This document shows positions 1 to 64,000 of a DNA stretch of 64,000 nucleotides, piece by piece. The notes beneath the pieces are model-generated. The model did not search any database. It saw only the letters and a program-made list of their open reading frames with translations, and was not told where the DNA came from. The DNA comes from Owenia fusiformis (taxonomy: Eukaryota; Annelida; Polychaeta; Sabellida; Oweniidae). How positions within the stretch are numbered: position 1 is the stretch's first letter; each line of letters starts with the position of its first letter. Made by a program: the position numbers and the translations under genes. The stretch spans positions 22,738,822-22,802,821 of the forward strand of contig CAIIXF020000008.1 in NCBI GenBank assembly GCA_903813345.2. Direction: 5' to 3'.

Positions 1-194
1 TGTAGGTCCACGAACTAGCATCAGATTTTAGAACGTTTCACCACGACAACAGTCCGATAAATTCTATTTTTCGGACGGGGTAGGACGCTCATGTATCTCT
101 TTAAAATTTAAAACGTAATTGATTGGCGGCGTTTTGATTCAAGTATCAGACTAAGAGACTGTACCACTGTAAAATTTGGACTGACGTTCTTTAA

Positions 195-558
195 AGGTGC
201 AATAATTAGGGCAGAGGGGTCATTCAGCGATCATGGACCAGTGTCAAAATATATTTAAGTTTGGATATTTCATCAAGACTAACATATATTTTTATTATCT
301 ACAAAGAAACCCCCTAGATAAACATTATTTTAGCTGATATTCCTCTTGAAACATGGTTGATCTTAAAAATATAAAAGTGGAAGTCCCCTTTTTGAAGCTT
401 TGAACTGAATTTACACTTCTTAATGCTGAAATTGATAATTTATCCATACATTTTAAGAAAATAGGTATGTCAAAGAAGATGTTAAACCAAATGTTGCCTT
501 GATAGCTCAGAAAAAATGAAAAAACTTTCCTATTTTCTCTACAGTCCTTATTGCCCCT
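195..558. mobile_element. possible 364-bp TTAA-flanked MITE
   Basis: The segment lies between two TTAA tetranucleotides (191-194 and 559-562). Its ends are short imperfect inverted repeats, AGGTGCAATAA on the left and AGGGGCAATAA on the right read in reverse complement. TTAA duplication with AGGG-like ends is typical of piggyBac or Kolobok-type MITEs. Only about 11 bp of terminal match is visible, so chance is possible. Confidence 0.35.
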
Positions 559-1626
559 TTAAGATCCAAACTGGAAATGCAGATTTACTGTGGGGATTTT
601 TACTTCTTTACAGCACAGAGAATCCATGTTTGACATTTTAACTTGGAGGGAAGAACATGTGAAAGTATTTAAGATGGTGTTAAAACATGCTCGACTAGAA
701 AGCAGAAAATTGTCTGAGGTGAGGTGTGAAACATGGAGAGAATGAGACAAATCGCTAGTAAATATCGCTTTTTTTCACAGTACTCATCTTCTGGTCACGT
801 TTAATCCATTCTATTTCTCCCTTTTTGAATGAATTTACCCTATCATTCGATTTCTATTCCATTTAGTCAGTGTGTCTTTGATGTCCATTTCTTGGTTCGT
901 CCATTCTTTTCTACTACATTTTCAAGCACAACCAAAGTGGACTTTTTCTGAGGGTAAAAGACGCCATTGTGCTCCTCATCACAGTTGTAACCTATCTACT
1001 GATATTATTTTTTAGAAATTGTAGAATTTGAGTATCTTGGAAATTTCACAGCTCACCAGCATTAGAAGCACTCGTCTCTTTCAAGAAAAGCCTCGTTGGT
1101 CATGTTTTAAAACGTAAAATAGGGAGGAAAAGAGTGGACTTTGCAGCCAATTAATTAAACAAAACTAAAGAATAAACTCCAAATAGTGTGGAAATGATGA
1201 AAATCAGGCGCTTTATTCAAATTTTGAAGAGAAACAGCATGGAAATACCATGACCAGTTGGACATTTTGAAGAATGGAGTTTCACTCAGGCACAACTGTG
1301 AATTTGTATCTCATGACAACAATACAAGACGTTTTGCTACATTTAACCTTAAATACTGGTAATTCAGACTGTTTTCAGCAGTGGGACTGTTTTAAGATGC
1401 CTCTGCATGGTGAGAATTGTAATTGAGCATGTGTGAAAAATCAAAGAATTACAAAATCATGTAAAAGTTGGACTCTGTAATAGCCATGTTTTCTTTATTC
1501 ATACAGATAGCAAATCGATTTCTTTCAAATTCATACACTCATCTTATATTGTTTCATTTAATTCTCCCATTCTGTTTAAAATAACATAAAATTTTAGACC
1601 ACCTTGTAAAATTGATTATACAAAAC

Positions 1627-1658
1627 CATGGGCTTTCAATTAGAGTTGAAAGCCCATG
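1627..1658. repeat. perfect 13-bp stem hairpin
   Basis: CATGGGCTTTCAA and its exact reverse complement are separated by a six-base loop. The core CATGGGCTTTCAA recurs at about 12169 in SLC25A21 intron 1, so it may be a piece of a dispersed repeat rather than a functional hairpin. Confidence 0.7.
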
Positions 1659-2241
1659 ACAAAACCAAACATAATCCAGTTGTGTTTTCTGAAATAAGAA
1701 GCTGATAACATTTTCAATACCTAATAAAAATCACTTGGCTCTGCTGAAGCATATATTCAACCAAGTTTTCCTCACACTTTGAATTCCTTAACATATTTCC
1801 TCTTGCTCCTGATAGTTCCTGACTCTAAAGGCCTAAATTGTGATAAATAGTAACCACCAACATGTTTTGTTTGTTTTAAGCATCATCCAGTCAGTGGCAA
1901 TTATGATATATGGTTTGTTATGTTTCTACAGAAGATGCCCCTGTTCACACATATTTATAAGAAGTTTTCATCAAAATACCAACTAATTGTATTGTATTGT
2001 ATTTTGTTTACCACCAATGAACATGATGAAGGTGAGGAAAAGCTCTTCGGTATATCCCGTATATATATGTAATTAGCCTGGAAGATAGACCTAGAAACCC
2101 ATCCTCAAAGGAGCCCTGTGTTCTTTTATGTGCACCAATACATAGACAATAGACATATAAGTACACACCACAGCCTTTTGTACGAGTTGTGGACCACTCA
2201 GTCAAACACCCTGAAGTACTTTACACAAACAAACAAATTAA

Positions 2242-2318
2242 GTCTTGCCTGAACCGGGGAGCGAATCCAGGACCTATTGCGTAAGAGGTATCTCTGCTAC
2301 CACTGAGCTATATGGGTG
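2242..2318 (-). repeat. tRNA-derived SINE-like fragment
   Basis: Read on the minus strand, this has an A-box-like TAGCTCAGTGGTAGCAG and, about 30 bases later, a B-box-like GGATTCGCTCC followed by CCCGG. The anticodon arm does not fold into a normal 5-bp stem with a 7-base loop, and no closed acceptor stem is seen. That favours a tRNA-derived SINE or a pseudo-tRNA over a working tRNA gene. Confidence 0.5.
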
Positions 2319-2349
2319 GACTTTTTTACATTTTCAAAATCATTGATAC

Positions 2350-2565
2350 CTAATAGAGATATTTCACTCGGAACATCTTTTCATATATTGTAATATTACT
2401 TTAAATAGCAGCGTACATTTTGGATAAAACTTTTGGACATTATGTTAAAAATAAAAACTTAAAGAGATATTTCACTCAGAAAATTTATTAATATCCAGGT
2501 ACTATAATATTGCTTAAAACATCAGAATACATTTCTGACAATACTTGAACAAAACTAGTACGTTA
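2350..2565. repeat. degenerate ~105-bp tandem duplication
   Basis: Two diverged copies, starting near 2355 and 2462, share GAGATATTTCACTC, then a TATTGTAATATTAC-like and a CATTT.TG.ATAA-like block in the same order. No coding potential is seen. Confidence 0.5.
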
Positions 2566-3266
2566 AATAACTACCAAATCTATAAATTATATTTCAAAAT
2601 ATTTAAAGTAACTTATATGACAGGTATAAGAAAAAAGTGAACGTATATACCGGTAAGTAAAATTTGTCAATTCTCTTAGCTAAATGTTCCAACTTTTCTG
2701 TTTCCACTAATATGTACATTCTTCACTAAGGAACTGAATCAACTGACTGTATGGTTGTATTTACAATGGATGAATAGAGTCAATGACATTATAAATTTAT
2801 ATTAGTGTGGGTCTTAGGATTGTTCGGATTGTTCTATCACTCAACAAGTGGCAATCAACTTGTTTTTTCACATTCACCAATGAAAAATTACACTCGTCAC
2901 AGTGTTGCACTGATAAATTATATGTATACTCACAGTTTTCTTGTGAATAAAAGAAAGTAATATGTTTATGAAAGTACTTAAAATTGACTTTGTTCTATAA
3001 TATTCAACAATGGCAAGTTTCATGTTTTTCATGTTAGACAATGTGAAAAGGCACTTCAATTTTACACTCGACTCTAAACATTTACATCCGCCTGGGGCTA
3101 CTGTGGAGTGGATATGACCCACACTGTATATAAATAATTGCAATTTTTACATCCAATTTCTAATGTTATATACTCTAACATCTAACATTTTACAACATTG
3201 ATGTTAAGAACACAAATCTTGTTTCTAGTCATCAAGCCTAAAATTCAGACCCGTAGGCAGGATTTT

Positions 3267-3272
3267 TTTATT
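3267..3272 (-). terminator. candidate poly(A) signal of ZNRD2
   Basis: AATAAA on the minus strand, about 300 bases downstream of the ZNRD2 stop codon. It is the nearest canonical hexamer I noticed. Transcript data would be needed to confirm its use. Confidence 0.4.
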
Positions 3273-3573
3273 TGAAATTTCAGCAATCATTACTTCAGAA
3301 TAATTTTCCAAGCCTTGTATTTTTCTAAGAAAAACATTCTTGCTACTTGTGGACTAAGATAAAAGAGACATCTTTATCTCAGCCAGAGAAAATAATTTGA
3401 CAGTGTTGGTGCATTCCAAATTTTATACTGTATTGTGCTGCCATCTTTCCAATTCAAACATACCAAAATCTGCAATGTGCTAAAGTAGAGTTTGTTTTCA
3501 AGTACAATACAAAATATTATATTCCACACATTGACAGTCGCATGATTGACTAAGAACTCCACTTATCTTTACG

Positions 3574-6500
3574 CTAAGGCTTAGTATGTATATCTTCTAA
3601 GGCTTTCACAGTCTCAGCACAGGTTTTGATGAGATTGCACAGCTGTATACTGCCTTCAACACTCACTGAACATCCTAGTTCCTTTCTAGCCCAGTCCATT
3701 TTCTGCATCACCTGTGTAACTGTATCCTGTACCTCCCATGGTACCTGAACTGTTTTATGTACCTTCTGTGCAGTTTGGGGCGATTCTGGGTTGAGAAAAC
3801 CTGCAGACTGGCCTGTTGTTGTAGTACCACAGTCCATAGTGTTCATAGAATAGTCCTGTTCATCAATGCCATTATTAATATTCAAGGTTGAGTTGTTTGA
3901 TTCAGAGCTGGACCTGACATGTTGTTCTCTGGCTTGTACGAGGGCTGCCTGGGAGTTTAGAGCTAAAACAACAGTAAATATTAGAGATGCAAAAATGGCA
4001 CCATTTAGTGAGGCACAGTTTTAGGAGGTGGGACCAATAACAAGAATTACTATCATAGAGCCACATAGAAGTTCAAACTAATGGAAATCATTTCACTCAT
4101 TAAGTTATTTTGAAGCAACTTGAATATCAAACAATAGTAATGGACCTGAAATGACTGTCACAATTATTTCTTTTTTTGTTAAGCAAGACATTAGAATAAT
4201 TGAGTCAGTGAAAATATTTAAATTGGGTCTTCCCACTATACTTCCTGACCAGTATTCGAAGAAAGAAGGTAGGATAAGGGCTTCAATACTGTATGAATCT
4301 ATACGGGTTTGAAGGGACAGCACCTATACTGGTGTACTGAGACTATACTATGAACTATTGTAATGGCAATATGGCACAACATATTTTGGGGACAAAAAAT
4401 GAAATACAATGTATCAAGAATGCTAGATGCTGTACCTGGATTGTCCTTGTCTGTATCAGAATCAAGTTCACTACATGAAACACAATACTCCAAGCCTTGC
4501 TTTGTTCGCAATAATACAGTCTGAAAATTCAAGCACACAATATCAAAGCCATATACAGTACATTCAGTCATCCCAGGGCTCTACAATGTTAAATAATAAT
4601 TAGTAATTAAAAATAATTGGAAATTAAAAAAAACTGCATCTGAGCCATGTAGCTTGACAAACTAGATAAAAAACTAGATAAAAACAGCAACTCCACGGAG
4701 TAGCCACCCACCAAACAAAACATATTTTGATAATTAGTGGCCATCTTGAAAATTTCTTCTTGAACAGAGCATATCAGCACATAAAATTTGAACCAAATCC
4801 ATCCACTGGTTTTTGAGTTATCAAAGATTATGTTTCTTCCGAAAAATTTAGCTGCCATCTTGAAAATTTCTTGAGCAGAGCTCCTTTGTCCCAAGGTAGC
4901 ATCATATAAAATTTGAACCAAATCCGTCAATTGGTATTTCAGTTATCAAAGATTACATTATTTAGGACAAATGGCCGTCATTCTAAAAACAGTGGCCATC
5001 TTGAAAATATCTTCTTAAGCAAAGCCTCTTTTATCTTTAAGCACCAGCATATAAAACCACTGGTATTTGATTTATCAAAGATAACATTTTTTTATGAAAA
5101 ATGGTGGCCATTATGAAATTCAGCTGTCATCTTGAAAATTTCTTCCCGGGCAGCATTCCGTTGTCCCTAAGCATCAGCATATAACATTTGAACTAGATCA
5201 ATCCCCGATATTTGAGTTATCAAAGATTACGTTTTTTAATGAAAATGGGTGGCCATTTTGAAATTCGGCCTCCATCATTAAATTCTTTCTTGAACAGAGC
5301 AACTGTGTCCCTAGGCATGGGCATATAAAATTTGAACCAAATCTGTTCACTGATATTTGAGTTATCAAAGATTACATTGGCGGCCATTTTAGATTGAGTG
5401 GCCATATTGAAAATTCGTTCTCAAACAGAGTTCCTACACCCATAAGGCATTAGCCTATAAAATTTGAAGCAAATCCGTCAACTGGTATTTGAGTTGTGGC
5501 CCGACACACGAACGAATGGACGAACACACGTACAGACAGGTTCTCTATATCCCTAGGAACTTCATTCGTTGGGATAATAAAATATATGTATATTGTATAT
5601 AAGAACTTATCCCTAGGTTTTATGTGTTAAAATGTTAATGCACTTTCACGACATGATTCCACACACACCTTAGTCACACATATGATATGACTGTCTCATT
5701 TGCTACAGCAAAGAGTCTGCCCAATGGCTATAAACCAGAACAACGGCAACGCCAAAGCGTAGCAAATCCCATCGAACACCTTGGATGGGATTTTTACAAA
5801 CAAAGTATATAGCAAAAATGGCAGCCATTTTTCAAAGTGTGGTCGCCTTCTACCAAAAGTGTCATTAGACCATGTGCCATGCTTATAGTATTCACATACC
5901 AAATATGAACAAAATCGCTCCACTTCTTTTTAAGTTATAGTAAAATATGTTAAAATGGCGGCCATTTTTCAAAATGGCCACCTTCTACCAAAAGTGCCAT
6001 TAGACAGTGTGCTGTGCTTATGGTATTACATACCAAATATAAAGAAAATCGCTCCACTACTATTCGAGTTATAGTAAAATACGTTATAATGGCGGCCATT
6101 TTGAAAAATGTCCGCCTTCTACAAAAAGTGTCATTAGACAGTGTGCCATGCTTACAGTATTCACATACCAAATATGAACAAAATCGCTCCACTACTTTTC
6201 GAGTTATAGTAAAATATGTTAAAATGGCCGCCATTTTTCAAAATGGCCACCATTTTTCAAAATGGCCGCCTTCTACCAAAAGTGTCTTTAGACAGTGTGC
6301 AATGTTTATAGTATTCACATACCAAATATGAACAAAATTGCTCCACTACTTTTCGAGTTACAGCAAAAATCGTAAAATAACGAGCAAAGGCCGCCATTTT
6401 TCAAGATGGCTGCCATGTGCTTCTTTAATATCTACATTTCTAGCTTTATTAATATCCTTTATATTTTTTTTTACATCTAAAACATACTGCTATTACAGTT

Positions 6501-9500
6501 TTACATATTGCACCTAAATTACTGTAAATTCGGCACTAAAATGGCCGCCATTTTGAAACGAGTGGCCATTTCGAAAATCAGCTTTCGAGCAGAACTTCTA
6601 CCTCCATAGGGTATATGCGTACAAAATATGAACAAAATCGGGCCAACGGTATTTGAGTTATTGCCCGGACGGACGGACGGAGGCGTTCCCTATATCCCTC
6701 CGAACTTCGTTCGATGGGATAATAATCTAAGACCATGTTGAAAATTGAGCAATAATTTGTTCCAATTTACTGAACAATATCATTCATAGCAAACATAAAT
6801 TTAGCCATTAAACAAAATAGAATATGTAACTAATAAACTAAAACCCAATATGACCCTTACATTACATTTGCCACATGATGTTCCTAGCATTGTGTATCCC
6901 TTCAGCATGTACTCTCCCATCAGTTTGCTGATCTTGTCACTGCGCTCACGTCGAGCTTCGATTGCTTTCATCTCTGCCTCAGTAGGCGGTGTCCATTCAA
7001 ATTGTTCTACAAAACAGATGGGTTGTGACTATAAATAGTAAATTGACAAGTTATGCTTGCTGTTTACCAGCCATCACCAAAACGAAGCTGTATTTTGGTA
7101 CTATCATTAGTATAGCTCAACTTGACTTATTTAAAACTGAGAGATGTTTATAAGGATTAAAAAATATACCCATTCTTCATGATTTTTCTCATTTTCAGGT
7201 GGATGCAAATGGATTTTCAGGTGGGTACAAGCCTATTTTTTAAAATTTCAGGTGGGTGCTGCACCCACCTGCTTAAATTCTGGGGAGATCACTGATATGT
7301 ACACAGGATGGGCCAATAAAAGTGTCAAGATAACTTTTTCAATATTTACCCAGCATGCCCAAAACCTAATCAGATGTTGGCACTCGTCTCCTCTAGCATG
7401 TGTAACATTTTAATTTGAATCATAGCCAGCCTTTGCCAATGTTCACTTTTCAAAATTCAAGTAAATTACGACAGCCAATCAGATTGTGAGTTCTTAATCG
7501 GGGAAATGCTAACTACTTATCGCAGGGGGTAAAAAGAAAGAATATATTCTGGATTTTGAAGCCCTGTGATCGGAGGATGGCATTGAAGCGAGCCCAAGAA
7601 TTTTAGAAAAAAATTGTGTATATAATTTTCAGACCCCAAAGAAAAACTTCTGGTTTGTTGTTCATAATAAAAGATTGTTTCAGCCTGGAATCGAATCCAC
7701 GCCGTAAAAACGAAAGGCGAACGCTCTTACCACCAGAGCGGCTTTTCCATAGTTTGTTTTAACTTTTGCAAGTTTATAGTAATAAACATGTGTTATATTT
7801 TTAAGTGGCATTCTGGGTCAAAAAACTTTAGAAACTGTTGTTTTATTTTGTAGATTACGTAAATATCAATAAAAAACATTATAAACACACTCTCTAGCCA
7901 AAACACTATAGATAGAATGCAATAATATGTAGTAAAATTTTAAATGTTTAGAACTACTTTGAATTCAAATAAGCCACACGGTGAACAGAATCGCACCCTT
8001 AAACAGAATACACTTTTCGGGATGGAAAATTCAAAATGGCCACCTTAACATTTACCCAGACCGCCTAAAAACTAATCGGTTCTAAACTTTCCATAGAAAC
8101 ATCTCTAAAATTTTAGGATGAATCCATGAAACCTGTAAACAACCCTCAAGAGACACGTTTTAAGGTATTACTTCACAGTGTATCAGCTTTTTTTCTACAA
8201 TTCAGATTTTCCTGAAAAAATCCTGGTAAAAGATATACTGATGTATTACAAAATATGTGAAACTTGGAAAGTTTGACCGTTTAGTTATTTCTAAAAAAAT
8301 GTTTTAATTTAACATTGCTCTCAATGGGAAATTCTTTTCCCTTCACAGACATGATTTTAGGACGAAAAATCCAAAATGGCCACCTTAACATTTACCAAGA
8401 ATGAAGAAAAACTAATCAGTTCTAAACTTTTATAGGTAGAAACATCTCTGAGAATTTCAAATGAATCACTCAAACGGTTTGGCTGGAAACCTGTAGACAA
8501 GCCTTGACAGACAAGATTTTAGCACGGAAAATCCAAAATGGCCGCCTTAACATTTACCAAGAATGACGAAAAACTAATCAGTTCTAAACTTTCATAGGTA
8601 GAAACATCCCTGAGAATTTCAAATGAATCCCTCAAACAGTTTGGCTGGAAACCTGTAGACAAGCCTTGAGAGACTAGATTTTAGAATGGAAAATCCAAAA
8701 TGGCCGCCTTAACATTTATCCAGAATGCCGAAAAACTTATCAGTTCTAAACTTTCATAGGTAGAAACATCCCTGAGAATTTCAAATGAATCCCTCAAACG
8801 GTTTGGCTAGAAACCTGTAGACAAGCCTTGACAGACAAGATTTTGGGACGGAAAATGGCCGCCTTAACATTTACCCAGAATGCCGAAAAACTAATCAGTT
8901 TACTTTATTACTATATTACTTACATTGAATAAGAATAAGACTGATTTTTTATTAATGACTGTATATGGGTGAATATTCAAATCAACTATCCAGAAATTAC
9001 CCCATTGCTACATAACTATGTCGGGAAGGAAGAAAGACATGTGAAAATGTTGCTCGGAAAGAAGTTCATTTTATGACTCTAGTCACAGGCCTGTCAACTG
9101 TCCCGCAATTTGCGTATTTGTCACGCATTTGCTGAAGAATTTGAAGTCACGCCAGTTATTTTTGCGTGACAGAAAATGTCACGCAAATACCCATTTTACC
9201 TGGTTATTGTCAAGCAAAAATATTTCTGTAGAAAAATTTATAAAAAAGATCGTTTACACAGCAAAAATACGAAATGTACGCATTTCGTTCGGACTTTTTT
9301 TCACGCGAATTACGTATATGTCACGCATTCCGTTCGAAATTTTTCGTACCTTCCCCCCCCCCCGTTGATGGATGTTTGAAACGCGAGCGTAGCGAGCGCG
9401 AAAAATTTGAGGTGTTCAAAATTTGGCAAGATGTAATGAAATTTAAACCAAGACTGTTCAAAATTTGGATCAAGGTGTTCAGATTTGGACCAAGGTGTCC

Positions 9501-11545
9501 ACATTTTGAGGGGAGGTGTTCAACATTTCCAAGTCACTCATGTTAGGTGTTCCCAAGTTGACAGGCCTGTAGTCATTACTTAGGATATACATAGCAGGAC
9601 GGTAGAAACAGTGGTATTCTTTGAGTTGAGCATCCAAATATGACATAGTGAGTAGATCTAGTATTTATCTTACGAATTACATGTAATTTATTGGATGTAC
9701 ATTTGGAAAAAAATATCCAAATTTTAAAAATCAACAAATGCTAAAGCTTTCTTCAAGGTTATATATATTTTACAAGTGGATCCAAGAGATTTATTTTGCA
9801 GGGGTGGCAGGATATACACATACCCTATCAATTTCCACATACTCAAATTGCCTTTTAGTGGTCAATAAATATCAGATCTGTTAATTCCAAAATCAGAAGC
9901 GAATTGAATAATATAGATTAGAATTAAATGAACAAATAAATTATTGGCCAATGATTCAGGGGTTTCATCTCAGCAACAGGCAATTTTTACAAGTTGTTTT
10001 TTAAAATTGCCTGTTGTTTTCAATATAAAAAAATCAAATTTTCTCTTAATTTTGAGAGTATGCAATGGCGTTTTTGCGTATATGATGCTACGCTATTGGC
10101 TGCACCGCCTTGTCACTTGCTAGCTTTGCCCCTACATACATGTAACCATATATTTGAGTCTACAGAATAGAAATAAGAGGATGGTTATTCAGTTGACTTT
10201 TGAAAAGGGTTAATTTTATTCTGTCTGTCTCAACAAAACAGGAATATCCCAGAATTCATACAGTCATACTTCTCTTATGTAAACTATATCTTTGATTGGC
10301 CAAGGGTTCATCTATAATCCTGGGAAATGACCTCTTCTGGACGTAAAGCGTGGGAACATCTGATTTGACCAGTTCCCAGTGCGTCACCTGTCATTTTTCT
10401 GGAATTATGTACACTTTCCTCCAAAGGATTGGAAACAATTGTAGTACAGTAAAACCTGTATATCTGAACACTTGGCTAATCCGAACACTTCCCAATTTGA
10501 ACATTTTTTGGTCCCGTTTTTCCTCCCATTGACTCAAATGTTGAAAAACCTTGAAATGTGAACAACTCCCAATTTGAACAGTGAACAGTCATGTTTGAAA
10601 AGTTAACCTGTCTAATCTGAACATTTTTCATATAATATCACATGTTACATACAAAATTGATCAAATATTTGATGATCTCACTCATGGTGATGCTTTCTAG
10701 GATGAATAAATTCATTTGAATCAGATTTCCATGTCACTGTAATGCCAAAAGCTATGTAGTCAACAGAACTATAAATATTTTTGAATTTGTTCCTATTTCT
10801 CCAAAATCCAAAATCTTGCAAATGCAAAACCTCAAAATGTGAATACCTCCTAATCCGAACGTTTTTAACTGGTCCCTCGGATTAGATAGGTTTTACTTTA
10901 GGTACAATCCCCTCTAAAAGTTACTGAGATCACTGGCTGGGAATTGGTGTTTGCTTACACACAGGTGTTCAATAGAGTAGACTTGTGTGTTCGTTGGGCA
11001 CAGATCTTCACTAAAGAGGTGTTCATTATGACAGTTTTACTGTACTGAAATCAATCCTGGGAATTTACTATATACAAAATTGAAATGTGTGTATCATGCC
11101 ACCCCTGCAAAATAATTGACTGGTCCACTTGGTCTCTTGGATCCACTTGCAAAATATATAACCTTTCTTCAAGGCTAAGCTTACAGAGCCAGAAGAAATA
11201 TTCAAGAAAATAATTTTCAAAACCTAATTTTGATTCATCCTGACAACCAACTTTTACAAATTATAGATATATTTATGACACTGCAAAACCTGTAACATGT
11301 CACACATGAATATTTCTTGTCCATTACATGTATAAGGTGTAAAACGGGAAAAGGCGATACCTTTTCAGAAATCTACAAACCTGCCATGCTGAATATTGAG
11401 ACCTCTTGAACAAACAAGGAACAAAGGTACTTCCCTGAAGTCTTGCAAATACATGCATGTGATCTGAGGCTCAGCATGTGATATCAATTTGTATTGAAAT
11501 CACACAGTTCAAATATTGTTAGACCTTACTCACTTCGAGAGCCAT
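3574..11545 (-). CDS. ZNRD2: ZNRD2 (zinc ribbon domain-containing 2, SSSCA1/p27 family), 4 coding exons
   Basis: Coding exons on the minus strand are 11545-11530, 7006-6861, 4520-4436 and 3962-3574. All junctions have GT/AG sites and keep frame, giving 211 residues (the human protein has 199). Family signatures seen: TPPTEAEMKAIEARRER and KLMGEYMLKGYTML near the N-terminus; a zinc ribbon with Cys50-x2-Cys53 and Cys67-x2-Cys70; ELDSDTDKDNPALNSQAAL after the ribbon; and a C-terminal GSIQLCNLIKTCAETVKAL helix. The first exon contributes only five codons plus one base (MALEV), with donor A|GTAAGG; it is inferred from phase and from the MAL start shared with the human protein, so it is the least certain part. 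Intron 1 is about 4.5 kb and full of repeats. Known ZNRD2 is a small protein first described as an autoantigen; its biochemical role is poorly defined. The gene lies head to head with SLC25A21. Confidence 0.92.
4727..5575. repeat. tandem array, ~115-145-bp units (TGGCCATCTTGAAAATTTC)
   Basis: At least six diverged units start near 4738, 4851, 4991, 5126, 5265 and 5398. Each has GCCATCTTGAAAATTTCTTC, then a GCATATAAAATTTGAACC block and GAGTTATCAAAGATTA. The array ends with an ACGAACGAATGGACGAAC stretch and TATATCCCTAGGAACTTC. It lies in ZNRD2 intron 3 (6860-4521) and extends towards a second array. Confidence 0.8.
5690..6420. repeat. tandem array, ~135-bp units (CTTCTACCAAAAGTG)
   Basis: Units repeat ATGGCGGCCATTTTTCAAAA, CTTCTACCAAAAGTGTCATT, AGACAGTGTGC, TCACATACCAAATATGAAC and CGCTCCACTACTTTTCGAGT, starting near 5835, 5969, 6100 and 6258. 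Open frames on both strands here are by-products of the repeat. It lies in ZNRD2 intron 3. Confidence 0.8.
6536..6725. repeat. end of the GGCCGCC/GGACGGAC repeat family
   Basis: ATGGCCGCCATTTTGAAA is followed by a block like the preceding arrays, GGACGGACGGACGG, and CTATATCCCTCCGAACTTCG ending in GGGATAATAA. The same terminal block appears at 5535-5580, so both arrays belong to one repeat family. Confidence 0.65.
7679..7747 (-). repeat. tRNA-derived SINE-like fragment
   Basis: On the minus strand, CTCTGGTGGTAAGAGCG (A-box-like) is followed by GGATTCGATTCC (near-consensus B box) at tRNA-like spacing. No complete cloverleaf can be closed. It lies in ZNRD2 intron 1. Confidence 0.5.
8025..8905. 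repeat. tandem array of ~162-bp units (CCAAAATGGCCGCCTTAAC)
   Basis: The block AAATCCAAAATGGCCGCCTT recurs near 8029, 8368, 8529, 8692 and 8845. Each copy is followed by CATTTACC.AGAATG, AACTAATCAGTTCTAAAC, ATAGGTAGAAACATC, GAATTTCAAATGAATCCCTC and GTAGACAAGCCTTGA. The same unit, in reverse orientation, occurs near 16200-16680 and 43230-43620. Confidence 0.85.
9086..9569. mobile_element. 484-bp element with CAGGCCTGTCAAC ends
   Basis: The left end CAGGCCTGTCAACT and the right end AGTTGACAGGCCTG are inverted, flanked by TAGTCA on both sides (9080-9085 and 9570-9575). Inside are a run of Cs, GCGAGCGTAGCGAGCGCG and several TTCAAAATTTGG-like repeats. CAG-starting ends suggest a hAT-like MITE, but hAT duplications are 8 bp and only 6 bp match here. 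Overlapping open frames look incidental. Confidence 0.65.
9751..11180. mobile_element. ~1.4-kb element with inverted ends around GTGGATCCAAGAG
   Basis: The block at 9751-9830 (ACAAGTGGATCCAAGAG, TTTTGCAGGGGTGGCA) reappears inverted at 11093-11180. The inverted arms are about 70-80 bp with small indels. The interior includes a pogo-like MITE. I see no transposase and no clear target duplication. Confidence 0.55.
10447..10898. mobile_element. pogo/Tigger-like MITE (CAGTAAAACCT end)
   Basis: The left end CAGTAAAACCTG follows TA at 10445; the right end reads AAGTAAAACCTA in reverse complement, next to TA at 10899. CAGTAAAACC ends with TA duplication are characteristic of Tigger/pogo elements. 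AATCCGAAC and AATTTGAAC words repeat inside. A second such end, inverted, occurs near 11030-11043 (TTTTACTGTACTG), possibly a partial copy. Confidence 0.6.
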
Positions 11546-11896
11546 GTTAGATTTTGAAACTTATATCAAAATCCAAACTCTAATCTAGCTTTCGCAGGAA
11601 GTAAGTTAGACCTTGATTGAATATGTGGCATTGTGGGATCCACAGCCTTTACTATCCTTTTGGAATAGTTCAAAAACGTTAGGTAAAGAGGGACTCTGAT
11701 AAATCAGAATGAATATGTGGTATTATATCTCTAAACTCATGTAATTCATTGGATTACAAATGAATATGTGCCAGGGGTCTTTCAAACAAATGACGTCAGG
11801 AGGAGTTCCCCAAAAACATGTTTTACTTTCATAAATGAAACTTTAATTTGTTTTAGTCCAGAATAACAGTTGATCAGCCCGTTTCAGTTCCGCATA
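11546..11896. promoter_or_regulatory. 351-bp bidirectional promoter region, ZNRD2/SLC25A21
   Basis: This is the entire interval between the two divergent start codons. It contains one perfect CRE palindrome. No TATA box is obvious at a fixed distance from either ATG. Such short head-to-head spacing usually means a shared promoter; that is inference from layout. Confidence 0.6.
11791..11798. promoter_or_regulatory. consensus CRE (TGACGTCA)
   Basis: A perfect TGACGTCA palindrome lies 99 bases upstream of the SLC25A21 ATG and about 246 bases upstream of the ZNRD2 ATG. CREB/ATF-family proteins bind this octamer in animals. Its position in a divergent promoter makes it a plausible functional site. 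Confidence 0.5.
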
Positions 11897-14800
11897 ATGG
11901 TTCAGACAGAAATGGGACTCGTCAAGATTGCAGGGATGCAGTTTGCATCCGGAGGGTGCGCAGGTACATGTACACAATTACAGTAGATGTATTTATTTCC
12001 TATTTAGCAAGAGTCAGAACAATCAGAACTTTATGAGATCTATTATAAACATAAATATGATAAATTTCTTGCATTTAGCATGTACTCTAGGTAATTATTA
12101 CTTTCCCTGGATTTAGGCTTGAGGATACGATTTTACATTTATCGAACTTTATTACCAGCCCTTGAACATGGGCTTTCAACTATGAATTAGTACTGTATTG
12201 AGAAAAATCAAAATGAAGGTGTGATGCATAATATAAAGCAAACATGGTAAATAAAGTGAGCCCCATCGCTGATTGGTCAAAATCGAAATGTCGTGACTGG
12301 CCCTGACTATATTCAAGACAGTGCGAATAAGCTCGGAGTCTGTTTATTTAAGGTAACGCTAAAGTTATTAAACACATTTTTTATAACTATGCATTGGAGT
12401 AACCAAAGCAGTTTGGCCCAGTTTATCTACTCCTGATGTCGTAGACTGGGCAAAAGAAGATCCAATGCAAAAAAGGGTGGATTAAGTTACTCCGGAAAAA
12501 CACACTTGTTTTTCAATGTATAATACATGCTGATGAATGAATAAACATAAAAAAAACACTTACGTGTTTGTTCTTTGTATCAAACTTTGTATTTATTTAT
12601 ATTAGGTTTCCATCGCTGGATGACGAAGAACGAAACGATTAAACGCAGCAAAAAGAAAAATTCTTCTGCAATCTGTTCTTGATCTTTTAGAATATCGGCT
12701 GCATATTTCGTTCAGTACTATATTTGGTCAGTTCAACAAATTGAAAAATCGTATATCATATTTCGTTCAAGTCTAAATACAACACAGATACGTCTGTTTT
12801 ATAATGTAGGCTCCGTTTTGATTCCTGGGAAATGTATTTTCATTCCATGAAAGTTTGGGTCATACTTGTGTTACGTCACATCACGTGACTTTATTCGGTG
12901 CGGAGAACTGACGAAAATATTGACGAAATGTTGTGCCCATTTCAACATCAATAAAACAAACAAAACACCACATTTACGTGTAAGTTATATACTCTTTATT
13001 TCAAATAAATACAGGGTGTTCAAAAAAACGCAACCCAAAGAAATCGCTATATCTTGAAAAATACTGGTTCAATAATGTTCATATTTTCAGGAAATAAAGA
13101 AGAGACTGTGTATGTATTTAGTATGTATAGCTCTTGTAAATGGTTACAGTAGTTTTAAAACATGATACCTTGGATACCTGCTCAAAAGACAGTTGTACTA
13201 GGAGAATACAAAAAACATTTTCAGGGGTGACTGCAAAAGTAAAAACAAAATAATTTCCTAACCATAGTGTTTTGGCTCTTAAAATTTGGCACAAATCATC
13301 TTCATTCACTGTATGGAAAATCTGTAGAGAGAAATCAAAATCACTTCAGGGACTTTACAGTCATGGTCGAAATGCTTTCAAATTGCAGTCAAACACTCTG
13401 GTTCAGGGAGACTTAAGAAGGCATTTTGACCATGACTGTAAAGTCACTGGAGTGATTTTGATGAAACTCCACAAATTCACCACACATTGAATGAGGATAA
13501 TTTGTGCCAAATCTGAAGTGCCAAAACACTATGGTTAGAAAGTTATTTGGTTTTATTGCTGTGGCAGTCACCTCTGACTGCGTTTTCATATTTTCCTAGT
13601 ACAATTGTCATTTGAGCTGGTGCCGAAGGCATCATGTTTTACAACTTACTGACAACAGAAGCTATACATACACAGTCTCTTCTTTGTTTCCTGAAAATAT
13701 CGACATAATTGGATTAGTATTTTCCAAGATATAGTGATTTCTTTGGGTTGCGTTTTTTTGAACACCCTGTACTTGGGTTTACATGGAGCATGTATAATAA
13801 GTGATGATTCAGCGTCATGTTTTTGCGGAGCAAATCCACCCTTTTTTGCATTGGACCTCGCCTGGCCCAAATCTACGAAGTTGGGAGTAGATAACTGGGC
13901 CAGACAGGTTTGGTTAGAATAGGAGGTACATGTACATGGGTCCTTAAATCTAGCATGGAGACAGTGAAGTGAGGATAACTTTTCAAATTTTCAAGGAGTA
14001 GGATTACAATGAAAACACATTCGAAGACTCCAATAAATCATCTTACCTTACCAAGGAACATCAAAGGAGCATGAAAATGTGTGCTTCTTGTATTGTTAAA
14101 GTGTAATAAAGCTCAAACCATTGTGAATTCTAAATATTTCATGTCCACCATTTTGTTTGCTGGGACTACAGTATTTTCTAGTCCAAAGTAATACTCATTT
14201 ATGTATCCATTGTTTATCATTTATAAAGCCTCAATCATGTATCTATCATGATAATTATACGTGGACATGAAATATTTATAAGAAACTATGGTTTGAGATT
14301 TATCATACTCTAACAAAGCAAGAAGTGCACATTTTCATGCTCCTTCGATGTTCCTTGGTAAGGGAAGATGATTTGTGGAAATTTTGGATTCTTGCAAATG
14401 TGTCACTGTTGCAATCCTACTCCTTGAAACTTTCAAAAATTAGCCTCATTTCACGGTCTTCATGCTAGCTTTGGGGACCCATGCACCTCCAATTCATAGT
14501 TATGAAAAATGTGTTTAAATGTGAAGTTTTCTTTGACATATCTCTTTAGTCAGGAAATGCATTCACCAATAAGGAAAACCGATACAAAATTTTGTGACTT
14601 TACCCAAAAAATATGGCTGCCATTTTTTGTACTTTTGATTAACTTTAGCGTTACCTTAACAAAGGAGCATGTAGGTTATCGCAAACAATTTCAAATGATT
14701 CTAACTTGAATTATGAATATTTTCTGATCATGAACGTGGGTGTATCTTTTAGATCCATTCATTATCTTCAAGAAAAGTATATATAATGATAATTTAGTTA

Positions 14801-17800
14801 TCAGACCTAAGTGATATTGAAGGGGCAATGGACCAATCAACATACTTTTTCAAAAATGTTGACCTTATTTTCACCAAAAATGCAACCTATAATTATATTG
14901 TTGAATGCATAATTAGAATGTGCTTTGAGACATGTTCAATTTCCTAAAAGGAAAATTTGATTGCTCCAGGGACTTTAAAGATATTCAATTTGGATGACCA
15001 AAATGAACTGAAACCAATGGATAGCATGAGATTTTTCAATGGAGAAATAACATGGGGAACACTTATCTTAAAGCAATTAAGTTTTTCTTTCAAGAACTAT
15101 TTGATACATCAAAATGAAGAATAGTAATGCATTAAACATAGTAAAAAATGATTGCATTTTTGGTGAAAATGGGGTCAACATCTTCAAAATGGGGTCAAAA
15201 AGTGTGTTGATGGGTTAATTGCTAGTTAAATATCTCCGAGTTTGTTTGACTTTATTATTATTGTGCATAATTTTCTTTGAGATAATGAATTGATCGAAAA
15301 GATAAACTTGTCTTCATTGTCAGAAAATAGTCATAATCCAAGATATAACCTTCTGAAATTGTTTGCGATAACCCACGTGCTCCTTTAATGAACAATAATT
15401 TGCGTGTGTTACACTGTGTATCAAGGTGATGACAGGTTGGAAGCTTGATGAAGCAAGATGATATTTCTGGTTGGGACTTTGGTTATCAGTATAGATTTAT
15501 TTACAAATATTTGCATGGACTAAAATTAATTTCTTGAATAGACCTACATGTATATCATTGATTTCAGATAAGATTATTTTTGTTTGTTACAGGATTTGTT
15601 GAAGTGTGTCTGATGAACCCATTAGATGTTGTGAAGACAAGGTTTCAAATACAACGTGGGCCAGATGATCCAAATCGTTACAAGGGTCTGGTGGACTGTT
15701 TCACACGCATGTACAAGACTGAAGGGTGAGTAAACATGTTTATCCCATTCTTTGATGTGTTTGAGGTATTTAAAGCAGATTTGTAGAGAATTGTATTTTC
15801 ACCAGAAGACAGGATATAGCTTTAAATCGAGGGCTGAGCGGGCAGATATTTTATAAGAGCCAGCGACAGGTACGTCATAATAGTCGTTTGCATGTTGTGT
15901 ATTTTTGTACCATTTGTAGGCATCACGATCGACCTTCATAGATATTTGATTAAATATACTCCTCATTGTCAGGAATCAAAGATTATAATTTTAAGTTAAA
16001 AAAACAAAGTCAGTATTAATATATCAGAATAATCCAAATATCCTGAACCTCATATAGGATAATCTATATATACTTTAGGCTAATATGTAATTATTATATT
16101 CTTTTGTACTCTCAACTTTTTTGAAAATCTGATTTCAAGGTAGGGAAGATTTTCAATAAAGCCCCATGCTATAAAATCATTGAAATGTAAAATATGCACC
16201 TTTTGGTGCTATATTGTGATCAGTTTGCCATACTAAAATCTTGTCTGTAAAGTCTTGTCCATGCGTTTCCAAGGCAAATGTTTGATAGATTCATTTCAGA
16301 TTTTCAGGGATGTTTCTTTGTATGAGAATTTTTAGAGGTGTTTCTTTGTATAGAAATCAAGACCTAATTAATTTTGGGGCATCTTGGGTATTTCCATTGT
16401 AAAACCTTGCCTCAGAAGTCAAACTCACATTTCTAGGTGAATTGTTTGACGGATTGATTCCAAATTCCCAAAATTACAAATCAAGGACTGATTTGTTTTT
16501 AGACATTCTGGGTTCATATTAAGGCAGTCAATTTTGGATTCTCCATTCTAAAATCTTGTCTGTTAAGTCTTGTCTTGTCTTGTTCAATGGATTCATTTCA
16601 AATTTTCAGGGACATTTCTTCGTAGTTTCTGTGTATTCTGGATAAATATTAAGGTGGCCATTTTAGATTTTTCCCTTCCAGGTGAACTGTTTAACTTGTG
16701 GCATTTATATTTGCTACTTTGATTTTGATGCATTCCAGAGCATTGTCATTCTACAAGGGTATCTTGCCACCAATCCTAGCAGAGACTCCCAAAAGAGCTA
16801 CAAAGTTCTTCTGCTTTGAACAATACAAATCCCTCTTTGCATTTGCACCAGTTCCTGTGGTGAGTACATAATATACATTGTATAAAAAACTGTAAATTCG
16901 AAAACCTCTGTAATTGGAACATCTCTAGATTGGAATACAGTATTTAACTTTAACAGGTTTCATTGTACCAATGAGTGATATGTCTTTAATTCAAATAAGA
17001 TTGTCAATGAAACTACAAATTTAAAATCTTGGAGAGTTGTTTTCTTGTTTTGCCTCTTCCCATCTTTCTGGCTAGCCCTTTCCTTATAGTTATTCCCAGG
17101 GTTAGCCCCCCCCCTTCATATCATTCACAAGATTAGCCCCCCCTCCCTTCATATCATTCACAAGATTAGCCCCTCCTCCCTTCATATCATTCACAAGATT
17201 AGCCCCTCCTTCATTTCATACTCCTAATACAATTGACATTGCAGATGCTGTCCATGGCAGGGTTGTTCTCTGGATTGACAGAGGCTATAGTCATTAATCC
17301 ATTTGAAGTTGTCAAAGTCAAACTTCAGGCTGAAAGGTCAACATTTGCTGAAGTGAGTAGAACTATTAAGAAGCATTATAAGTGAATCTAATAACCTTAC
17401 AGTAGATAAGCCACAAAGAATTTAATGAGTTTTTGGAAATGGTCTGACCATGATGTACAATCAGGATATTATATCAGGATTTTAGCATTCTATAATAAAA
17501 GCTGCTGATTGTGCTCATTCAGTTGCTTCAAATGATGAACTTTTTGTAAATGCTTTTCAGCAAAAGTCAGCATTTGCCACAGCCAGGCAGATTGTGACTG
17601 TCCATGGATATGGTGCTCATGGTTTATCTAAAGGTCTTACCTCAACATTAGGAAGACATGGCATCTGGAACATGTTTTACTTTGGGTTCTATCACAATGT
17701 CAAGGAACTTATTCCAGTACCAGAGGTGGGTGTTAATTCTGTTCTGCTGTGATGATCTCCCAAGCATTGAAACAACTGAGTGCCACAGACATATGAGAAT

Positions 17801-18955
17801 TGGGACACTGCCTTGTATGACGTGTTAGACTTCATTTGTATCCAGATATTTGAAAATTTGGAAAAGTGTTTAGATTTGACCAGTTTTTGGAGATTTCATA
17901 ATTAGCATCAGTATTTTGCACTGTACTGTATACAAAAAGAAGTTTGATATTCCCATTTTCTGCTTTATTTAAGTTTGAATAAAATTCAATTTTGTTTATG
18001 TTGAACAACTTATTATGAAAATCTTATATTGGTAAAACAAGATAAATATGTATTTTTTTAAATTTTTCTTTCTAGGATCCAAAGTATGATCTAGCAAGGA
18101 GATTTCTTATTGGTCTAGCTGCTGGGTCCCTTGCTTCAGTCATGAACATTCCATTTGATGTTGCCAAGAGTCGTATACAGGGCCCCCAACCCGTACCAGG
18201 GCAAATCAAATATAGATACTGCTTCAAGACTATTGCTATGATATACAGAGAAGAGGGGTAAGAAATAAATCTACTGGCGATCATCTCTGATTCTATTTTG
18301 CCATACTAAGGATTTGGTTTATTTTGAATTCTTGCAACTTGGAAATTAGATTATTAAAAATTTACTATACATGTATTTTGTATTATTAATAATTTTTGAT
18401 AATTTTTGTTTAATTCAGATTACAATTTCTGCATGATTTAGGTTACAATGCCCTTTAATGATGTTTATTTGTGATGTTTATTTACAGATTCCTTGCTCTA
18501 TATAAAGGGCTGCTGCCAAAGTTATTGAGATTGGGACCAGGTAACAAAAATCATGCATTGTTGATCTAAAAGATGCAGTCTCCCCCTTAATTTTTCAAAT
18601 GACAACCATCTTTCACTCACCGAATGAGTTTCCTAGTAATATTTTGAGGAAATAATGACCATGATTTTGTTTGTTGGACATAGCCAAATGCGGAAATAGA
18701 ATATCTGAGGTGAAAATGTTCAGAACAAAACAACATTATTGTGAGACCGCATTGTTCTGGATTTTTAAGAAATACAAATTCTCAGGGAATATTAATATTT
18801 CTATTGACCACATAGCTTTATGGCATTCCAAAATGTGATTCTAATGAATTAAGTCATGCTAGAAAGACTCATTATGATCTTTATTTTCAGGTGGTGCTAT
18901 TATGCTCATAGTCTACGAAAATGTTTTTGAATTTATGAAGAAAAACTTTGGCTGA
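11897..18955 (+). CDS. SLC25A21: SLC25A21, mitochondrial 2-oxodicarboxylate carrier, 8 coding exons
   Basis: Coding exons are 11897-11963, 15593-15725, 16739-16859, 17245-17352, 17561-17725, 18076-18257, 18488-18540 and 18891-18955. Every junction has GT/AG and keeps frame, giving 297 residues; the human carrier has 299. The protein shows the threefold mitochondrial-carrier pattern, with P-x-[DE]-x-x-[KR] signatures PLDVVK (32-37), PFEVVK (126-131) and PFDVAK (224-229). Family-specific stretches are GILPPILAETPKRA, GLTEAIVINPFEVVKVKLQA and SRIQGPQPVPGQIKYRYCF. Members carry 2-oxoadipate and 2-oxoglutarate across the inner mitochondrial membrane, serving lysine and tryptophan breakdown. The ATG was chosen as the first in-frame one before the conserved ASGGCAGF motif. 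Intron 1 (3.6 kb) holds several foldback elements; introns 2 and 3 hold tandem repeats. No disabling change was seen. Confidence 0.96.
12395..12540 (-). repeat. dispersed repeat with TGGGCCAG inverted core, copy 1
   Basis: TTTGGCCCAGTTTATCTACTC, CAATGCAAAAAAGGGTGGAT and TTACTCCGGAAAAACACAC correspond, inverted, to copies at about 13805-13920 and 58190-58310. Its function is unknown. Confidence 0.65.
13012..13769. mobile_element. 758-bp mariner-type foldback MITE (CAGGGTGTTC ends)
   Basis: CAGGGTGTTCAAAAAAACGC at the left and its inverted form at the right are flanked by TA (13010-13011 and 13770-13771). The whole element is nearly one long inverted repeat; internal blocks such as CACTATGGTTAGAAAG also recur inverted. 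TA duplication and CAGGGTG ends are typical of Tc1/mariner MITEs. It sits in SLC25A21 intron 1. No transposase remains. Confidence 0.8.
13805..13921 (+). repeat. dispersed TGGGCCAG repeat, copy 2
   Basis: It shares TTTTTTGCATTGGAC, TCTACGA.GT.GGGAGTAG, ATAACTGGGCCAGAC and GGTTTGGTTA with copies near 12395 (inverted) and 58190 (same strand). It lies directly between two foldback elements. Confidence 0.7.
13922..14491. mobile_element. 570-bp foldback element (GGTCCTTAAATCTAGC arms)
   Basis: The left arm runs to about 14180 and the right arm is its reverse complement, beginning near 14260. Matching landmarks are AAGGAGTAGGATT, ACCAAGGAACATC, GGAGCATGAAAATG and GACATGAAATATTTA. The ends read GGAGGTACATG and GGAGGTGCATG. 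There is no coding content and no clear target duplication. Confidence 0.75.
14655..15392. mobile_element. ~0.74-kb foldback element (AAAGGAGCATG ends)
   Basis: AAAGGAGCATGTAGG and TTATCGCAAACAATTTCA at the left recur inverted at the right (AAATTGTTTGCGATAACC, GTGCTCCTTT). Inner blocks around GTTGACC are also inverted, so most of it can fold back. TTAA is adjacent on both sides, but with slightly different offsets. A piece related to 14985-15090 recurs at 36174-36290. Confidence 0.7.
16190..16685. repeat. tandem array of ~165-bp units in SLC25A21 intron 2
   Basis: Repeats carry AAAATCTTGTCTGTAAAGTC, ATTTCAAATTTTCAGGGA and CATTCTGGGT.AATATTAAGG, ending in CATTTTGGATTTTCC-like blocks. This is the reverse complement of the 8.0-8.9 kb unit and matches the 43.2-43.6 kb array. 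Confidence 0.75.
17103..17212. repeat. minisatellite, ~33-37-bp unit, in SLC25A21 intron 3
   Basis: CTTCATATCATTCACAAGATT followed by AGCCCC and a variable run of C/T occurs three times, plus partial copies. The length of the C run varies between copies. Confidence 0.85.
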
Positions 18956-19188
18956 TTCCATGCGGTAAGAACAGTGCTTAGTGTCTTAACCTATACTAGT
19001 CAATTTGAGAACATATAGATGGGTGAAGGTATTTTACACATGCAGTATTTTCATTTGCCAAAGAGTCGATTCTCATTTAGTCTGGAAATATTATAGTTCA
19101 GTGTTTAAAGTAAAACCTGTGTCAGTGTTCCACTCTCAGCTGTATATTGATTGATTTGTCCATGTAGTTTCACTTTTACCATTGATTT

Positions 19189-19194
19189 AATAAA
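19189..19194 (+). terminator. candidate poly(A) signal of SLC25A21
   Basis: AATAAA lies about 235 bases after the SLC25A21 stop. Further AATAAA hexamers near 19953 and 22610 leave a longer 3' UTR possible. Confidence 0.4.
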
Positions 19195-21493
19195 AGAAAG
19201 TATGTAACATACATGTATAGATGATTTTCACCATCTGCCATTTGCAAGAGAAATGTGAGGGACTTGTGTGTATTTTTGCAATGCTTATCCCATATTGATA
19301 TTAAAAGAAGAACTTGTAAGAGGGCTGGGGAAGATATCTATGAAATATTTTTTGAAAGTTCAATTTAATGAAGACTCATTGAAATTCCAATACTTCCCCT
19401 GACATACATTCTCAAAATGAAATTAGAAACATTGGTATTAGACTCAACCCTAAAGATACACAAGCCTGGTAGCTCATGTAGTTGGCCTTTTTGATATGAT
19501 AAAGATATAACATGATGATTTATTGTAAGATGTTATCATTTTTTAAGAGAACTACTTGTTTTCTTTTGAATATTCAAGGTCTATTAAAGGGGTATAACCT
19601 CTATTGCCTGACAAAAAAACTACAAACCAAACAAATGTCCTAGTGTATCTTGTATATATATTTTTTATTTTAGTAATTTACATATGGTTGTGATGTCTAC
19701 ATATGTATTAATCTGGCCAAAATGACTTCATGCTTTGAAAGCCCAACATTGCTGTTGATAGCTCAAAACCTTTTTTGCATGTTATCACCTGTTGCATGAC
19801 ACTCACAGAGCAATTGATGCTTAAGTGAAAATAATAGACATATGATTTGATTGGGGCAAATGTACAAATATTTTGACCATTGGGACAACTTTTTTTTAGT
19901 TTATATTTGATTTAGAACTTATAATCGTATTCATAAAAATATTATTTTTATGAAATAAATGTAAAAATGTTTGAATTGAGAGCCATCTATATAACATTTT
20001 CACAGCTATTCTGTTGGCCAGAATAACAGAAGATGAATATCTCAACATTAATGAATAATGAGTCATTTTACATATCTAAGAGGCAATACAGTGCCAGTAT
20101 TATTATGAGTATGACATAATTATGTATTTACAGCTACCCAGCTACCCATGTATGAGTACTGTATATACAGTATACAGTGCATTTACATACGGACATATAT
20201 ATCATCTGAAAGCTCAATGTTTCCAAGTTAGAATAAGATTTGCTTGATTTACTTTGAAAATTAGTTTTTATTTGTTTTTTTTGTCATCATAGATCTATCC
20301 AAATTATCATAACTTCTTTCATGCGGGAAAAGGTGTCAGTCAGTGTTATTGGAAATTATTATTTTGTTTAATCAATTCTATTTCATAATCTACCCTGAGT
20401 GTGATCAGAGCTTTGTGCATTAGACTCTGAATATGAGAAATGAACACACAGTTGTGAACTTGTGATGCTGATATTAATGACCCCAAAGTAGCTGTAATGG
20501 GCTGTCCTGCTATTTTGATTGGTTAGCTGCATTTTTATCAACCAAATTCTCAGCATTCTGATTGGTCAAGGTTGGATCAAAGAATAAAAATGTCAATTTT
20601 TTGGCCACAAGTCAGTCAATTGACTAATCTTTATTGTGATAGTATTAAATAGTTAATAGGATGTGTAAGGGTGAATTATTGGCTGTTGAAAAGGGATGTG
20701 GACAGTGTTATCAAGAAACATGCTGTAAAGTATCCTCATGCATGGGGTACTATAAGTTAGTTAGGTGCTAAATTTTAAGAGTTATACAGTTTTGCATAAT
20801 ATAGTATCAATTATTTTGTCCTTTTTAGCTGAGCTATTGTATTCCCATACATCCAAACAGTTGATATATTTAAGTTAAAATACTTAACTAGCATTACTTA
20901 AACTATTCAGGATTCACATTTTAGCCACGGGTACAAAAGTATTGCATCGGGTTGCTTCAAAAGTTACCGGTACCTCAAGACTTAAAGCTTGTAATTATAA
21001 CTTAACAATCGTTTTTCTAGAATTTGAGTAAAATTCCAAAATGGTTGTCTTTCATTGAAATAACCTCATCAAGTGAGAGTTGGGACAAGTACCCATGGCA
21101 CTATTCTTAATGCACATTTCCTATGAACGCACAAATCATGTAACAATTAATATGCACTCTATTATGTACACATTTTTTTATAAATAATTGTGTCTTTTTG
21201 TTATTATTTTTCACAAAAATTGTAATGAAAGTGCCTTTTAAAGATAAGAAATGCCATATTTTCATGCTGATCTCAGGGAATTTAAATTGCCTTGTAATGT
21301 ATGCAGCTTACATGGGTGTAACCAAGTTTTTGGGTCCATGCCAATATTTGTTGCCCTAAAGATGTTACATTGACCCCCTTCTACCACTTCGAAATGTCAT
21401 CCAGTAGCTAGCACATTTTAGAATTAAAAAGACTTTATTTTTAGTTCTGTAAGCTAACAATATGTAGCTTTACCATCTCCTTAAATGTAATTA
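19195..21493. other. 3' flank of SLC25A21, no gene recognised
   Basis: AT-rich sequence without a convincing exon or conserved protein segment. It may include an extended 3' UTR. A short self-complementary patch, GTACTGTATATACAGTATAC, lies near 20157. Confidence 0.5.
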
Positions 21494-22105
21494 TGTCACC
21501 ACCAAGAAGTGGTGACATATCGTTATGGTCTCCGTTTTTTTTGTGGCGGCGGTTGGCATCTGTAACAAATTCTTAAAAGTTCCAATATCTTAACAAATAC
21601 TGTTTAGACTAACTTCAATTTATTTCCAAATCATCTACAAGTTTTCAGAAGTTCAAATCCGACATTAGATTCAAGATTTGACCTTCAATGACCTTTTAAG
21701 GTCAAAAAAGGTCAAAAAGGGTTTTTTCAACCTGCTTAATTTTTTTTTCAAAATCATCTTCAAGTTCTTAAAGGTTCAAATCTGACTATAGATTTGACCT
21801 TCAATGACATTCTCAAGGTCAAAATGATTTTACCTTCAATGACTTTATCAAGATTAAAAAGGTCTTTTTTCAACTTGCTTCAAATTGACCAATTTTTCCA
21901 AAATCATAGATACAAGTTCTCAGAAGTTCAAATCTGGCTTTAGATTTAAGATTTCACCTTCAACGACCTTCTCGGAGTCAAAAAACTTGCTTCAAATTGA
22001 CCAATTTTTTTCAAAATCATCTACAGAGTTCTCAGAAATTCAAATCTGACTTAAGATTGAACTAATAATATTGTGAGCAACTAGGTGGTGACATTTTGTC
22101 ATGTT
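21494..22105. repeat. dispersed GTGGTGACAT repeat with internal tandem units
   Basis: It begins near AAGTGGTGACATATCG and ends near AGGTGGTGACATTTTG. Inside, a ~120-bp unit with AAATCATCT.CAAGTTCTCA, AGTTCAAATCTGAC and TTAGATT.GACCTTCAATGA is repeated about four times. There is no coding potential. Confidence 0.65.
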
Positions 22106-23239
22106 AATGCCTTGTTAATTGTAATATTTGTGGGTACAGGTATTGTCCATCAAATAGGGAGAATATTGAAACATTAGAGAGCTAATAATCATGAAATCAC
22201 AAAAAATATTCCCAGGGAAGGATCCGTGTAATTAAAAAATTACATCAAAGATGAAGGCTATATTTTTGATACAACTTAATGTTTACAGTAGGCCTATGTT
22301 TCTTTATTTCCACCTTGATAGATGAATACTATATTTAAAAATAAAGCTGTTAGAGTAGGTGGTAGTTTTAGAAATTCAGTGACATAAACTGAGATAAAAG
22401 TATCAAACTATTATGACATGGAGAAAACATGTTTGTAATTTCTGAATTACTAGAATTTGCTTGGAAATTGTAATACATTGCTCAAATTGCTAATGTTGAG
22501 TAGCTTATGCAAACACCAATGATTAACAAACGCTGCTTTATATGATGTGATTTACTGCAAAGATGTTTACACGCAGACTTGTTTTTCAAATATCTCACAT
22601 TATTATGCAAAATAAATTTTATTATCGAGACTGGTATATGACATTGTTGTTATTATTGTTATATTATGTGGAGGCATAATACCTTAATTAAGTACAGGAA
22701 CTCCCAAGTGCCAAAAGAAACCTGGATACAGGATTCATTCTGTATTCAATATATTTTGCGTGTATACTTGTACGAATATACAGGGTGGGTAAAAAATGAT
22801 ATAGACCTTTTTGAAAATGCATGGATTTCAGTAAACTTTTGGCAGGATATGCATAAATCAATTTTACAAATGTTCCTAAAGTGGGATTAATAAATCTGTA
22901 TGGATTTTTGAAAATTGAAGGTAAACATACACTAGGGGTCCGTATGAAAATTTACAGACTTCAGGATGAATAAGTTAGTAAGATGAAGAAAAACTGATTC
23001 ACCATCAAGAGGAAACAGTGATTTGGCAAAATCTGTCTTCACAGTGAACGCTATTCTGAGATCTTATTTGTGGCAAGAAAGATCTCCATGGTGCTTGATT
23101 GAGCTCACACATTAATAACCTGTTGCTTCATTGTCCTTGAAGACTCAGATTAATACTAAATAAGAACATCATTTTTCATTCAGACTTTCGCCTACCAGTT
23201 CCGTTTTTCTTTATAAAGTTGTCAGGATCAAAATTTAAG
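22106..23239. other. intergenic; one orphan mariner-type end
   Basis: A single CAGGGTGGGTAAAAAATG next to TA starts at 22781 and resembles mariner-type termini elsewhere in the window. I found no inverted partner, so it is probably a truncated relic. Nothing else was recognised. Confidence 0.5.
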
Positions 23240-23430
23240 CACACCATTGGAACGCTATTTTTGTCATATTGAATGTAGTTTTTACCAGATTGACGTTTAA
23301 CAACTGAGAAATTTGATTACGTAAATTAATATTTTAAAAGATGACGAAGTGATTTTAAAGACCGACAATGTTAGTCTGTAATTTTCATACTGAACATAAT
23401 GTAATGTTAAGTTTTCTCATTCGTAAGTTT
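23240..23430 (+). repeat. diverged relative of the 49.4-50.4 kb MITE
   Basis: CATATTGAATG.AGTTTTTA, GACGTTTAA.AACTGAGAAAT, ATTACGT, GATAACGAC/GATGACGA and TTTTCATACTG.ACATAATG occur in the same order as at 49665-49855. The GGGTTTA/GACCG termini were not located here, so the boundaries are approximate. Confidence 0.55.
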
Positions 23431-24910
23431 TCTTTTTCGTAAACCCACAATAACGAGAAAGATAATATTTTCTGATTTGATCAGGCTTAATATTTGGAGA
23501 TATAAGGTATTTAGTTTTCGAGGTGATAAACGTTTGATCATTTGCTATCACGACTTGATGACTAGTGCCTATTCGATGCAAACTTTTTCGCGTGCCTTGT
23601 TTTTATGTTTCAACCATTTTTTGTTGTTTAAAAATTGGATCAAGTTAATCTTATCGCAGGTCCGTTAGTCCCCCGGGGATAGACCTTAACCTGCTCCAAG
23701 AAAAATAAAGTGTCGTTGTCTGGTACTCCGCCACAAAAAATGAAGATACCGTTTCAAAGTCGTGCATAGCCCCATGTTAGTCAATACACCCTTGCCCAAA
23801 TCCTCATTTTCTAAGCAAAAGCCCCGTTACCGGATAAATGTAACATATTCCAATATAGAGCATATATGTAGGAACATTATTCAGCGGTTCGTTTTTGTGG
23901 CGGACATCTAGAGCTCTTAGAAAAATCAGATCAGGGACTATGACTGGATAATTATTAATTGTGTTGTTTTCTACAGCCAGAGGTTACTGTTGTAATTATA
24001 AATAACTACTAAAACATCAACAAAAACTTCACTTGGTAGCAAAACCTAAATATTTCAAAACCTCATATTTTGAATATAACAAAAACAATGTGTTCTGTGT
24101 TTTGAATTATGGCATTGCATTTTTTAATTCTCCTGTCTCCTGTAGCGTGCCCGATTGAGCACCGAGGTATTACGAAAACAGTTGTTATTAGATCCATCGG
24201 AAAACCAATCGAGAGGGGGACAGTAATGACTGGAGGTGATGTACAAGTTCTCTTAAAACGTATATAGTGCTCTACATGCTGTATATATTTATCTATCGGA
24301 ACTTTTTCTTGGGAAATCAAGCGGTTTTGCTTTTATTACATTTGTTTTGCAAGGCAAACATATTAACGAATAGTTTAAGTTACAAAAATTTATTTTTTGT
24401 ATAATTGGTACAAATGTTAAGCTAGTGAATAAAAATCAATGAAACATAGTAATACATCAAATGTATACAATAGATAATGACTTATGGAAGAATAAAGCCA
24501 TCATCAAATCTGAGATTGTCATTAATAGCTTCATAAAAACATTCCACGCATCAGTAACTCTTGCACAATACGAGACAGTTAATATACAGATAAATAAAAT
24601 TTATGCAGCATTTTTTGATTAATTGTGCAAATAAAAATGCCAACAACCCTGATAATAATGTCATCTGATTGTGTTATGCAAGATTTGCGTATCGGAATAA
24701 AAAGTAAAATATCCAAGAAAGTGTGCATTCTATAATCAAACTAAACCATGTTTTCAGCACCACCGTATGCATACATGGAACAGGGTGATAGTGGACCATA
24801 CGGAATCTCAGTTAGGCATAATAATGGATTTCTTGTGCATTGCGAATATCAATTATGATTAATTGTCCGAATTGGATTTCCTTGAGGTTAAATGTTTTTT
24901 TTTGGTTTTG
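23431..24910. other. 3' flank of the HSD3B-like gene, no gene recognised
   Basis: No conserved protein segment is seen. Minus-strand AATAAA hexamers at 24389-24394 and 24332-24337 could end the HSD3B-like transcript, giving a 3' UTR of about 520-580 bases. Confidence 0.45.
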
Positions 24911-27900
24911 TTATAGTTCAAGATTTGTGTAGTATTCATATGCCCTTTGATAGCAGTGCTGCGCTGAATACAGTGGTTTGTACTTAAGCTGTCTCCTTGC
25001 CTTGTCCCCGTTGTAGTAGCACGTTGTACACGCCATCACCAACTCATTCTTGGAAGAAGGCATGCGTATCTTTAATACCGGTGAAATCAGTATAGTGAAC
25101 CACTCAATGATGGACCAGAAGAAATACAAGAACAATAGTGGAATTTCTATGTTTAACAGCTTCACCTTGTGGGCTTCGAGAAAGGGCTTGGCCCACAGGA
25201 AGTTGTTACAGACCGGGCTGTCGTCCGTGATAATATAGGACGTCCCACTGATATTCTCCTCCTTTCGTATTGTGTTTAGCGTACAGACGTGAGCCCAAGC
25301 TACGTTACCAACATACACGCGCTGCATTTTGACTTCTGCTGATCCAAGAATGGGTAATATCCCTACGGATTTGCCTATCTTCATTATGACGGTGATGTAT
25401 TTAGAATCGCCTTCACCGTAAATACCACAGGGGCGCAATGATATTGTCTTCATAGTTTTGCCATTATGAAGTATTGTACCATTAGCAGCTAGGGCTTCAC
25501 GTTCAGCTTTGGATTTCGTTCTTGCGTAGCCATTTAAAATGAGGTCGTCTCTGGTCTGACTCTGGTCGACGTCATCTTCATCTGCTCCTAAGATTGGATC
25601 CCAACTTCTACCCAGTTCTGACGTTCCAGTGTAGATTAGATATTCCACACCTTGTTCAATGCAAGATTCTAAAACATTTGATGTTCCTGAAAATAGAGTT
25701 ATGAGCTACAGATAAATGGACCACTCCAACAGTGAGTTAAATGTGATTGTTCAGAATTTGACTTAGTGTTGGCGCCAAAGACAACAAGGAAGTTAAGTTA
25801 GCAGTGTTTTTGAGAACAAGAACGCGACAAATTACGATCATCGACTTTCTCAATTTCCTAGGTGGCCTTTACTCCAACTCTAATAAGGATGAAGGGTGGG
25901 GTGACAATACGGGTCTTGTCAAATCTCTTTTGTGCATTTTTGCAACTTGCTCAATCTATCTTCAACATTCGGCACTGTATGGATCTAAACATAAACAGAA
26001 GACCCCTTTTGGTTACAAAAACTTCGAAGGTACGAATTTTCTTTTTTCCTTATTTCGCGAGTTGTAATCTCCAAGACATAATACATCTACACGTTTTCGA
26101 ACAAATAGTTCAGAAGACGAAAGCATCATAGATATAATACCTTACTATTATTACATGTATTACCTAAACGGATTAAAGTGTAGATCTCAACCGTTTCTGA
26201 AGTCCGTTTACGTGACCAAAGTGACGTACGTTTATCGATGATTCTATCGTCTTATGAACTATTTGCTTGCAAACGTTTAGATATTCTTAAATATATGATA
26301 CTGAAACATCGTTTGTGATAAAAATGTTGAAATTATGCCTACAACTTCTGAAATAAGGAAAAAAGAAAAATCCTAACTTCGACGTTCCGACATTTTGTAA
26401 CTACTTTGAAAAATGCAGTACCAGTGCAAGTCTAGTGCCAAGTCTCCCCCTCCCCGATGGTAAAGGAGGTTATTAGTTAGAGGTCATGGCTAATTTTTGT
26501 TAGAACAGGGTAAGCCAACATATGTTTACGAAGTTGATACTGTATCTGACGAAATCGATAACGCGATTACTTCGTGATCCGCTATGATTGTTTACATTGG
26601 AAATTTGAAACAATGGCCATAGTATTACACAACGCTTCAAGAGGTTCTTGATATTCTCATCTAAAATCATTGGAAATTTGGCATGAATTCCAACACATTT
26701 TTTCATTTCTTACACCTTGGCCGAATATATTATTTGATGTCAAGCATATAATAAAGCAATATTAAATTCAGAAAAAAGCTAAATGTCTGGATAATTTTGT
26801 AATTGTTACTCATGTCAAATCTGTACTCCCCAATAAAACTAATTTGGAACGGTCTCTAAGTTTGAGTGTTGGACATTTAAGTTAGTTAAATGTCATGTAG
26901 TTTAATATTTTATACCAAAAGAAGCAAAATCAAACTTTATATTACAATAGTTACCGTTTGTCTGCTAAAACACAAATCGTTGCGGTGAAACGATTTTTTA
27001 TGATTATGGTGAAATGTTTATGCAAATATTTCCATAACTTTAGAAAAACAATATTTCACGTATGCCTACCTTTGACATTAATGGAATCCATAACTTCATG
27101 GTCGGGTAAATTCCCCGTGTCAATGATAGATGCGCAATGGATCACTGCGTTTACGCCTGTAAACGCCTCTTGGATTTTCCCTTTGTTCCGTATGTCGCCC
27201 TGGAAGTATTTCAACTCTATCCCTGCCATTTTTCCATCGAAACCTGAAAATTGTTGACAATTACTGAATCTGCACGTACGTCTGGAAAATTACATAGTTG
27301 TACTTTCAGTTGTTATTCCCGAATTATCTATAGATCTGCTTAGAATTAATATGCGGTAATTGTTCAAGAGGAGTTCATTTACCAGCATGATTGATTGGAA
27401 TAATCAACCGCTAGATGAGAAAAAGTTATAATAAAAAGAATTAAGCTAGGTGAAAATGACTTGTTCATAATGCTTCAAATCATGACAGATGCATGTGCAC
27501 TTGTAGCACTGCATTGTCACCATCGTTCACGCAATTGTCAACGTCGGTAAATGTCTAACTTGATCGTAACCTGTTGCAAATTAGTAAAATGAATGGATGT
27601 CTTAGTCTTATGCAAGACACAAATAAGTAATGTGCACGTGGTGCCATATATGATGATATTCTGATACTCATCACATCATTCTGTTTCACTATAATCAATG
27701 CTATTGCGTGTCATAATCAATGCTGTTACGTTACATAAATAATAACGATGTTATATTTTATTCTCACCTAAATTTAAGTCATCTGGTTTTTGTTGGATGT
27801 CGAGGACTCGTATTTCGGCTACGTTTTCGCCTCTCTCTGCCACCAGTTTGACGAGGTGCTTCCCAAGAAATCCGCATCCTCCAGTTACGAGAACAACATC

Positions 27901-27924
27901 CCCCCTGGGCGTCTCATTGAGCAT
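24911..27924 (-). CDS. HSD3B: 3-beta-hydroxysteroid dehydrogenase/isomerase-like SDR, 3 exons
   Basis: Coding exons on the minus strand are 27924-27768, 27243-27070 and 25686-24911. GT/AG sites and phases agree, giving 368 residues, close to the 372-373 of vertebrate HSD3B. Seen: an NAD(P)-binding glycine motif TGGCGFLG (14-21), VIHCASIID, a catalytic Tyr164-x3-Lys168 (YARTK), VYVGNVAWAH, and a hydrophobic segment about 290-315 that may anchor the enzyme in a membrane, followed by YKPLYS. Family members oxidise 3-beta-hydroxy-5-ene steroids and isomerise the double bond at the endoplasmic reticulum or mitochondria. The substrate in an invertebrate is unknown, and related SDR or sterol dehydrogenases are possible. 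The ATG at 27924 is the first after an in-frame stop about 80 bases upstream. No disabling change was seen. Confidence 0.92.
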
Positions 27925-28914
27925 CTCTACAAGTAAATTGTGGACAAGTGTTGGTGAAATAGTTATCTGAACATTTGGTGACTTTCTCTTTTGGTTTGAG
28001 GGTTCTCATTTTAGGCATCTATTTACAATATTAGAGTTATAAGCCAGGGGTAGACCATTGTATCTCGGAGAACTAGGCTTTTCCCGGAACAGATGCACCC
28101 TGAGTCACAACCGAAACATGCTTAGGCCTTATATTAATGTTCTCATTCGAACCAAAGACAGAAATCTTTTGATGCAATATTCAGCGCTGGCAGGGATATT
28201 TTTCCTGAAAATGTAATCTAAATGATCATATGATGGACCCCTTATGTTCTAGGAATAGGCTTGGTACGGAGAGGAATTGGCCCTTTTGGAAACACATCCA
28301 AAAAACTAGTTTCTACCACTCCTATTCCATCAATCAGTAAGCGATATTTGAAAAGTCATAATATGTTATCCTGATTTGATCGGATAGCAATACACTTTTA
28401 TCTTGCTAACATTTTTACATCATTATCATTTTACCAATAAGATTTCTCGAACAACACTTTTACAAGAGTTTATATACACTCTGTACTTTGAACCGAATCA
28501 CATTATCTCTCAGAGACGACGGACTCTAGTAAGCTGGAAATGTTTAATTAGAGGAGATCTGTGCTGCAGTGTCGAGAGGAATTCACTACTTTCAAACTTA
28601 CTAAGGGTAGTAATATGTGTAAGCAGGTTGTATTGAAGTTCTAAAATGATTATTGCTTGTTTTGACAAAATGACATGTTATTTTCGTTACACCTTTTGAT
28701 GTTGCAAATTCCAATTTTTAAATTGTTGACCAAATTGTTTTATTTGGGGAAACTGCGTCACTCGTATCCGATGTTTACATAGATTCGTCCTTACTTTTAC
28801 CGTCTGCAAACGCAAACTAAGTACAGTATGTATACTACATGCAAAGAAAGTGAAAGTAAACAAAACTTCGTATGTTAGAAATGATTCGCCCAAAGTTTAA
28901 TAAATAAAAATCAC
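27925..28914. other. 5' flank of the HSD3B-like gene
   Basis: This holds the presumed 5' UTR and promoter; no TATA box or known operator stands out. Short open frames lack family resemblance. Confidence 0.4.
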
Positions 28915-29179
28915 ACTTATATAAGAAATTAGTGAGACACGATTAAAATAGTACTACATATATAAGCAATTATTGAGACACGATTAAAATAGAACAATAT
29001 ATATACGAAATTATGGCACCGAAATTATTGAGACACGATTAAAATAGTACTATATATATAAGCAATTATTGTGACACGATTACAATTGAACAATATATAT
29101 AAGAAAATATTGAGACACGATTCAAATAGTACTACATATATAAGCAATTATTGTGACATAATCAAAATAGAGCAATATA
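28915..29179. repeat. minisatellite, left block (~40-bp unit GACACGATTAAAATAG)
   Basis: The unit AATTATTGAGACACGATTAA plus AATAGTACTATATATATAAG alternates TGAGACACG with TGTGACACG. The array continues beyond the inserted MITE at 30233. Confidence 0.9.
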
Positions 29180-30232
29180 CAAGGGGCGATCCATATATTC
29201 TGATAAAAATGCTCTCATTTTGTGATTTTTTCACATATCCCTTTCATTTTTTCAGAACAACTAGATTATGTCATTACACATATGATGCTAAAATATTTTA
29301 GCTGTATCTTAAATTAATTTTGAAATAAGGTTGCCATGGTAACCTGTATTTAGGGTAGGCAGGTCAGTTAAATTATAACGTCTAAAATAGATAAATATGT
29401 TAATTTAATCATTCCTCGGTACCTATTTTAAGCAGATCAAACGCATCTTCCAGTCATTGTCAACTATTCATTTATCTGTTCCATACCCCTGTTGCCCTTG
29501 TTTGATAATTTATACAGTGGGATAGCTATCTCTTCATAAGTAACATCTCAATTTATCGTAGTGTTATTCTCTGTCCGCAAGCTCTTCTTGCAATCAGATT
29601 GCGGATGATCTTCAACACTGACCATGCTTTCCTCTTTACAATACTACCTATGTATTCTTTATGCAGATATAACACCTTGCCCATGCACTTTATGAGTCCA
29701 TGTATGTCTCTGACAGCGTCCTCTTACTTATTCTTGAAAGAAAATCAAATCTAATGGTATTCCTTAATGTATCCGTTAATGTGACACTCTGCATCAGCCA
29801 CATTAACCTAATCTGACAATTTGATTTTTGGTGTGTCTCATAACATGTAATGTCAATTGGCCCATTCTGTCCTACAATGCTATTGTGATTTGTTGTGATG
29901 TTATAGTGAGCACATATAAACATTTGTTTAGCAACAAACAACGAGTAACAATACCAAACTTTTTTAGAAAAAATGCATGATTTCCGCATGCTTTAAAATA
30001 ATTGAAATAACAAGTTATTTTGATATTTATATGTTATAATTAAATTGACCTGCCTACCCTTAATACAGGTTACCATGGCAGCCTTATCTCATTGATAATT
30101 TAAGATATAGCTATAATATTTTAGCATTGTATGTGTAATTACATAATCTACATTTTCTGAAAAAATGAGAGGGATATGTGAAAAAATCACAAAATGAGAG
30201 CATTTTTATCAGAATATATGGATCGCCCCTTG
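29180..30232. mobile_element. 1053-bp MITE with ~190-bp inverted ends (CAAGGGGCGATCC)
   Basis: CAAGGGGCGATCCATATATT at the left and its inverted form at the right bound the element; similarity extends about 190 bp inward to TACCATGG.AACCTGTAT and GGGTAGGCAGGTC. The flanks show TATA on both sides, compatible with a TA or TATA duplication. It is inserted inside the minisatellite. The middle has no recognisable transposase. Confidence 0.85.
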
Positions 30233-31400
30233 TATAAAGAAATTATTGAGACACGATTAAAATAGAACTATATATATTAGCAATTATTGTGACACAATTA
30301 GAATAGAACAATATATAGATAAGAAATTATTGAGACACGATTAAAATAGTACTATATATATAAGGAATTATCGTGACACAATTAGAATAGAACAATATAT
30401 ATAAGAAATTATTGAGACACGATTAAAATAGTACTATATATATAATAAGCAATTATTGTGACGACGATTAGAATAGAACAATACATCTAAGAAATTATTG
30501 TTAATTTAAATTTAAACAGTGTTAAAATAGAACAATATATATAAAACATTATTGTGACACGATTAAAATCGCACTACCTATATATATATAAGATATTATC
30601 TAAAATAGTACAATTTATATAAGATAATATTGTGACACGATTAAAATTGTACAATATATGTAAGAAATTATTGAGACACGATTAAAATTGTACAATATAT
30701 ATAAGAAATTATTGTGACATGCTTAAAATAGTACTATAAATATAAGATATTATTGTGACACGATTAAAATTGTATAAAAAATATATGAGAAATTATTGAG
30801 ACACGATTAAAATTGTACAAGTTATATAAGAAATTATTGTGACATGCTTAAAATAGTACTATAAATATAAGATATTATTGAGACACAATTAAAATAGAAC
30901 TATATATATAAGCAATTATTGTGACACGATTAGAATATAACAATATACATAAGAAATTATTGAGACACAAAAATAGTACTATATATAAAAGCAATTATTG
31001 TGACACGATTAGAATAGAACAATATATATAAGAAATTATTATATATAAGATATTGTTTAAAATAGTACAATTTATATAAGAAATAATTATTGTGACACGA
31101 TTAAAATAGGACAATACATATAAGAAATTATTGTTAATTTCAATTTTAACAGTGTTAAAATAGAACAATATATATAAAACATTGTTGTGACACGATTAAA
31201 ATAGTACCATATATATAAGATATTGTTTAAAATAGTACAATTTATATAAGATAATATTTTGACATGATTAAAATAGTACAAAATTAATAAGAAATTATTG
31301 TGACATGCTTAAAACAGTACTATAAATATAAGATTATTGTGACATGATTCAAAGAGTACAATATATAATAAATTATTGTGGCACGATTAAAATAGTACTG
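30233..31400. repeat. minisatellite, right block
   Basis: About 25-30 diverged units of the same 40-bp motif. A sub-variant carries GACATGCTTAAAATAGTAC, and a longer piece with TTAATTT.AATTTAAACAGTG appears twice (near 30500 and 31130), showing higher-order duplication. Confidence 0.9.
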
Positions 31401-31832
31401 TATACCGAAACCCTTGCCCAGAAGCATTATTATTATTACAAAGAACGCTTGTAAATGTTGCTTGGATTGTGTGAATAATATTACAGTATTATATTATTTT
31501 AAAACAAGGCATTAACATGCAAAATGTCACCACCTGCCATTTGTTACTGACACCGACCGCCGAATGCCATTTGTTACTGACGCCAACTGCCAAACACCAC
31601 CAACAAAAGAATTCGGAGACTATAACATGTCACCCAGCAATTAATGAACGATAGTTCCTGAATAATCGAAACTGCTTGATCTTCCTTTCCAAAGAATTTG
31701 ATCGATACAAATATTGATAATTGTCTTCAACAAGGTATTGTTTTTGGTCCATCCCATACACAACTTTTGGTGAGGAATAAATATGTGTAGAATGTTTCTT
31801 CAAGATACATCTCAACAGCTCTCGGACTTGTA

Positions 31833-32884
31833 CCAGGTCGTTCAATAAGTTCATGCAAAATCATTCTCATTTTTTTGTTTTTCTATGTTTCTCCTGGAAA
31901 CTTTCACAAAACATAGAAAAAATATCTACACATTAAAAAAACAAAAAATTAAATTACTTTGTTCTGCTTGATCAAAAGTTATGGTTGCTATGGTAACCTG
32001 TGTTTTGGTCACGCGGGGCAATTTATGACACGAAAAAAAGTTCAATTTTAATTAAACTCTTGTGAATTATAAGTTGCACATGTACAACACTATAAAACAT
32101 TGTCTTTTCAAATTGGAGGTTCCTACCAAACATGTCACTTCATTGAATGGCCAAAATATTCCCCTTTATACTGGATGCATACATGTAGTACCTGGTGCTT
32201 CACCCATTCTTCATATTGAGCCATAAAATAACAAGGGAATTTAGCGTGCAAGGCACTCTGGGCAGCTGCAGTGAGCTCTGTCATGCCAGCATACCAAACA
32301 CCCCTCAGTTCATCTTTCATCCTATTGAACACCCAAAGTCCAATACAGCCTCATTGGGGAGTATGCAACCTGGTCTAAAACTCCCATTTGCAGGGTATCC
32401 CGGATAGTATCCCGAACCATATTTGCTCGATGGCATGGGACATTGTCTTGGTGAAATTATTTGAAGACGGGGGTAATTTTAGGCCGTTTCTTTTGTAAAG
32501 CTCGCTCCGGGCGGAACTCGCTTAAGGTTGCGTTTAAGAAATAAACTATGATGATATTACAATACAAATGTAATTGCAACCCGATTGCTAGTTGCTACCA
32601 ATGCAACAATAGCTGTTTTATTCAAAATGAAAGAATAATGTTCTTGCATAATAACTTTCTCCAAACTTTAGACTTGGGATTCGCAAACAGAAAAATATTG
32701 CCCCGTGTGACCAAAACACAGGTTGCCATAGCAACCATAACTTTTGACCAATCAATATAAAGTAATTTATATTTTGATATTTAATGAGTATACATTTTTT
32801 CTATGTTGTGTGAAAGTTTCAAGGAAAAACATTGAAAAATAAAAAAATTAGAATGTTTTTGCATGAACTTATTGAACGACCTGG
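31833..32884 (-). mobile_element. mariner-type element, 1052 bp, TA flanked, decayed
   Basis: CCAGGTCGTTCAATAAGTTC at both ends (inverted) is flanked by TA at 31831-31832 and 32885-32886. Inverted similarity runs about 180 bp, including GGTTGC.ATGG.AACC. The inside holds a broken transposase on the minus strand (separate entry). At 1.05 kb with long inverted ends, it is an internally deleted relic. Confidence 0.85.
32135..32455 (-). pseudogene. mariner transposase C-terminal remnant
   Basis: On the minus strand FHQDNVPCHRANMVRDTI matches the second catalytic-Asp region of mariner transposases (QDNAPCH type). After a frameshift near 32330, VFNRMKDELRG and later CIQYKGEYF match the FP.LK..LRG and CI...GEYFE landmarks. 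The N-terminal half, including the DNA-binding domain and the first Asp, is not recognisable. It is not functional. Confidence 0.75.
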
Positions 32885-32886
32885 TA

Positions 32887-34190
32887 TAATCAATTATGCC
32901 ATCTAAATACATCTTGATTCCCTACTGTTTCCAGTCGCCTCGTGTTTCGATCAATTAATCGATGAATGATCAAAATTCACACCTCTAACTTATTTATATA
33001 ATAGGTTTGCTGAGTCGGAAAAGAGCTGAAATTGGCCATTCGACAAATTAAGTGCTCACTTTAGGCTACTTGTACAGTAGTCGAATATGATCATAGACAG
33101 TAAAGTTCAGGCGTTGTCTTCCAAAGCTAATCAGTATTTTCTACAATACCTCACCATTGTAAAAATACGAGGAGAAAGATGCCCCATGATATTGAAGTTT
33201 TGAATGTGCTTTTTAAAAAGCATTTGGTGGAAATCTTAGGTTGCTCCAAAACAAGGGTCGATCACCATTCAATGTCTAATTGTGAAGCAAAGAAATGCTT
33301 TCAGCTGAGCTAAATTATCAAGCTACCAGTCCCATTAGGCTACTTTTTGGGATACCTAATACTTCAAGACTCCGGACACACCTTATCTCCTTTATAACTA
33401 AACTGTTGCTGGGGGTCCAGGGTCTTGGGGCAAGACTATGGAATAACCTGTATTTTGATAATTTTCAGTTTCTATCTGTTTTTGAGGCTGATGCTGATTA
33501 CCAACTGACTCGACAATACCAGTGTGAATTATATTCCTTCAGGCATATGAAGTACATTTTTCTCATGTGGAGCACGACAATTTTATATTAGCTGTCACAG
33601 TAAAAAGGTGTACGCAGCTGGTTTTCTGATTCAAGTGAATGGATAATACACGTAAATTACAATCAATTATAATTACAATCAATTATATAAGAGGGATAAT
33701 TATATAAAAAGCAGAGATCAAAATATTTCTACATGGGAGTTCGTTAAAACTCATACATTAATATAGGAAAAATGAGTTACCATAGGAACATACAGGGGTG
33801 TAAAAATCGATAAATGTCCTTGACAACATGGCTTCGTTGATGACACATACGGAAAATAACTTAGGCCTGCACAAATTAAATGTCTATTCAGTGGCCTAGT
33901 TCATGCAGCTAGTGAACCAACGTTCTTAAAATTGTTTGGTGGTTTCTTTTATTTTGACATGCCATGTTAAAATTGTGTATCAAAATAAAAAATAAAACCC
34001 TGGGTATCTGTTTATTTTCCTACAATTTTCGCTAAAATGTTGTACATGCCTGAGTCTGCCGATGTACGCGACTTGCAAGACATCCTTACCAAAAGTTTAA
34101 TAATTTAGTGTGCTATTTGGAGAGGGAGTTCCAAATTTCATAATACAATGCCCAATTTATTCCATAAATTTAATTCTTAATTCATTAACT
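32887..34190. other. intergenic; possible LINE relic near 33.3 kb
   Basis: At 33295-33591 (plus strand) an open frame contains GLGARLWNNL, faintly like the G-x-x-x-W-N-x-L end of LINE reverse-transcriptase proteins. Evidence is weak. The rest is AT-rich spacer with ATTACAATCAATTAT duplicated near 33660. Confidence 0.3.
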
Positions 34191-34325
34191 ATATAAAAAA
34201 TAGTGTAAATAATCTACCAATATTTTACATTCCATAGTCTTTGGTTGTTCTACCTTGTACTGTACAAGTACATAAAGCCTATGGAATGTAAAATATTGGT
34301 AGATTATTTATACTATTTTTTATAT
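34191..34325. repeat. near-perfect 47-bp stem hairpin
   Basis: Arms 34191-34237 and 34279-34325 are complementary with one mismatch; the intervening 41 bases can add a short CTTT/AAAG pairing. It could be a miniature foldback element or a small-RNA precursor. No target duplication was seen. Confidence 0.8.
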
Positions 34326-34792
34326 CGATCAGCAGGTGGGATAGTGAAATGTTGCTTGTTAACAAAAGGTTCTTCTTATAATTTATCACGTGTTTGGGGA
34401 ATGATTTAAAGCAATTCGTTTTTCACAAATACACTTCCGATTTCAAATCAAGCACACACTTAGTCATCATAACTAGCTCAGTTTCTTGAATTTGGTTTGT
34501 AGTATTTATTATTTAACAATACAACTTTGATTAGCAATTCGACGATTAGATATTCAGACACGAAATTGATTTCATCTGTATACAATATACTATATACAGT
34601 ATATATCGGTTGTTCCAAAATAGCGAGACACTTTTTGACAAGTATTTTCTCAGCAATAGATAGGCCGAATTCTTTAAAAGTTTTTATTGAGGGACTATCG
34701 GATGTCATTAGCAAGTGCTATATGAGAGATCTATATGTTACCCCTCTCATTATTAATTTTTAATGTACTAAGTCATGTATTTTGATTTACAG

Positions 34793-35235
34793 GGGGAATT
34801 ACTCAGATGCGAGTAGGTAGTTACCAGTTTCGCCACCAGGTGGCTGATTCGGGGGAATTAACATGGCAGGGTATTACAAAATTTGCTTAAACTTGAATAT
34901 GCGTCAGTTTTGGTGGTTCACTTTTCATATTACCTTTATGTATCTGAAAGTTATACAAATTAAAATATGTCCAGTAAAAGAAAATATTATCTACCCATCA
35001 CAAGAAAAGATATTTCACTTTTTGTGGTTTTACTACATAGGGTCTATGGGGAATCTCCCCGACCTAGAAGTCACATTTTCAAAGAAAATTAAATTTTTAA
35101 AGTTGATAAACTCCTTTCAAAACCACATTTCTAAATGTAATTTTACATGTAGATTCCAAATATGACATCAGTTTGACTGAATTGTGAATTTTTAATGACG
35201 TAAATCAAGATTATTTCTACTCGCATCTGGGATAA
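34793..35235 (+). repeat. dispersed ~430-bp repeat, copy A
   Basis: Landmarks are ATGCGAGTAGGT.GTTACCAG, CACCA.GTGGCT, TCTACCCATCACAAGAAAAG and GACCTAGAAGTCACATTTTC. The second copy, same orientation, is at 36462-36885. An open frame through it is interrupted in the other copy, so it is unlikely to be coding. Confidence 0.8.
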
Positions 35236-36461
35236 TAGTATTGTCAAATTAAAAACAGCATGTAAAATACTGTATCCAATATGAACGGAAAAGTCACCCA
35301 AGTATTTTCTCAGCAATAGATCGGCTGAGTTCTTAGAATTTTTTTTTGATTATCAAATTAAAAAGCAGCATGCAAAAAATATCCAATATCAACTGAAAAA
35401 GTCTCCTATTTCAGTGTGATAGAAGCCGTTTTTTCAAGCCGAAATGCTTTTAGTGTATTTCTCCCAATGATATCGTCTCCCATGACATGATTATGTATGT
35501 TTCAGTTTAATTACTCCAATTACTCTTGCCCTTAATTTCTTTACGATTCATCTTCCACCCCCATCCTTTCACCCTGGGCCAGACAATAATTTACAGAGAA
35601 CATTGAAAGATCTGACACATAGACAAACTAAAACTAATTGACAGGTACCATCACCTGATAGCACAAACGCTATGAAGGTTTCATTGCGCAGCTCTGACAT
35701 TGTTTTTACATGCATTTTTGAATTTGTCATTACTCACTTTATCGATCTCTTTCATATTTTGTACCACGTTTTACCCTGAGGCTACTTTATAAAAAGGAGG
35801 AGGAAAAGTATTGCAACAGATTTCGGACAGTCATATGTCATCCTTGCTGCAAGGGTATTTTACAAGTATATATTATTTAGGCATAAATGAAGTCCTTTGA
35901 AGAAGGATGGTCATATGTTGGATTTGGCTATTTTCTGAGGATTTAAACAGGTGCATGTGTTAAACCAATGCATTACCTCCAGGAAGAGCACTCCTAGAAA
36001 TGATAAAATAATTTCGACTTCGAGACAGGGAAGATGCAAACAACCCACCCACATGTTTTTCTAATATGTTTTCCTGATTTTCAACTCCTTCCACCCCTGC
36101 TTTTTTTAATTTTTCTTGCATCAATATTTTGTGTTTTAACACACAGTTAACCTCTTTAAAGGGGTTAAAAGGATATCCATTATGGGTGACCAAAATTAGC
36201 TGAAAGTAATGGATCGCATGAGTTTTCCCTATGGAAAATTAACATGGGAAATATTGTTTTCCACTTAATCTAAAAGGAATCACTTCTCTCGAAGGTCACA
36301 TCACAGTAAAGTATTTTTCAAGTACACCTGCACTGAAATGTTTTCTTTGGAACAACATCCTCCTTAGACTTCCAAGGTGGTTATAACAAACAGGTAAAGT
36401 TGGACCGACTGAAACCTTGAGAACCAAGAAGGACCAACTGTGAGGAAAAGGTTTTCGTGTC
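35236..36461. other. intergenic between repeat copies
   Basis: A partial repeat, AAGTATTTTCTCAGCAATAG, occurs at 34640 and 35298. A segment at 36174-36290 resembles part of the foldback element at 14985-15090. No gene was recognised. Confidence 0.5.
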
Positions 36462-36885
36462 CCGATAATAACGCAAATGCGAGTAGGTCGTTACCAGTTT
36501 CACCACCAAGTGGCTCGCTCGGGTCAGATAGCATGGCGGGTATAGTAGAAAGTTCCCTTTAACTTAAATAACATCTGTTTTAGTGGTTCAGTTTTCATAT
36601 AGCCCTTGTGTATCGAATAGTTATGCAAATTAAAGTATGTCCAGTAAAACAAAATGTTATATGTCCAATACAAGAAAAGATATTTCACTTTTTGTGATTT
36701 TGCAATATGGGGCCTATGGGGAATCGACCCGAACTAGAAGTCACATTTTCAAAAAAGATTAAATTTTCAAAGTTGATAAACAATTTTCGAAACCATATTT
36801 ATAGATGTATTTTTACATGTAGATTTCAAATATGACATCACTTTTGACTGAATTTTGAATATTTAATGACGTGAATCGAATCTCG
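36462..36885 (+). repeat. dispersed ~430-bp repeat, copy B
   Basis: Direct partner of 34793-35235, with many substitutions but the same block order, ending in GACTGAATTTTGAAT.TTTAA and TGACGT.AATC. Confidence 0.8.
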
Positions 36886-37639
36886 TCTATTCAAAAATTA
36901 TACTACAGATATAGTTCAAAAGTTGGGTGTGATTGTACATTTTGTGATGTATCCATTAATTGCTTAATTTTGCAAAAACATATAATATCTATACGAATAC
37001 ACGATCTTTGACTGAAGACTGTTCATAGATCATGAAATTTGTAATTAACTAGCTATCTCCTGAAAATGTAAAAGTCCACATCAAGTAGAACGATCGCGCG
37101 ATCATATCTTACTTTGTCTGAGAATACACACCACTAGAAGTGTGTACTTGAAGAAAGCACTCAATGACTCTTGATTAAATACGATATAACGATTTCGATA
37201 TATTCATTATTCAATACTGATCTCTCATTATCACTTGAGTTTATTTACTTCGGAGACAACCCTGACATGTATATAAATTCAGGGGCGGGGGCGATTTTTG
37301 GATGTAGATGGATCGTGCGTGGAGCGTGGATCGTGGGGCATATGCCCCAAGAACATTTTTAATTTTACACCCTCTCTGGTGCATTCTGAACATATCTCAG
37401 CACAACATTTCCAATAATAAAAACAAGAAAAATTTGTGTTTTAAGAAAACTAGCTTTACTTTGACTAAATAGCTTTGAATTTTACTAGAACATACATTTT
37501 GCATTATTCTTCAGTATTTACATACTGTATGGGTTCCTGGGAAATTATGAGATCTTCTATGCTTGATGTAGACTAGATAATGACATATTATCATTTCTGT
37601 CATTATTACACTTTGACTTTAATTAGCTCTAGAGCTTAA

Positions 37640-37695
37640 GAAAGAAGACATTCTGAATTTTGAAGCCCTTTGATCGGAGGATGCCAATTCTAGGT
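37640..37695. repeat. dispersed repeat fragment (GATCGGAGGATG)
   Basis: TTTTGAAGCCCTTTGATCGG matches 7553-7590 in ZNRD2 intron 1 almost exactly over about 45 bases. Confidence 0.55.
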
Positions 37696-37934
37696 TCGGT
37701 TTGAAACCTAAAAAGATCTGGGAAAAGGGGGAGGGGCGATCACCTTCCAACGGCAATGTTATATAAACAAGTGATTACGTGTATTTATCGTATGATCTGT
37801 ATTAATAAAGCCTTCTGATTGGTCAGTTCTTGTGCTGTACCAATCTGTATTGCTATTTAGATTGTCCCAATTGATCATCAGTACAGAAAATATTGGTACG
37901 GGGGGGGGCATTCTCAGTAGCAATACAGAGGATC

Positions 37935-38092
37935 AGACGACAAAAACGTTATAGAATGATTTGAAGTGCAATACAGGATACATTCTGCTCTCGATATTCA
38001 GTATTGCCACTCGACTTCGTCTCGTTCCAATCCGGAATTTCTGGAGCAGAATATATCCCGTATTGCCCTTCAAATCATTCAATAACGTATAG
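37935..38092. repeat. ~48-bp stem inverted repeat
   Basis: GTTATAGAATGATTTGAAGT, GCAATACAGGATA and CATTCTGCTC at 37945-37993 recur inverted at 38045-38090 (GAGCAGAATATAT to ATAACGTATAG). A run of Gs lies just upstream. Probably a foldback MITE core. Confidence 0.65.
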
Positions 38093-39476
38093 TATCAGTT
38101 GTATAACTTATAGGTAAATACCTCAAGTATTGATAATTGTTTAGTTTGTATTTTCTAGAAATTTCAGTATCAGTGTCAGTATCCGTTGTCCCGTTTGATA
38201 TTTTCATAGGTAAAATTAAAGGCTTTATTTCGAAGGCAGTACGTATCTAATTATACGATGGGTAGAAAGACACTTTGATTGTTGTACCAATACCAAAGGA
38301 ATTTAACATTTCAGGTTACCCTTTTCAATTATTTGATTACGTTTCTTTAAAATAATGTTTCGTCCGTGCTTACAACCATCATCCAGGCCTCAAGGAAAAA
38401 GAACACAAACCAGCCATTGAATGAGCAACAGTAAAGTTGTCGTCTCTTGTAATTTTGGCAGTGTAAAAATGTACAGCAAAGCTGTGACCTCTAGTCATTT
38501 TACTAATGCTAATGTAGAGATAATGTTCCAAATTTGTTCCAAAGCTTTGAAAACCATGGTGAAATTTCCTGTTAACACGCCTAACCATCGACAACGTACA
38601 GTGACAAAATATACGGGTGTACACTTTAGCTGCTTGAATAAAAAAAATAGGTGATGTATGTTTTATTTGTAAAGATTTATCTAGGAAATATGATGAATTA
38701 TTTCATGTTTAATTCCATGTGCGTGCTCTTGGCAAGACTTTAAACTTTTTAATTACGTTCATAGATTCTCAAACAGAGCACGAGTTTTTTCTAGGTAATT
38801 CCACCCATGTTCATGTGAACATTTTCCAACCGGTCAATTATGTGGGTGGAATTAGATCTGGTGGAATTGCCTGGAAAAAAATTCGAGGACTGCTCCAGAA
38901 TCACAATTTTTGCTTCAAGCATGACAACGTATAGCTAAAGTGAACTACCGTATATTCTGTTACTGTACGTTGTAGATGGCTAGGCGTGGTTAAGAACCTC
39001 TATTCTAACCAATAGGGATTGATTTTAAATATGCTCAGTAACATTTTACATTGGTTGAGGCTTAAAGAATCAACTAATATCCTTCAGAGAAAATGAGGAT
39101 TCTGGCAAGGGTGCTATTGACTAACATGGGGATGGATATATGCACCATTGACTTAACATGGAGATATCATATCCCCAAGTTATCATCATGGAGAGGGGAT
39201 ATCATGATATCCTTATCCCGGGATCCTAATATATCAGAAGAAGAAAATGCCTGGATGATTGAGTTTCAACCAGTAAAATGATGTTACTGGTATTAAACTG
39301 GTTGGAATAGGAGTTCTTAAACAGGAGATTTTAGGCTAACCGAGCCCTTTCTGAAGAATTTTGTTGCCTCTAATATGTTCCATAGAATCATTCAAGAGGC
39401 CCCAAGTCAATATTGGCTTGTGAGGCAGAACCATATGATACACAACTTCGTGTCTTTTTAAATAGAAGACACTCAC
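38093..39476. other. intergenic, no gene recognised
   Basis: Open frames on both strands at 38379-38654 overlap each other and show no family resemblance. GGTAATTCCACCCA and GTGGAATTGCCTGG near 38795 and 38861 form a short inverted pair. Confidence 0.4.
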
Positions 39477-39719
39477 ATTCTTAATTTCCTAACGCCAGCT
39501 CTTCCATATTTCTCATACAACCCCGGGATATAATATGCCAAAGGACTATCTAGAATTTTATCAGATTTACCTATATAGAGTGACTTCTTCATTTCAGTGA
39601 TACTATAACAATGACTCACTCGAACGCTCAGATCAATATAGGTCTCGTCAGCACCTTCAAATGAACATATGAGCAAGACATCGTCCATACACCAGTACCG
39701 TGTGTTGTCAAATTGAAGC
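39477..39719 (-). CDS. candidate orphan internal exon, 80 residues
   Basis: On the minus strand an acceptor TTTTGACAG precedes 243 open bases that end at a strong donor AT|GTGAGTGT. Both ends are in the same phase (two bases over). The translation has FDNTRYWCMDDVLL, ETYIDLSVRVSHCYSITEMK and LAYYIPGLYEKYG; I do not recognise the family. A separate MAEIAASQ|GTAAGT first-exon-like segment lies upstream at about 40061-40038, but its phase does not fit directly. Flanking exons were not found, so this may be an isolated relic. Confidence 0.35.
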
Positions 39720-40606
39720 CTGTCAAAATGTATAGGTAAATTAGGGCGCTCTTGCTTTGTACATGCCAGACTATACCATAGGTGTGGTGACCCTTAACAA
39801 TTTACTATCATGATTATGATACTTGACGCCGGGTGACGACCCCGACTGATAATTTTATTGCTCATAAAAACGTTGTCCTAGACGTAGGGCTATATCCATG
39901 CAGCTGAATATGAGTGTAATTTTAACAACACCAGCCGAAGGCGAATACTTTCGAAGGCTAACCAAATGCTAACTAATACTGTAATACGTTTATATACATC
40001 GACTGATAGTCATGCCAGTAACTTACTTGGGAAGCTGCTATTTCTGCCATGGCTCGCTCTATGTTCATGTCTACCAGGTCTACCCATATTTCCACCCTTC
40101 GAATGGTCCCCACCTACAACCGCGTACACGTTCACCTCGCCACCTCGATACCTTTGTCCAATTCACGTTTTCTGGAATAAGGTTTCTCGGGTTACTATAT
40201 AAATTCCCCAAGCTCACTGTTCACTACTTCTTGCTTATCGTGTCTCCATTGTCAATGTGATACTGGTGAGCACTGTGCAGATTTCATGAATCAATAAGGC
40301 CAATAAGGCACGGTGACCTAAAAATGAGAAACTAATTAGACGGATATCTATTATATTTGATCTGAATGAAGGCAACCGTTCGTGTTGTTTCCGAATGAAT
40401 CTGTTAATCAAATATGCATATTATTACCCGCAGCCCACATATTGACCACATTTAGCTGAAATAGGATATACATTAACATAATTAAATCGGTAACTCCCGA
40501 GGAGAGCAATATATCAAATACAGGGTGTTCAACTGGGACTATTTAGTCCTATTCGAAAGCTGAAAATGATTGGTCATGGTTGTCTGTCAATCATTTAACT
40601 TAACTA
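39720..40606. other. intergenic with a possible first exon
   Basis: The minus-strand ATG near 40061 with eight codons and a GTAAGT donor is the only gene-like signal. Near 40523 there is an orphan CAGGGTGTTCAACTGGGAC mariner-type end next to TA. Confidence 0.35.
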
Positions 40607-41109
40607 CAGGGTGGTCCAAAAAATGGGACTCTCGTATTTCAAAAATAAATATTGATTTTCTTGATGAAAACATGTCATATTATATACCAATGAATAGGGA
40701 ATTCACTTATCTATAATTTGGTATATCATAAGTTCAAATTTATTATAATGTCTGTCAACCAGCGTCCATTATATAAATTACGTCATTTTAGTTTCAAAAC
40801 GGGTTTTCCAAAATCTGAAAAAAAAGTTTTTTGTCAACTTTATTTACCCAAACAGACGTTCAATATGTCCACCATTTGATCAATTATCAGTAGCCCTAAA
40901 TTTTGGCCTAAACTGGTCAAAAGCATCATTGCTATTCTGTTTAGACAATGAATTCGATCCACTTCTCAACAAGTCTATCTTTAATAAGAGACTGAGTAGA
41001 TGTAAGGGGTTCATGGTAAACCAATTCTGTAGGTTCTCCCAATACGTGGTAGTTGCAGACGTTGACATCGCATTATCCAATTATGTTGTTTTTAGACCAT
41101 CCTGATATG

Positions 41110-41697
41110 AGCTCATTCTTGAATCATTACATTTTCCAACAAGTTGGGGCTCCAAGCAATAGATCTCACTGGCGGATTAGGGGGGGGGGGGGGGGGGGGG
41201 GCTGGAGGCCCGGGTCAAAAAAGGCCTTAAGGCCCCAAAAAGTAGACCTTTTTGGTCATAACTACTGGGCCTTTTAAGGCTTTTTTTTTTAATTTCAGTC
41301 CAAATTTTGAAGAAAATGGGCCTCAAAATTTCAAAATTTGGGCCCACTTTTGGGTTTTAGGGAAGTTTCCCGGAAGTTTTTTTCTCTGACCTGAAATTTG
41401 CCCCCCCCCCCCTTGTTGGTTCCCAGATCCGCCCCTGGATCTCACAAGAGTGTCAAATGTTTAAAGGAAAATGTGCCTCGATTCATCCCCTAATTGCTGC
41501 CTCCCCCAGACCAGATCACACCATCACCCAATGTTTGCGACTACCACATATGGGGAGAACTTACAGATCTCGTGTACCATGAATCCCTTACATCTATTCA
41601 TTCTCTTGAGGACAGAATTGAATTAATGAGAAGTGAAATTCATTGTCTTTTAAACAGCATATCAATGATGCTATTGGCCAGCTTAGACCAAAATTGA
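41110..41697 (+). pseudogene. mariner/IS630-type transposase remnant, split by a MITE
   Basis: FQQVGAPSNRSH before the MITE resembles the FQQDGAPSH region of mariner-type transposases, but the catalytic Asp is Val. After the MITE, ENVPRFIP (in one frame) and CDYHIWGELTDLVY (in another) match the D-F-x-x-W-G-x-L-K-x-x-V-Y landmark, where the D-F segment normally carries the third acidic residue. The frame changes between blocks. It is inactive. Confidence 0.7.
41170..41437. mobile_element. 268-bp hAT-type MITE with 8-bp duplication
   Basis: GATCTCAC occurs at 41162-41169 and again at 41438-41445. The right end reads CAGGGGCGGATCTGGG in reverse complement; the left reads TGGCGGATTAGGGGG. The inside has long G and C runs and GGCC-rich AAAAGGCC words. 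Related sequence lies near 42603-42655 and 44955-45150. Confidence 0.8.
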
Positions 41698-42001
41698 GGG
41701 GTACAATTGCTCAAAATGATGGACATATTGAACGTCTGTTTATATAAATAGAGTTGACAGTAAAACTTGTTTTTGCAAGTTTTGGAAAACCCGTTTTGAA
41801 ATGAAAATGACGTCATTTATATTATGGACGCTGGTTGACAGACATTATAATAAATTTGAACTTATGATATACCAAATAAAAGATCAGTAAATTCCCTATC
41901 CACGGCACTGGTATATAATATGACATGTTTTCATCAAGAAAATCAAAATCTATTTTTGAAATACGAGTGTCCCATTTTTTGGACCACCATGTATATATAT
42001 A

Positions 42002-42226
42002 CAGGGTGGTCCAAAATATGAGACACTCGTATTTCAAAAATAAATATTGATCTTTTGGTGAAAACGTATTAAATACCAGTGGATAGGGAATTTCCTTATC
42101 TTTAAAAGTTCAAATTTCTTCTAATGTCTGTCACCCAGTGCCCATAATATAAATGACATCATTTTTGTTTCAAAACGAGGTTTCCAAAACTTGCAAAAAC
42201 CAAGTTTTTTGTCAACTTTATTTACA
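42002..42226 (+). mobile_element. second mariner copy, left part
   Basis: CAGGGTGGTCCAAAATATGA next to TA begins a copy of the left end of the element at 40607, continuing to GTCAACTTTATTTAC. It is then broken by a LINE fragment and resumes at 42567 (CAGTCGTCCAATATCTCCAC, TTTGATCAATTATCA). Confidence 0.8.
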
Positions 42227-42566
42227 TACCTTTAGCCTTTAGCGCAGCGAGTGATAAGACAATGGAATGCACTCCCTGAATTCGTAATTAGGGCTGACAA
42301 TGTCAACACTTTCAAAAACAGGCTAGATAAACACTTGATGGATCACCCAATGAAATTAGACCACAACATTGATTATTGCTATGTACATAGTTGGGGAAGC
42401 CTAATTTGTTCTTTTTCTGCCAGACTGCTTAGTCATTTGTTAGTCTCGAATTTTAACTTTTAACTTTTTATGTAACCATCTAAGGACAATGAGGTCCTTG
42501 CAATGATCGATTAACAGGCAAACATGCCTATAAATCGTAATTTACTTATAAACTTAAACATAAACA
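42227..42566 (+). mobile_element. 5'-truncated non-LTR retrotransposon (LINE) tail
   Basis: The fragment holds the last codons of a reverse-transcriptase protein (entry 42248-42463), then a short 3' UTR ending in ATAAACTTAAACATAAAC. It sits exactly where the mariner copy is interrupted, as expected for a 5'-truncated LINE insertion. Confidence 0.75.
42248..42463 (+). pseudogene. LINE reverse-transcriptase C-terminus
   Basis: RVIRQWNALPEFVIRADNV and TFKNRLDKHLMDH match the conserved R-V-x-x-x-W-N-x-L-P ... F-K-x-x-L-D end of CR1/L2/Rex-like reverse-transcriptase proteins. Only about 70 codons remain; the polymerase and endonuclease domains are absent. Confidence 0.75.
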
Positions 42567-42602
42567 GTCGTCCAATATCTCCACCGGTTTGATCAATTAT
42601 CA

Positions 42603-42655
42603 CTGGCGGATCTTGGAGGGGGGAGGCAGAAAAAATGGGCCTAAGGCTTTTTATG
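42603..42655. repeat. fragment of the GGCGGATC hAT-type MITE
   Basis: CACTGGCGGATCTTGGAGGG is the same terminus as the MITE at 41170-41437. It follows AATTATCA directly, and the matching far end was not located with confidence. Confidence 0.5.
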
Positions 42656-43080
42656 TCCCCGCCACATAGTGGGGCCATATTGTCGGCCTAGGCGCGTCCG
42701 TCTGTCTGTCCGCCGTCTGTCCGTCGTCGGTCCGTCTGTCCGTACGTCCGGCAGTTTTCTCCAAAACCGCTACAGATATCACCTTCAAATTTTCAGGGAT
42801 AACTTATGAGTGCATACAGATGAGGATGAAAAAAAATCAACTCGATACCTACTTCCTGTCGGCCATTTTGAAGTCAAATGCTAAAATCCTTGTCTGCAAA
42901 CTTTAAGAAAAACGGCTTCACAGTTGCTTTTAAAACTTTAAAATCTCAGCTCACTTCATTCTAGATCTGATTAGGTTTTGGACCTATTAGCTCAGTCATG
43001 TCAGCCATTTTGAATGTTTTAAGAAAAGTTAGCGTACGATAATACTTTGTATCCTATTGAATGGTGTTTTTCAGTTTTCA
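42656..43080. repeat. GTCCCCGCCACATAGTGGGG repeat with CGTCCGTC tract
   Basis: A palindromic CCCCGCCACATAGTGGGG start is followed by a long CCGTCTGTCCG-type tract and ATTTTCAGGGATAAC. CGTC-rich microsatellite leaders like this, with CCATTTTGAA blocks, resemble the families at 5.5 and 6.7 kb. Confidence 0.6.
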
Positions 43081-43815
43081 TACTTTAACTATTTAGTAGC
43101 TTTATAAATAGCCTAATTTCAGGTGTACTTTGTTGTAAAAGCTTATGTTATTGTTAACAGTAGTTATAAGTGATAATTTTGTAAAAAGAAATCAGCAAAA
43201 GCTCATAATCATAATTTTATTGTCAGCCATTTTGGATTTTTCCGCTCTAAAATCTTGTCTGTAAAGTCTTGTCTACGCATTTTCAGGTGAACTGTTTAAT
43301 TGATCAATTTCAAATTTTCAGGGATGATTCTTAGTATGAAAATCTAGAACTGATTAGTTTTTGGGCATTCTGGGTAAATGTCAAGGCAGCCATTTTGGAT
43401 TTTCCGTCCTAAAATGTTGTCTGTAAAGTCTTGTCTACGCATTTTCAGGTGAACCGTTTGGTAGATCAATTTCAAATTTTCAGGGATGATTCTTAGTATG
43501 AAAATCTAGATCTGATTAGTTTTTGGGCATTTTGGGTGAATGTCAAGGCAGCCATTTTGGATTTTCTGTCCTAAAATCTTGTCTGTAAAGTCTTGTCTAC
43601 GCATTTCCAGGTGAACTGTTGGGTAGATCAAACAGACAAGATTTTAGAGCGGAAAAATCCAAAATGGCTGACAATAAAATTATGATTATGAGCTTTTGCT
43701 GATTTCTTTTTACAAAATTATCACTTATAACTACTGTTAACAATAACATAAGCTTTTACAACAAAGTACACCTGAAATTAGGCTATTTATAAAGCTACTA
43801 AATAGTTAAAGTATT
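43080..43815. repeat. inverted repeat with ~190-bp arms around a ~165-bp tandem array
   Basis: Arms 43080-43270 and 43630-43815 are near-perfect reverse complements (ATTTAGTAGCTTTATAAATA, CTTATGTTATTGTTAACAG). Between them are about three copies of the ~165-bp unit shared with 8.0-8.9 and 16.2-16.7 kb. Confidence 0.85.
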
Positions 43816-44084
43816 GCCCCGAACCCTCCATTTCCCATTGGATTACATGGGAATGACGATTTTCAAAAATTCATCAAATTTATCATCAATTTTTGACCTA
43901 TTGTAATTCAGGAAAAAAATTGAGAAAATTTGGAGGTATTGGAAATAAAGTCAAGTTACGTTTCCATCAATATTATAAGTTATTTCATCTCCGGTTAAGT
44001 AAATAAAAATTCACACGTAAAGAGGCTGTAACACGTAGTTCAATGGGGAAAAAAGGTTGCCAAACTTATGGAGGTGAGTGTATA
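43811..44084 (+). repeat. ~270-bp dispersed repeat (TTTGGAGGTATTGGAAATAAAG), copy 1
   Basis: Landmarks are ATTTCCCATTGGATTACATG, TCATCAAATTTATCATCAAT, GGAGGTATTGGAAATAAAG and GGTTGCCAAACTTATGGAGG. Other copies are at 45904-46170 (inverted), 53622-53880 (same strand) and 55630-55895 (inverted). Confidence 0.85.
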
Positions 44085-44954
44085 ACTGTTACTCAGACAC
44101 ACATTTTGACACGATTCTGTTGGAAATAAGCTTTGAACCGAGAGATATTTACGATAGATATGCACATTTTTGATTGTGCCATTGCTTTTCCATTGCACAA
44201 TCCAAGTATTGATAGAAGTAACATTAATAATGCAGATTGGTTTACCTTCAATACATGGCAGACACTACATATCGGTCTATTAAATACCAGTTTGTGCCTT
44301 AAATAGTTTTATATTTCCATCCACGGCCTGGAGCCTGGGTGTGTTTGTCTCTTACAGTATGTGTATGCTTGTGCATGGACTTCTAATCACTAGCAGAATT
44401 TAACATGATGCATTTGCAAACTCGACATTATAACTCATGCTGTAACATTTTGACTTCGCTGGAAAACAATAGGAATTATTTTTCTTGCCAATCAATCATG
44501 AATCACAATCAAAATTTCAGAATGATCAATCAGGCAATGGTCCAAATCAAGTTATAACATTATATGATATTCAGCAAGAAGTCCGGTAGAAATACAGAAT
44601 ATTTAAACATCAAAGCTGAAAGTTAAAACCTAATCTGTCAATTTTCTGTCTGCAAAACAGCGTTTACATTTGACACAATAACAGACTGAGCCTTTGAAAT
44701 CTAGGATTCCCTAGGAAAATATGACGTCATACTAATTAGCATAAGGATTTCCCTATTGGTCTGGGTCGAGCCTTGTTCGAAAACACAATCCATAAATACA
44801 TGCTAATTTCTAAGGAGATGGGAAGTGTATAACGTGTTTATCGATTTTGTTTAAAGATTTAATCAATTATCAAATTGTTTAAGTGGATAAAGTGGTCACA
44901 AGTGTAAGTGTTTTTAGGATGTTTATTCATTTATCAGCACGTATTATTATTAAA
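44085..44954. other. intergenic between repeats, nothing recognised
   Basis: No exon or transposase-like protein segment was seen. CTAAGGAGATGGG and TTTATTCATTTATCAGCA words recur elsewhere (the latter near 58163), hinting at further old repeats. Confidence 0.4.
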
Positions 44955-45150
44955 AATTTTGGGCCCCTAAAACCCAAAAGTGGGCCCAAATTTTGAAATT
45001 TTGAGGCCAATTTTCTTCTAATTTTGGCCTGAAATTAAAAAATAAGGCCAAGGCCCAGTTACGACCAAAAAGGCCCACTTTTTGGGGGCCTTGAGGCCAT
45101 TTTTGGCCCAAATTTTGTTTAGAGCCCAATTTTTTTTCTGGGCCCACCCA
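44955..45150. repeat. GGGCCC-rich repeat related to the hAT-type MITE
   Basis: CCCAAAAGTGGGCCCAAATT and AAAAAGGCCCA-like words match the interior of 41170-41437 in inverted orientation. Open frames across it are by-products. Confidence 0.6.
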
Positions 45151-45403
45151 AGGGTGTCACTCGACATTTTGGCAATTAAAAGTCCCTGCCTGCATTTAGT
45201 AGTCATATATTGTCATGTGCATAATTTTGAAACCATATCCTAATTATTTCACAAACCCTTTGTTGATTCTGCCATAGTTTCCAATTTGTAAACAGCATTT
45301 AGCCTTTTTAATTGGGAACTTTTTTGAAATTTCCAAAATGGCTGCCATGTGATTCCAGAATTAACATGAGTGTGACGTGACATCACAGTTGCTCGTTCCT
45401 AGG
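45151..45403. mobile_element. R1 short element, left part (rest at 54755-54983)
   Basis: GTGTCACTCGACATTTTGGC to GACATCACAGTTGCTCGTTCC is the reverse complement of about 56245-57620 (R2), less the MITE inserted in R2. R1 is split here by the 9.35-kb hAT-like insertion. It contains the empty site of the Harbinger-type MITE (45171-45190). Confidence 0.8.
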
Positions 45404-45903
45404 CAGTGGCGTAGCCAGGATTCGGTGACCAGGGGTTCTATTTTTATGTTATTCACAAATATCCCCCCCCCCCCTTTATTAGGGTTCCTCAAATTAAAAC
45501 ATTTTTGTGCAATTTGTACAATCCTAACTAACCCATTGGATTTATGTGTTAAAGCATCTTTGAATTCTTATTTGCATAATTTGTAAAGAAAAAACTATTT
45601 TGGGAGTGATAATATAAATCATTTTAATACCTTCATTAAAGTTAAGTAAACAATTGAGTTTCAAAAATGATTTTCAAAAATGACCTTGAAGCTTTGTAAC
45701 TTTAATGTTCACAAACCAAAATAGACAGGCACTTTAGCGCACTTTTCACAACGTTTACACGAGAGCTTTTCAAACTATCCTGGATAGTCGTATTACTGAT
45801 GCAGATGAAAACATCTGTTATTCAAATACTTGGAAGTGGGTCTCGGTTATGCTTTGTTTTAAAAAAGTTAAAAATATTTCCTTGGACGTCCCGGGAGATG
45901 GTA

Positions 45904-46170
45904 CACTCCCCTCCATAAGTTTGGCAACCTTAGCTCCACCATTGAACTACTTGTTAAAGCCTCTTTACGTTTGAATTTTTATTTACTTAACCGGTGATGA
46001 AATAACTTATAATATTAATGGAAACGTAGCTTGACTTAATTTACAATACCTCCAAATTTTCTCAATTTTTTTCCTCAATTACAATAGGTCGAAAATTGAT
46101 GATAAATTTGATGATTTTTTGAAAGTCGTCATTCACATGTAATCCAAAGGGAAGTGGAGGGTTCGGGGCA
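45904..46170 (-). repeat. ~270-bp dispersed repeat, copy 2
   Basis: Inverted relative to copy 1. It forms the inner part of the left arm of the hAT-like insertion. Similarity to copy 4 continues to about 46290, through GTACACTAAGTGTTTAG, which is the empty site of R2. Confidence 0.85.
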
Positions 46171-46828
46171 AATCAGAAATCAGGATATCTTTACAGTAAA
46201 AGATTCAGCAAAAAATATTTTTATATAGAAAATTGAATTGTCAAACTTTTTTGTACACTAAGTGTTTAGTTTATTTGATGAATACTAAAGTTATAGCGCT
46301 TCAAAGTCATTTTTGAAAATAATTTTTCGCCCCCTGTGTTATTTCAATGGGAGAGTTTTTTTGAAAAACAATTTTGACTTAAAGCCCTATAACTTTGTTG
46401 AACCTGAAGGAACATATGGGTCATTCTCCAATACTGACGTAAAATGACCCCCTGTACTTAAAATCCCATTTATGTAATTACATGAAGCTGTATGATATAT
46501 TTCTTGTTTCCAACATGTTGCACATATATTAAATATATAAATAAAATAAAATAAATATCATTGTAAATGTTTTTACTTGTTGTTGATTTCTTATAGTCCA
46601 TTTGTCCAACATTTTTTTTCATTAAAAAACTGACATTTTGTGAAGTGATTTTTTGCAAGTCCATGAAATTTATAACCTGTGTCAGAGAACGTCCCAAAAT
46701 GGATTATAAACAAATATACACATGTATCTGTAATAAAAATCGTGCTAAATGAGTGAAATCGTTGGTTATTGGCATCATTATAAAAAATAATTGACCAGCA
46801 CTTTTCCAAATGTGTGGTGTCCTTCCAT

Positions 46829-46842
46829 ATCACGACCAGACG
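46829..46842 (+). promoter_or_regulatory. subterminal motif ATCACGACCAGACG
   Basis: Related 14-mers occur at 47005-47018 (ATCACGACCGTGAC), 53145-53158 (inverted, ATCACGACCGGACG) and 53314-53327 (ATCACGACCGGACG). Location near both ends of the transposon suggests transposase-binding sites; this is inference. Confidence 0.45.
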
Positions 46843-47141
46843 AATTGTGCAAATATACTGCTAAAATGCGATTTTGCCCCCTATGTTGCACGATCGTTTG
46901 CCGAACGTCAATTTCCATTAGGCAGTTCTGAAATTTCTAGTATTCGTACTGCATACTTCGTCCTAGCCATGAAATTAGATTGCAAAAAAAATTCGTGTCC
47001 ACATATCACGACCGTGACTGACGAAAACTATTTTAAGCTTAAAATGCTTTCGTGCTCAATTTCAGTGTACACATACCTCGTTTTAAATGTATAATCTTCA
47101 CGTGATATGGAATTACGTAATCATTTATTGTTGAAGACAAT

Positions 47142-50100
47142 ATGGCGGCAAATAAAGGCGGGCTGTCCTCGTCGTGTCCCGGTAAGTAAGATCACGAACG
47201 ATAAATCACGAAAGTGACGCACTTTCTAAATCATTCCACAATATGCTCCTAATGTTTTGGAACACTATAACACCAGTGTAAACAATTACAATGACCATAA
47301 TACCGTAAAAATAAGATGATGTTTTTCCAATTTTGGTTCTATATTTTTATTTATCATAATTTAGCGTTCGTTCGTGATTTTTTGGACACGAAAACGTTAG
47401 TTTCGTGATTTTTTGGACACAAACACGTTAGTTTCGTGATGCTGTAGGACACAATCAGTTTAAGTTTATTTGGGTGTTCCATGGTTTGCAAAATAACCGA
47501 GGCTTATATTTTTTCTCTCTTATGCCATGTTTTCAGTAAGACTAACGTGTTTTTCGAGTCCCGTTTGAAGATGTTTTACATGTATTCAGCTATTGGTTAA
47601 TTCCAAATTTCAAGGGAAATAACGCCAAAACGTTAATTTTCAAGTGAAAATTGGCCAGAGTTCTATTAAAAATACACTTGTGTTTGCAGAAATGTTACAG
47701 AAAAAGAAATCACATTTAGCCCTAACAAGCGCCCAGCGTAACAAAAATTATCGTGAAAGAATGAAGTCGTCAGTATTATATGCAGAAGAATTCCGAAATA
47801 TTAATGTTACAAAGTGCAAGCTATGGAGGATGAAAGTAAAAGAAGACAAAGAAAAGTTGGACTATCAAAGACAACTGAGTCGTGAGAGATCAAGAAAGTA
47901 CAGGTAGGATCACCAAAACTTATTTAATATTTAATTTTACATGTTTTAGATAGCAACGTTTTTATTGAATTATGTGACATGGTAATACATAGATAATTTA
48001 TCAATTACGGCAGTTCGAACGCACAGGATGCTATTTAGAGGAATTTCTGATCTGATTACGTAAAATTTTGTTTCAGAGAACGGAAAAAGGCGTCAATGGC
48101 AACGGATTCGTCAATCTCAACGTCGACATCTAAGACAAGAATGAAACCAAAACTTAAAGTGAAACTCAGAAGTGAAGCAGGAGAAAGGAGGAAGAGATGG
48201 AGATTGTCTAAAAGAAAATATAGAGAAAACATGTCCTCACAGAAGAAGAGACGTGTAAATGAAAAAAGAAGGACTAAATATGTTAAGAATAAGGTAGGCA
48301 ATGACAATTAAGCTTTTTACAATTTCTGCAAAAAATTGATTTAATTTTTCTTGTCATTCTTGTCAACTTGTCATTCTTGTCATTCAAAAAACATTTACTT
48401 TCATCGCAATTTCATTATATCTCTAGGAATATTCAAATCAAATACGAAGCTTGAGTGAGGAGTCACCCCAAATAGCACCCAGTGATAGTGAGCAGGAGCA
48501 TTCTGGCAGTTCCGTACAGACGCCATATAGTACCAGACAAGCATACCACAAAGCAATGTCACGAGTTAAGTCAGCTCTTCCACACGACCCAAAGAAGTAT
48601 GCCGTACTTGTAGAAAACCTGGCCTGTAAAGCTACCCCAAGGAAGAAGCGAGAATTACATGAGAGGGGTATTTTTCTAACTGCAGCTAAAGAAAAAGAGC
48701 TGGAGAGAGTCAACAGGATAAAACAGTATATTGAAAATACAAAACAGATGAGAACAAAACAAATCCTGCAGAGAAGAAAAACACTGAAAGCAATAATGAA
48801 ACCGACAACTAAGAATGAGTCCGAGAGCAGCTGGAGCTTCATGTTTAAGAGTTCAGCCATAGAGGATGAAGAGAGGAAGAAAAGATCAGACGCACTTGAT
48901 TCAGAAAAAGTAGTTGAGGTAGAAAATTTCTTCTCTAAAGAAGAAAACGCAAGGACACTTTCAGATGCTAAACAAGCTAGTGTGAAAGGAGAACGACCGA
49001 GAAAAATTCTAGAAAAAAGCCTTTCATCGCTGTACAAAGATTACAGCACATCTAGTGGACATCATATAAGTTACAGTAAATTTTGCAAACTGCGCCCAAA
49101 TAATGTAAAAACTATGAGTAAAAACATTTTTAATCAATGCCTATGTGAGTATTGCACCAACATTGAGCTGAAGATTTCAATTATCAACAAAATTGCTGAC
49201 AGAGATAGAACTTCAAAAATCCAAGACAAATATTCTGCAAGCCGAATCACACTTTGCAAAAAGGTTAGTTTTTTAATGATTACAATAAGCGAATGTGAGC
49301 ATATTGTTCATTGAAGAGACATATTCCTTATAGTTTCGCTATTTGATTTGCATTTTAGAAGACGTGGTCCAGGGGACGTGGTTTTTAAAAAGGGTTTATG
49401 AAAAAGACCGAGCCCACCGACCACCGACCGGTCGGTGTTTTCCACAGGTAGCCTCAAAACAGGGTTTGAAGAAAATGTGTAAAAGACCGACCATTTGTGA
49501 AAAAGACCGACCATTCGTGTAGCCTTAATTTATTTTCGATTTTGAATACACGTCAATCGTATTTAACGTTTTTTGTCAATTTTAAAATGGTTGATTAATC
49601 TACACGATGTAATGTTACGTGTGTTCTTTTGCCATGATCAAAAGTGACTCATCATTTACGCACATCATTGAGAGCTATTTTTCATATTGAATGGAGTTTT
49701 TATTGACGTTTAATAACTGAGAAATCAAACATTACGTGTTATTCTTTAAAATAAAAAAAGATAACGACGCGATCGTAAATCGTAAGATCGTAAATGTTAT
49801 TGGCGTGCATATTTTTGATATTTTCATACTGTACCTAATGTAATGCAACATGCGTTTTATGATCCAAAGTGACCAACCATATAGCAAAAGCTAGGCTATT
49901 GAATTGTCGTTTTTTATAGTTTTGAATGTCTTACCAGATTGAAATTGGTCGTTCAACAACTGAAAATTAAAACATTATGTTACGTTTTTTAGAGGACTAC
50001 GCGATTAAATGACAGACCTACAATCTGACAATATAAATGCTCTTTTTATCGTGACTTAAAATGGTGTGCAGTGCCGAACCAATGTCCTATTAAATCTATT

Positions 50101-52130
50101 ATTGTAATAAGTAGTGTTGTTATCCCAGATTGAAATTTGGTCTTCAAACAGCTCAGAAATAATACGTTTTGCTTAAAAATATGATCAGACCGCGACGTGG
50201 TTACGTTTTTCACGTGCGTTTTCGATCGTGATTTAAAATGGTTAAACACATTTTAATCACGACCTGGTAAATCATTGGATTCCTTGTTTTTAGTTTTATT
50301 GCTTCCTCGAATTTTGCATCTATTCTTTATGCAAAAGACTGACAGCCTACCACCGACCAAGCAGACCCAACTGTGGAGATTGAATGGTCGGTGGTCGGCG
50401 GTCGGTCTTTTTCGTAAACCCTTTTAAAAATACGATCGAAAATTATGCTTTAAATCACTAGCCCAACAAATAAGACATGTAATAAATTGCTTGACCAAGT
50501 TTTTTGAGACATAAGCTTTAATGTGTGATTAACGTATTAAGGACATTAATTTTCTAGGCTGACGGATCAGACTTTTATTCCAAACAGTGCCTTGAGAGAG
50601 CGTGTAACAACTGTGGGGTATGGCACCTAAAAAACCACATCGCACCGCTGGAGGCTCATTCAAATAATCACGTCAAATGGCAGAGATGGCAATCCCAAGT
50701 TTTTCATCACAAGGGAAAGAAATGCTCCAGAAAGATGTTGGTTACCAAACAGGGTGACTGGGAGACTTTCCAAAAGGAATTTCTGAATGAGATGGAAACA
50801 TTTTCTTTGCACTTACATACTGCCAAATGGCAATATAGACAATTTGACTTCATAACTAAAAATGTACCGGTCAAAAAATGTGTCATGTGCCTCGATTTTG
50901 CGGAAAACTACACCTGCTCATATCAAGATGAAGCACAGGGTGCCCACTGGTCACAAGATCAGGTCACCCTTTTCCCCTCAATCAATTTCTACAGGTGTCC
51001 TATATGCCAAGAGATAATAAAACACAGCATCGTTGTATTGTGCGACGATAAAAAACACGATAGTCTAGCAGTGAACACATTTCTTGAAAAAATTCGCGGC
51101 GAAATCGGAAAAGTAACAAATGAAATTGAAGGGGATATTCTATTTAGTGATGGCTGTGCCTCGCAATTCAAGTCCAAACACCCGTTTTTAACGGCAGCAA
51201 AATCTCATTTAGCTGGCCGTCCTATTGACAAACACTTTTTTGGGTCTAGGCATGGCAAGGGGCCATGCGACGGGGAGGGGGGTGTTGTCAAACGTATGGT
51301 AACATCGGCAGTAAAATCTCGGCGAGCAATAATTTGTAACTCTGAGGATATGTTTGAATATTGCCAAAAGAATCTGTCAAAAACAGCTGATAACGACGGA
51401 GCATGTTGCCACAACAGGAGATCATTTATACATATTAAAGATGCTCACGCGATTGTTCACCCCATTGTTGAGATAAAACCAATACCAAACACTCGAAAAT
51501 TACATAACGTGGGTAATTGTGGAGATTCTAGCCTCGTTTCAGTGCGAAATTTATCTTGCTTTTGTAACGTTTGCCTGGGTATTGACTTGGGTCAGTGCAT
51601 GCAGAAAAAATGGGTTGAAGACAAAAAGATTGTTGAAATTCGCCAAAAAACTAATAGATCCAATTCTGTCTCGGGTGTAAGACCAAGAGCTGGGCGTGTT
51701 ATTGCAAGAAGAGTGGCAACAAGAGGTGGTCATGTTGGTTCTAGACGGGGAGATGCAACAAGAGGTGGACGGAGCGGGAGAAGAACAGTTGTTACAAGAG
51801 GCGGTACAGGGGCGAGAAATGTGAACACTGTTAGACGATCACTCTTTGACACCTTCTCCATGTTGGGAATTGATGTGTCGGCGACAACATCTACAGGTAA
51901 AATTCATTGGATTCTTCATTCCTACTTGGCAAAAAGTTCATCGAAACCATTGAATAGGTTACAAGATTTTCTTATCGTCAACGCTTTCATTAGTCTCAGT
52001 TTGCAATTCTTGCAGAAATTACGGTGGATTTCAGAATTAAATTTGAATTGTAGAACGAGGGGGGTTCATATCAGAATTTTGATTTAGACCTAACAGTCGT
52101 TCAATGACTTTATTTCTTTTAGAGGATTAA
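47142..52130 (+). CDS. transposase-like protein, D-D-D/E type, 6 coding exons, ~884 residues
   Basis: Exons are 47142-47181, 47690-47903, 48077-48293, 48427-49263, 50558-51896 and 52123-52130 (ending E-D-stop); all have GT/AG sites and fitting phases. The N-terminal ~140 residues are very basic, with repeated R-x-x-x-Y-R-E-R/N motifs (RNKNYRERMK, RKYRERKK, RKYREN), probably DNA binding. Residues ~140-436 are helical and charged. Exon 5 has Cys/His clusters (CLERACNNCGVWH) and acidic motifs LDFAENY (Asp549), SDGCASQFKSK (Asp634) and HGKGPCDGEGG (Asp674/Glu676), which I read as an RNase-H-like catalytic triad. An RG-rich tail (about 810-860) follows. Similar unnamed proteins are, from memory, common in aquatic animals, but I know no assigned function. 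Alternative ends exist: reading through the last donor to 52087, or splicing to 52619. No frame break was seen, so it may be active. Confidence 0.75.
47366..47455. repeat. direct repeat in intron 1 (TTTCGTGATTTTTTGGACAC)
   Basis: Three adjacent copies of a ~32-bp unit: two share CGTGATTTTTTGGACAC followed by an AACACGTTAG-type end, and the third is shorter (CGTGATGCTGTAGGACAC). They echo the ATCACGA motifs in the subterminal regions. Confidence 0.75.
49392..50421. mobile_element. 1.03-kb MITE in intron 4 (GGGTTTAYGAAAAAGACCG ends)
   Basis: The left end GGGTTTATGAAAAAGACCG and the right end in reverse complement GGGTTTACGAAAAAGACCG differ at one base; both go on into CACCGACCACCGACC. Flanks carry TTTTAAAAA on both sides, so the duplication is up to 9 bp, or TTAA with AAAGGG ends. 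Inside, a ~200-bp unit (CCAGATTGAAATTGGTC, CAACAACTGAAAAT) repeats about three times. It lies wholly in the intron and does not break the gene. A diverged relative is at 23240-23430. Confidence 0.85.
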
Positions 52131-52141
52131 AGTACGAGACG
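52123..52141 (+). other. 19-bp exon carrying the probable stop
   Basis: TTTCTTTTAG acceptor, 19 bases, then a GTAAGT donor. Joined to exon 5 it gives E-D-stop. The small size and strong sites suggest a real, possibly optional, exon followed by a 3' UTR exon at 52619. Confidence 0.45.
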
Positions 52142-52618
52142 GTAAGTAAAAAGTGAATACAGGAGGCAATTTACGTAAAATCATGACCTTTGAAATAGAA
52201 GAATCCTCGTTATTTTCTCGTTTATTTCTTTGTTATTTATGTTAGATTACAACACAATATTCTTTATCAAGTTATAATTTTCGTTCGTCAAAACTATTTC
52301 AAAATTGATTACAATCCGGTAATATTGTTATTCTAACAAATAAATTTTAGTTCATTTGTAACAGCTACACATTTTTATTTACATAACTAATTCTTGAAAT
52401 AGTTAAGGGAATAATAATCAACCATTGTCTAGGAAACGTAGTCGACACATTTCAGTTTAAAGCAAAAAGAATAACTTAGCGTTGCTTTAAAGTTGACTGA
52501 ATAACATCTCTGAACATTAAAGTTTTTTCGGTATTGTGTCTTAGAAATTCACTTTTAGAGGATTCGCTGTTATACGAGTTACTGTACACGCTGAGTTAAC
52601 TTCTGTTTTTATTTTCAG

Positions 52619-52785
52619 GATGTATGAATGGAATTCATACCAGTGAATCTTACAATGGACATTCGATAGATTATTTGTGGTTGACGTTGATAAATTATAC
52701 TGTTATATGTTTTCATGTTAAACAGGACATTTCACTTTTTCTGTGGACGTTCAAGTTGTTATGCAATAAATTTTAAAAACGAAAA
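52619..52785 (+). other. probable last exon / 3' UTR with poly(A) signal
   Basis: A TATTTTCAG acceptor at 52618 starts it, and AATAAA lies at 52765-52770. If spliced directly to 51896, it would extend the protein by about 50 hydrophobic residues ending LLCNKF; after the 19-bp exon it is untranslated. Confidence 0.5.
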
Positions 52786-53621
52786 TCAATGATTTTATTT
52801 TTACATTTAATTGGGCTTTGCATATGACAGAACATTAATACAAAACAGCAAAATTGTATTTATTACAAACACTGACATAACAAACTTTACGCAACGTACA
52901 AACCTCATCCAAAAAGTTCATATTGGAGCTCCAATTTGGTTTCGTAATCTTCTCTGTCCTCTCCTGTCCTTGCTCACGACCGAGACGGCTTTTTCATTAT
53001 TTCAATATATGATTCTTAAGGCTGTCACTTCATTCTTGTTTCATAAAATTTATTTCCCATATCACATGTACATGCAATTACAGAGGAATGGACATTGGAA
53101 TATCAATCAGAATAAAATAAGAGAAAAATACAGAAGTGTATTAACGTCCGGTCGTGATGCCATAAATTAAGGGCTGATGTTCAAATAAACATTCAATGCA
53201 GTCTGATACAAAGTTTTTCAATTGAACAAGATATCCGTTGACTATTTATTTTTGATTTTTGATTTGGGATAATTCTGGTAATAAATCATTATTACAAGTA
53301 TACTTGACAGACTATCACGACCGGACGATTTCCACCTGCTGTAGGAAACAATGCTGATCTGCAAAAATAGTTTAACGAACTATCTTGTACAATATATATT
53401 CTGAAACTTTAAAGTGTAAAGTATCAGAAAAGCTAAAAATTGATCAGTTAAACAACATTTGAAAAATTGACCCCTGGTTGACATTTTCGGGAGCAGTACT
53501 GGAGAATGAGCCATATCAGTTTTTTGTTAAATAAAGTTAGCAAATTCAATTGCCTGCCTAACTCGTATTTGTTGCAATGACTCGGATAGATGGATATTCT
53601 GTCATATGACTTGCAGCAAAC

Positions 53622-53880
53622 CTACCATTTCCCATTGGTGAACATGGGAATGTCGATTTTCAGAAATTCATCAAATTTATCATCAATTTTCGACTTATTG
53701 TAACTGAAAAGAAATTGAAAATATTTGGAGGTATTGGAAATAAAGTCAAATTACGTTTTCATTAATAGTATAAGTATTTTCATCACAGGTTATATAAATA
53801 AAAATTCAAAGGTAAAGGGGCTTTAACACGTATAGTTCAATGGGGGAGCTAATGTTGCCAAATTTATGGAGGGGAATGTA
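53622..53880 (+). repeat. ~270-bp dispersed repeat, copy 3
   Basis: Same strand as copy 1 and inverted to copy 2. It forms the right inner arm of the hAT-like insertion: ATTTCCCATTGG, GGAGGTATTGGAAATAAAG, GTTGCCAAATTTATGGAGG. Confidence 0.85.
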
Positions 53881-54754
53881 AGTCCCCGGAGCAAATCAAC
53901 TGCAATTGATAATTATTTGAATATTAATATCATATGATTTTTCAATGTTTTTATTATGTAAACATATCATGACATTAACATGATCCACCGAAGTTTGCAA
54001 TTCGTGAAAATTGAGAGCAAGTAAACTGGAACGATAACAATTTGAATTTTATACAATCTCTAAGATGATTGGAGTGTATCTGTATGCTTTTAAATAATTC
54101 ATTTCACAACGTTTTTATTATTTAACGCAATTGGTTTTGCCAGACCCGGGGACGTCCCAAGAAATATTTTTAATTTTAATTGAAATAAAACAAAACAGAG
54201 ATGTACGGATTTGAAAGAACATGACGTGTTTCATCAATATTAGGACTATTCCAGATATTTATTCGTGTAAATGTTGTAAAAATCTTTCCGAGTAATGGAC
54301 GTCTGCATTGTTTTCAATAACTTCGTACACATGTATTGGAGCAGAACTGGCTTTAAACAAAATTCCTACAAAGAACTGATTTAGCCATTGCCCAAGATGG
54401 GTTATTTTGTCCGAGAAGAAGCAACTTTAAAGTAAATTGTAAGAAGTGATTGTTATTTCTAAATGTAAAATCTCATGCTCTGGAGTCTTCCTAAAATTAA
54501 ACGATCTCACCCCGTGCCTAATGTTGCCAAACGTTTTGAAGTGTAACTTCACTATGGCATGTTTTTAACAAATAAGGCTCTCGTGTTCACTATAACAAAT
54601 ATCAATTCATTTACTGGTCATATATGTAGTTTTCAAATAGCACAGTAATTTAATGATTCTGGTTATATTCATTTTTCTGCGAAATAAAATATTTTGTGAA
54701 ATCCTGACCGGGGGTTCGTTCGAACCCACCGAACCCCCGCTGCCTACGGCTATG

Positions 54755-54983
54755 CTAGGTAACAACAAGATCACAATTGCTCGTTTCTAGATAGCAACAA
54801 GATTTTTGATAAAATGGCACAGAATTACCCTGATTAACACCCTTAAAATCCGATTTTCAAAGAATATATTTGGAGAAACAATAAAAGGTAAGTGGAATAA
54901 ATTAGAAGATGGTTTCAAGTTAGATTTTCTTTGACTCATAATCACAAAAAAGTCGAGTGACATTTTAGATGGAGAATTTTTTA
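54755..54983. mobile_element. R1 short element, right part
   Basis: CTAGGTAACAACAAGATCAC to AGTCGAGTGACATTTTAGAT is the reverse complement of about 56006-56250 in R2, resuming R1 after the hAT-like insertion. Together the two R1 parts total about 480 bp. Confidence 0.8.
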
Positions 54984-55629
54984 ATTATTAGGCCATAAGA
55001 AGTAGATGCCTTGTTTTGCATCTCCTTGCTTGCACGATTTTGAGGAAATCGGAAAAAATTAATCTAACTTAGATCCAAATGTGGATTTTACAAAATCTAA
55101 TATCAACATCATGAACATGGCTCTCGAAGCTTAAACCCGTTACTGTCACATATTTGTGGCAAGACCCCAAAACAGCTCGGGCCCTAAAATGTGCATTCGA
55201 TCTACAACAATATACAATTCATTCAATGTATCATCTGTCATACAATGCACAGATATTAGCCAGATCGTTTTGTAGTAGGATCTCATAGGCTCAAAGAATA
55301 AATATTGAGCTACTGATCCTACTACAAAATAATCTGGCCGGGATCTATGATACAATGCACATACTTAGTCTATTGTCTATTTTTCTGCTAACGGTAGCGA
55401 TTTAAAAGAAAACTTTAAAAAAGATTCCAAAATTTACCCTTTCCCGGGATATGACGTCACTCCACGTTATAAATACGAACAATTGCTTCACATTATAAAA
55501 ATGCAATAAAATGACGACATATTCCAATACATGGTAAAATAAAGTATATTCAATCGTAAAATCTTAATACATGAGTTATACTAATTAAGATAGCTTGCAT
55601 TTATAGTGTACGATTTTTAATTAAGCACA
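54984..55629. other. spacer with one miRNA-like hairpin
   Basis: No gene was recognised. The hairpin at 55259-55338 is listed separately. Confidence 0.4.
55259..55338. repeat. 80-nt imperfect hairpin
   Basis: Arms 55259-55282 and 55315-55338 match at 22 of 24 positions (TTTTGTAGTAGGATC core). The inner GCTCAA/TTGAGC pairs again across a ten-base loop. Size and shape resemble a microRNA precursor, but a foldback origin is equally possible. Confidence 0.6.
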
Positions 55630-55990
55630 TACACTCCGCTCCATAAGTTTGGCAACCTTAGCTCCCCCATTGAAATACGTGTTAAAGCCTCTTGACGTTT
55701 GATTTTTATTTACTTAGGCCTAACCTGCGATGAAATAACTTATAATATTGATGGAAACTTAACTTGACTTTATTTCTAATACCTCCAAATGTTCCAAATT
55801 TTTTCTTTAATTACAATTAATTCGAAAATTGATCATAAATTTAATGAATTTTTGAAAATCGTCATTCCCATGTAATCCAATGAGAAATGGAGGGTTCAGT
55901 GCAAATCAGAAATCAGGATATCTATTCAGTAAAAGATTCAGCAAAAAATTTTAATATAGAAATTTGATTTGTCTAACTTTTTTGTACACT
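55630..55990 (-). repeat. ~270-bp dispersed repeat, copy 4, plus its hAT-like extension
   Basis: Inverted copy (CTCCATAAGTTTGGCAACC to CCATTTCTCATTGG). Beyond 55895 it continues to match 46180-46265 (AATCAGAAATCAGGATATCT, AAAGATTCAGCAAAAAAT, TTTTTTGTACACTAAG), so R2 has landed in a second, partial copy of the hAT-like element. Confidence 0.8.
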
Positions 55991-57638
55991 AAGTTCTTCG
56001 CCAGCTAAAATGTCACTCGACTTTTTTGTGATTATGAGTCAAAGAAAGCATTCTTGAGTTTCAAATTGACTTCTGTGGTATTAACTTGAAACCATCTTCT
56101 AATTTATTCCACTTACTTTTTATTGTTTCTCCAAATATATTCTTTGAAAATCGGATTTCAAGGGTGTTAATCAGGGTAATTCTGTGCCATTTTATCAAAA
56201 ATCTTGTTGGTATCTAGAAACGAGCAATTGTGATCTTGTTGTTACTAGTACCTAGGAACGAGCAACTGTGATGTCACGTCACACTCATGTTAATTTTGGA
56301 ATCACATGGCAGCCATTTTGGAAATTTCAAAAAAGTTCCCAATTAAAAAGGCTAAATGCTGTTTATAAATTGGAAACTATGGCAGAATCAACAAAGGGTT
56401 TGTGAAATAATTAGGATATGGTTTCAAAATTATGACAATATATGACTACTAAATGCAGGCAGGGACTTTTACACCCCAGTCACATTTCCTACGGCGACCT
56501 TGCGGTCTATCATTTCTGCGGCCAGTAGCTTTTCTACGCCCGCCGCAGAATTTCTGCGCTCTCATACTTTTGCAGTCACATTTCCAAAGGCAGCCGCACG
56601 GTGAATTTTAAATTTATATTGATAACATTGCACAAAATTTGTCCAATATTTCACTGCGCATGCGCAGACCCATTACTTCCGGTTTTCCAAAGCCTATGGG
56701 ATTTATAATGGAGACATTTTTCGAACGCTTACTGTGCGAATGATATTGATTTGCCACCTTAGTCATCTCAGGTTTCTATAACTAGACATCAACCTTTACT
56801 GATTTAACATGTTTTAAGCAATGTACACATGCACACTTTTCGGCCAATTTGTTTTGAAAAAATCATGAGGAATTCATGCATGACTCCATTGAAATCCATT
56901 AGAAATGGCGTCAAAATGGTGAAATGAGGATATTCAACGATCTGGTAGAGGTACTTAAAATCATATGGTATCTTAGTCATCTCAGGTTTCTGTAACTTTG
57001 AAGGTAGATCTGTTTGATTCCGTTGAGATTAGAATCCTCATACCTTTAACTTTTCGGCCAATTTCAAACAAAATATGATAACTTTTGGTGATATAACTGG
57101 TTCATTACATTGGAATGACGTCAAAATAAAATAAGACAATCTCAGTTTCTATGGCACTGACGTCATGACGTCAGATTTATCTTAAGATCTCAAATATGAC
57201 GTCATGTTTAATCAATGAATGACATCTATCGGCTATTCGACCAATTCTGTGCAATGAATAATAGTTTTTCCATTTTATTTACATCAGGACAATTTATAAA
57301 TGTTATACAAAATGCTAGGATGTAATATCAAATGAATAGTGATCGTGAAACATTGACAAATAATGATTCAATCTTGTTGAGCCAGTTGATTTCTACGGGG
57401 ACCTCAGAAATAAACAAATATTATAACTCCGAGTTATAAATTCTACGCCTTCCCTGCGGCCTGTAAAAATCTGCATACGCCGTACGGAGGCCGCAAGGCG
57501 AGCGTAGTTTTTCTACGCTCGCCGCAGAAATTCACCGATTTAATTGTTCTGCGGTCGACTTGCGGCCGCCGTGCGACAAATGTGACTGGGGTGTTAATTG
57601 CCAAAAAGTCGAGTGACATTTTAGCTGGCGAAGAACTT
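55991..57638. mobile_element. R2 short element (AAGTTCTTCGCCAGC ends), host of a Harbinger-type MITE
   Basis: AAGTTCTTCGCCAGCTAAAA at the left is exactly inverted at the right end. GTCACTCGACTTTTT follows at each end. Without the inserted MITE it is about 525 bp. The related empty site is at 46258-46275 (ACACTAAGTGTTTAG), suggesting a short TAAG-type duplication. No coding content. Confidence 0.8.
56472..57593. mobile_element. 1122-bp PIF/Harbinger-type MITE (CACCCCAGTCACATTT ends, TTA duplication)
   Basis: CACCCCAGTCACATTTC and its inverted partner are flanked by TTA (56469-56471 and 57594-57596). R1 at 45171-45190 shows the unoccupied site with a single TTA. Three-base TTA/TAA duplication is diagnostic for PIF/Harbinger. 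Subterminal CTGCGGC/GCCGCAG words repeat in both arms; the AT-rich middle has several TGACGTCA words and no transposase. Confidence 0.85.
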
Positions 57639-58891
57639 AAGTGTTTAAGATATATTTTGCAATAACCTTACAACCAGAGAAGGTTTTTTCTGTCTTCAGT
57701 TTTACATAGGTTAACCTATTACCTTTCAGAATATGTATGCATTATCTATCATGAATGCAAGGAAATATAGCCTATGTAAACCTAGTCATAAGGGGTCAGG
57801 TGTTTTAGCATTTTGTAACATTTCGTATCATTTATATATAACACTGTATAATTAATTGAATATGTTTCGGTGATGGTGATGTTCTTTGGCCTCAGGTAGC
57901 ACAAAAGCTCATCATCCGATTTACATCTGATTTGTTTTATCTGAAAGGAATTGAATGAATTGAGGATTAGAAGGAATTTCATGTTGATAGAATGATTATT
58001 TCTGATATAGTTATTGCAAAGAATGAGCTCTGGGGTCCAAAACCATTTAAGGGTTCATCGTTTCATTCTTATTTAATTTATTAGCCGTCATCGAGCTATG
58101 GAAACCTAATAAAAATACAAAGTTTGATACAAGGAACAAACACGTAAGTGATTTTTTGATGTTTATTCATTTATCAGCATGTATTATACATTGAAAAACC
58201 AGTGTGTTTTTTCCGGAGTAAATACTCCATTTTTTGCATTGGACATTATCTGGCCCAGATCTACGAGGTCGGGAGTAGATAACTGGGCCAGACGGGTTTG
58301 GTTATCATATGACTAGCGACCTACAATTTCCCATTGCAGTTTACATGGGGATGTCGATTTTTCAAAAATTCATCAAAGGATAGGTATCGATATGGTGAAC
58401 TGAATTCAACAATGTTTTTCTGTTAAACCAATTATTGAAAACATTCTATAAAAAAGTGCTGTCCTTTATGTAATGTTGAGTGATTGGCAACAATTCAACA
58501 ATATATTTCATATAACTGTTTTTATAAACATTTTTTGTTTTTTAGTGCAATTGTTTTTTGTTCCTTTCTACCAATTCTTGAGAATGAAATAAAATGTCTT
58601 TCCGAACCTTGTTGGAACAAAATAACATATACAACATTTTCTTAGACCTCTCAATATTATAGTTATACTAAGGAAATGTTGGTTGATTTAACAAAAAGTA
58701 TGCAAAAACTGAAACAAAACCCCCAAACATCTTATTGGTTGAGAAAAGGCTCTTCCTATCATACTATGTCCCGATCTCATGTACATTTACGTTGCAAACA
58801 GTGAAAATAATGCTAAAACGGTCGCCCGTTGATGCTTTGAGGTGTCATCAATTGTTATTTAATCCAAATAAAGTAAACATTATTTTGTAGA
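57639..58891. other. intergenic with repeat fragments
   Basis: At 58190-58310 there is a third TGGGCCAG repeat copy (GCATTGGACATTATCTGGCC, GTAGATAACTGGGCCAGAC). At 58315-58380 there is a short piece of the ~270-bp family (TTCCCATTGCAGTTTACATG, AATTCATCAAA). No gene was recognised. Confidence 0.5.
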
Positions 58892-59672
58892 TTAACCCCC
58901 CCCCCCTATCACACCAAACTAGTTCTTACGCGTTCATGCCAGTCCTACGAAAACGTCGTAAAACGGGCTCAATCTGACTGTGGTCGGGAAATATGTCTAA
59001 AATAAATAGCTACTTCGTCCATAAACAGTCTTCAATTCGTCCATCTCATTCGCAGTTCGTTCAGGTCGCAACACGTCGGTGTACAACGTCGTATAACGCG
59101 TCCCTTAGTCTAGAAGGTCATCGTGACCTGATTACAGAACGGTATGGTCGCCATCGAATTTTGAATCGATCCAAAATTCTAAATCATATTCTCCGTCCGA
59201 AGAAGTCCATGAAGTTCGTAAACAGACCGTAGAACGTTGTAGCTACGTTCATTCCGTTCGCACACAGTTTAAATAATTGATATTAATTAACGTTGATATA
59301 TACGTTCTTAATCAGTTTTAACCCGTTTGCAATTACTTCTACCTCGTTTTCAATACGTCCTCAGACAGTTCAACTCGTTGTAAAAACGTCCCTAGTAGGA
59401 TTGAAGTACGGCGGTTCCGTTCGTAGTACGTCCAGCTCGTCGTTAGTAGGTTGTCACTCGTTCTAATTGTAGAACGTGACGACCAAGAGAACATTTTGAG
59501 CATGTTCTAAGTTCTATAGGACCTAAGGCCCTACCCGTTCGAGTACGATCGATGAAGTTTGTAAATAGACCCCAAACGGTTCTAAGTACGTCCAGTCCGA
59601 TCGTTCACAGTTGAACGCCCGTTTTCGAGAACGTAGTGAGAACTAGTTTGGTGTGATAGTTGGGTTAGACAC
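58892..59672. mobile_element. ~0.78-kb CGT-rich element with inverted ends (CTATCACACCAAACTAG)
   Basis: CTATCACACCAAACTAGTTC near 58906 is exactly inverted near 59658. Just outside, TTAACCC and GGGTTAG also face each other, with a C run on the left. The interior is unlike its surroundings: CGT, ACGTC and GTTCGTA words recur every 10-20 bases, with many short self-similar patches. The open frame at 58993-59232 looks like a by-product. The superfamily is unknown. Confidence 0.65.
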
Positions 59673-61757
59673 GGGCTTTCAGGTCGTATATGCATTTCAG
59701 TCATTAAATTAATAAGAACGCTAGATTATACGAGTTAATAGTGTACCAAATTGAAATAGAATAACGAAATTAAATATGGTTAATGATTAATGACTTTCCG
59801 CTATCAGTACTAATGAATCTGATCCGCTACTCAGAATAATTAAAATTGCCTGAACTACATGTGAAGAATCTTTTTATATAACCCCTTGAATGGTCTAATT
59901 CACTACCGTTCTCAAAAACGGATCATTTAAAATATTTTGTTCAAAATACTATCGTGCCACGACTTGAGAGCATTTTGTTCACGATTTGCTATAGCGCTGA
60001 TATGACGTCGTATTTCTCTATTTATGTAAAAAAAATCGTCGATGGGACAAATTATGTCACGCACATATTAAACAATAACTAAATATCTAAGAAGGGATGA
60101 TAGTCATGTGATATAACATTGGAATCTTGAGTTTATGAGCATTTTTATGAGAATATAATATCATATATTTTCAAAGTTTATATTAATTTTTTTCTTCCCT
60201 TGATTCAGCCTACTAAAATTCAAAGGAAAAAAACCGAGATGGGACAATTCTCTGTCACGCACGTTTAAAGGAAAATCTCATACTTAGCTTGATCTAAAGA
60301 TGTTCGGTCAAGCCAAGTAACTTAGTCAACGTTCGATAATCGTATGTTTATCTGTATTTACTAAGAATGGTGCCACAATTGAAGTAAACCTCTGGTTAAT
60401 TATTTTCAATACATTTATATAAATATCCACAGTTAACTCAAATCATCAATTCTCGGAACGGTTTATCATATAACCCGGTGAGTTTAATGTTTCATTTTAA
60501 TTTATAATTATGGTATCAGATTTGAGTATGATATAAGTCGAGGCTTAAACGAAGCAATAAAATTACGTGAAACCTTTTGCGAAAATTCGAACGATTTTTC
60601 AAGAATCCTCTTTCAAAGTGTTACCAAAGTGCTCCCCGGGAGTGGAAATTTCGTCTTGTGTAATCAAAATTAGTAGCGGGTGGTTTGAATTTTTGTTTGA
60701 GTTTATTGCTTACATCTATAAATTTAAAACCATATCGCCTAATTAAGAGCTACATGCAGATTTTGGCGATCTATCATTATAACAGCCTAAATATTGTGCA
60801 AAAACAGGAGTTGACACGCTTTCATTTGGAAATGAAATTTCCTACATACTCGTCGGCTCATGTTTAAAAGTCATGAAAACAAGGTTGAACACAAAACATT
60901 GACCCAATTACTGTCTATTTAGCATGGGATCACTAAGGGAAATATTATTAATGACTTAAATCGTTTACAATTAAGTTGTATTCCAAGACACTTATCAATT
61001 TAGAAATGCAATATGTTCAATTTTGTTTTTCAATTATAAATTAGTACCGTGGGTACTGGGCTCACATGGTGACAGAAAAAAACGGATATAATTTTTTGCT
61101 GATTTTTTGTTACAAAATTATTTCGAGCCATCTGTCTCTCAGTCAATTAAAATGGCTGAAAAAACCGGATATAATTTTTTGCCAATAATTTGTAACAAAA
61201 TTATTTCATACAACTACTCTTTACAGTGACATGGCTTTTTGCAATGCAAGACACCTGAAATTATTTGTAAAGCTAGGAAATGGGCCAAGGTATGAGGTTC
61301 CATATCCATCCGCCAAAAGGTATGACCCCTATATAGTCCATTTAAAAACTTGTGGTTTTGTTCTTAATAACGCCATAGTTGGCTTCTAGGGTACCTAGTA
61401 TGCCACTATTTGGTATCAACATAAAGAGGAGGAGTTCAACTTTCATTTGAATTACGAAAATAGCGATGTAGGTCAAAAATAGTTCCGACGTGAGCATGTT
61501 TATTACGCGTTTGCCCATCATATCAGAATTGAGGAAGTGGTAGCAAACGCGAGTCACAATAAATGGACGCTGATATCTCAAAAAGTAACCTGACTCCCTA
61601 TAATTTGATGTAGATCAATCGAACCCCTATATGAACAGGTACATTTTGATATATAACACTATGGGGGGTAAGCGTTTTATAGTTGGTCACGAACGCCATA
61701 TGTGCAAAGTATTGTTATGAATTTTCGAATTTGGTGTTGGATTACGGTACTCATACC
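59673..61757. other. intergenic with small duplications
   Basis: GGGACAAATTATGTCACGCAC near 60044 and GGGACAATTCTCTGTCACGC near 60241 form a diverged direct pair. At 61075-61225 GGATATAATTTTTTGC plus TTGTTACAAAATTATTTC is duplicated (~85-bp spacing), with similarity to 43660-43760. No gene was recognised. Confidence 0.5.
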
Positions 61758-64000
61758 TTAATATGAGGCCTAAAATTGTCTGCTAGTTGGCCAGAGACCA
61801 ATATTCTAGCAGATTTTGAGAACAGAATCGATTTTTTCGTTCTGCGTAGGGCAAACAATGATTTGAAATCACTTTCAACCATTCTGTGAGTATAAGAATG
61901 GTCATAAGAGGCCCGTGGAGGGTCTGGAATGAAAGAAAGCCCTCTGAAATTCCGTCAAAATTGCAGGTTATTTCTTCATTTTTTGCTAAAATTACATGAT
62001 TTTCAGGGCCCATATCTCAGTGAAATTGCTACAATGTAGCGATTTTTCATTTTACAGGCTAGATACACGTGTCAGGTCGACAGAAACAGTAAGCATGTGT
62101 GATTTTCAAATTGCTACATTGTAGCAATATTTATTTCAAAATACAGGTGTGAGGGAAACTGCAATTTAGTTAGATTTGGGCGAAAATGGCCAAATTTCAG
62201 TCAAAATCCTCGGGACACAGGCCCTTTGTCTTAGATTTAGTCAATGATGCAACTCTTAGTAGAAGGTGTGCCATATAGGGAATGAAAGCTGTTTGTCAGA
62301 CGTATCATTTTCTTCAATAAACTCAGAGATAGTCAGGTTAGATTTGTGACGTCACAGTGGCAAAGTTAGACCAGCATATTTAGACGTATTTGGGGTAGGG
62401 CAAATTAACCCTTTCTAGCCTAAATGGATAAATTTTTCACATATTCAGCCAGTTCCGACGTTTTTATGCATTTTTGAACTAGAAATGATATTTTCTGCCA
62501 AAAAAAGTTGCAGAGACAAAAATCAGTGTGATGTCATAACACATTAATATGAGGCCTAAAATTGTCTGCTAGTTGGCCAGAGACCAATATTCTAGCAGAT
62601 TTTGAGAACAGAATCGATTTTTTCGTTCTGCGTAGGGCAAACAATGATTTGAAATCACTTTCAACCATTCTGTGAGTATAAGAATGGTCATAAGAGGCCC
62701 GTGGAGGGTCTGGAATGAAAGAAAGCCCTCTGAAATTCCGTCAAAATTGCAGGTTATTTCTTCATTTTTTGCTAAAATTACATGATTTTCAGGGCCCATA
62801 TCTCAGTGAAATTGCTACAATGTAGCGATTTTTCATTTTACAGGCTAGATACACGTGTCAGGTCGACAGAAACAGTAAGCATGTGTGATTTTCAAATTGC
62901 TACATTGTAGCAATATTTATTTCAAAATACAGGTGTGAGGGAAACTGCAATTTAGTTAGATTTGGGCGAAAATGGCCAAATTTCAGTCAAAATCCTCGGG
63001 ACACAGGCCCTTTGTCTTAGATTTAGTCAATGATGCAACTCTTAGTAGAAGGTGTGCCATATAGGGAATGAAAGCTGTTTGTCAGACGTATCATTTTCTT
63101 CAATAAACTCAGAGATAGTCAGGTTAGATTTGTGACGTCACAGTGGCAAAGTTAGACCAGCATATTTAGACGTATTTGGGGTAGGGCAAATTAACCCTTT
63201 CTAGCCTAAATGGATAAATTTTTCACATATTCAGCCAGTTCCGACGTTTTTATGCATTTTTGAACTAGAAATGATATTTTCTGCCAAAAAAAGTTGCAGA
63301 GACAAAAATCAGTGTGATGTCATAACACATTAATATGAGGCCTAAAATTGTCTGCTAGTTGGCCAGAGACCAATATTCTAGCAGATTTTGAGAACAGAAT
63401 CGATTTTTTCGTTCTGCGTAGGGCAAACAATGATTTGAAATCACTTTCAACCATTCTGTGAGTATAAGAATGGTCATAAGAGGCCCGTGGAGGGTCTGGA
63501 ATGAAAGAAAGCCCTCTGAAATTCCGTCAAAATTGCAGGTTATTTCTTCATTTTTTGCTAAAATTACATGATTTTCAGGGCCCATATCTCAGTGAAATTG
63601 CTACAATGTAGCGATTTTTCATTTTACAGGCTAGATACACGTGTCAGGTCGACAGAAACAGTAAGCATGTGTGATTTTCAAATTGCTACATTGTAGCAAT
63701 ATTTATTTCAAAATACAGGTGTGAGGGAAACTGCAATTTAGTTAGATTTGGGCGAAAATGGCCAAATTTCAGTCAAAATCCTCGGGACACAGGCCCTTTG
63801 TCTTAGATTTAGTCAATGATGCAACTCTTAGTAGAAGGTGTGCCATATAGGGAATGAAAGCTGTTTGTCAGACGTATCATTTTCTTCAATAAACTCAGAG
63901 ATAGTCAGGTTAGATTTGTGACGTCACAGTGGCAAAGTTAGACCAGCATATTTAGACGTATTTGGGGTAGGGCAAATTAACCCTTTCTAGCCTAAATGGA
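61758..64000. repeat. 786-bp satellite, ~2.85 copies, running off the window
   Basis: Copies begin at 61758 (TTAATATGAGGCCTAAAATT), 62544 and 63330. Reading side by side I found no difference between copies. Each unit has two related palindromic words, ATTGCTACAATGTAGCGAT and TTGCTACATTGTAGCAA, about 75 bases apart, and a TGACGTCA word. A minus-strand 76-codon open frame repeats in each (61783-62013, 62569-62799, 63355-63585); it resembles nothing I know. Confidence 0.95.

Follow-up and report, generated by a model that had tools for sequence, protein, structure and literature searches.

The window analysed here, a 64,000-nucleotide stretch of the Owenia fusiformis genome (C8:22738822-22802821), contains a 7097-bp DNA element, which we call family A. 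Its homology ends are exact, and it is a real, mobile element that has recently moved as DNA. We consider it very probably an autonomous or recently autonomous cut-and-paste transposon with its own presumed DDD transposase. Because the element is complete, has moved recently, keeps its gene open and has exact ends and empty sites, a biochemical test of this presumed transposase type, which Pfam lacks, should be straightforward.

Host genes lie elsewhere in the window. A mitochondrial-carrier exon recognised by Pfam (15598-15726) sits within 15598-18258 (+), where two more carrier-like frames (17266-17367 and 18079-18258) were located. A 3-beta-HSD frame occupies 24914-25705 (-; Pfam E 6e-39). 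Both host genes, like the introns in the gene of the element, indicate eukaryotic DNA. An Rfam scan of the window gave no match at the gathering score.

Element boundaries and target site

Family A spans 46417-53513 (+), and a copy on C1 aligns with it throughout and stops at both ends. Comparing the two arms and searching the genome by pattern located the left inverted end, TGGGTCATTCTCCAATACTG (46417-46436, +), and the right inverted end, TGGCTCATTCTCCAGTACTG (53494-53513, -). The arms are identical at 18/20 positions and each adjoins TA, in agreement with the original prediction, which had placed imperfect 20-bp arms beside TA and the ends of the element at 46417 and 53513. Gene and ends had also been predicted to belong together, and that they form one mobile unit is supported.

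The only two perfect 13-bp matches in the window are the two ends of the element, but when two mismatches are allowed there are four end matches vs 1.84 expected, so a search of the window by itself is not decisive. In the whole 498-Mb assembly, a 22-bp end pattern has four perfect matches (both ends of two copies). Allowing three mismatches adds four matches, no more than the reversed pattern gives as a control (3+1). Of the outermost sequence of family A, 484 bp on one side and 514 bp on the other, the genome contains two occurrences each, in the same two copies.

The element is inserted in a high-copy repeat, one part of which forms the left flank (46115-46416) and the other the right flank (53514-53815), as recognised from matches to other repeat copies. 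This repeat is at least 600 bp long and also matches itself inverted. For the empty-site search, the window flanks were joined with one TA removed, giving a 602-bp query. From 2401 first-look candidates, 40 places were scored, and these match at 92-94% over practically the full query. Ten of the 40 were fetched, and in all ten the alignment runs unbroken across the junction, ACATATCA. The window copy was therefore inserted into a repeat of high copy number, with duplication of 2 bp, as predicted from its flanks. Flank comparison and the empty sites (10/10) place the two copies of the duplicated TA at 46415-46416 and 53514-53515; at this site, reading the duplication as TA or as AT is equivalent.

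The TA could instead have been part of the element. For the window copy, this is rejected by the empty sites (with the same equivalence of TA and AT), and for the lineage it is rejected by AA/AA and AC/AC pairs in family B.

A second copy and recent movement

A genome search for further copies with these ends returned the C1 copy. The two copies lie on different chromosomes in unrelated flanks. They are 99.3% identical over the whole element and can be aligned as far as the inverted repeats but not beyond. Over 7.1 kb they differ by 18 substitutions and five small indels; six of the substitutions are coding, four of these change an amino acid, and all frames and splice sites remain intact. At approximately 0.25% substitutions between two open copies, movement was recent, and the suggestion of recent activity is to that extent supported.

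Both copies retain their introns, so family A moved as DNA. Retroposition is rejected on this ground and because the ends are inverted repeats. It counts against a transposon that family A has two copies only and that the flanks around the C1 copy, once joined, match nowhere in the genome without a break.

Gene and predicted protein

The gene consists of six GT-AG coding exons on the forward strand, with splice sites predicted from sequence only. Exon 1 (47142-47181) holds the inferred start codon and exon 2 (47690-47903) encodes a basic N-terminal region. These are followed by exon 3 (48077-48293), exon 4 (48427-49263) and exon 5 (50558-51896), the presumed catalytic region, which is also supported by alignment. 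Exon 6 (52619-52776), which carries the stop codon, is the exon of which we are least sure; together with the start codon, it is the least certain part of the gene model. Joined, the exons give a single frame with 934 codons before its stop, and this six-exon frame is kept open in both family A copies.

The open gene of six coding exons without a frame break thus stands as originally predicted, while its size does not: approximately 884 codons had been proposed rather than 934. Richness in introns is likewise not supported as a trait of the lineage, since two relatives, L004 (778 residues) and L010 (786 residues), are single open frames.

Intron 4 holds a nested inverted-repeat element of approximately 1.05 kb (49383-50430), whose 29-nt arms are 93% complementary. 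Its end pattern occurs in both family A copies and has 53 matches in the genome vs none for the reversed control.

Conserved acids and fold

A tblastn search of the genome with exon 5 gave 27 matches, which include both family A copies and in some cases are pieces of one locus. We aligned exon 5 in eight rows: the window and loci L002, L003, L004, L005, L010, L011 and L012. Near-duplicates (L001 and L006-L008), partial loci (L009, L013, L014 and L015) and the remaining matches were left out. The eight rows stand for seven families, because L002 and L003 belong to one family.

The three motifs named in the original prediction (LDFAENY, SDGCASQFK and HGKGPCDGEGG) are present, and they hold the only acidic residues that are invariant in all eight rows. 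These are D113, D198 and D238 of exon 5, i.e., residues 549, 634 and 674 of the protein, encoded at 50894-50896 (in LDFAENY), 51149-51151 (in SDGCASQFK) and 51269-51271 (in HGKGPCDG), all on the forward strand. The first and second are separated by 84 residues and the second and third by 39, hence DD39D. Other invariant residues include H167 and the HGK at 232-234, but none is a glutamate (E125 is present in 7/8 rows), and a CxCxxC follows D238 in 7/7 rows reaching that far.

By crude residue propensities (means of the aligned rows), the first two acids would lie close to the ends of strands and the third just ahead of a helix, which may hint at compatibility with an RNase-H fold. Single-sequence AlphaFold predictions of exon 5 alone and of a 227-residue core had pLDDT values of 32.7 and 39.3. 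Searches of the PDB by sequence and by profile found nothing significant (best E 1.2). The original prediction had been unable to place the protein in Tc1/mariner, hAT, PIF, piggyBac or P. No Pfam family reached its cutoff, whether with the window protein or with eight additional frames from seven relatives. The low pLDDT values and the lack of a significant Pfam or PDB match count against the reading as a transposon.

Related families in the genome

Relatives of the protein lie between inverted ends in three more families of the genome, B, C and D. The ends start with TGG in families A and B, ACAC in C and CGG in D.

Family B comprises the protein loci L002 and L003 and the partial loci L013, L014 and L015. 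Its end, TGGGTCTTTTTCAAAAGTTCGT, occurs 44 times vs twice in the reversed control, and by position and orientation these ends form 18 pairs, with eight left unpaired. Identical 2-bp flanks were found in 18/18 pairs (16 TA, one AA and one AC). TA in the search pattern could have biased this result, but this was rejected: a pattern without TA found 44 ends and one with TA found 43, and the extra one is unpaired. The protein lies between paired ends at four of the five loci; at the fifth, L003, one end was found.

Family C consists of four copies of 4.9-5.0 kb (L005-L008), with L005 98.7-99.4% like the other three. Its end pattern has eight matches, which make up four pairs, and none in the control. 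All four pairs carry 2-bp duplications (TC, AT, GA and AA) vs 0/12 when flanks were swapped, and the protein lies between paired ends in 4/4.

Family D (L004) has a single 778-residue frame and 30-bp ends. These ends have 19 matches vs none in the control, giving one unpaired end and nine pairs, which are spread over C1, C2, C5, C7, C8, C9 and C12. The flanks are identical over 3 bp in 7/9 pairs vs 2/72 when swapped, and in the two remaining pairs, one of which is L004's own copy, they differ in one base. Protein matches lie inside 2/9 pairs.

In a tree of eight rows with one very long branch (L011), families A, B and D group apart from C and L010-L012 (98/97), and D groups with B (82/88), so the 3-bp duplication occurs within a group whose other families duplicate 2 bp. 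Having 2-bp and 3-bp duplications in one lineage would allow target-cut spacing to be compared among relatives.

At L010, L011 and L012, the search for end pairs gave either none or arms lacking a matching target duplication, which also counts against the reading as a transposon; of 12 further matches to the L012 arm pattern, none could be paired. L010 (4160-6517, -) is a single frame of the lineage with a Cys/His-rich tail, PHD-like by eye, which gave no PHD-like Pfam match at E up to 1. L009 (C8:7704732-7705204) is a decayed relative with stops that shares 68% identity with a part of exon 5. A search for the family A end pattern found none in its vicinity, which again counts against the reading as a transposon. 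In viral and prokaryotic contigs, patterns for relatives matched 1, 22 and 44 stretches, none of which was confirmed.

Mechanism and alternative explanations

As in DDE/D cut-and-paste transposons in general, these families have inverted ends and short target duplications of a length fixed per family, and three acidic residues of the protein are invariant. The comparisons show directly that the element moved as DNA and kept its introns, that its ends are exact, that 2 bp are duplicated relative to the empty sites, that two open copies diverge little and that the same type of protein lies between inverted ends in three more families. Beyond this, we infer that the protein is a transposase with DDD chemistry and an RNase-H fold, and that movement is by cut-and-paste rather than copy-out. 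In the simplest account, the protein of 934 residues would attach to the short inverted ends, and its three aspartates, presumably on an RNase-H-like core, would excise the element. The excised element would then join a target whose strands are cut 2 bp apart, in most cases at TA, and repair of the staggered target would leave the TA duplication.

The lineage more likely than not belongs to a superfamily already named in Repbase, e.g., a divergent Sola or EnSpm group. Uncharacterised proteins of animals often carry motifs like DFSENY, SDGxxSQF and HGKGxxDG, which makes a Repbase name quite possible. Target duplications of 2-5 bp, reported for CMCT elements (PMC12730594), would also agree with the 2- and 3-bp duplications of these families. 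However, neither the CMCT signature nor CA..TG ends were found (see below), and there is no Pfam family match. The lineage's motif strings did not occur and were not described in the literature searched, a weak negative because such motifs mostly stand in figures. A new superfamily is possible but somewhat doubtful: it would comprise eukaryotic DNA transposons not described so far, with a DD39D transposase whose N-terminal region is basic and whose third acid is preceded by an invariant HGK and followed by a CxCxxC, and with 2- or 3-bp duplications depending on the family. What we have is a lineage of presumed transposases outside the coverage of Pfam.

It is quite unlikely that an unrelated transposase encoded elsewhere moves the ends and that the gene is a passenger. 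The activity and fold of the protein are predictions only, which leaves room for such an arrangement, but the same type of protein lies between the inverted ends of four families (A-D) whose ends differ, and its three acids are invariant. That the two copies are a segmental duplication of a host gene with ends arising by chance has a negligible probability and is rejected: there are only two copies, as it would have it, but homology does not reach beyond either inverted end, the copies sit on two chromosomes in unrelated flanks, and the empty sites contradict it. The most likely reading is a cut-and-paste transposon that encodes its own presumed transposase.

Comparison with known transposons

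Tc1/mariner elements resemble family A in its 2-bp TA duplication, and the 39 residues between the second and third acids fall within their usual spacing of 34-41. Their transposases are, however, much smaller than the 934-residue protein of family A, and the lineage has no Pfam transposase match. Its target sites also differ: TA accounts for 16/18 pairs in family B, which also uses AA and AC, while family C uses TC, AT, GA and AA and family D duplicates 3 bp. Sola elements presumably have motifs of the types DNCxGQNKN and GHTKxxPD, which resemble those described here, but their target duplication is 4 bp rather than 2 or 3 bp. Kolobok and piggyBac duplicate TTAA, again unlike the 2 or 3 bp of this lineage.

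Kolobok, hAT, P, MuDR and Dada are, like these families, TIR elements with DDD/E transposases. They are unlike them in the C/DxxH signature given for this group (PMC9587614): at the invariant H232 it is present in 0/8 rows, where the residue three positions earlier is G (3/8), E (4/8) or A (1/8).

The CMCT group (EnSpm/CACTA, Mirage, Chapaev, Transib, Plavaka, ESTA and Lanisha) shares short target duplications with the lineage. Its signature combines C(2)C with H(3-4)H, both located between the second and last acids (PMC12730594). No such pattern is conserved between D198 and D238, where H232 is the only conserved one of these residues, and the rows have no conserved H pair after the CxCxxC; this comparison takes D238 as the last acid and might change if the last acid lay further downstream. 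The ends differ as well, starting with TGG, CGG or ACAC in this lineage and being mostly CA..TG in CMCT elements.
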